DNA of 29,975 nucleotides from a virus. The position numbers were made by a program, and so were the translations under genes. The stretch's first letter is position 1, and the number at the start of each line of letters is the position of its first letter. The notes beneath the pieces are model-generated. The model worked only from the letters and a program-made list of their open reading frames with translations. It ran no database searches and had not been told where the DNA came from. The stretch is from positions 1 through 29,975 of IMG/VR virus record IMGVR_UViG_3300016457_001481. One strand, written 5' to 3'. Positions 1 to 29,975 of this stretch are shown piece after piece.

Positions 1-1017
1 TCATTGAACCTCGCGCCGGTTCTTGAGGCTCATAAAGTCCAGAACCTCGACCGCATCCGACATTTGTTCGGGGAGGAATCGGCCATAGGTTTTGTAGGTC
101 ACGGCCAGATTTGAGTGGCCCAAAACCTGTCCAACCTTCTCGATGGGAATGCCTGCGCCCAACATGTGAACCGCTGCGGAATGGCGCAGCTCATGGATCG
201 TCACATGCCCGATGCCGGACCTGCGGATCGCGGCGGTGACGCCTTTGCGGATGTTCGCAACCTGTCCCCCGGCATATTCGATAACGAAATCGGATAGGGC
301 GGCCTCATAAGCCGAATTCAGGGCTGCACGCACCGATCCATTCATGGGCACAATGGCGCGGCCTTTGCGGGTGATGCCGTCTTGGCGTCTCAGGTTGATG
401 ATTCCGCGCTCAAAGTCGATGCGATCCCATTTCAAATCCAACACAGCCCCGACACGCGCGGCGGTGCTGGTCAGCAAAATCAGCGCGAGACGGATGTGTG
501 GCGCGTCTGCACCCTCAATCAAAGCGCGGATCTCGCCCGCGTTCAGGATGCGCATGTCGGTCTCTGGTTTGACTGGACGCCAAATGTGCGGCGCTTTGTC
601 GATCTGTCGGCACTTCACAGCGTTGTTGAGCGCAGCTTTGAGGTGGCCAAGCTCTGTCCAGACCGTGCCGACACTTTTGCCCTCATCCAGCCGCTTTTTC
701 TCGTATGAAAGGCAAAGCGCCTTGTCGATGTCCTCGGGCCGGTATGCGCCAAAGTGGGGTAGGATCGCTTTGCCGGTGTAGCCCATCGTTTTGGCTGTGG
801 GCTTGTCTCCCAAATCCGAAACGTAGTCATTCCAAATCTCTGAAATGGTCGATCCGCGCGGCTTGCTCTTAAAGGTTTCCCGACGATAGACGTCTACGGC
901 CTCTGCCTCGGCCTCCGCTCTGGTGCGTGCCTCAAGCTGATAACGTCGTCGCTTTCCGTCCTCACGCCAATAGACGCAAAGCCCGCCTCTGAATTTTCCG
1001 ATAGTGATGTCTGGCAT
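1..1017 (-). CDS. int: Tyrosine-type site-specific integrase
   Basis: This 338-residue phage integrase would catalyse prophage insertion and excision by strand exchange between attP and attB through a covalent tyrosine-DNA intermediate. The catalytic set is visible: Arg188 (in TAARVG), Lys218, the HELRH box (His275, Arg278), His301 in LGHSN and the nucleophile, probably Tyr311 in KTYGRF. Residues of about 1-55 look like an arm-binding domain and 57-150 like a SAM-like core-binding domain. The start is supported by an upstream GGAGCGAG. It is the last gene of the leftward early operon, and its first 124 nt overlap the excisionase-like gene. The stop codon is the first three bases of the window, so the attachment site lies outside it. 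Confidence 0.96.
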   Translation of the reverse strand: MPDITIGKFRGGLCVYWREDGKRRRYQLEARTRAEAEAEAVDVYRRETFKSKPRGSTISEIWNDYVSDLGDKPTAKTMGYTGKAILPHFGAYRPEDIDKALCLSYEKKRLDEGKSVGTVWTELGHLKAALNNAVKCRQIDKAPHIWRPVKPETDMRILNAGEIRALIEGADAPHIRLALILLTSTAARVGAVLDLKWDRIDFERGIINLRRQDGITRKGRAIVPMNGSVRAALNSAYEAALSDFVIEYAGGQVANIRKGVTAAIRRSGIGHVTIHELRHSAAVHMLGAGIPIEKVGQVLGHSNLAVTYKTYGRFLPEQMSDAVEVLDFMSLKNRREVQ

Positions 1018-1175
1018 TGTTCTCGCTCCAATACGACTTGTTGGGGAATTCTAAACATGCGCCCAACCCGAAAGGCGCGCAACTCTCCCCGGTGGATCAT
1101 GTCTCTGATGGCTTGATCGGAGCAATCCCATCGAGACGCGAGAGTTTCGGGTGAAAACGGCTTTGCGTGTTCCAT
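894..1175 (-). CDS. Excisionase-like helix-turn-helix protein
   Basis: This 93-residue protein carries an N-terminal helix-turn-helix of the MerR/excisionase type (about residues 5-50: FSPETLASRW, AIRDMIHRG, FRVGRMFRIP) and a polar, arginine-rich tail. Position directly upstream of and overlapping int suggests a recombination directionality factor (Xis). That role is inferred, and a small transcription factor is possible. The ATG at 1175 is preferred because GAAGGG lies at proper spacing. A GTG at 1190 and an ATG at 1181 are in-frame alternatives. The C-terminal 41 codons are read in a different frame from the integrase N-terminus. Confidence 0.75.
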   Translation of the reverse strand: MEHAKPFSPETLASRWDCSDQAIRDMIHRGELRAFRVGRMFRIPQQVVLEREQCQTSLSENSEAGFASIGVRTESDDVISLRHAPERRPRQRP

Positions 1176-1186
1176 GGTCATTCCCT

Positions 1187-1549
1187 TCACTGCATCCCCA
1201 AGGCGTCTTTGTACATGTCGAGAACGGCCTCGAATTCGGCGCGTTTGTCGGGGTCTTCTTTGCGTAATTTCATGATTTGGCGCATGACTTTGGTGTCGTA
1301 CCCGCGCGCTTTGGCCTCTGCCATGACCTCCTTTTGTTGATCGGCAATAGCTTGTTTCTCCGCCGCTAGGCGCTCAAAGCGTTCGATGAATTGGCGCAGC
1401 TCGGCGGCGGTGACGCGATAAGCGTTGTCGGCGGCTTTTTCGAATGTCGGGTCATGTTTCATCGGGGGCTTTCCCTGTTTGCGTCGTTGGTCTTCATGCC
1501 GCTCACGCATGGCTTTCGCTATTTGGTCGCTAGGATCGTTCTGCGCCAT
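1187..1549 (-). CDS. GapR-like DUF2312 protein
   Basis: This 120-residue protein ends in a DUF2312/UPF0335 domain (about residues 48-119: TAAELRQFIERFERL, then EVMAEAKARGYD, then LRKEDPDKRAEFEAVLDMY), the family of the alphaproteobacterial nucleoid protein GapR. Family members bind overtwisted AT-rich DNA as coiled-coil assemblies and assist topoisomerases ahead of replication. The extra N-terminal 45 or so residues are charged and absent from typical chromosomal GapR of about 90 residues. A GAGGTGA ribosome site precedes the ATG. It lies in the early operon, so a role in phage replication or in altering host chromosome topology is likely but inferred. Confidence 0.88.
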   Translation of the reverse strand: MAQNDPSDQIAKAMRERHEDQRRKQGKPPMKHDPTFEKAADNAYRVTAAELRQFIERFERLAAEKQAIADQQKEVMAEAKARGYDTKVMRQIMKLRKEDPDKRAEFEAVLDMYKDALGMQ

Positions 1550-1552
1550 GGC

Positions 1553-1831
1553 TCACCTCGGGGTCGCGATTTTACCCAACCATGCGTCGAATTCTGTGCG
1601 CAGGGTCAGAAAGCGTGTCTGGGCCTCGGTGTCCGTCGATAGGTCGCGGCGGCTTTTGATTTTGCAGACGTCACGCATGTACTCGGCGGCGGCTTCGGTC
1701 GTTAGGATTTGACCGGGCAACCCGATGCGGATCGCCGCGAATTTTTGAAAGCGCGGATCGTTGCAAATGATCCCGGCTTGCTGCGAGAGGGGCAAGGTGT
1801 CGAGGGGGCGTTTGTTAGGTTTTTCTGTCAT
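1553..1831 (-). CDS. Conserved hypothetical early phage protein
   Basis: This 92-residue soluble protein has a basic/proline N-terminus (TEKPNKRPLDTLPLSQQAG) and a predicted helical body (TTEAAAEYMRDVCKIKSRRDLSTDTEAQTRF). I do not recognise a named domain. It resembles small proteins that accompany early genes in rhodobacterial prophages, but no function can be assigned. AGGA lies nine bases before the ATG. It is 21 nt downstream of the methyltransferase and 3 nt upstream of the GapR-like gene, so it is clearly co-transcribed. Confidence 0.7.
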   Translation of the reverse strand: MTEKPNKRPLDTLPLSQQAGIICNDPRFQKFAAIRIGLPGQILTTEAAAEYMRDVCKIKSRRDLSTDTEAQTRFLTLRTEFDAWLGKIATPR

Positions 1832-1852
1832 TTTTGATCCTAAAAATTAAAG

Positions 1853-3076
1853 CTAATTTGTGTTTGCGGTGGCTGTGTCTGGGGCGGCATCCAGATCCAC
1901 CCAGCCGAGGCCGTGGGCAGCGCTGAGAGTGCGCCACGCATATGCCGCCTCCAAAGGCACCACTCCGTTTCCGAGCAGTCGCAAAGCGCGTGGCCTCTGG
2001 GCCAGCCCATGAGCCAGGTCACGAAGGCCGGTGAGAGCCTTTGCTTGGTCCACCAATCCCGGCGTTTCGATTTCCACCGCTCGTAGGACTGTTTCGATTT
2101 CCAAGCCGTGCGTGCGGGCACAGATCCTGCGGGCCTCGTCTGAGGAGAATATGGCCGCGAGATTGAGCGCGGCGGTTTTGATATCGCGGCGCGAAAAAGA
2201 AGGCGTGCAAGTTGGGTTTTGTCGAATGATAGATGCCCATGCGGTTGCGTCATTTGGGGGGGGTGGAAAAAGCTGTACGCGACCATATTCGGTAGTTGGT
2301 CCATGTGGGCTTTTCCCGTTGATGTGGTGATATGCTTCGTGCTGTTTTCGCCTTTGTGGTCCCGCGCGGCGGGGGTGGCCCAGTTCTGTAGAATTTTTTC
2401 CACATTCCGGGTAAAATCGTTGTTTCCCGCCGCACTGTTTCCGTTCCTCGCGGGAGTCCCGGACATTGGCGTCGGCCAGCTTTTCACGACCTCTTGGAGG
2501 TCCGGGCCGCCCGCATCGCGCGCTTGTCGATTGCTGTTCGCTCCGCCCGTCATCCCTTTCGCGGTGGGCCACAATGAAAACTCTCTGGCGTTCATGCGGC
2601 GCGCCGACTTCCGACGCTGAGAATAGGCCCACCGCAGTCTGGAACTCCAATTCGTGTAGTTTTCGAAGCACGGTTTCGAGGCCGAGGCTAAGATGCCCGG
2701 AGACGTTCTCGAAAAAGCACCATCGCAATCCGGTGCCGATCTCGTTGATGATACGCGCAATGTCTGGCCATAGGTGACGCTCGTCGGTTTCGCCCTTTCG
2801 GGATCCGGCGTGACTAAACGGTTGGCATGGGTATCCAGCGAGGAGGGTGTCAAATGCGCCGGCGAATGGCACTGCGTTGAATGTGGCGACATCGTCCCAG
2901 ATTGGGGCCGGTGCGAAATATCCGGCGCGTTGAGCGGCGATGATGGTCGATCTTGGGTATTCATCCCATTCGACAAAGCAGCGCGTGTGGAATTCTGGCT
3001 CGGCGAGCATGAGGCCCATATCCAAGCCTCCGCCTCCTGCGCAGAGGGACAATCCGTTTCTGGGTGGTAACACCAT
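1853..3076 (-). CDS. DNA (cytosine-5) methyltransferase
   Basis: This protein of about 407 residues transfers a methyl group from S-adenosylmethionine to C5 of cytosine in DNA. Class motifs appear in order: motif I LSLCAGGGGLDMGL (about residues 9-22), motif IV GYPCQPFS with catalytic Cys84, motif VI FFENVSGH (about 122-129), motif VIII PHERQRVFIVA (about 160-170) and motif X LLGNGVVP (about 366-373). The variable stretch between VIII and X would be the target-recognition domain. No restriction endonuclease is adjacent, so it is an orphan enzyme that may protect phage DNA or alter host regulation. The start is uncertain. ATG 3115 is an in-frame alternative that would overlap the upstream mini-ORF, and neither start has a strong ribosome site. 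A longer extension to 3412 would run through the upstream gene and is rejected. Confidence 0.93.
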   Translation of the reverse strand: MVLPPRNGLSLCAGGGGLDMGLMLAEPEFHTRCFVEWDEYPRSTIIAAQRAGYFAPAPIWDDVATFNAVPFAGAFDTLLAGYPCQPFSHAGSRKGETDERHLWPDIARIINEIGTGLRWCFFENVSGHLSLGLETVLRKLHELEFQTAVGLFSASEVGAPHERQRVFIVAHRERDDGRSEQQSTSARCGRPGPPRGREKLADANVRDSREERKQCGGKQRFYPECGKNSTELGHPRRAGPQRRKQHEAYHHINGKSPHGPTTEYGRVQLFPPPPNDATAWASIIRQNPTCTPSFSRRDIKTAALNLAAIFSSDEARRICARTHGLEIETVLRAVEIETPGLVDQAKALTGLRDLAHGLAQRPRALRLLGNGVVPLEAAYAWRTLSAAHGLGWVDLDAAPDTATANTN

Positions 3077-3084
3077 GTCATTGA

Positions 3085-3165
3085 TCACTTCATCCGATAG
3101 AGGATTTCGAGCCATGCCCAATGGGAAGCCGCGCCGATGGCGAGGCAGGCAAGGGCGCAGATCAT
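3085..3165 (-). CDS. Possible 26-residue membrane peptide
   Basis: A short ORF starts in an ATGA overlap with the upstream gene's stop and ends 8 nt before the methyltransferase start. The product has one hydrophobic stretch (CALACLAIGAA) followed by aromatic residues and a short basic end (YRMK), as in a single-pass membrane peptide. The overlap pattern matches the rest of this operon, which supports translation. Its small size makes chance a real possibility. Confidence 0.4.
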   Translation of the reverse strand: MICALACLAIGAASHWAWLEILYRMK

Positions 3166-3437
3166 GCGGCCACCTCGTCGCTTTGGGCGGCAAGGGTGCG
3201 ACCTGCGCTTTTGATCCAGTTGCCGATTGCCTCCTCCTCAGAGGCTCCAAAACCAGAAATCCCGTGCAACGAAATTTCGGCCATATGTGAGGCGGGCCAG
3301 TTTTCGCCGCGTGGGATTGTGTATGTGCCGCCGCTCTCGATCGTTTCATTGAAAAACGCGTCTTTGCGTTCAGGCCATTCCAGATCAATGACGCGCGCGA
3401 AAAAGCGGGCAAGGTGGTTTTCGATGTCGGCGATCAT
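3162..3437 (-). CDS. Hypothetical early phage protein
   Basis: This 91-residue acidic protein of unknown function begins MIADIENHLARFF, continues with a strand-rich middle (ESGGTYTIPRGENW) and ends in a helix (SEEEAIGNWIKSAGRTLA). The final helix resembles the small 'EEAIGNWI' tails of other phage early proteins, but I cannot name a family. ATG 3437 overlaps the upstream stop as ATGA. A 44-codon upstream extension would cover the neighbour and is rejected. It is co-transcribed with the methyltransferase genes. Confidence 0.7.
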   Translation of the reverse strand: MIADIENHLARFFARVIDLEWPERKDAFFNETIESGGTYTIPRGENWPASHMAEISLHGISGFGASEEEAIGNWIKSAGRTLAAQSDEVAA

Positions 3438-3685
3438 GCGGTGATCCCTTCCCAAAGCAATCGCATAGGTGCGGCGGTGGCTTTTGCGCGACGGCTCAAA
3501 ACGGCGCGGCGGCGATGTGTTGCACGGCGGCGCGCCAAGTCCGGGCAATCTCCCCAAGTGGCTGCGCAAATCCGATTGAGGATATAGCGGGCAAGGGGCT
3601 TGCCGCGCTGGTCTGCGATGTCGCGCAACTTGGCGGCTCTGCGGTCGCCGGACATGGCCGCAAGGCGGCGGATCAGGGCAATCAT
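3434..3685 (-). CDS. Hypothetical basic early protein
   Basis: This 83-residue protein is strongly basic, with arginine clusters (ARRRATHRRRAVLSRRAK) and a predicted helical N-terminus (MIALIRRLAAMSGDRRAAKLRDIA). The charge suggests nucleic-acid contact, but there is no recognised fold. It is joined to both neighbours by ATGA overlaps at 3685 and 3437, so translation of the three genes is probably coupled. Confidence 0.6.
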   Translation of the reverse strand: MIALIRRLAAMSGDRRAAKLRDIADQRGKPLARYILNRICAATWGDCPDLARRRATHRRRAVLSRRAKATAAPMRLLWEGITA

Positions 3686-3921
3686 GTTTTGACCCCCGGT
3701 GATTTTTCGTCGCTGGTTGATGTTACTTTGTGAGCCTCAATCCATTCGCGCAGATCGCCTGCGCGATAGCGGACAGAGCGGCCAATCTTGACCATTGGCG
3801 GGCCATCGCCGCGCACAGCGGATACTTCGAGATAGCGGACACTGAGGCCCAAATGTTCAAATACTTCGCGGCGTGAAAGCAGGCGATCATCTGATAGAAA
3901 AGGCTGTTGCGGCTGCGTCAT
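3682..3921 (-). CDS. AlpA/MerR-like small DNA-binding protein
   Basis: This 79-residue protein has the compact winged helix-turn-helix of AlpA-like and excisionase-like regulators. LLSRREVFEHLGLSVRYLEVSAVRGDGPPMVKIGRSVRYRAGDLREWIEAHK contains the recognition helix and the family's GPP-x(3)-GR-x-VRY wing. The likely role is a transcription factor or directionality factor in the early operon. Being well upstream of int, and with another HTH protein next to int, it may be the regulator rather than Xis. The ATG overlaps the upstream TGA, and AAAGGAGG inside the upstream gene's end serves as its ribosome site. Confidence 0.82.
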   Translation of the reverse strand: MTQPQQPFLSDDRLLSRREVFEHLGLSVRYLEVSAVRGDGPPMVKIGRSVRYRAGDLREWIEAHKVTSTSDEKSPGVKT

Positions 3922-4067
3922 TTGCGGCCTCCTTTCCCGAACGGGCTGGCCTGTTTGACTTTCGGGCCTTTGCTTTTGGCGCTGTCGAGTTCGCTTTGCA
4001 GGTGTGCGAGGCCGATGGCCAAGGCGAGGGCGGCGCTAAAGCCGATGATGATGGCGAGGGTGGTCAT
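3918..4067 (-). CDS. Small single-pass membrane protein
   Basis: This 49-residue protein is easily missed because of its length. An N-terminal hydrophobic helix (LAIIIGFSAALALAIGLA, residues 4-21) is followed by a charged cytoplasmic-type tail (LQSELDSAKSKGPKVKQ). ATGA overlaps at both ends lock it into the operon, and its last codons supply the AAAGGAGG ribosome site of the next gene. The function is unknown. Early small membrane proteins of phages often act on host envelope or division targets, which is only inference here. Confidence 0.65.
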   Translation of the reverse strand: MTTLAIIIGFSAALALAIGLAHLQSELDSAKSKGPKVKQASPFGKGGRK

Positions 4068-4237
4068 GCCGAATGCCCCTTTGATGTTTCGTTGATGTTG
4101 GTGATTTTTCTCAGGATGCGCTCAAGGACATTGGCGACATGTTCATCGCTGCCCATAAGTGGATGGCCGTGCGCATCGGGAATTTCACTTTGAACAATGT
4201 TGGCGCAGCGCTTGCGCTCGCTTTCTGTTTTACCCAT
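4064..4237 (-). CDS. Small hypothetical early protein
   Basis: This 57-residue hydrophilic protein begins MGKTESERKRCANIVQSEIP and has a central helix (SDEHVANVLERILRKITNI). There is no recognisable domain. Its ATG follows the upstream stop by one base and its TGA overlaps the next ATG. Such end-to-end packing is the main argument that it is a gene. Confidence 0.6.
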   Translation of the reverse strand: MGKTESERKRCANIVQSEIPDAHGHPLMGSDEHVANVLERILRKITNINETSKGHSA

Positions 4238-4238
4238 G

Positions 4239-4514
4239 TCAAACAGCCTCTTGGATCGGCGCGGTGGGCTGCACCACGCGCAAGCGGGATGCGGCCAAGG
4301 TGGCGGCGATCATGCGGGCGCGGTCGATGGTTTCGCCGCGCGCTTCTTTGAGCGTGGCAAATGCCAGAGTGCGGCGCATGGGGGTGTGGGCTTCGGGGGT
4401 GTTGATGATTATCTGCGCGTGATCGACGCGGAGCGGATCAAGGCCGTAGATCAGCGCGCGGCCGTGCGTTGCGGCAAAGGACGCGCTGTCTGGGTTGGTG
4501 GTGTGGGTTTGCAT
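4239..4514 (-). CDS. First gene of the leftward early operon, hypothetical
   Basis: This 91-residue protein of unknown function has a polar N-terminus followed by LIYGLDPLRVDHAQIIINTPEAHTPMRRTLAFATLKEARGETIDRARMIAATLAASRL. The last part looks helical and the middle strand-rich. It carries the operon's best ribosome site (AAGGAGG at 4522-4528). The leftward promoter lies about 20 nt further upstream, so this should be the first protein made after repressor release. Confidence 0.72.
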   Translation of the reverse strand: MQTHTTNPDSASFAATHGRALIYGLDPLRVDHAQIIINTPEAHTPMRRTLAFATLKEARGETIDRARMIAATLAASRLRVVQPTAPIQEAV

Positions 4515-4540
4515 CGGTGTGCCTCCTTGTGATGGGAGAC

Positions 4541-4569
4541 AATAAAGGGGGAAATATCCCCTTAGTCAA
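4541..4569 (-). promoter_or_regulatory. Leftward lytic promoter with operator in spacer
   Basis: On the minus strand TTGACT (4569-4564) is separated by exactly 17 bases from TTTATT (4546-4541), a good sigma-70 promoter. The 17-base spacer is itself an operator with AAGGGG and CCCC arms, so repressor binding would directly block polymerase. It drives the operon from 4514 down to int. Confidence 0.85.
4545..4563. promoter_or_regulatory. Repressor operator O1
   Basis: The site AAGGGGGAAATATCCCCTT is an inverted repeat (AAGGGG/CCCCTT) with a 7-base centre. It shares a GGGGGAAATAT core with the site at 4575 and with sites flanking the repressor start. Its placement inside the leftward promoter indicates repression. 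Confidence 0.8.
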
Positions 4570-4574
4570 GACAA

Positions 4575-4593
4575 AAGGGGGAAATATTACCCA
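4575..4593. promoter_or_regulatory. Repressor operator O2
   Basis: A second copy, AAGGGGGAAATATTACCCA, has the same GGGGGAAATAT core 30 bases from O1 (about three helical turns), a spacing that suits cooperative binding. On the plus strand it also lies before a possible -10 (CATTAT, 4592-4597), so it may control a weak rightward promoter for the small membrane ORF at 4676. Confidence 0.7.
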
Positions 4594-4631
4594 TTATGTT
4601 TTGCAAAGAGATTCGGGGCGTGTTAAGCGGG

Positions 4632-4660
4632 CAAAAGAAAACCCCGCACGGGGCGGGGCT
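4632..4660 (-). terminator. Intrinsic terminator of the repressor operon
   Basis: Read leftward, AGCCCCGC and GCGGGGT form a GC-rich stem around a CCCGT loop, followed by TTTTCTTTT. It lies about 170 bases past the stop of the repressor-coupled gene. It would stop lysogenic transcripts before they reach the early operon. Confidence 0.85.
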
Positions 4661-4675
4661 TGGGGGGTGGTTAAA

Positions 4676-4849
4676 ATGCGTCATGTTCTATTGCTGATCG
4701 GTATGGTGCTCGGAACTGTTTTTATTGCAAGAGGTGTCGCGGATGGCGTATATGATCCGGCTTTTTCGTACTGGGCGGGCGTATCTCAAGGGTTTGGGTG
4801 GGGGATCTTCTTTTTAAGATTGTTTGGTCAGCTATTCCCATCTTCTTGA
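4676..4849 (+). CDS. Possible small membrane protein in immunity region
   Basis: This 57-residue ORF has a hydrophobic N-terminus (HVLLLIGMVLGTVFIARGVA) and a second hydrophobic stretch (WAGVSQGFGWGIFFLRLFGQLF), suggesting two membrane passes. It points rightward against the repressor operon and its end overlaps the end of the convergent gene by 22 bases. A GGTGG lies upstream of ATG 4676. A longer reading from 4469 would run through the operators and is not credible. Function is unknown and gene status is uncertain. Confidence 0.45.
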   Translation: MRHVLLLIGMVLGTVFIARGVADGVYDPAFSYWAGVSQGFGWGIFFLRLFGQLFPSS

Positions 4850-5616
4850 ATGTCTTTGGTGGGGCCTTCGATCATTTTGGTTTGTTCCGGGCCTTCAATC
4901 ATTGTGGTTGCTATGGGTCCTGCTATCGACAAAACCGTCAAAGATTCTGAGGTTAGTCCGAGGACAAAGGCGCCCCCTTTCATGGTTGATGAAACATAAT
5001 CTTTGAATTTTTCGTAAAATTGCCGTTGCTGCCTGTCTAGATCTTCATACTCTGCGGCAAAATCGGCAAAAACAGACTTTAATCGCCGCCTTATTTGATC
5101 ATCTGTCGCGCCGTGGCATTCATGCATGGTTCTTATTATGGATCTAAGTTCAAGTTTGAGGAATTCTCGCTGGACTTCATGTAAGGAAGATCCACTGACC
5201 TCATCAATCATTGCTTCCGTCGATTTAATAAAGTCTTCTCGGTTGAAGGGCTTTTGTTTTGTTATGCTTGTCGCCGATAAAGTGTGACCAATAAGTGTCA
5301 ATGTGGAAATGGTCTGCTTTGCTTGCGCTTTTACCAAGAAGTTTTCGACAGTAACCTGAAGGAGGCCATCAAAGACCGCAGTCTGAAATCCACGAACTTG
5401 GGAGATCATTCTGGTGATGTGATCTTCGGTTAGTGTGTTTATCATTGAAATTTCTTCGATTGCGTCGTCAAATAATCGCAATAGACGAAGTTTGGCGTCG
5501 CTCGCAGTTGTCGTGTCGAGGAGATCTTTGAGGCCAGTGTCTAGTTTCATGCTTTGAGGGTGATCGTAGAAAACACTATATAATTCAGCTATCTCGTAGC
5601 ATTTATTTTCAATCAT
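4828..5616 (-). CDS. Repressor-coupled gene of unknown function
   Basis: This protein of about 262 residues matches no family I recognise. It is predicted almost wholly helical, acidic, with a heptad-like stretch (DLDRQQRQFYEKFKDYVSS) before one hydrophobic C-terminal segment (GGAFVLGLTSESLTVLSIAGPIATTM). It then ends in a short duplicated MIEGP motif. ATG 5616 has GAGG at ideal spacing 13 bases after the repressor stop. ATG 5643 is an in-frame alternative overlapping the repressor. The DNA is visibly AT-richer than its neighbours, suggesting recent acquisition. Transcription with the repressor implies expression in the lysogen, as for superinfection-exclusion or abortive-infection genes, but that is inference. 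Confidence 0.85.
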   Translation of the reverse strand: MIENKCYEIAELYSVFYDHPQSMKLDTGLKDLLDTTTASDAKLRLLRLFDDAIEEISMINTLTEDHITRMISQVRGFQTAVFDGLLQVTVENFLVKAQAKQTISTLTLIGHTLSATSITKQKPFNREDFIKSTEAMIDEVSGSSLHEVQREFLKLELRSIIRTMHECHGATDDQIRRRLKSVFADFAAEYEDLDRQQRQFYEKFKDYVSSTMKGGAFVLGLTSESLTVLSIAGPIATTMIEGPEQTKMIEGPTKDIQEDGNS

Positions 5617-5629
5617 CGAAGCCTCAACA

Positions 5630-6280
5630 TTATTGGTTTCCATCTATTCTAACGGTTAAATCCCGCCCTAAATGCATCTTGATTGGTGCGGCCCATTTGA
5701 TTGCGACGTCATACATGGGCGGGGTGTCGGCGTGGAATGAAATCAAGTCGAATAGGCCCTCGGGCTGGCCATCGCGGCGGCGCAGGAGTTTGATCCACAC
5801 CATGCCGTTCGCATCCTCAATTACACAGCGGCGGCCGATGGCCTCCGCCGGGACACCCATCACCTCACGGGAATAAAACAGGACGTCACCCTCTTCATAG
5901 GCGGGTTCCATGGAGTTGCCCTCGACCTCGACCGCCACGATGCCATTTGGGCCAATCTGTGGTGGGCAAGCGACGTGATAGAGGCCTTCGCCTTTGGGAT
6001 AGGGGTCAGAGAGCTGGACCTGTGCGCCAGCTCCTACGCGTCCGGCGACTGCAATGGTTTTTGCGGCGTCAGCTAGGTTTCCATTGAAAAAGTCTTCTAC
6101 CGAAACGCCGAAGGCGGATGCAACTTTTAGGCCGTCGTCCACGTTGGTGGTTTTGGCTTTGCCTTGCATTAAGCCCTTGAGTTGATCGTATGAAACATCT
6201 GCGACAAGGGCGACGCTCCTGAGGGATCGGCCTGTTTGCTTGAGGGCATCTTCGAGGGCGTCTTTGAATGTCTTTTGCAT
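5630..6280 (-). CDS. S24-family (LexA/CI-like) phage repressor
   Basis: This 216-residue protein maintains lysogeny by binding operators and is inactivated by RecA-stimulated self-cleavage. The N-terminal XRE-type helix-turn-helix covers about residues 5-62 (RSLRSVALVADVSYDQLKGLMQG). The C-terminal S24 peptidase-like domain has Ser123 in EGNSMEP and Lys164 in WIKLLRR. An Ala-Gly cleavage bond is available at 79-80 or 84-85. An operator begins two bases upstream of the start codon, indicating autoregulation. There is no ribosome site before the ATG, so translation is probably from a very short leader. It is followed by a coupled unknown gene. Confidence 0.95.
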   Translation of the reverse strand: MQKTFKDALEDALKQTGRSLRSVALVADVSYDQLKGLMQGKAKTTNVDDGLKVASAFGVSVEDFFNGNLADAAKTIAVAGRVGAGAQVQLSDPYPKGEGLYHVACPPQIGPNGIVAVEVEGNSMEPAYEEGDVLFYSREVMGVPAEAIGRRCVIEDANGMVWIKLLRRRDGQPEGLFDLISFHADTPPMYDVAIKWAAPIKMHLGRDLTVRIDGNQ

Positions 6281-6281
6281 G

Positions 6282-6299
6282 TGGGGAAATATACCCTTT
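6282..6299. promoter_or_regulatory. Repressor operator O3
   Basis: TGGGGAAATATACCCTTT shares the GGGGAAATAT core of O1 and O2. It lies between the repressor's proposed -10 and its ATG, so occupancy would shut off repressor synthesis. Confidence 0.75.
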
Positions 6300-6323
6300 T
6301 ATCCAAAATTCTGAATGGAGCAA
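6296..6323 (-). promoter_or_regulatory. Probable repressor maintenance promoter
   Basis: On the minus strand TTGCTC (6323-6318) and TAAAAG (6301-6296) are 16 bases apart. Transcription would begin near 6289, leaving a leader of roughly nine bases before the repressor ATG at 6280. The match to sigma-70 consensus is moderate, as expected for an activated or weak maintenance promoter. Confidence 0.5.
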
Positions 6324-6331
6324 TTTTCCCC

Positions 6332-6360
6332 TTGCTTTGAGGGGGATATATCCCCTAACT
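6332..6360 (+). promoter_or_regulatory. Rightward lytic promoter with operator in spacer
   Basis: TTGCTT (6332-6337) and CTAACT (6355-6360) are 17 bases apart. The spacer holds operator O4, the same design as the leftward promoter. Initiation about seven bases past the -10 would fall at or next to the Cro-like ATG at 6369. Confidence 0.7.
6339..6357. promoter_or_regulatory. Repressor operator O4
   Basis: The core GGGGGATATATCCCC is the most symmetric of the four sites, flanked by A and T. A half-site TTTTCCCC lies about ten bases upstream (6324-6331). It occupies the spacer of the rightward promoter. Confidence 0.78.
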
Positions 6361-6368
6361 GTCGAGCC

Positions 6369-6584
6369 ATGGAGCAGTTTATTTCAGACATTCAGGCTTA
6401 TGCGTCGGCTGTTGGTCGTTCGCCGCAATCAATCTTGCGGTCTGCGGTGAATGCGAAGTGGGGCACATGGGATGCGTGGGGGGCGGGAACGTCCAGCCCA
6501 ACGTTGATCGTTGCAGATCGTATTCGGGCCTACATGGCTGACAATCCGCCGCGTGGGGCCAAGGCTGCGGAGAAAGCGGCATGA
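6369..6584 (+). CDS. Cro-like early regulator
   Basis: This 71-residue protein is divergent from the repressor and directly behind the rightward promoter, the position of Cro or Cox. It has a possible helix-turn-helix (DIQAYASAVGRSPQSILRSAVNAKWGTWDAW) and a second helix (TLIVADRIRAYMADN). Assignment as Cro-like comes mainly from position, since the sequence does not match a named family I am sure of. ATG 6369 has no Shine-Dalgarno and sits at the predicted transcription start, suggesting a leaderless message. An upstream ATG at 6315 would read through the operator and is less likely. Confidence 0.75.
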   Translation: MEQFISDIQAYASAVGRSPQSILRSAVNAKWGTWDAWGAGTSSPTLIVADRIRAYMADNPPRGAKAAEKAA

Positions 6585-6691
6585 TTTCGCATTTTGGTTT
6601 TCATTTCATCGACGGGGTTCAACGGGGCGGGTGTGATCATCATCGCCGCGATCCGCGCGCCTGTCATGTGAAACCCTTGGGGGATTTTTGA
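6581..6691 (+). CDS. Possible 36-residue early peptide
   Basis: This short ORF begins in an ATGA overlap with the Cro-like gene, has GGAGA eight bases upstream and ends one base before the next ATG. The product is histidine- and arginine-rich (GGCDHHRRDPRACH). Only the packing supports it, since no homology or fold can be argued. Confidence 0.3.
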   Translation: MISHFGFHFIDGVQRGGCDHHRRDPRACHVKPLGDF

Positions 6692-6692
6692 C

Positions 6693-7166
6693 ATGCGCGG
6701 GGTTCGGGCCGGGTCCATTCAAAGCGCGGTGCGCGCGACCTTCACCGCCGTGGGAGGGTTGGAAAACGCGTCGGTTGATTTGGGCGTGTCGGTTTCAACG
6801 CTGTCCTATGGCACCTCTGTCGATGAGGCGCGGCCCGGTGGGCTTGGCGTCAATTATCTCGACCGTTTGGGACGGATGCACCGTGCGGCGGCATTGCCTG
6901 TGGCGCAGCATTTCGCCACCTTGGCGGGCGGGTTTTTCCAGCCTGTCGATCTGACCGGGTTCGAGGCGGTCGCGATCCACGATCTGATGCGCGAGTTTTC
7001 CGACCTGTTGCGCGATCATGCCGCCGCCCATTCAGAGGCGTCCGAAGACCCAACGGGGTACACGGACGCGGAAAAGCGCACGATGATTGATGATCTCAAC
7101 CGGCTCTCCAAATCCGCCGCCCGTTTGCGCGCGCGGTTGCTTGAGGATTTGGAGGGCCGGGGATGA
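6693..7166 (+). CDS. CII-like phage regulatory protein
   Basis: This 157-residue protein resembles the Phage_CP76/CII-type regulators. A helix-turn-helix is suggested by SIQSAVRATFTAVGGLENASVDLGVSVSTLSYG (about residues 8-41), followed by HRAAALPVAQHFATLAGGFFQPVD, which matches that family's central pattern. A charged C-terminal coil (DAEKRTMIDDLNRLSKSAARLRARLLEDL) could oligomerise. GGGGGA precedes the ATG at good spacing. Position after the Cro-like gene fits control of the lysis-lysogeny choice or of early expression. The family assignment is moderate. Confidence 0.7.
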   Translation: MRGVRAGSIQSAVRATFTAVGGLENASVDLGVSVSTLSYGTSVDEARPGGLGVNYLDRLGRMHRAAALPVAQHFATLAGGFFQPVDLTGFEAVAIHDLMREFSDLLRDHAAAHSEASEDPTGYTDAEKRTMIDDLNRLSKSAARLRARLLEDLEGRG

Positions 7167-7168
7167 GG

Positions 7169-7723
7169 TTAGGTGTTTTTCAGAAACGGCTTTCTGCCCG
7201 CCGCTTTGGGGTAAAGCAGAGCGAACCTGACTATTACAGCTTGGCCGTTGCCTTTCTGGGCAACAGCGCAAAGACGCGCTTTCAGCGGGAGTTCGGAGGT
7301 GAATTCTTGGGCAATACTGGCCGAAATCTCTTTCGGGACATAGCCGAGGAATACCGCCTGATGACCGCTACAGGGGATTCCGAAGACAGCAAGCGCATTT
7401 GGGTCCGTTGGATTGTCTGGTGCGGGTCTGACTTCGAGTTCTGCGGTTCGGGCGTTGAGCGCAATAAAAAAAGGCTCTGCCCGATTGTCTATATTCAAAC
7501 CTTTTACGTTGAGTTTGTTGCCGCGTTTCACAGGCATGAAGCCATCAGGATTTTCTCTCTCAATTTCAATCCATTGCCACTCGTCGCCCCCGTAATAGTC
7601 GTCTGCGAAGATCGGGTAAACTTTTCGCTTTGCATTGCGGTTTGGGTACCTCTTTTGAGTTGCTTCTGGCTTTTGCAACTTTGCGTCGGGTTTGCGCCCG
7701 AACAGAAAACTAAACAGACCCAT
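7169..7723 (-). CDS. HIRAN-domain protein, reversed accessory gene
   Basis: This 184-residue protein has a hydrophobic N-terminus (MGLFSFLFGRKP) that may anchor or insert, a basic linker, then a HIRAN-like domain at about residues 80-172. The domain has the family's NPTDPNALAVFG and FLGYVPKEIS landmarks. HIRAN domains bind 3' single-stranded DNA ends, for example in HLTF. Stand-alone copies occur in phages and mobile elements with unclear roles. GAGGAA precedes ATG 7723. It is transcribed against the rightward early operon and its DNA is AT-richer, both typical of a moron. The plus-strand ORF across it is a shadow. Confidence 0.78.
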   Translation of the reverse strand: MGLFSFLFGRKPDAKLQKPEATQKRYPNRNAKRKVYPIFADDYYGGDEWQWIEIERENPDGFMPVKRGNKLNVKGLNIDNRAEPFFIALNARTAELEVRPAPDNPTDPNALAVFGIPCSGHQAVFLGYVPKEISASIAQEFTSELPLKARLCAVAQKGNGQAVIVRFALLYPKAAGRKPFLKNT

Positions 7724-7751
7724 TTCAATTTCCTCTTTCAAATTGTGGCGC

Positions 7752-7780
7752 AGCGTAGCGCGGGGGCGTTGCCCTGTCGA
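7752..7780 (-). promoter_or_regulatory. Possible promoter of the HIRAN gene
   Basis: On the minus strand TCGACA (7780-7775) and TACGCT (7757-7752) are 17 bases apart, about 30 bases upstream of the HIRAN start. Both hexamers deviate from consensus, so this is tentative. Confidence 0.3.
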
Positions 7781-7915
7781 GACGCGCGCCGGGTTCCGTT
7801 GGTCGGCGTGGGCGCGCCGGTTGATGGTGGCGCGCGGTCTCGCTCCTCCTCCCAGAGATCGCGCGCCGGTTATTCGAATGCGTTGAGCGCGCTTGCTGGT
7901 GGTGCGCTCCGCTGT

Positions 7916-7960
7916 GGGCGGCGGGGCTTTGGGGTGTCTCGCCGCCCTTTATTTTCTTTT
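7916..7960 (+). terminator. Intrinsic terminator-like hairpin in early operon
   Basis: GGGCGGCG (7916-7923) pairs perfectly with CGCCGCCC (7940-7947) across a 16-base loop and is followed by TTTATTTTCTTTT. The next gene's ATG is only 20 bases beyond, which leaves no room for a promoter, so read-through or antitermination is needed. The rest of 7742-7979 holds no gene I can support. Confidence 0.7.
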
Positions 7961-7979
7961 GCAGATGTGGAGGCCTGTC

Positions 7980-8102
7980 ATGGGGTTTGACGTTGTTAAG
8001 GCGGTTCGTGGGCGTCCATTCTTTGCCGGAGCGCGGGGGCATGTGGCCGCGCAGTGGGCCAGTGTGGCGGCGCTGATCAATGCGGTGGGCGGCAGAAAAT
8101 GA
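7980..8102 (+). CDS. Small basic early protein
   Basis: This 40-residue protein (starts MGFDVVKAVRGRPF, ends INAVGGRK) has GTGGAGG seven bases upstream. Its TGA overlaps the next ATG. No family is recognised. The good ribosome site and coupling to the following gene support expression. Confidence 0.5.
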   Translation: MGFDVVKAVRGRPFFAGARGHVAAQWASVAALINAVGGRK

Positions 8103-8398
8103 GCAAGCCCGCGACCCAACTATTGCCGGATATTGAAACCGAGGTTGAGCGGTTCAATATGCTTTGGCTGGCCGCGTTGGTCGAAAACGTCAACATCGCT
8201 TTGGGGCATGGGGCGGCATCGAGTTCTAAGCTGAACCGGCAGCGTGGAAACCAGCGGCGCGAGGCTGAGGATTGGATCGGATCGGATGATTTCGTGATGG
8301 TTTGCGAATTCGTCGGAATCGAGCCGAGTGTTTTGCTCGTTCAGATTGAGGCGCTGCGCGCGTCGGGCAAGCCGCTTGTTGTGGAGGTGTGGGGATGA
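8099..8398 (+). CDS. Conserved small phage early protein
   Basis: This 99-residue helical protein is of a type common in alphaproteobacterial phages, recognisable by REAEDWIGSDDFVMVCEFVGIEPSVLL near the C-terminus, a pattern like 'A-x-W-[IL]-x-S-x-DF-x-x-VC-x-x-AG-x-x-P'. Its function is not established. The start overlaps the upstream stop, and a 15-codon upstream extension is rejected because it would run through the neighbour. It sits between the regulators and the replication protein. Confidence 0.75.
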   Translation: MSKPATQLLPDIETEVERFNMLWLAALVENVNIALGHGAASSSKLNRQRGNQRREAEDWIGSDDFVMVCEFVGIEPSVLLVQIEALRASGKPLVVEVWG

Positions 8399-8478
8399 GC
8401 CAAAACCGGTCCTCTGCCGTCATGACGCGAAACGCCCTCTCGGGCGCATTTTCTATGCTGTCAGGGGGTGAGGCATGA
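8395..8478 (+). CDS. Possible 27-residue linker ORF
   Basis: ATG and TGA both overlap neighbouring genes in the ATGA style and GGAGG lies upstream. The same stretch also contains a short hairpin (CGCCC 8433-8437 and GGGCG 8442-8446, then CATTTTCT). The interval may therefore be a small gene, a weak terminator, or both. Confidence 0.3.
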   Translation: MSQNRSSAVMTRNALSGAFSMLSGGEA

Positions 8479-8840
8479 GCCAGACCCGCCCCGCAAATGC
8501 AGTGGCAGCGCATTTTGAGCCGTTTAAAGACTTCGCGTTTGCGCAGCTTGACGCCGCGCCGCTGATCACGCCGGGGGTGTGTTTTCGGCCTGAGTGCGGG
8601 CAGCGGTTCAATCCATCGCGCGAGTGGCAAATTTATTGCTGTGCGGCCTGTCGCGTTGCCGACACGGCGGAGGCGAGGGCGTGGGGGCACAAGGCGGCCT
8701 TGCCGCTCTTGGTTCATCGGGTCGGCAAATATGAAACCAAAAATCAAGCGATCCGTGAGCGCACCCGCGTGGCCCGTCAGTATGTGACGCGGCTGCAATC
8801 GGCGTGGCTTGAGGACCGAAAATTGAGGGCGGGGAGTTGA
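8475..8840 (+). CDS. Cysteine-cluster (putative zinc-binding) early protein
   Basis: This 121-residue protein has a probable zinc site formed by Cys36, Cys41, Cys55/Cys56 and Cys59 (CFRPECGQRFNPSREWQIYC, then AACR), resembling treble-clef modules in small phage proteins. The C-terminus is a long basic helix (ETKNQAIRERTRVARQYVTRLQSAWLEDRKLR). Nucleic-acid binding is likely, but no specific role is known. It directly precedes and is coupled to the replication-type gene. Confidence 0.75.
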   Translation: MSQTRPANAVAAHFEPFKDFAFAQLDAAPLITPGVCFRPECGQRFNPSREWQIYCCAACRVADTAEARAWGHKAALPLLVHRVGKYETKNQAIRERTRVARQYVTRLQSAWLEDRKLRAGS

Positions 8841-8842
8841 GG

Positions 8843-9475
8843 GTGACAACAGCTTTTAAAGTCGTGGGTGGTCAAGATGGCAGCGAATTGCCCGTCTACC
8901 CGTATGGCTCCGAGGATCGTCTCGATAGTCACCATTTCGTGCCCTGGGAGCGGCGGCGGTGGCTTAACTCTGGGATGCGCTTACAGGGGACGCCGGAAAG
9001 CCGCGCGCATTTTTTGGACCTGATTTGGATTTCTTACGATCAATCACCGATCGGGACTTTGCCCGACGATTTGCCGCTGTTGGCGCGGTTGGTCATGGTC
9101 GAGCGGGATCGGTTCGAGGCGCTTTGTCAGTTGCCCTTTGGGCCGCTGCACAATTGGGCGCGCTGCGAATGTGAGGGGGGAGAAATCCGCCTCTATCATC
9201 CGATGGTCTTGCGGACGTTGACGGATGCAATGGCACGGCGTGAGGATCATCGCGCCCGTTGTGAGGCGGCAAGCGCGTCTAAGCGTCTGTTGCGGCTGCG
9301 CGGGGTGCTTGCCGGATACAACGCGGACCTCGCCAAAAATGACGCGGCGGTGCGTTTCATCGACGAATGGCTGGTGTCTCAAGAGTGCGTCAAGCGCACC
9401 CCAGAGTGGATCGGGCGCGGCATGGCGGCTTGGCACAATCACTCATTCGCGGTCGCGCGGCGCACCCCTCAATAA
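8843..9475 (+). CDS. DUF1376-like replication protein
   Basis: This protein of about 210 residues has an N-terminal region (SHHFVPWERRRWLNSG, then SRAHFLDLIWISYDQSPIGTLPDDLPLLARLVMVERDRFEAL, then YHPMVLRTLTDAMARREDHRAR). It follows the layout of DUF1376/YdaU-type winged-helix proteins found in phage replication modules. These usually bind the origin or load helicase partners. GTG 8843 is preferred because GGGGAG is six bases upstream. TTG 8837 is an in-frame alternative. The next 170 bases hold a DnaA box and inverted repeats, consistent with an origin beside its initiator. The family call is moderate. Confidence 0.72.
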   Translation: MTTAFKVVGGQDGSELPVYPYGSEDRLDSHHFVPWERRRWLNSGMRLQGTPESRAHFLDLIWISYDQSPIGTLPDDLPLLARLVMVERDRFEALCQLPFGPLHNWARCECEGGEIRLYHPMVLRTLTDAMARREDHRARCEAASASKRLLRLRGVLAGYNADLAKNDAAVRFIDEWLVSQECVKRTPEWIGRGMAAWHNHSFAVARRTPQ

Positions 9476-9488
9476 CTGTCCTGAATGT

Positions 9489-9616
9489 GTCCGAAAGACA
9501 GATCAAGACAGGTGAAAGACACTTTCGGACTGTCTCGGACGATAGAGACAGAGACAAAGAAATTGAAAATGACAACTCGGTTTCGCGGGACGGATGGCGG
9601 GCAAAGTTGTGGATAA
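9489..9616. other. Candidate phage replication origin
   Basis: The gene gap 9476-9644 contains an inverted repeat GTCCGAAAG (9489-9497) / CTTTCGGAC (9522-9530), several AGACAG/GAGACA repeats (9496-9557), an A-rich stretch and one perfect DnaA box. The box is TTATCCACA on the minus strand at 9608-9616. It follows the DUF1376-like gene. This matches an origin, but the hairpin alone could also be a terminator or processing site. Confidence 0.5.
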
Positions 9617-9644
9617 CTCGGATTTGCTGAGAAAGGGGGCTTTG

Positions 9645-10229
9645 ATGCAAGGGAATGAGAAAAAGGCGGAAAGCGGGCGCGCCAAGGTGCGGCGGGTTTT
9701 GATTGAGCCTTTGGAAGACGGCGGAATGAGCCGCAAGCACAGGGTGAGCGTGGCGGAGCATGAGCGAAGAATGGGCAAGCTGGCAGATGGGTTGGGCTAT
9801 ATGAGCGAACACGGGCTTAAGGCGGTGAGGTTGTATTTTATTCGGTGGGCTGGGGAGAAGAATGTCTGGCCTGAGGTGAATGCAGTTCTGTCTTATGCGT
9901 GGAGAACTGAGCCGCCGCCGTCAGAGCGCCATGAATATGTTTTGAGCTTAATGCGATCGAGAGCGGGCGAGGCGGCTCATGATGGCGGCTATGTTGTGGA
10001 ATTGTATTCCGCCGCGTTGAAATATGGCCCGCCGCCCTCGCGACATCAGGTGTTCGAGCTGCGCAAGCGCGCCGAGGCCAACCGTGATCGGGTCCAGTTG
10101 ATCCAAGATCAAATCCAAAGGGGCGTGGCACGGGATGAGGATCGCGATTGGCTTGAGGGCTATCACCGGATCAAGGCAGAGGCCGAGGCGATGGTGATGG
10201 AAGGCAAAGAAGAAAGGGCGGCGGCATGA
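9645..10229 (+). CDS. Hypothetical early protein, helical
   Basis: This protein of about 194 residues starts MQGNEKKAESGRAK. It contains a helical region LGYMSEHGLKAVRLYFIRWAGEKNVWPEVNAVLSYAWRTEPPP (about 55-98) and a coiled-coil-like C-terminus (VFELRKRAEANRDRVQLIQDQIQRG). I do not recognise the family. ATG 9645 is chosen over 9594 because AAAGGGGG precedes it and the longer version would include the DnaA box. Its position after the putative origin suggests a replication accessory or regulator. Confidence 0.72.
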   Translation: MQGNEKKAESGRAKVRRVLIEPLEDGGMSRKHRVSVAEHERRMGKLADGLGYMSEHGLKAVRLYFIRWAGEKNVWPEVNAVLSYAWRTEPPPSERHEYVLSLMRSRAGEAAHDGGYVVELYSAALKYGPPPSRHQVFELRKRAEANRDRVQLIQDQIQRGVARDEDRDWLEGYHRIKAEAEAMVMEGKEERAAA

Positions 10230-10909
10230 TGCGGGTGGTGTTTGTTGATGTGGATGAGCGGGCCAAGCGACAAGAGCGAGACGGGCGAGCGATCGCGCGG
10301 GTGCGGCGGTTTGGGGCGGTGCCGGATGTGTGCGGGCCAGAGGTGCCAGAGGCTCCGGCGCGTGGGCCAATTCGGTTGGTTGATCCTGTGTCGGTGCGAG
10401 TGGACGAAGCGGGGCAGTTAGAGCGGGTCTCGATGGGATATCATGGCTACAAGGCCGCCAAGGTCTGCGATGTGTTCGATCTTATGGAGGTGCGGGCCAA
10501 GCGTCAGATGTTTACCACGGCGCAGGTTGAGACGGGTCGCAGGTTTGCGGCATTGATTGAGCGGCATTCGAACGGCGCGACCAAGTGCAGCTCGCTTGAG
10601 GCCTCAGGCGGCGGCACGGGTGCGGGCGAGTTCATGGATGCGTTCTTGGCCGAAGGTGATGAGATTGCCCGGATGCGCAAAGCGGCGGGTCAAGATGCCA
10701 AGGGCCAAGAGATCATCGCGCTTGAGGTCAGGTCGGGTGGCAAACTGCGCCGGATCATGGCGCTTGATTTGGTTGAGCGGGTTTGCGTTGGTCAGGAGAG
10801 TTTGAGCGCGGTTCTTAGGGGCTGTGGGTTGGCTAAGTCTGGTGGGCGTGTTGATGCTTTGTCAGAGGCTCTGGGCGCGGCGCTGGACCGTATGAAGGAA
10901 GTTTTTTAA
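10226..10909 (+). CDS. Hypothetical protein, possible late regulator
   Basis: This 227-residue basic protein has an N-terminal arginine-rich part and a C-terminal region. There, VETGRRFAALIERHSNGATKCSSLEASGGG and MALDLVERVCVGQESLSAVLRGCGL followed by ALGAALDRMKEVF recall the DUF6456-type domain of alphaproteobacterial DNA-binding regulators. It is the last gene before a terminator and the late block, the usual place of an antiterminator or late activator, but that role is inferred from position. The ATG overlaps the preceding stop. Confidence 0.68.
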   Translation: MMRVVFVDVDERAKRQERDGRAIARVRRFGAVPDVCGPEVPEAPARGPIRLVDPVSVRVDEAGQLERVSMGYHGYKAAKVCDVFDLMEVRAKRQMFTTAQVETGRRFAALIERHSNGATKCSSLEASGGGTGAGEFMDAFLAEGDEIARMRKAAGQDAKGQEIIALEVRSGGKLRRIMALDLVERVCVGQESLSAVLRGCGLAKSGGRVDALSEALGAALDRMKEVF

Positions 10910-10979
10910 AAAAGTTTGCGCGCGGGGCTTCACAGGTCGATACACGTCAGCTTATAGATTTCTCCATCATCAAGAATAG

Positions 10980-11011
10980 CGCCCGCCGGAAACGGTTGGG
11001 CGTTTTTCTTT
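10980..11011 (+). terminator. Intrinsic terminator between early and late blocks
   Basis: CGCCC (10980-10984) pairs with GGGCG (10998-11002), with an inner CCG-GAAA-CGG stem, followed by TTTTTCTTTG. It separates the early operon from the spike-base gene. Confidence 0.72.
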
Positions 11012-11056
11012 GTCTGGTCGCTGGGGCCGGAGACAATCAGCATGTGAGGCAGAGCA

Positions 11057-11320
11057 ATGATTAATCCTTTTGCGGGACAATTTGTTGGGGCAAGTGGACC
11101 AGCGCGGGATTTGGTTCCGGTGCTTGCAAGCGATGCAATCGAATTGGCTGATATTGCTGTCGCGCTTTACATTGAGACTGGCGGCAGTCTGGCCTTTGTC
11201 TCGGTGTCAGGTGAGGCGCGCACGGTGACGGTCGGCGATCTTTCGATCTTGCCAGTTGGCGCGCGTCAGGTGTTGGCAACGGGGACAACGGCGAGTGGCA
11301 TTCATGCCTTTGTGGTGTGA
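11057..11320 (+). CDS. Spike base protein, GTA rcc01079-type
   Basis: This 87-residue beta-rich protein resembles the Rhodobacter capsulatus GTA spike base family. Shared features are an aspartate-containing start (PARDLVPVLASDAIELADIAVALYIETGGSLAFVSVSG) and a conserved end (SILPVGARQVLATGTTASGIHAF). In RcGTA the homologue anchors spikes on the capsid. GAGG lies upstream of the ATG. It is the first gene after the terminator and overlaps the HNH gene by one base, far from the tail genes. The family call is from remembered pattern similarity. Confidence 0.72.
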   Translation: MINPFAGQFVGASGPARDLVPVLASDAIELADIAVALYIETGGSLAFVSVSGEARTVTVGDLSILPVGARQVLATGTTASGIHAFVV

Positions 11321-12138
11321 TGGCGCGGCGACTGATTTGTGTGGTCGCCGGGTGTGATGATCTGGCCGAAGAGGGTGGCAATCGCTGCGCGGTTCATGCT
11401 GCATCCATCGTGCGATCAAAGGAAAATCGAAGTGAAAGTGCTCTAACTTGGCGTAAGCTCTACAAGGACCCAAGATGGAAGAAGCTTCGCCGCCAGTTTC
11501 TTGCGCGCAATCCTATTTGTTCAGATTGTGCCGAGTTTGGTTTGGTTGTGCTCGCAACGGATGTGGATCACATCGAGCGTCACATGGGTGATCTTGCGAA
11601 GGCTTTTGATTGGAAAAATTTGCAAGGCTTATGCCATCGCTGTCACAGCCGTAAGACTGCGAGAGAAGTGTTTCATGGGCAAGACGAAGTTTGGTCCATT
11701 CCTTTCGGGCTTCAGCAATCGAAAATTCCTGTAGAGGTGGTGGTGGGTCCACCGGCTGCGGGTAAGTCGCACTATGTTAGCGCACATGCGGCCTTTCAGG
11801 ATCATGTGATTGATTTGGATCTCTATATCGCGCAGGTCGGCGGGAAAATCTGGGATCAGCGTCGGGAAATCGTCAAACAAGCTTTCTCTTTGAGAAATGC
11901 AGCCTTGCGAGGGCTTTCGGACGCGCGATCTGGTAAGGCGTGGGTTCCGATTTTGGGGCAGTCACAGGAGGAGCGGAAAGCTTGGTTAAACACACTTGGC
12001 CCGTTGGCAACTTTGACTGTGATCGCACCGCCTAAAGAGGTGGTTTTGGCGCAGCTTATGGCGGATCAGAGGCGAAATTCACGCCGCTTAGAGATGATTG
12101 CGGCCATTGAGCGCTGGTATCAGGTCAATCCGGGCTGA
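11320..12138 (+). CDS. HNH endonuclease fused to P-loop NTPase/kinase domain
   Basis: This protein of about 272 residues has two parts. Residues 45-115 form an HNH nuclease: Cys67/Cys70, the DHI motif with His84, Asn100, and Cys105/Cys108-His109. A Cys/His pair cluster lies at 8-26. Residues 138-270 form a P-loop domain with Walker A GPPAAGKS (143-150) and VIDLDL (163-168), like small phage kinases. HNH proteins beside terminases often help large-terminase cleavage at cos, as HK97 gp74 does. The kinase-like part may act on DNA ends or nucleotides, which is inference. ATG 11320 overlaps the upstream TGA. Base composition is somewhat AT-richer than the terminase genes. Confidence 0.86.
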   Translation: MARRLICVVAGCDDLAEEGGNRCAVHAASIVRSKENRSESALTWRKLYKDPRWKKLRRQFLARNPICSDCAEFGLVVLATDVDHIERHMGDLAKAFDWKNLQGLCHRCHSRKTAREVFHGQDEVWSIPFGLQQSKIPVEVVVGPPAAGKSHYVSAHAAFQDHVIDLDLYIAQVGGKIWDQRREIVKQAFSLRNAALRGLSDARSGKAWVPILGQSQEERKAWLNTLGPLATLTVIAPPKEVVLAQLMADQRRNSRRLEMIAAIERWYQVNPG

Positions 12139-12269
12139 ATTTAGGGGGGGGTACATCGAAAATCTGGGTGATCAAACAGGAAACCGGAGGGGGATGGTTC
12201 CGATTGTGATCCCGTAATTGAGGAAAAAAGCCCACTGGTTGGGAGGTTTAGAAGAGAAAGGGGGCTTTG
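12139..12269. other. Gene-free gap before terminase, candidate packaging site
   Basis: This 131-base interval holds an eight-G run (12145-12152), short GATC-containing repeats (gtGATCa, gtGATCc) and the ribosome site of the small terminase. No gene is visible. Its position upstream of terS is where cos or pac sites commonly lie, but nothing in it proves this. Confidence 0.3.
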
Positions 12270-12710
12270 ATGAAAGGACCGAAACCAAAGCCTAGCAACG
12301 TGATCCCGATGAAGGGCGATGCGACGCGCCCGGTGCCCGATGCCCCGGCGTTCCTCTCGGATGAGGGCAAAGAGGTTTGGGCGCGGCTTGCGCCGGACAT
12401 GGTGCGGATGTCGCGGCTTGAGACGCATTACCATGATCTCTTTGCGGCCTATTGCGAGGCGGCGGCGGATCTCATGCGCTTCACCATCGCGCTTGTGGAT
12501 GGGCGCTATAACTACACTGTCGAAACCCGCAACGGCGCTCAGGAAAAGAAGGCGGCGGCGTGGGGCCAACGCCAAGAGGCGATCGCAAACCTGCGCCAAA
12601 TCGGGGCCTTGTTTGGCATGTCGCCGGTGGACGAACAACGCCTCTCGGATGGGGGGCAAGGAAGCCTCCTGGATGAGTTGCAGCGAGCCATGAAAAATGG
12701 ACCCGCTTGA
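12270..12710 (+). CDS. terS: Terminase small subunit, P27 family
   Basis: This 146-residue protein recognises the packaging site and recruits the large terminase. The N-terminus MKGPKPKPSNVIPMKGD and the APAFLSDEGKEVWARLAPDMVRMSRLETHYHDLFAAYCEA region are typical of the P27 family. The C-terminal part (RQEAIANLRQIGALFGMSPVDEQRLS) also fits. The start at 12270 is set by AAAGGGGG. A TTG three bases earlier is unlikely. It overlaps the large subunit by 14 bases. Confidence 0.92.
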   Translation: MKGPKPKPSNVIPMKGDATRPVPDAPAFLSDEGKEVWARLAPDMVRMSRLETHYHDLFAAYCEAAADLMRFTIALVDGRYNYTVETRNGAQEKKAAAWGQRQEAIANLRQIGALFGMSPVDEQRLSDGGQGSLLDELQRAMKNGPA

Positions 12711-14364
12711 CCATCCGGTCGCGCGCTATGCCATTTCAGTTGTCGAGGGAAAAGAGATCGCGGGGGAGCTGGTGCGGCTCCAATGCGAGCGGCATTTGCG
12801 CGACCTTGAAACCGCCCACGAACGCGGCCTGATTTTCGACTGTGAGGCCGCAAGCGCGATCATAAATTTTGCTTCGATTTTGCAGCACACGGTGGGGCCG
12901 ATGGCGGGGCACCCGCTTAAACTTGAGCCGTGGCAGGCGTTTCGACATGGCTCTGTCTTTGGCTGGAAACATGAGGACACCGGCTTGCGCCGGTTCCGCT
13001 CAACCTATCATCAGGTCGGCAAAAAGAACGGCAAAACCACGGACACGGCGGTCCCGCTTTTGTACACGCAAATCCTTGATGGCGAGGCGGCCCCGCAAGC
13101 CTATTGCGCGGCGACAACCCGCGATCAGGCGGGGCTTTTGTTCAAAGAGGTCAAGCGGATCATCAAGCGCAACGTGATCCTTGGGCGCTTGATGGTGCCG
13201 GGAACCTATACGATCACGACGCCGGAGGTGGACGGGCTGATCACATGCCTGTCGCGTGACGGCAACAGCGCGGACGGGATCAACCCGTCCTTTGTCGCCC
13301 GCGATGAAATGCACCGTTGGACTGATCGGGAATTGGCCGAGACGATTGTGCAATCCATGATCGCGCGGGCGCAGCCGATTGATTGGGTGATCACCACGGC
13401 AGGGCATGATCGGCAATCTCTGTGCGGCGAGCTGCGCGGCTATGCCGAAAGCGTTCTGACGGGGCAGGTCGAGGATGATCGGTTCTTTGGCTTCGTGGCC
13501 GAACCGCCAAAAGACTGCGATCCGATGGACCCGCGCTTTTGGAAAATGGGCAACCCAAATCTGGCCGTGTCGAAACCGATGGAGGCCATGTTGGCCGCTG
13601 GCAAACGGGCACAGATCATTCAGGCGGAAATGCCAAACTTTAGGCGGTTTCACCTCAATCAATGGACCGAGGGCGCGCAAACTTGGATTGCGGGCGAGGT
13701 CTGGAACAAAGGCGATGCCGGCAAGTCTTTCGATCCTGCGTTGCTCTTTGGGCGCGAGGCGTGGGTTGCGGTCGATCTCTCGAACAAGGTGGACACCACG
13801 GCGATCGTCGTCGCGGTGCCGGTCGATGGGCTGATCTATCTGATCTGCTACACGTTCCTGCCCGCCGGGCCGGATGGCTTTATCGCGCGCGCGCAAAAGG
13901 AAAAGCGCGAATATGTCGGCTGGCGCGATCAAGGGTGGCTTGAGGTTCATCATGGCGGCAGCATTGACGAGGAACTGATCGAGGCGCGTCTGGTTTGGAT
14001 CAAGGAAAGGTTTGATCTGCAAGAGGTGTCTTATGATCCGTGGGGCATGAAGTATCTGGCCGATCGGCTTGATAAAAAAGGCTTTCCGATGATCGAACAT
14101 CGCCAAGGCTTTGCCTCGATGTCGAACCCAATGAAGCGGGTTGAGGAATGTGTCGCGCAAAACCGCATTCGCCACGGCGGCAATCCTGTCCTCTCATGGC
14201 AGGTCGGCAATGTGCATCGCGACGAAGACCCGGCAGAGAATGTGAAGCCAAACAAAAAACGCTCGACGGGCCGCATTGACGCGGCGGTCGCGACAATCAT
14301 GGCGATCGGTCGCGCAGAGGCGGGCCAACGCAAACGCAAATCAAGGGGGGTAGACTCGATATGA
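12697..14364 (+). CDS. terL: Terminase large subunit
   Basis: This 555-residue packaging motor and nuclease is of the HK97-like (Terminase_1) type. The ATPase domain has a Walker A-like QVGKKNGKTT (106-115) and Walker B VARDEMHRW with Asp203-Glu204. The RNase H-like nuclease domain shows Asp360 in VAVDLS, Asp447 in YDPWGM and Asp528 in GRIDAAVA. It pumps DNA into the prohead through the portal and cuts concatemers. Length and motif spacing are normal. It overlaps the portal gene as ATGA. Confidence 0.97.
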   Translation: MDPLDHPVARYAISVVEGKEIAGELVRLQCERHLRDLETAHERGLIFDCEAASAIINFASILQHTVGPMAGHPLKLEPWQAFRHGSVFGWKHEDTGLRRFRSTYHQVGKKNGKTTDTAVPLLYTQILDGEAAPQAYCAATTRDQAGLLFKEVKRIIKRNVILGRLMVPGTYTITTPEVDGLITCLSRDGNSADGINPSFVARDEMHRWTDRELAETIVQSMIARAQPIDWVITTAGHDRQSLCGELRGYAESVLTGQVEDDRFFGFVAEPPKDCDPMDPRFWKMGNPNLAVSKPMEAMLAAGKRAQIIQAEMPNFRRFHLNQWTEGAQTWIAGEVWNKGDAGKSFDPALLFGREAWVAVDLSNKVDTTAIVVAVPVDGLIYLICYTFLPAGPDGFIARAQKEKREYVGWRDQGWLEVHHGGSIDEELIEARLVWIKERFDLQEVSYDPWGMKYLADRLDKKGFPMIEHRQGFASMSNPMKRVEECVAQNRIRHGGNPVLSWQVGNVHRDEDPAENVKPNKKRSTGRIDAAVATIMAIGRAEAGQRKRKSRGVDSI

Positions 14365-15668
14365 CCATTTTGAGCCGTCCCGAAACTGGCGTCCGTCCTG
14401 TGGGCGAGCGCCTTACGTCCATTCCGGCGGTGTCGCGGTCGCGCCCAATGGCTGAGGCGTCGGTGCCGGTGTCCAGCCATGCGGCGGCGTCCGTGTTCGA
14501 TGGGATCGGGTTTGGGTATGCATCGCGGAGCAATGTCTCAACCTTGCCCCGCGTTTCGCCGGAATTGGCGCAAAAACACGCGACGGTGACGGCGGCGTGC
14601 GCGGTGATCTCGGGCGATCTGTCGAAATTGCCGTTGCAGGTGTTTCAGCGCGGCAAAGATGGCCGTGAGGTTCGGGTGCGCGATCACCCGGCAGAATATC
14701 TTTTGAACGTCGAAAGCTCGGCTGGGGTTCCGGCCAATGTGGCGCGGTTTGGTCTCGGCTATTCCTATTGTCTGCGGGGGCGGGGCTTTGCCTATGCCCC
14801 GCGCGATGGGGGTGGCGAGTTGGAGCTGTTCGAGGCGATCCGCCCCGATCAGATGATGGTCCTGCGCGCAGGTCGCGCGCGGTTCTATGAATTCGAGGAC
14901 GGGGCGGGGTTGCGCCGCCGGGTGTCTGGCCGCGTCATGGTGCATTTGCGCTATATGGCCGAGGATGGTTGGACCTCGCGGTCGCCGATCGAGGTCGCCG
15001 CAGAAAGCCTTGGGATTGCCCTTGCGGGCCAAGAGGCGGCGGCACGTCAGGCCAGCGGGGCCGCGTTCAAACAGGTCGCCAAAATTGGCGCTTTCAATGA
15101 GGATGATGAATCCTATGAGCGCGCACGGGGGCGGCTCAAAGATCACATGCGCCGGGATCGGGATAGTGGGGTTTTGATCGTCGGCTCTGAGGATGATTTC
15201 AAAACGCTGGGGGCGTCGGCGGCGGATTTGCAGCTTTTGGAAAGCCGTAAGTTTGACCGTGAACAGATCATCGCGCTGTACCGCGTCCCGCCGTCCAAGC
15301 TGCAAATGTTGGAGAACGGCGTCAAAGCCAACGGCGAACAACAGGCGATTGACTACAAGGCGGATTGTCTGACCCATTGGGGCAGCTTTGTAGAGGGCGG
15401 CTTGACCTTGGGGCTTTTGAGCGAAGGCGAGCGCCGGTCTGGGATGTTCTTTCGCCACAACTATGACGCACTTTTGGCCGCGACCACAAAGGAGCGCTAT
15501 GACGCGCTCGCGAAAGCTGTGGGTGGGCCGTTCATGACGTGGCGCGAGGCGCGACGGATTGAGGGTCTTGAGGATTTGGCCGAGGGCGAAAGCCCTTATC
15601 CGCCGTCGAACATGACGCGCAAAGATGACAGCGAAAAACAAGATGGCGAAAAGGAAAATGACGCATGA
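14361..15668 (+). CDS. Portal protein, HK97 family
   Basis: This 435-residue portal forms the dodecameric ring at the capsid vertex for DNA entry and exit. Family signatures include SPELAQKHATVTAACAVISGDLSKLPLQVFQ (about 55-90), the QASGAAFKQVAKIGAF region and KFDREQIIALYRVPPSKLQMLENG (about 293-318). The C-terminus is a lysine/aspartate-rich tail (RKDDSEKQDGEKENDA). It starts in an ATGA overlap with terL and ends in one with the protease gene. Confidence 0.96.
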   Translation: MTILSRPETGVRPVGERLTSIPAVSRSRPMAEASVPVSSHAAASVFDGIGFGYASRSNVSTLPRVSPELAQKHATVTAACAVISGDLSKLPLQVFQRGKDGREVRVRDHPAEYLLNVESSAGVPANVARFGLGYSYCLRGRGFAYAPRDGGGELELFEAIRPDQMMVLRAGRARFYEFEDGAGLRRRVSGRVMVHLRYMAEDGWTSRSPIEVAAESLGIALAGQEAAARQASGAAFKQVAKIGAFNEDDESYERARGRLKDHMRRDRDSGVLIVGSEDDFKTLGASAADLQLLESRKFDREQIIALYRVPPSKLQMLENGVKANGEQQAIDYKADCLTHWGSFVEGGLTLGLLSEGERRSGMFFRHNYDALLAATTKERYDALAKAVGGPFMTWREARRIEGLEDLAEGESPYPPSNMTRKDDSEKQDGEKENDA

Positions 15669-16582
15669 CACGGACCGTTGAACAGGTGATTGCGCAGGGC
15701 GGCATGATGGCGCTCGATCGGGCTTTGTCGCTGGATCACTTGGCGCTGGACTGGCCGGAGGCAATGGCGTCTGGCGCGGTAAAGGCCGAGGTGGGGCAGG
15801 TTGCCGCCGCGACGCCTGAGCGGTTTCACGTTGAACGCGGGGTGGCCGTGGTGCCGATCCGGGGTGTCCTGACCGCAAATTCTCTGGTCTTGGAGAAATA
15901 TTACGGCTGGACCACATATCGCGGGATTGAAGAAACATGCGAGGCGTTGAGTGCGGACGACACGGTGCAAACCGTGATCCTTGATGTGAACAGCGGCGGC
16001 GGGATGGTCATTGGCCTCAAAGCCGCCGCCGAGGCATTGGCACGTCTCGCCCTGGTGAAAGAGGTTCATGCGCTTGTCGATGTGGTCGGGGCGTCCGCCG
16101 CCTATTGGTTGGCGGCGCAAGCCGGTGAGATCTCGCTCACGTCGGGAGCGGTGGTTGGCTCGATCGGTGTCGGCGTTGCGAGCGTGGCTTATGTTCAACC
16201 GGGCGGTTCGGGGGCGCAGGTCTATGAGTTCACCTCGACCCATGCCCGCGCCAAATGGCCCGATCCCTCGACCGAAGAGGGCCGCGCCGAGATCAAACGC
16301 GACCTCGATGTGACAGAGGTGGAGTTTCACGACGCGGTGGCGGCGGGGCGCGGCATTCCACGCGCGGAGCTGACAACGCGCCTGTCGGTGACGGATGATC
16401 CGCGCGACGGTGGTGCAGTCTTCGGTCCACAAGAGGCGATCGCGCGCGGTTTGGCCGATCGCGCGGAGACGCGCAGCGCCTTCTATGCGCGGCTTGTCGG
16501 GGCCATGTCCATCGCACCCAAGTCAAAATCGCGGGCCGCATTGGCCCATGCGGTTGCGGCGCGGGCCGTCGCGCAATTCTGA
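15665..16582 (+). CDS. S49-family head maturation protease
   Basis: This 305-residue protease has the SppA/protein C (S49) fold. The oxyanion segment is DVNSGGGM (107-114), the nucleophile is Ser144 in VGASAAYWLA and the candidate general base is Lys197 in THARAKWPDPSTEEGRAEI. In HK97-like phages it cleaves the capsid N-terminal scaffold domain during prohead maturation. That fits its position between portal and capsid genes. The next gene begins 109 bases later, past a terminator-like hairpin. Confidence 0.93.
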   Translation: MTRTVEQVIAQGGMMALDRALSLDHLALDWPEAMASGAVKAEVGQVAAATPERFHVERGVAVVPIRGVLTANSLVLEKYYGWTTYRGIEETCEALSADDTVQTVILDVNSGGGMVIGLKAAAEALARLALVKEVHALVDVVGASAAYWLAAQAGEISLTSGAVVGSIGVGVASVAYVQPGGSGAQVYEFTSTHARAKWPDPSTEEGRAEIKRDLDVTEVEFHDAVAAGRGIPRAELTTRLSVTDDPRDGGAVFGPQEAIARGLADRAETRSAFYARLVGAMSIAPKSKSRAALAHAVAARAVAQF

Positions 16583-16620
16583 CCACGGATAACTGACCCG
16601 ACCAAATCGCGGTCTTTTGT

Positions 16621-16646
16621 AACCCTGCTTTTGGCGGGGTTTTTTA
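16621..16646 (+). terminator. Terminator-like hairpin before the capsid gene
   Basis: AACCCTGC and GCGGGGTT form an eight-pair stem (one G-T) around TTTTG, followed by a run of T. A weaker GACC/GGTC hairpin with TTTT lies just upstream (16600-16618). Only 45 bases remain before the capsid ATG, so it probably tunes rather than ends transcription. Confidence 0.7.
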
Positions 16647-16691
16647 GTGCCGCTTTGGCGGTGTGATTTTTTGAAAAGCAAAGGGGCAGCT

Positions 16692-18017
16692 ATGCCGAAA
16701 CATCTCGATGACCTGCGCCGCGCGCGCAAAGCCGCGGCTGACAACATGCAAACGATCGCGGGCAAAATGAGCGATCTTGAGGGTGCTGAGACGCCGGACA
16801 CGGTTGCGCTTGATGCCGCACAGGCGGAATTTGACGCCGCACAAAAGGCGTTTCACGATGCGGACAAGGCGGTCAAGCGCGGCGAGGCCACCGAGGCCGC
16901 ATTGGCGGCGTCTGCGGGGGCTGGTGATGATGCGGGCGGCACAGGTGGCGCATTGGGGTCCGTTCCGGCACAGCCGATCAATCCCGATCACGTTGGGGCC
17001 GAGGCGGCGCTGATGGTTCACGCATTGGCCGCGACCGGCGGCAACAAAGACAAAGCCGCCGGTCGTCTCGAAAGTCAGGGCTACGGCGCGGTCGCCGCCA
17101 CCTTGGTTGGCGCTGACGAAAACTCGGGCGGGGTGCTGATCCCGCGTGCGCAAGTGGCCAAGGTGATCCCGATGCTGCGCGCCAAAACCGTGCTCGACAA
17201 ATGTGGCGCGCGCGCCGTGCCTGTGTCGGCTGGTGAAATGCGCAATGCCAAACAAACGGGCCGCGCAAGCGCCGCCTATGCCGATGAGATCGGCGAAGCG
17301 CAGGAAAGCAACCCGACCTATGAGCCGGTGTCGGAAACGCTCAAGGATCTCAAGGCGCTGGTTCCGGTGTCGAACCGTTTGCTTGAGCGCTCCGATATTG
17401 CCGTGGCGATGATGGTGCTTGAGGACATGCTCTCGGCCATGGCGCTCAAGCGCGATATTGCGGGGCTGCGCTATGACGGCACCGGGCTTTTGCCGAAAGG
17501 CGTGCGTCACTGGATTCCGGCGGGCAATTGGCTTGCAACGGTTGATGCGTCCTCCGTCGCTTTGATTGATCTCGCGCTGCGCTCTTTGGTCGATAAGGTC
17601 GAAGACGCCGATGTGCCGATGTTCAAACCCGGCTGGGTGATGCGCGCGAGTGCCAAGAACTTCCTTGCCTCGCTCAAAGACGTGAACGGTCGGCCTTATT
17701 ATCCCGAGATTGACGAAAAAGGGATGCTCAAAGGCTATCCGATTTACACCACGTCGCAGGTGCCGAAAGATTTGGGTGTCGGTGGTGATGAAACCGAGAT
17801 CACCTTTGGCGATTGGGCCGAGCTGATGATTGGGGAAGAGGAACGGATCGTGGTGTCGCAATCGCGTGATGCGTCTTATCGCGACACCGGCGGCACGATG
17901 CAATCGGCCTTCCAACAGGGCAAAACCTTGCTCTTGGCTGTGACGGCCAACGATTTCGCGCCCGATCATGAGGAAGCCTTTGCGGGCTTCAACGCGCAGG
18001 GTTGGACGCTGGTCTAA
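16692..18017 (+). CDS. Major capsid protein, HK97 fold
   Basis: This 441-residue precursor has an N-terminal coiled-coil scaffold (delta) domain (about 1-75: HLDDLRRARKAAADNMQTIAGKMSDLEG, then AEFDAAQKAFHDADKAVKRGEATEAAL). A Gly/Ala linker follows, then the capsid core with GGVLIPRAQVAKVIPMLRAKTVL, KALVPVSNRLLERS and the C-terminal FGDWAELMIGEEERIVVSQSRDASY. The S49 protease presumably removes the delta domain near the linker. AAGGGG precedes ATG 16692. The upstream extension to 16647 is rejected. Confidence 0.96.
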   Translation: MPKHLDDLRRARKAAADNMQTIAGKMSDLEGAETPDTVALDAAQAEFDAAQKAFHDADKAVKRGEATEAALAASAGAGDDAGGTGGALGSVPAQPINPDHVGAEAALMVHALAATGGNKDKAAGRLESQGYGAVAATLVGADENSGGVLIPRAQVAKVIPMLRAKTVLDKCGARAVPVSAGEMRNAKQTGRASAAYADEIGEAQESNPTYEPVSETLKDLKALVPVSNRLLERSDIAVAMMVLEDMLSAMALKRDIAGLRYDGTGLLPKGVRHWIPAGNWLATVDASSVALIDLALRSLVDKVEDADVPMFKPGWVMRASAKNFLASLKDVNGRPYYPEIDEKGMLKGYPIYTTSQVPKDLGVGGDETEITFGDWAELMIGEEERIVVSQSRDASYRDTGGTMQSAFQQGKTLLLAVTANDFAPDHEEAFAGFNAQGWTLV

Positions 18018-18082
18018 GCCCCATTGGCGCGCGGTCTGGGGGCTGCGCGCCTCACTCTCTCACTCAAAATATGGATTTGGAT

Positions 18083-18598
18083 ATGGCAAAAATTCCTGTG
18101 GAATTTACGGGCGTTCATGGCTCGTTTGTGAAAGGCGATCGGGCTGCGTTCTCGGCGCAAAAGGTGGTGGCGCTGGTGGCAAAAGGCGTTGCGCGCCGTA
18201 TGACGGCGGGCGAGGTGGCGCAGGCTCACGCGGAGCGCGGTACATCGAGCGCGCCGCTTGATGAGGTGCCCGCGTTGAAAGCGCGTCTTGATGTGGCGGC
18301 ATTGGACATCAAAACCGCGCAGGATGGCGCGGCCAAAGCGCTCAAAGACGCCGAAACCGCGCGGCGCGAACGGGATCAAGCGATTGTTGAAGCGACGAAA
18401 GCCAAAGCCGATCTTGCGGCGATGACGGCCCAAGCCGCCGAAGCCGTGCCCGCTGAGACGGACCAAAGCGCAGGCGGGGCGGCGGATGCTGATCCGGCGG
18501 CGACGGACAGCGCGGCGGCGACCACCAAAACCACCACCGCGAAAACCGCCGCCAAAACGAACGCAGGCGCACCGCCTGCACAGGGCGCAACCAAGTAA
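18083..18598 (+). CDS. Hypothetical head-region protein with Ala/Thr-rich tail
   Basis: This protein of about 171 residues has a short globular N-terminus (AKIPVEFTGVHGSFVKGDRAAFSAQKVVALVAKGVARRM) like small proteins found after capsid genes. A charged coiled coil follows (ALKDAETARRERDQAIVEATKAKADL), then a low-complexity A/T/K tail. It may be a connector, decoration or assembly factor, and I cannot decide. ATG 18071 is an alternative start 12 bases upstream. It lies between capsid and connector genes. Confidence 0.75.
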   Translation: MAKIPVEFTGVHGSFVKGDRAAFSAQKVVALVAKGVARRMTAGEVAQAHAERGTSSAPLDEVPALKARLDVAALDIKTAQDGAAKALKDAETARRERDQAIVEATKAKADLAAMTAQAAEAVPAETDQSAGGAADADPAATDSAAATTKTTTAKTAAKTNAGAPPAQGATK

Positions 18599-18609
18599 GG
18601 GGGGCTATC

Positions 18610-19191
18610 ATGCGGGTGATTGGCGGTGGAGTGCCGGAGGCTGTGTCGGTCAGTATGTTCAAACGCGCGACACATTTTTCCGGGGGAGATCAAGACGACG
18701 ATCTGTCTCTCGCCGCCTATCTCTCGGCGGCGCAGGAGGTTGTGGAGACGGCGAGCAGACGGCCAATTGGTGCGCGATCTGTCCGCTTTGAGGCCGCTCT
18801 GATCGGAGACGGCGCGCAAACGCTGCGCTGGTGGTTCCCTGTCGCACCAGTTGAGGCTCTGACGAAAGTACAGGGGTTGGTTGGCGGAGTCTGGCAGGAT
18901 TTGGATCGGTCTTTGGTGCGTTTCGAATTTGGCTATGACGAACCGCAATTCGTGATGCCGTCGGGGTTCTTATCTTCGGGCGAAACGGCATTGGCCATTG
19001 AGGCAACCGTGGGGGCCGATGGGGATGCGCGCACTGCTGCTTTGAAGCAGGCAATCATTCTGATCACAAAGGGCTGGTTTGAGGCGGGGATCGCGGTCGA
19101 GGACATGTCAGAGCCGCGCCTGAGCTTTGGCGCAAAGGCTTTGATCAATCAGGCCCGGTATTGCCGCCCGCGCATTTGGGGGGCGATGTGA
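18610..19191 (+). CDS. Head-tail connector protein, HK97 gp6-like
   Basis: This 193-residue protein contains the gp6-like DNA-packaging/connector pattern. It has an N-terminal helix (LSLAAYLSAAQEVVETASRRPIG), a beta core with LRWWFPVAPVEALTKVQGLVGGVWQDLD, and a closing helix (ARTAALKQAIILITKGWFEAG). Such proteins form the adaptor ring under the portal. It is followed immediately, with a one-base overlap, by the head-closure gene. Confidence 0.85.
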   Translation: MRVIGGGVPEAVSVSMFKRATHFSGGDQDDDLSLAAYLSAAQEVVETASRRPIGARSVRFEAALIGDGAQTLRWWFPVAPVEALTKVQGLVGGVWQDLDRSLVRFEFGYDEPQFVMPSGFLSSGETALAIEATVGADGDARTAALKQAIILITKGWFEAGIAVEDMSEPRLSFGAKALINQARYCRPRIWGAM

Positions 19192-19520
19192 TGCGTTTGG
19201 ATCGAAAATTTACAATCCTGCGCGACGTTGAGATCGGACGCGACGCTTTAAATGAGCCTCTGACAGAGCCGCAAGTGATTGCGGATGGCTGGTGTGGCGT
19301 GGGGCCGTTGTCGCGCGATCGGTTCGAGGCCTTGGGGATTTCGGCCAGCGTGGAGGCCGTGGAGCTGGTCACGCGGGACGCGTCCGCACTGCGCGGGGTG
19401 AGCGTGACGGATCGGCTTTATATCGGCGGTGTCTCCTATCAGTTCAAAGCCATGCAAGACCGGGCGGGGGCACGACGCGGCTTTGTGGAGCTGGTCGCTG
19501 TGCGTGAGGTGGCGACATGA
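19191..19520 (+). CDS. Head closure (stopper) protein
   Basis: This 109-residue beta-rich protein is typical of the phage head-tail adaptor/head-closure family (LDRKFTILRDVEIGRDALNEPLTE, then WCGVGPLSRDRFEALGISASVEAVELVTRDAS, then VSVTDRLYIGGVSYQFKAMQDRAGARRGFVELVAV). It plugs the portal channel after packaging and accepts the tail. The start at 19191 overlaps the upstream TGA by one base. The end overlaps the tail-completion gene as ATGA. Confidence 0.88.
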   Translation: MRLDRKFTILRDVEIGRDALNEPLTEPQVIADGWCGVGPLSRDRFEALGISASVEAVELVTRDASALRGVSVTDRLYIGGVSYQFKAMQDRAGARRGFVELVAVREVAT

Positions 19521-19918
19521 ACGCGGCGTTTTTGACCCTGCTTTTGGACGCTGCGCCGCTTGTGGCGCTGGTTGATCGGCGGATCAATTGGGGGGTGCAG
19601 CCGCCGGGTGAAACCGCGCGGCCCAATGTGAACCTGCACCACGTCGGCGGCGGGCGCGATTATAGCCTCGATGGGCCGCGCGTGTGGAAGCGGGCGCGGG
19701 TGCAGGTCGATACCTGGGCGGATCGCAGCGCGACGGCGATTGATGTTTGGGCGGCTGTCGAGGACCTGCTTTCTGGATTTTCCGGCGCGGTCGGGGATGT
19801 CGCGTTTTCCATGGTCCGCCTTGAGGGCGACCGGAGCGCGAATGACATGGGCCAAGATGGAACCCGCCTTTATGGGCGGTCTGGTGATTTCTCGTTCCGG
19901 TGGAGGATGGTCGCATGA
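19517..19918 (+). CDS. Tail completion protein, DUF3168/gp17-like
   Basis: This 133-residue protein has the DUF3168 layout: a leucine-rich first helix (FLTLLLDAAPLVALVDRRINWGVQP), then RPNVNLHHVGGG, then VQVDTWADRSATAIDVWAAVEDLLSG, and a final strand (FSFRWRM). Family members terminate the tail tube at the head-proximal end. It is coupled by ATGA overlaps to both neighbours. Confidence 0.88.
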   Translation: MNAAFLTLLLDAAPLVALVDRRINWGVQPPGETARPNVNLHHVGGGRDYSLDGPRVWKRARVQVDTWADRSATAIDVWAAVEDLLSGFSGAVGDVAFSMVRLEGDRSANDMGQDGTRLYGRSGDFSFRWRMVA

Positions 19919-20367
19919 AGATGGAATTTCACGGCGGCAAGGACTTAGAGCAAGCGCTCAAGGAGTTGAAGGTCACAGCCCGCAAGTCGCTTGCGCGGCG
20001 GGTTTTGAAGCGCGCGGGAAAGCTCTTCGCCGACGCCGCCAACGCCCTCGCTCCGCGCGGTGCAGGTACGCCGCACCTTTCCGGCTCCTATGGCGTCTCA
20101 ACCCGTCTCAACAAGAGCCAAAGATCAAAGCGCGGCAAGCTGAAGCCTTCTGAGGTCGTCATGTATGCCGGGACAAGTGACCCGGCAGGCCAACAGCAAG
20201 AATTTGGCAATGCGCGACATGGGCCTCAACCACATGCGCGCCCGGCGTTTGATGAAACGGCGGTGAAAATGCTCGACCAGATCGGCGAGGATATGGCGGC
20301 GGATATTGAAAAGACAACGGCGCGCGCCCGGCGAAAGGCTGAACGCGCGGCGATGAAGCGAACTTAA
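19915..20367 (+). CDS. HK97 gp10-like neck/tail protein
   Basis: This 150-residue basic protein is of the HK97-gp10 family. It begins MKMEFHGGKDLEQALKELKV and contains RVLKRAGKLFADAANALAPRGAGTPHLSGSYGV and the family's EFGNARHGPQPHARPAFDET motif. A charged helical C-terminus (ARARRKAERAAMKRT) follows. It acts at the head-tail neck. In this phage it follows rather than precedes the DUF3168 gene, a swap from the HK97 order. Confidence 0.88.
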   Translation: MKMEFHGGKDLEQALKELKVTARKSLARRVLKRAGKLFADAANALAPRGAGTPHLSGSYGVSTRLNKSQRSKRGKLKPSEVVMYAGTSDPAGQQQEFGNARHGPQPHARPAFDETAVKMLDQIGEDMAADIEKTTARARRKAERAAMKRT

Positions 20368-20386
20368 CCAACAAAAGGGGGCCGTG

Positions 20387-20812
20387 ATGGCTGGTGATAA
20401 GGAATTCTTTGGCGGGTCGGTGCGCCGCTCGCCGGATGGTGTGACATGGACAGAAATTCGGGGCGTCAAAGGCGTGAAAGTGCCGGATTTGTCGATCGAC
20501 ATGAAAACCCGCAAGTCGCTGGACTCGCCCGAACGGGTGATCCGCAAGCGCGCGGGTTGGGCGGACCCCGGCGAATTCGAAATCGTGGTCTATGACGATG
20601 AGGGCGATATTGCTGCGGCTTACGCGGATCAAACCCGCACTTTGTCGGGCGCGTCCACCTTTTACCAAATCGAATTTGCGAGCGGCAAAATGTGGGAATT
20701 TGAAGCCTTCCCGCTGGTGACACCGCCCGCACCGGGCGAGGTCGATGAGGACATCGAGTTCACCCTCAAAGGCGCTGTATCGGGTCTGCCCGAATTCACA
20801 GCCGCCGCGTAA
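20387..20812 (+). CDS. Major tail tube protein
   Basis: This 141-residue beta-rich protein (EFFGGSVRRSPDGVTWTEIRGVKGVKVPDLSIDMKTRKSL, then GEFEIVVYDDEGD, then TFYQIEFASGKMWEFEAFPLVTPP) matches the tail tube fold. It sits just before the tail chaperones, where the tube gene always lies. AAAGGGGG precedes the start at 20387, and a GTG three bases earlier is less likely. It polymerises as stacked hexamers around the tape measure. Confidence 0.88.
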   Translation: MAGDKEFFGGSVRRSPDGVTWTEIRGVKGVKVPDLSIDMKTRKSLDSPERVIRKRAGWADPGEFEIVVYDDEGDIAAAYADQTRTLSGASTFYQIEFASGKMWEFEAFPLVTPPAPGEVDEDIEFTLKGAVSGLPEFTAAA

Positions 20813-20839
20813 ATCCAACTCAACACGAAAGTCGATAAC

Positions 20840-21268
20840 ATGACGGATACGAAAAAAACTGTCCCGCTTAAAGTGGGAGAGGCCACTCTTGCTTTGGCCT
20901 TCACCACCGAGGCGCAGGTTGCATATGAGGAGAACATGACCTGCGATTTCTCCTCTGTGCCTGAGTTCTTTGCCAATGCCTCAAGCGAGGATGCGAAGGG
21001 CCGCAAAAAGCCCGTGCGCCTGTCTGTGCGCACCATGCGGGCGCTGCTTTGGGCCGCTCTGTCGGGCGGGGACAATCCCGTTTCGATGAAACGCGCGGGC
21101 GAAATCATTGATGAGGCGGGCCATGTGCCCGTGCTGACAGCGTTGAGCGAGGCCGTCGCACTGGCCTTTGGCGTGGAGGATAAGGGTGAGGCGGGAAAGC
21201 CTGCGCGCGAGACACCCCCGGCGAAAAGCACCGGGAAAGCGCCCGAGACGCCCGTGCCCGCCTCCTAA
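20840..21268 (+). CDS. Tail assembly chaperone, unshifted product (gpG-like)
   Basis: This 142-residue protein lies between tube and tape-measure genes. The core (LSVRTMRALLWAALSGGDNPVSMKRAGEIIDEAGHVPVLTALSEAVALAFG, about 61-111) is typical of tail assembly chaperones, which coat the tape measure until the tube forms. The tail after residue 115 is a Pro/Lys/Thr linker. The 0-frame codons GGA-AAG at 21194-21199 sit in the lambda slippery heptamer, so part of translation should shift to frame -1. Confidence 0.88.
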   Translation: MTDTKKTVPLKVGEATLALAFTTEAQVAYEENMTCDFSSVPEFFANASSEDAKGRKKPVRLSVRTMRALLWAALSGGDNPVSMKRAGEIIDEAGHVPVLTALSEAVALAFGVEDKGEAGKPARETPPAKSTGKAPETPVPAS

Positions 21269-21585
21269 GTCTCTGGATTGAGGCGGGGCAACCGTGGGCG
21301 CTGTTTTGGCGTCTCACGCCCGCCGAGATCTCCTTTGTTCTTGGTGCCCACGTCAAAAGTGTGGAGCGCCAAGCCAAGATGCGGCGGGCGGATATTCACG
21401 CGCTGGCCTCGCTTATGGGCGTTGCGTTTCACAATCCCAAAACTCTACCGCGCGGGCGTGACTTCATAGAAGGGCGCGCCCGTTCGCGTTTCTCAAGTGA
21501 GGCGCAGATCGACGCCTATTTTCGCGGGCTGCAAAGCCTCAAGGCGGCGCAGATAAATCCACTGCAAAAACCACAAAAACCATAA
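20840..21585 (+). CDS. Frameshifted tail chaperone fusion (gpGT-like), predicted
   Basis: A -1 shift after codon 120 (AAG, 21197-21199) joins the chaperone to an open frame running from 21199 to 21585, giving about 248 residues. The shifted part contains LLSLWIEAGQPWALFWRLTPAEISFVLGAH, close to the GTA/TAC_6 tail chaperone pattern (FWRLTP-x-E). It then continues with a helical basic region and a QKPQKP end. That conserved stretch has no start codon of its own in frame, which argues for frameshifting. As in lambda, the fusion would bind the tape measure and the unshifted form would coat it. Confidence 0.85.
21193..21199 (+). promoter_or_regulatory. Programmed -1 ribosomal frameshift site
   Basis: The heptamer G-GGA-AAG is in the correct phase relative to the chaperone frame and is identical to the lambda G/GT slippery sequence. 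A possible small stem (CCCGG 21217-21221 / CCGGG 21231-21235) lies about 17 bases downstream and could be stimulatory. Confidence 0.85.
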
Positions 21586-21597
21586 GGGGCGGGGCCA

Positions 21598-24597
21598 ATG
21601 TTCAAGGGGTTGATTGGGGCGCTGCGCGTCGATCTTGGCATGGACAGCGCGCAGTTTGTCAAAGGGGCGGACAAAGCCCTTTCGGCAACGCAAGCGATCC
21701 AAAAAAAGATGAGTGCGATTGGGTCCAAAATGCGCTCGATCGGCACCAACCTGTCCGTCGGCGCGACCCTTCCCCTTGTGGCTTTTGCCAAGAAATCCAT
21801 GGACGCGGCGGCGGTACAGGAAAAATCCGTTGCGGCCATGGAGGCGGCGCTTACTTCCATGGGGTCGGTCGCGGGCTTCACCTCGAAACAGCTTCAAGGC
21901 ATGGCGTCCGATCTGCAAAACAAATCGCTCTATGGCGATGAAGAGGTCTTGCAAAAAGTCACGGCCAACTTGCTCACCTTCGGCAATGTGTCGGGCGATG
22001 TGTTCTCGCGGGCGCAACAGATGGCGCTCGATCTGTCGGCCCGTCTGGGCACGGATTTGCAAGGCTCGACCGTGATGCTTGGCAAGGCGTTGAACGATCC
22101 GGCCAAAGGGATCACGGCCCTGACGCGGGTCGGGGTGTCCTTCACCGAACAGCAAAAGACTCAGATCAAAACCATGGCTGAGGCGGGCGACATTGCCGGG
22201 GCGCAAAGCCTGATTTTGGATGAGCTGAACAAGCAATATGCGGGGCAGGCCGAGGCGCTGCGCAATCTGCCCGCTGGTCAAATTCAAGCGGCGAGCATGG
22301 CCATTGGCGATGCGATGGAAAAGGTCGGCGCGATCATCCTGCCCGTGGTGGCGCAGATCGCGACCCATGTGGAAGCGCTTGCGGTCAAGTTTCAAAACCT
22401 TTCGCCCGAAACTCAGAAATTTGTCGTCATCGGCGGGGCGCTTGCGGCGGCGCTTGGTCCGGTCACGATTGCCTTGGGGGCCACGGTCGCCGCCATTGGC
22501 GCGCTGATGACGCCGGTTGCGGGTGTCGTGCTGGGGCTTGGGGCATTGGCCGGGGGTGTGGCCTATGTCGTCACGCATTGGGATGCGCTCACCGCGCGTT
22601 GGCCCGCGCTTGAACGGGTGTTCAATGCGCTCAAATACAGCGTTGGCTTGCCTGTCACGCTCATGGTGATGCTTGGCAAAAAGACGGTTGAGCTGGTCCA
22701 AAAGCTGGGCGGGTTTGGCGAAACGATGCAATTTCTGCGCGACCTCTCCGCCGAAGTGTGGGGGCGCATGGGGCTTTTGGCCGATGCGTTTGGATCGCGC
22801 TTTGACGCAGTCGTCGCACGGATCAAAGGCATTTGGGCCTCGGGTGTGGCATATCTTGCTGACAAATGGGCCGGGTTCGTCGGGACCATCGCGCCCACGT
22901 TCAACGCGATCGCAGAAAAGGTCGGATCATCGTTGCGCGTGGACGCGATGGCCTCGGCGTCTTGGGCGTCCGGGTTGGAAAACGCGGCGCTCAACGCCAA
23001 AACATTGGCTGTCAATGCGGACCTTGCGGCGGATGCTTTGGTCGCTGCGGGCAAAGCGCCTCTCGCCTCTTTGAGCCGTCTGAGTTCAAAGGTCGAGGAT
23101 GTGGCTGACGCGGCTGAGGACGATCTGGGCGGTGCCGCTGATGGGGTGGCGACTGCGGTCAAGGACGTGGAGGATGCGCTTGATGATGCGGGGGACGCAG
23201 GCGGTGCGGCGGGTGGCAAGATTGCAAAGGGGCTTGAAAAGGCATTGCCCGCCGCCAAGGCGCTTGCCGATACGCTTGGCGACATTGCCAAAACGACTTT
23301 TGGCAATGTCGTGGATGGGTTTGCGGATGCTCTGGCCCATGGCGATCTTGCCGGGGGCATTAAAGGCGTCTTTTCTGACTATATGAGCGGCGCGACGGAC
23401 TCGTTTTCGGCGATCCTCAAGGATGCTTTCACAGGCGGTGGCTTTGCCTCGATCGGGGCGAGTCTGTCGGGCGCTTGGTCTTCGGTAACGGGCGCAATCG
23501 GGAAAATTTCTTGGGGGTCGATCGGATCGGTCTTTAGTGGCATCGGCGGCGCGATCTCCGCAGCCCTCCCGATTGTCGGCGCGGTCTCGGCGGTCATTGG
23601 CATTTTCAAAGGGTTCAGCTCCAAAAAACTGATCGGGGCCGGGTTTGATTTCTCGTTTGAGGGCGGCGACCTTTTGGGCGGCACCTTTGAGACGTGGAAG
23701 AAAAAGAGCTGGTGGGGCCTGAAAAAACGGACCTCAACCCAGATCACATCCTTTGATGACGCAACCTCCGCCGCGCTGATGGAGCAAATCACAGCGGTGC
23801 AAGATGCCGTGTCCGCGACCTATAAGGCGGCGGGTGTGGCGATCGAGGCCGGGTTTGTCGAAGGGTTCGATTATGACTTCGGCCAGATCGACACCAGAGG
23901 GCTATCTGATGATGAAATCACTAAATTGCTCACTGAGGCTTTTGAGGGCTATGGCGATGCGATTTCGGCGGCGATCGGCGGTGTGACACTTGAGGTCGCG
24001 GCGATCTTTGCCCAGGCGAAATCTGTGCTTGAGCCAAGCGGCCAAGCCTTTCTTGGTACGTTCAAGGATATGGCCGAGGCGGCAAATGATTTGGCGGCGG
24101 GCTTTGGCGGCATTGGGGCGCTGACGTCCAGCGTGTCGGGATTTGTTTCGACCTATTTCTCCGCAGCCGAGCAATTCCAAATGGTCTCGGATCGGGTCGC
24201 GGGTGTGTTCGATGATCTCGGGTTTGCCGTACCTGACACACTCAAAGGGTTTCGCGAACTGGTTCTGTCGCAAGACCTCATGACCGAAAGCGGGCGCGAT
24301 GCTTACACCGCTCTCATGGGAGTGTCTGACGCCTTTGCCTCGATCAACGCGGGGCTGGATCAGAGCTTTGATGCCTCGGGGGGCTGGTACGCTTCGGAAT
24401 ATGAGGCGCGCCTTGCTCAGGTCGCTTCGGCGCGCGGTTATGGCGTCACGACTGAGGTCGCGCAATCCGCTGGCACCACGCAATACGGGCGTACCTCGCT
24501 TGGCGAGGATGGTGCGGCGGTGCAGCTCCTGCAAACCATGGTCGGGATTTTCAAAGATTGGGACGCCGAAGGCTATCCAAAAGAAAGGGATTTTTGA
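21598..24597 (+). CDS. Tail tape measure protein
   Basis: This 999-residue protein sets tail length and is injected with the DNA. The N-terminus (GALRVDLGMDSAQFVKGADKALSATQAIQKKMSAIGSKM) is a typical tape-measure start, followed by the conserved ALTSMGSVAGFTSKQLQGMASDLQ region. A hydrophobic segment follows (about 280-325: VVIGGALAAALGPVTIALGATVAAIGAL, then VAGVVLGLGALAGGVAYVV). Later parts are Ala/Gly-rich repeats (VEDVADAAEDDLGGAADGVATAVKDVEDALDDAGDAGG), then a folded C-terminal part. It is the longest gene, following the chaperone frameshift pair as expected. It ends with a one-base overlap with the next gene. Confidence 0.95.
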   Translation: MFKGLIGALRVDLGMDSAQFVKGADKALSATQAIQKKMSAIGSKMRSIGTNLSVGATLPLVAFAKKSMDAAAVQEKSVAAMEAALTSMGSVAGFTSKQLQGMASDLQNKSLYGDEEVLQKVTANLLTFGNVSGDVFSRAQQMALDLSARLGTDLQGSTVMLGKALNDPAKGITALTRVGVSFTEQQKTQIKTMAEAGDIAGAQSLILDELNKQYAGQAEALRNLPAGQIQAASMAIGDAMEKVGAIILPVVAQIATHVEALAVKFQNLSPETQKFVVIGGALAAALGPVTIALGATVAAIGALMTPVAGVVLGLGALAGGVAYVVTHWDALTARWPALERVFNALKYSVGLPVTLMVMLGKKTVELVQKLGGFGETMQFLRDLSAEVWGRMGLLADAFGSRFDAVVARIKGIWASGVAYLADKWAGFVGTIAPTFNAIAEKVGSSLRVDAMASASWASGLENAALNAKTLAVNADLAADALVAAGKAPLASLSRLSSKVEDVADAAEDDLGGAADGVATAVKDVEDALDDAGDAGGAAGGKIAKGLEKALPAAKALADTLGDIAKTTFGNVVDGFADALAHGDLAGGIKGVFSDYMSGATDSFSAILKDAFTGGGFASIGASLSGAWSSVTGAIGKISWGSIGSVFSGIGGAISAALPIVGAVSAVIGIFKGFSSKKLIGAGFDFSFEGGDLLGGTFETWKKKSWWGLKKRTSTQITSFDDATSAALMEQITAVQDAVSATYKAAGVAIEAGFVEGFDYDFGQIDTRGLSDDEITKLLTEAFEGYGDAISAAIGGVTLEVAAIFAQAKSVLEPSGQAFLGTFKDMAEAANDLAAGFGGIGALTSSVSGFVSTYFSAAEQFQMVSDRVAGVFDDLGFAVPDTLKGFRELVLSQDLMTESGRDAYTALMGVSDAFASINAGLDQSFDASGGWYASEYEARLAQVASARGYGVTTEVAQSAGTTQYGRTSLGEDGAAVQLLQTMVGIFKDWDAEGYPKERDF

Positions 24598-25487
24598 TGC
24601 TTGTCTGTGCGCCGATCGAGGTGTCGCTCGACAATGTGAGCGTGTCCTTGCCCGAGGATGATGCGCCGCCTTGGGCGGCTTTAAGCACCTTTGACCTTGG
24701 CGACCGTGTTGTCCGCGATCATCGCATTTTTCAAAGCATGATCGCGGATAATATCGGGATTGATCCGGCGACTGTCGATCAAACGTCGGTCGGGGCGGAA
24801 TGGCTTGAGGTGGAATACACCAACGCCTATCGCGCCTTTGACGGCGTGCTTAACAATCCAACGGTGGCCTCAGGAGGCCTTGGGATCAACATCCTAGTTG
24901 AGGAGAGTTTCGACACGCTGTTTTTGTTTGGCATCCGGGGCATTCAGGTTGGGGTGTGGTTCTACAATGCGGCGGATCAATTGGTTTCTGCGCGACCTTT
25001 TTCGCTTGGCGGGCGCACGGTGAATGGCTGGTGGCAGTTTTTCACCAAAACACCTGAGCCGCGGCGCAATAAGGCGGTTTTTGATCGCGTTCCCGTGGCG
25101 GCACGGCGGGCGCAAATTTACATATCGGGCGGGGATGTCCGCCTTGGTGAGGTGTTTCTGGGGCGCTCTTTCTATGTCGGAGACATGCAGGCCGAAACCT
25201 CTGGCCGTTCGGTTACAGCCTCGCGCTATGAGGTCAATGATTTTGGCCGCACGATCTGGACCAAACGTCCAACGCGGCGAGAAATGACCTACGTCGTCGC
25301 CGCCGACAATACCGCCTTTGAGACGATTGAGCCGCGCATGGGCGATTTGGCCGGAACGCTGGTCGCCACTGTGGGCGATCTCAAGATCCCGTCCACGATC
25401 CACTTTGGGATTTTGGGCACGATTGAATGGGCCGAGGACAGCCCGGACGATTATCTTTTCTCGTTTACAATCAAGGGGGCTTCATGA
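24597..25487 (+). CDS. Tail tip/distal tail structural protein
   Basis: This 296-residue protein has an N-terminal part (WAALSTFDLGDRVVRDHRIFQSMIADNIGIDP, about 25-56) resembling the 'GDRVV-x-DHR-x-[FY]-S' module of phage tail proteins and small carbohydrate-binding folds. A beta-rich jelly-roll-like body follows. It is the only sizeable gene between tape measure and fibre, so it probably forms the distal tail or adsorption apparatus. There is no large tail-hub protein after it. ATG 24597 overlaps the upstream TGA. The longer ORF from 24558 is rejected. Confidence 0.75.
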   Translation: MLVCAPIEVSLDNVSVSLPEDDAPPWAALSTFDLGDRVVRDHRIFQSMIADNIGIDPATVDQTSVGAEWLEVEYTNAYRAFDGVLNNPTVASGGLGINILVEESFDTLFLFGIRGIQVGVWFYNAADQLVSARPFSLGGRTVNGWWQFFTKTPEPRRNKAVFDRVPVAARRAQIYISGGDVRLGEVFLGRSFYVGDMQAETSGRSVTASRYEVNDFGRTIWTKRPTRREMTYVVAADNTAFETIEPRMGDLAGTLVATVGDLKIPSTIHFGILGTIEWAEDSPDDYLFSFTIKGAS

Positions 25488-26155
25488 GCTTTACCGAAAT
25501 TTTGCCCTTTAATGGGCTGTTGCCGACTGGCGATGATCCGGCATCTTTTGATGCGCGCGCCGAAGCACTCATGTCATGGCTGGTGGAAAATTTTGCGCCT
25601 CAAATCACCGCGTTGGCAGTGGAGATACAGACGGCCCTTGGAGGGTCATCTGACGCGCTTACCGCCATTGCGGATTTGAGCGCCAGTTTGGGGGCCGCAG
25701 CATATCGTGGCATATCTACAGATATGGATTTTTTGGGAGTCTCTCCGTCTGGCTTGGTCAATCGTGGAGCGATTGCGAGCTACGTTGGTGCACTGATCAA
25801 GACGATGGGCGGCAATCAATCTGGTGCGGCTCCGGTCTTTGCGGCGCGCGCGTGGGTTCATTTTTCCGGCGTAGGCACCCCGACCATCCTCGCCGGGGGG
25901 AATGTGTCGTCAATCACCGATAACGGAGTGGGGGATTACACGGTGAACTTCACCACGCCGATGCCAGATGGAAATTACGCTGTTTTGGGGACCGCAGCAT
26001 GGAACCAGGACGACATTGCGGCGGCTGTGTTTTCCTATGCGAGAAACTGGACGAAAACCGTGTCTGCTTTTCGCTTCACCCCTTCGCAAAATATCACCGC
26101 TTCTGGGGCGTCTCCATCGGATAGCCCGTCTGTGTCGTTGGCTTTTTTTGGGTAG
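25484..26155 (+). CDS. Tail fibre protein
   Basis: This 223-residue protein has a helical N-terminal part (RAEALMSWLVENFAPQITALAVEIQTAL) and an LGAAAYRGISTDMDFLG linker. A C-terminal domain (FAARAWVHFSGVGTPTILAGGNVSSITDNGVGDYTVNFTTPMPDGNYAV) matches a widespread phage tail-fibre tip module. The likely role is host surface recognition. It starts in an ATGA overlap with the distal tail gene and is followed by two small fibre-associated proteins. Confidence 0.88.
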   Translation: MSFTEILPFNGLLPTGDDPASFDARAEALMSWLVENFAPQITALAVEIQTALGGSSDALTAIADLSASLGAAAYRGISTDMDFLGVSPSGLVNRGAIASYVGALIKTMGGNQSGAAPVFAARAWVHFSGVGTPTILAGGNVSSITDNGVGDYTVNFTTPMPDGNYAVLGTAAWNQDDIAAAVFSYARNWTKTVSAFRFTPSQNITASGASPSDSPSVSLAFFG

Positions 26156-26161
26156 GATCAA

Positions 26162-26377
26162 ATGGATAAGAGAATTGTTTACCAAAATGAAATCGGTGGG
26201 ATTTCTGTGATTGTGCCCGCAGATTGCGGATTGACGGTCGAACAAATCGCGCAAAAGGATGTTCCGACTGGCCAACCCTATAAGATTGTTGATGTGCTTG
26301 ATGTGCCGTCGGATCGAACGGATCGGGCGCTCTGGTTGGTGGATGCGGCCGATTTAACGGATGGGGTGGGCGCATGA
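26162..26377 (+). CDS. Small tail-fibre-associated protein
   Basis: This 71-residue protein belongs to a type commonly found after fibre genes, with the pattern KRIVYQNEIGGISVIVPADCGLTVEQIAQKDVP followed by PYKIVDVLDVPSDRTDRALW. Its function is not established, but it is consistently linked to fibre assembly chaperones. The stop overlaps the next ATG. Confidence 0.75.
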   Translation: MDKRIVYQNEIGGISVIVPADCGLTVEQIAQKDVPTGQPYKIVDVLDVPSDRTDRALWLVDAADLTDGVGA

Positions 26378-26595
26378 GTATCATTTCCCTGCGCGCCAAA
26401 ACCAACGATGAGATCGCCGCCGAAATTCGCGCCAAGCGCGCGACGCTTTTGGCGGCGTCAGATTGGACGCAAATGCCAGACGGCCCTTTGGGTGAGGCGC
26501 AGCGCGCGACGTGGGCCGAGTATCGCCAAGCCCTGCGGGATTTGCCGCAAGCGGCTGATCTGTCGGTTGTGACATGGCCCGATCCGCCTGAGTGA
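26374..26595 (+). CDS. Tail fibre assembly chaperone
   Basis: This 73-residue protein matches the Phage_tail_APC pattern: LLAASDWTQMPDGPLGEAQRATWAEYRQALRDLP followed by VTWPDPP. Such domains help fold or attach tail fibres. It is the last gene before a strong terminator at 26619, so it closes the main structural transcription unit. Confidence 0.85.
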   Translation: MSIISLRAKTNDEIAAEIRAKRATLLAASDWTQMPDGPLGEAQRATWAEYRQALRDLPQAADLSVVTWPDPPE

Positions 26596-26618
26596 TCATG
26601 CGATTCATCATCAACCAT

Positions 26619-26644
26619 GCCGCCCATTGGGCGGCTTTTCTTTT
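26619..26644 (+). terminator. Strong intrinsic terminator
   Basis: GCCGCCC and GGGCGGC form a perfect seven-pair stem with an ATT loop (the natural loop may be larger), followed by TTTTCTTTT. It ends the head-tail operon. Confidence 0.88.
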
Positions 26645-26668
26645 GGTCAAATGTTATGGGCATGGCGA

Positions 26669-27118
26669 ATGGCGCGTACACTCACTTTAAAGGCTAACGA
26701 CGATGAGGCAATCATCCGCGATATTTCGATTACGCGTGATGAGCCACACGACGTGATTGTCGCAAACAAATCGGATGTCGAGATTGCTCTGACAATTGCT
26801 AGTTTGCCCGGCGATGATCCCATGGTTGAGATACTAGGTGTTGGGTCGGTGAGTATCCTTCCGGCACTTGTGCAGGCGCTGACGGAAGGCAAGACCTACA
26901 AATACAACATTTGGCAGGTCGACGGTCCCTTGCTGCTGTTTTCTGGAAGTCTGGAAATCAGAAACAGCATTGCCCCGAGCGGGGTAGAGTTCTCGACCAT
27001 ATTCCTCAACGGCGTCGCGGACGGAGGCATCCAGTTGGTCATCCATCTGACGCAATCTGAATATAACGCGCTTGGCTCACCTGATCCGGCAACGCTTTAC
27101 ATCATAACGGAGGCGTAG
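26669..27118 (+). CDS. Probable phage tail/fibre cassette protein
   Basis: This protein of about 149 residues starts MARTLTLKANDDEAIIRD. It has a strand-rich body and ends with HLTQSEYNALGSPDPATLYIITEA, a C-terminal signature shared by many phage tail and fibre proteins. An upstream in-frame ATG at 26651 is possible, and ribosome sites are weak for both. It opens the terminator-flanked cassette and ends two bases before the lectin-like gene. Confidence 0.7.
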   Translation: MARTLTLKANDDEAIIRDISITRDEPHDVIVANKSDVEIALTIASLPGDDPMVEILGVGSVSILPALVQALTEGKTYKYNIWQVDGPLLLFSGSLEIRNSIAPSGVEFSTIFLNGVADGGIQLVIHLTQSEYNALGSPDPATLYIITEA

Positions 27119-27120
27119 AA

Positions 27121-28086
27121 ATGAATTTATCACTTGGACTGTTGTCTGTCTCCGCTATGTACCGTGGGTCCACGCTCTTATGGCCGATCCCTGTCATCTC
27201 AATCACCTCCGGGTCTGGCTACTCGGGCAGCGTTTACACCAGCACCATAGCCGGTCAATGGTATGCTGACGATGTTGAGGTCGCGGGTGAAACTGGCCTG
27301 ACATACACCATGACAGCGGCCAATGAGGGCAAGGCGATCCGTCGTGGCGAGAGCAATGTGATCAAGATGTGGGTGCCGTCTGATCTGGATGCATTTGCGT
27401 GGTATGATGCGAGCGACATCACGACGCTTTATCAGGATGATGCCATGACGATCCCGGTCACCGCTGACGGCGATCCTGTCGGCGCGATCATGGATAAATC
27501 CGGCAACGGGGCACACCTGTTGCAAGCGAGTGCCGCTCTCAAGCCCACCTACCGCACTGACGGAACACTGCACTGGATTGAGTCCGATGGTGTTGATGAT
27601 AAAATGGACACGACACTCGGCAGCATTACGCCCGGTACTGATCCCGACTTTTGTTTCGCTGCGGCCATGCGGTGCATTACAGCGCCGTTGGTTGATCAGA
27701 GAGTTTTTGAAATCCCAACTTTGGGCGCTGTGATGGCCGGGGGCTTTGGGACTGTGGGTTGGGCTTGGCGATACAACAACGGCAACAAGATTTTCGGCCC
27801 GGTCACTCTAGGCCAAGATTTAACTGTGAGATGGCAACGTGAAACGGGCGATGTTTATGGCGAGGCTAATATCTATATCAATGATGTGAATCAGGCCAGT
27901 GCTTCGTGGGCAAGCTACGACAACAGCGTGACTGTGACCACAAATGTAATGTCAGTTTTTGATAACACGCTCGGCGGACTATCAGGGACAAACATTCGGC
28001 TTTATGGCGGTGTGGTCTGTGGGGCGTTATCGGCACCTCAAGCAACCTCGCTCGAAGCGTATCTTGCAACAAAGATCGGAGCTTGA
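27121..28086 (+). CDS. Tail protein with Ig-like and lectin-like domains
   Basis: This 321-residue protein has an Ig-like N-terminal module (about 25-85: VISITSGSGYSGSVYTST, then GQWYADDVEVAGETGLTYTMTAANEGKAI). A concanavalin/LamG-like domain follows from about residue 90 to the end (FAWYDASDITTLYQDDAMTIPVTADGDPVGAIMDKSGNGAHLLQASAALKPTY and a final EAYLATKIGA). Such proteins decorate phage tails or capsids and bind surface polysaccharide. That would make it a receptor-binding or adsorption factor (inference). Base use is less GC-rich than the head genes. Confidence 0.8.
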   Translation: MNLSLGLLSVSAMYRGSTLLWPIPVISITSGSGYSGSVYTSTIAGQWYADDVEVAGETGLTYTMTAANEGKAIRRGESNVIKMWVPSDLDAFAWYDASDITTLYQDDAMTIPVTADGDPVGAIMDKSGNGAHLLQASAALKPTYRTDGTLHWIESDGVDDKMDTTLGSITPGTDPDFCFAAAMRCITAPLVDQRVFEIPTLGAVMAGGFGTVGWAWRYNNGNKIFGPVTLGQDLTVRWQRETGDVYGEANIYINDVNQASASWASYDNSVTVTTNVMSVFDNTLGGLSGTNIRLYGGVVCGALSAPQATSLEAYLATKIGA

Positions 28087-28088
28087 TC

Positions 28089-28349
28089 ATGGCAGCATTT
28101 ATTGTTGACGCAGCAAACCTTGGCACTGCCCTTGCGGTAGAAGGAGCGAGCTTCTCCGTCGGACTATCCCCGGACGGACAAGAGCCAGCAACACACTTTG
28201 GTTGCAACTGGACAAATATTCCAAGCGACGCGTTTGCCATACTTTCGGCTCTGCCCGGCATGGTCGTGGCAAATGACGACAACGCACACCCCGGCGCTCA
28301 ATTTTCTGCACTGTGTGCGAGCGTGGGTGTGCAGCCCTTCGGTGATTAA
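28089..28349 (+). CDS. Hypothetical protein at end of tail cassette
   Basis: This 86-residue protein begins MAAFIVDAANLGTALAVEGASFSVGLSPDG and contains TNIPSDAFAILSALPGMVVAND. No family is recognised. ATG 28089 follows the lectin-like gene's stop by two bases, and a TTG at 28083 is a weaker alternative. Probably it is part of the same adsorption cassette. Confidence 0.6.
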   Translation: MAAFIVDAANLGTALAVEGASFSVGLSPDGQEPATHFGCNWTNIPSDAFAILSALPGMVVANDDNAHPGAQFSALCASVGVQPFGD

Positions 28350-28422
28350 ATCAAAGCAACGTGGCACGGTGGCAGTCTACAATCGCAAGATGTTATGACC
28401 TTCAAAAACGAAACACAACATA

Positions 28423-28444
28423 CCCCGCTCCGGCGGGTTTTTTT
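28423..28444 (+). terminator. Intrinsic terminator after tail cassette
   Basis: CCCGC (28424-28428) and GCGGG (28433-28437) around TCCG are followed by seven T. It lies 17 bases before the holin ATG, so the lysis genes again lack room for a separate promoter. Confidence 0.75.
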
Positions 28445-28460
28445 ATGCGCAGGGGGCAGG

Positions 28461-28787
28461 ATGCAAGATCCTCAAACGGGGTTGATCGAGGCGATCAATC
28501 GAATGGTGGGCGGGGCCGGTGTGACATTGATCGCCGCCTTTGTCGGGCGGGCGATGTTTCACGCGGGCGAGGTACGGGCCAAGCGCCGCGCTGTGCTTTC
28601 TCTCGATCTTATTTGGGAAATGCCGATTGCCGTTGGCATGGCACTGATCGGGGAGGGGCTTTCGGTTCAGCTCGATCTTTCGGACACGCCGCGAACCGCA
28701 TTGATCGCGATCATCGCCTATCTCGGGCCGCGCTCGATCGGCGTGATGATTGAGGGGGCCTTGGGCCTTCGCAAGAAAGGGGGCTGA
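28461..28787 (+). CDS. LydA-like holin
   Basis: This 108-residue membrane protein has an N-terminal hydrophobic helix (MVGGAGVTLIAAFVGRAMF, about 13-31), then charged residues (HAGEVRAKRRAV). LIWEMPIAVGMALIGEGLSVQL and TALIAIIAYLGPRSIGVMIEGALGL give two more hydrophobic segments, matching LydA-type phage holins. It would form the membrane lesion releasing the endolysin. Start 28461 follows a purine-rich AGGGGGCAGG. The longer ORF from 28395 is rejected because it would include the terminator. Confidence 0.82.
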   Translation: MQDPQTGLIEAINRMVGGAGVTLIAAFVGRAMFHAGEVRAKRRAVLSLDLIWEMPIAVGMALIGEGLSVQLDLSDTPRTALIAIIAYLGPRSIGVMIEGALGLRKKGG

Positions 28788-28788
28788 T

Positions 28789-29409
28789 ATGGACAGCAAA
28801 AAAGACGCGCGCCACATTGCCGAAGAGATTGTCGCCCGCGAAGGCGGCTTTGTGAATGATCCTGCCGATCCCGGTGGAGCCACAAAATACGGTGTCACCA
28901 TCGGCACCATGCAGCGGCTTGGCCTCGATCTCGATGGCTCGGGCACAATCACGGTGGCGGATGTGCGCCGCCTCACCAAGGCGCAGGCGGTCGAGATTTT
29001 CCTCGATCACTACTATCTACGCCCGCGCATTGCAGAACTGCCCGAAGAGCTGCGCGCGAGCGTGTTTGATATGTATGTCAATGCCGGGGCGAATGCGGTG
29101 CGCATTCTACAGCGGCTTTTGTGCGACATGGGGCAGGTGGTGGAGGTTGACGGGGTGCTTGGGCCTCGATCGCTTGAGGCTGCGCGCAGGGCGGCAAAAG
29201 CCGCGCCGGATCACATTGCCGACGCCTATGCGATTGCCCGGCGCAATTACTATTTCCGCCTCGCAGATCAACGTCCGGCCAGTCGCAAATATGCGCGTAC
29301 TCGGTCGGGCGGCAAGGGCGGTTGGATATTGCGCGCCGAAGAGTTCATGTCGCCGCGCTATCGTCTGACAGCGGGTGAATTTGCGGAAAGGGTTTCGGCA
29401 TGGGGTTGA
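28789..29409 (+). CDS. Endolysin, glycoside hydrolase family 108
   Basis: This 206-residue peptidoglycan hydrolase (N-acetylmuramidase) has the GH108 signature AREGGFVNDPADPGGATKYGVTIGTM with catalytic Glu18. The C-terminal peptidoglycan-binding-3 type domain (about 85-175: LPEELRASVFDMYVNAGANAVRILQRLL, then VDGVLGPRSLEAAR, then YAIARRNYYFRLADQRPASRKYARTRSGG) completes the usual architecture. There is no signal peptide, so it depends on a holin. GAAAGGGGG precedes the ATG. Confidence 0.94.
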   Translation: MDSKKDARHIAEEIVAREGGFVNDPADPGGATKYGVTIGTMQRLGLDLDGSGTITVADVRRLTKAQAVEIFLDHYYLRPRIAELPEELRASVFDMYVNAGANAVRILQRLLCDMGQVVEVDGVLGPRSLEAARRAAKAAPDHIADAYAIARRNYYFRLADQRPASRKYARTRSGGKGGWILRAEEFMSPRYRLTAGEFAERVSAWG

Positions 29410-29975
29410 TTGGAAAAGCACTCGACAAGCTCGGCGGTGGGGCCGTGGGTGAGGTCTCCGGCGCGGTGCGTGATGTGGCTGAGGTTTGGACCGTCAACGC
29501 CGAAGAGGCGGACGGGCGCGACGCAGAGGCCTTGCGGGCGGCGCTGACGCAGTACAGCGCGGAGTTTGGCGGGGCAGGGTGGTTTAACGCCCTGATGGAT
29601 GGAATGAACCGCCTACCGCGCCCGTTGATGACATTCGGCGTCTTGGGCCTCTTGGGGGCCTCGATGGTGGACCCCGTTTGGTTCGGCGCGCGCATGACCG
29701 GTCTCGCCTTGGTGCCCGATCCGCTGTGGTGGATCATCGGCGCGGTGGTGTCGTTCTACTTCGGCTCGCGTCACGTCGAAAAGCGCCTTGCCGTGGGGGC
29801 CGTCCAGCACGTCGCCGAGGTGGCAACGCGGGTGCCAAAGGTGGTGCAAGCCGTGCGCGCGATCGAGGCGCTGACGCCGAAAGTGGCTGATCCGGGCGGC
29901 GATAGCACCGCAACGATCGACGCGGTTCAGGTCGGGGATAACCCGGCGCTTGAGGCGTGGAAGGTTGGAAAGTGA
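29400..29975 (+). CDS. Holin of the 3-TM family
   Basis: This 191-residue protein has a Gly-rich start (MGLIGKALDKLGGGAVGEV), an amphipathic region, then hydrophobic segments LMTFGVLGLLGASMV (about 76-90), TGLALVPDPLWWIIGAVVSFYFG (about 99-121) and a helical soluble tail. This matches the Holin_3TMs family that commonly follows GH108 endolysins in alphaproteobacterial phages. It overlaps the endolysin by ten bases. Its stop is the last codon of the window. Confidence 0.88.
   Translation: MGLIGKALDKLGGGAVGEVSGAVRDVAEVWTVNAEEADGRDAEALRAALTQYSAEFGGAGWFNALMDGMNRLPRPLMTFGVLGLLGASMVDPVWFGARMTGLALVPDPLWWIIGAVVSFYFGSRHVEKRLAVGAVQHVAEVATRVPKVVQAVRAIEALTPKVADPGGDSTATIDAVQVGDNPALEAWKVGK

Follow-up and report, generated by a model that had tools for sequence, protein, structure and literature searches.

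The stretch of DNA analyzed here, hereafter the window, is a 29,975-base IMG/VR virus record, and its virus is a temperate phage (prophage) of a marine-type bacterium. The locus under study is the immunity region, in which a gene of interest (the main gene) follows the repressor gene; its features are given below.

4546..4562, candidate operator oL1, AGGGGGAAATATCCCCT, between the -35 and -10 elements of the leftward early promoter (TTGACT)
4576..4592, candidate operator oL2, AGGGGGAAATATTACCC, operator-like palindrome
4639..4661, minus strand, intrinsic terminator of the repressor operon, past the start codon of the convergent gene
4659..5656, cassette interval swapped in comparison with the related phage L005
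4676..4849, plus strand, convergent small gene, 57 aa, two hydrophobic segments, found at the same place in the phages L002 and L003
4828..5616, minus strand, main gene, 262 aa, predicted all-alpha protein with a C-terminal hydrophobic helix, of a family without known members
4862..4915, minus strand, 27-nt tandem duplication producing a repeated MIEGP (repeat analysis), single copy in L002
5630..6280, minus strand, CI-type repressor (HTH and S24 peptidase domain; Pfam PF00717, 3.9e-7; phrog_4, 8.3e-14), first gene of the operon
6281..6297, candidate operator at the repressor promoter, GTGGGGAAATATACCCT, operator-like palindrome
6340..6356, candidate operator at the rightward early promoter, AGGGGGATATATCCCCT, operator-like palindrome
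6369..6584, plus strand, divergent gene in the Cro position, across the operators from the repressor, without a family match in Pfam or PHROGs

The frame of the main gene (4828-5643, minus strand) is uninterrupted for 271 codons, and its upstream-most start, the ATG at 5643, would give a 14-nt overlap with the repressor gene. The ATG at 5616 is the likelier start because GAGG lies 5 nt upstream of it and the aligned homologs begin near this position. The original prediction placed the gene next to the 3' side of the repressor, on the same strand and with this start; the arrangement is upheld, with a gap of 13 nt between the repressor stop codon (5630-5632) and the ATG, and translational coupling to the repressor is plausible. 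The deviant base composition that had been pointed out also holds: the main gene has 43.0% G+C compared to 58.3% for the record, and outside the main-gene region the lowest value for any 789-nt segment is at least 51.5%.

The AlphaFold2 model, built from five homologs, is all-alpha (mean pLDDT 68.7), in agreement with the helical product predicted originally. The single C-terminal hydrophobic segment is present as well (residues 226-244 in the numbering of the 271-aa frame), with a Kyte-Doolittle value of 1.45 in this copy, under the usual cut-off of 1.6; the same segment scores 1.79 in L002 and 1.74 in the chromosomal relative L052, both above the cut-off, and the C-terminal helix is the top hydrophobic feature in every family member. 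The duplicated MIEGP motif arises from two 74% identical halves of the tandem duplication (4862-4888 and 4889-4915); because the L002 homolog carries IEGP only once, the repeat is lineage-specific and does not define the family.

The earlier statement that the protein belongs to no recognized family withstood searches of four HMM libraries (Pfam, PHROGs, NCBIfam, and PADLOC) and PDB, none of which produced a match. Foldseek comparison of the AlphaFold2 model with PDB and BFVD returned nothing at E<0.001, and none of the PADLOC-DB 2.0 models gave a meaningful hit (best E 0.008, partial). Several weak library matches, namely, the lipase chaperone NF002334 (2e-4), Drf_FH3, DrmA (0.02), PDC-M38A (0.009), and phrog_31082 (0.005), span single helical stretches far under the cut-offs and were rejected as chance similarity of the coiled-coil kind.

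We found four relatives of the main gene, two in prophages, from scans of viral and genome contigs, and two in bacterial chromosomes, from profile searches of the genomes of the order. The prophage relatives, L002 (the same as L004, from Pseudooceanicola atlanticus) and L003, show 42% and 36% identity to the main protein, respectively, and their existence in other phages indicates that the main gene is more than a chance ORF. Both sit downstream of repressors that differ from that of the window; in L003, the family gene directly follows the repressor, and in L002, the two are separated by a 72-aa gene. Of the chromosomal relatives, L052 (27% identity) has a serine recombinase on one side and tRNA-Ser on the other, and the neighbors of L053 (20%) are an apparent carboxylase-subunit gene and a DUF6497 gene; neither relative has adjoining phage genes. 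The family-level genome scan yielded a true match only in one genome of 397 (G001), and the order-level scan detected the family gene in 3 of 395 genomes. Within the three host genera, the gene was present in 1 of 23, 1 of 17, and 1 of 57 genomes. There was no significant relative in the phage collection (queried with the window and L002 proteins) or in the plasmid collection (queried with the window, L003, L052, and L053 proteins). Three further genome matches (L013, L018, and L019; E 0.002-0.007) were dropped when their ORFs were read by eye as OmpA-like, GntR-type, and DapF-type proteins. Judging by these genomes, the family is rare, sporadic, and mobile in its distribution, and all five family genes are AT-richer than their surroundings.

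The main gene was thought to be followed by the terminator of its transcription unit. A terminator is indeed present but not directly behind the main gene: it lies ~167 nt past the main-gene end, and the convergent small gene (4676-4849, plus strand), which had been overlooked, intervenes. Counterparts of this gene occupy the same place in L002 (8767-8928, minus strand, 53 aa) and L003 (8771-8926, minus strand, 51 aa), each with two hydrophobic segments, and overlap the 3' end of the respective main gene tail to tail (by 22 nt in the window, 41 nt in L002, and 4 nt in L003). The small proteins of the three phages have in common the motif [SD]P-x-x-x-Y-x-x-G-x-x-Q-G. In each comparison of the downstream regions, the small-gene frame is the top-scoring of all frame pairings, its score being reached by 0 of 200, 0 of 200, and 20 of 200 dinucleotide-preserving shuffles. 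No other locus in a set of about 80 repressor loci has the motif or matches a profile of the small protein, and the gene was not found beside the chromosomal relatives L052 and L053. Profile matches in a 210-aa frame and other larger frames were discarded as chance hydrophobic similarity; only the match in G001 adjoins a 271-aa homolog. A search for a consensus promoter of the small gene found none.

Equivalents of the terminator are located at 8941-8959 in L002, 8939-8956 in L003, and 8086-8104 in L005, and in the three phages with the small gene, the terminator lies 10-15 nt past the small-gene start codon. Because the terminator sits beyond the small gene, a full-length operon transcript would run antisense through the entire small gene.

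The unit is flanked on both sides by 17-nt operator-like palindromes, the candidate repressor operators, a feature absent from the original prediction. The 16-nt operator core, with up to three mismatches, has six matches in the record, all in the four sites, compared to 0.36 expected. The operator layout is common to the window, L002, and L003, and the sequence differs in each phage: L002 carries TGGCCAATTGTCC at 9063 and 7009, with near copies at 9032 and 7033, and L003 carries GGGAATTCATTCC at 9053 and 7260, with near copies at 9082 and 7234. In each of these three phages, one distal operator is located inside a TTGAC-type promoter (read by eye). Comparison with the lambda reference shows that the layout of the window corresponds to the lambda order oL-rexB-rexA-cI-oR; this rex-like layout had likewise been missed, and the earlier reading of the position as a defense slot is otherwise supported.

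The comparison with L005, the repressor of which is 80% identical to that of the window, delineates the cassette. The similarity breaks off at 5657 and picks up again at 4658, where the terminator lies; L005 keeps the repressor, operators, and terminator and carries a different convergent gene pair, a gene of 274 aa and, facing it, a DUF488 gene, which together match the PADLOC candidate pair PDC-M19B/A (E 1e-65 and 8e-30). Given that the flanks match and the interval is swapped, the main gene and its convergent partner behave as one exchangeable cassette. L003 and L005 have ORFs similar to the Cro-position gene (6369..6584) in the corresponding position.

A survey of the repressor-downstream slot in related prophages had been suggested along with the original prediction. 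We fetched 80 loci with an alignment of six repressors, analyzed 75, and considered the slot filled if an ORF of at least 60 aa started within 150 nt past the repressor stop codon. By this simple ORF calling, under which some short ORFs will be wrong, the slot is filled in 64 of the 75 loci, and the 64 occupants fall into 53 sequence families. The occupant is AT-richer than its locus in 60 of the 64 cases (median difference -8.7 points, Wilcoxon p 5e-11, with the loci partly non-independent) and AT-richer than its own repressor in 56. AT-richness is thus a property of the slot and not unique evidence for the main gene. Many occupants are uncharacterized; the recognizable ones include the PDC-M19 pair of L005, a PDC-S42-like protein (1e-7), a weak BRCT/PDC-S48-like match (1e-5), a cytosine methyltransferase, an HSDR_N nuclease domain, SocA and HicB antitoxins, and DUF3800. 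The slot also holds proteins with VasI-like, ClpP-like SDH protease, and DUF6197 domains, of which the first two might serve other ends. The candidate defense, restriction, and antitoxin genes among the occupants support an accessory, probably defensive role for the main gene.

Functional precedents for such a slot are RexAB (PMC11077077, PMC12894663), CarolAnn genes 43 and 44 (PMC6426606), BstA (PMC8585504), and the Vibrio prophage hotspot between cI and the integrase (PMC9122126). The main gene shares with RexA-RexB of lambda and RexAB of Pseudomonas putida prophage P1 its place in the repressor operon, with cI on one side and oL on the other, and the pairing of a soluble-type protein of ~270-280 aa with a membrane protein. 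The proteins differ, however: RexA consists of beta-sheet globular and dimerization domains (PMC11077077), whereas the main protein is predicted to be all-alpha, and RexA is not among the listed Foldseek PDB matches of the model. No similarity to RexA or RexB was detected; the hhalign probability against lambda RexA (queries A1 and A3) is 0.1%, in a low-power test, because two slot proteins from RexAB-like layouts also fail against the single RexA sequence. RexB is a four-TM protein encoded co-directionally with the cI operon, whereas the partner in the window is a 2-TM protein (51-57 aa across the three phages) encoded convergently on the opposite strand.

BstA of prophage BTP1 resembles the main protein in that it is a single protein encoded directly downstream of a prophage repressor and has some prophage-independent homologs; in contrast, it has a KilA-N-like domain and an aba DNA element for self-immunity, and the part of the source used here describes no membrane partner (PMC8585504). 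KilA-N is absent from the Pfam matches of the main protein, and hhalign gives a probability of 0.1% for BstA. In CarolAnn (gp43/gp44) and Sbash (gp30/gp31), two genes confer heterotypic defense and, in CarolAnn, are cotranscribed with the repressor (PMC6426606), but the CarolAnn genes are co-directional with the repressor and have a reported weak link to DUF4747 that is not seen in the window gene. The PDC-M19 pair (DUF488 and PDC-M19B) in L005 has the same slot, immunity region, and convergent two-gene layout, with unrelated proteins. Opposite-strand overlapping exclusion genes in an immunity region are also known from Pseudomonas phage Fc02 (olg1/gene 10; PMC9936078), which, however, is a transposable phage with the genes in another position and overlapping gene on gene. 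These comparisons give no evidence that the main protein is kin to RexAB, BstA, CarolAnn, or Vibrio hotspot genes.

We consider it fairly probable that the locus is an exclusion or abortive-infection cassette of a new family, expressed in lysogeny and probably acting at the membrane; the mechanism is proposed with less confidence. This interpretation is favored by the operon position, the flanking operators, the swap for a candidate defense pair, the slot turnover, and the sporadic, mobile distribution. The main and small genes would together make up an accessory cassette of two genes, set in a hypervariable slot that two operator regions enclose. The lysogen would make the 262-aa protein together with the repressor, as we infer from their shared operon, and this protein would shield the lysogen from other phages, with the C-terminal hydrophobic helix probably docking the helical protein on the inner membrane. 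Given that the chromosomal relatives lack the small gene, the large protein probably needs no partner for sensing and acting. The small two-helix protein, read from the early-promoter side toward the operon, would modulate the large protein at the membrane. It could serve as an effector or, once the phage itself turns lytic, switch the large protein off; we hold these two options about equal. The sequence itself establishes the family, the operon order, the convergent partner, the operators, the terminators, the cassette swap, and the slot turnover, and from these the expression, membrane contact, defense activity, and role of the partner are deduced. Against this interpretation count the marginal hydrophobicity of the C-terminal helix in this copy, the lack of a meaningful PADLOC model, the empty promoter search for the small gene, and the many uncharacterized slot occupants, some of which may have other purposes; the slot survey and cassette exchange speak for the candidate exclusion or defense role originally assigned to the gene.

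Lysogenic conversion unrelated to defense, whereby the main gene would alter host physiology or stress survival, appears unlikely. It would accommodate the lack of a defense-model match and the VasI-like, ClpP-like, and DUF6197 occupants of the slot, but the best-recognized occupants are restriction, toxin-antitoxin, and candidate defense genes, and the sporadic, mobile family resembles defense genes. We deem it less probable still that the main protein or its RNA is an accessory of lysogeny control that tunes the repressor or the early promoters. The main gene does belong to the repressor operon, convergent transcription between the operators could couple both transcripts, and RexA has been reported to bias the lambda switch; nevertheless, the relatives accompany different repressors and operators or reside in chromosomes without adjoining phage genes, the sister phage L005 does without the main gene, and the Pfam search detected no DNA-binding domain in the main protein.

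Within the exclusion or abortive-infection interpretation, a speculative extension is that the 3' untranslated region of the repressor-defense operon serves as a full-length antisense RNA to the small gene, which would make this a new two-gene defense architecture; we regard this as doubtful. The lysogenic transcript would then both yield the defense protein and keep the membrane protein silent. Derepression (upon induction of the phage itself) or transcription shut-off (when a rival infects) would reverse this balance, resulting in self-immunity or membrane-based abortive infection keyed to the prophage state. The convergent layout recurs with unrelated proteins in L005 and L069. Least probable is a type I-like toxin-antitoxin, in which the antisense 3' untranslated region would keep a small membrane toxin silent in the lysogen and release it when operon transcription stops: if the operon is transcribed to its terminator, the transcript would span the whole small gene in three phages, ending 10-15 nt past its start codon, and type I toxins are often small and hydrophobic, as is this protein, but the known pairs employ a dedicated short antisense RNA, the promoter search for the small gene came up empty, and the conserved large protein would need another role.

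The locus thus combines a protein family absent from all searched libraries with a membrane partner conserved in three phages. In these temperate phages, the oL-to-cI interval turns over quickly and has dozens of unrelated occupants, and it can be easily searched for new anti-phage systems. Because the relative L004 belongs to the sequenced Pseudooceanicola atlanticus 22II-s11g, function, expression, and the antisense idea are directly testable.

Other occupants of the slot include, in L069, a PDC-S42-like 305-aa protein (4683-5600, plus strand) with a convergent, very hydrophobic 57-aa membrane ORF (5562-5735, minus strand), a window-like layout with unrelated proteins. Two-gene units with a RexAB-like layout, a protein of ~280-306 aa and a multi-helix membrane protein of ~160 aa, follow the repressor in L095 (4626-6021), L100 (4689-6101), and L105 (4761-6096), all on the plus strand; the units of L100 and L105 have no PADLOC match. 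The slot protein of L059 (2350-2943, plus strand, 197 aa) is SLATT-membrane-protein-like by eye, and the sole slot gene of L115 (4701-5639, plus strand) reads as a ClpP-like SDH-type serine protease. In phage BTP1 (L056), a small gene annotated FumD (1-77) is also convergent to bstA, probably by coincidence. Elsewhere in the window, the gene at 7169-7741 (minus strand), inside the rightward early region, encodes a HIRAN-domain protein (PF08797, 1.9e-5; weak PADLOC match to PDC-M03B) and is likely a second accessory gene, and the ORF at 1853-3412 (minus strand), in the leftward early operon, shows by eye the cytosine-C5 methyltransferase motifs PCQPFS and ENV.
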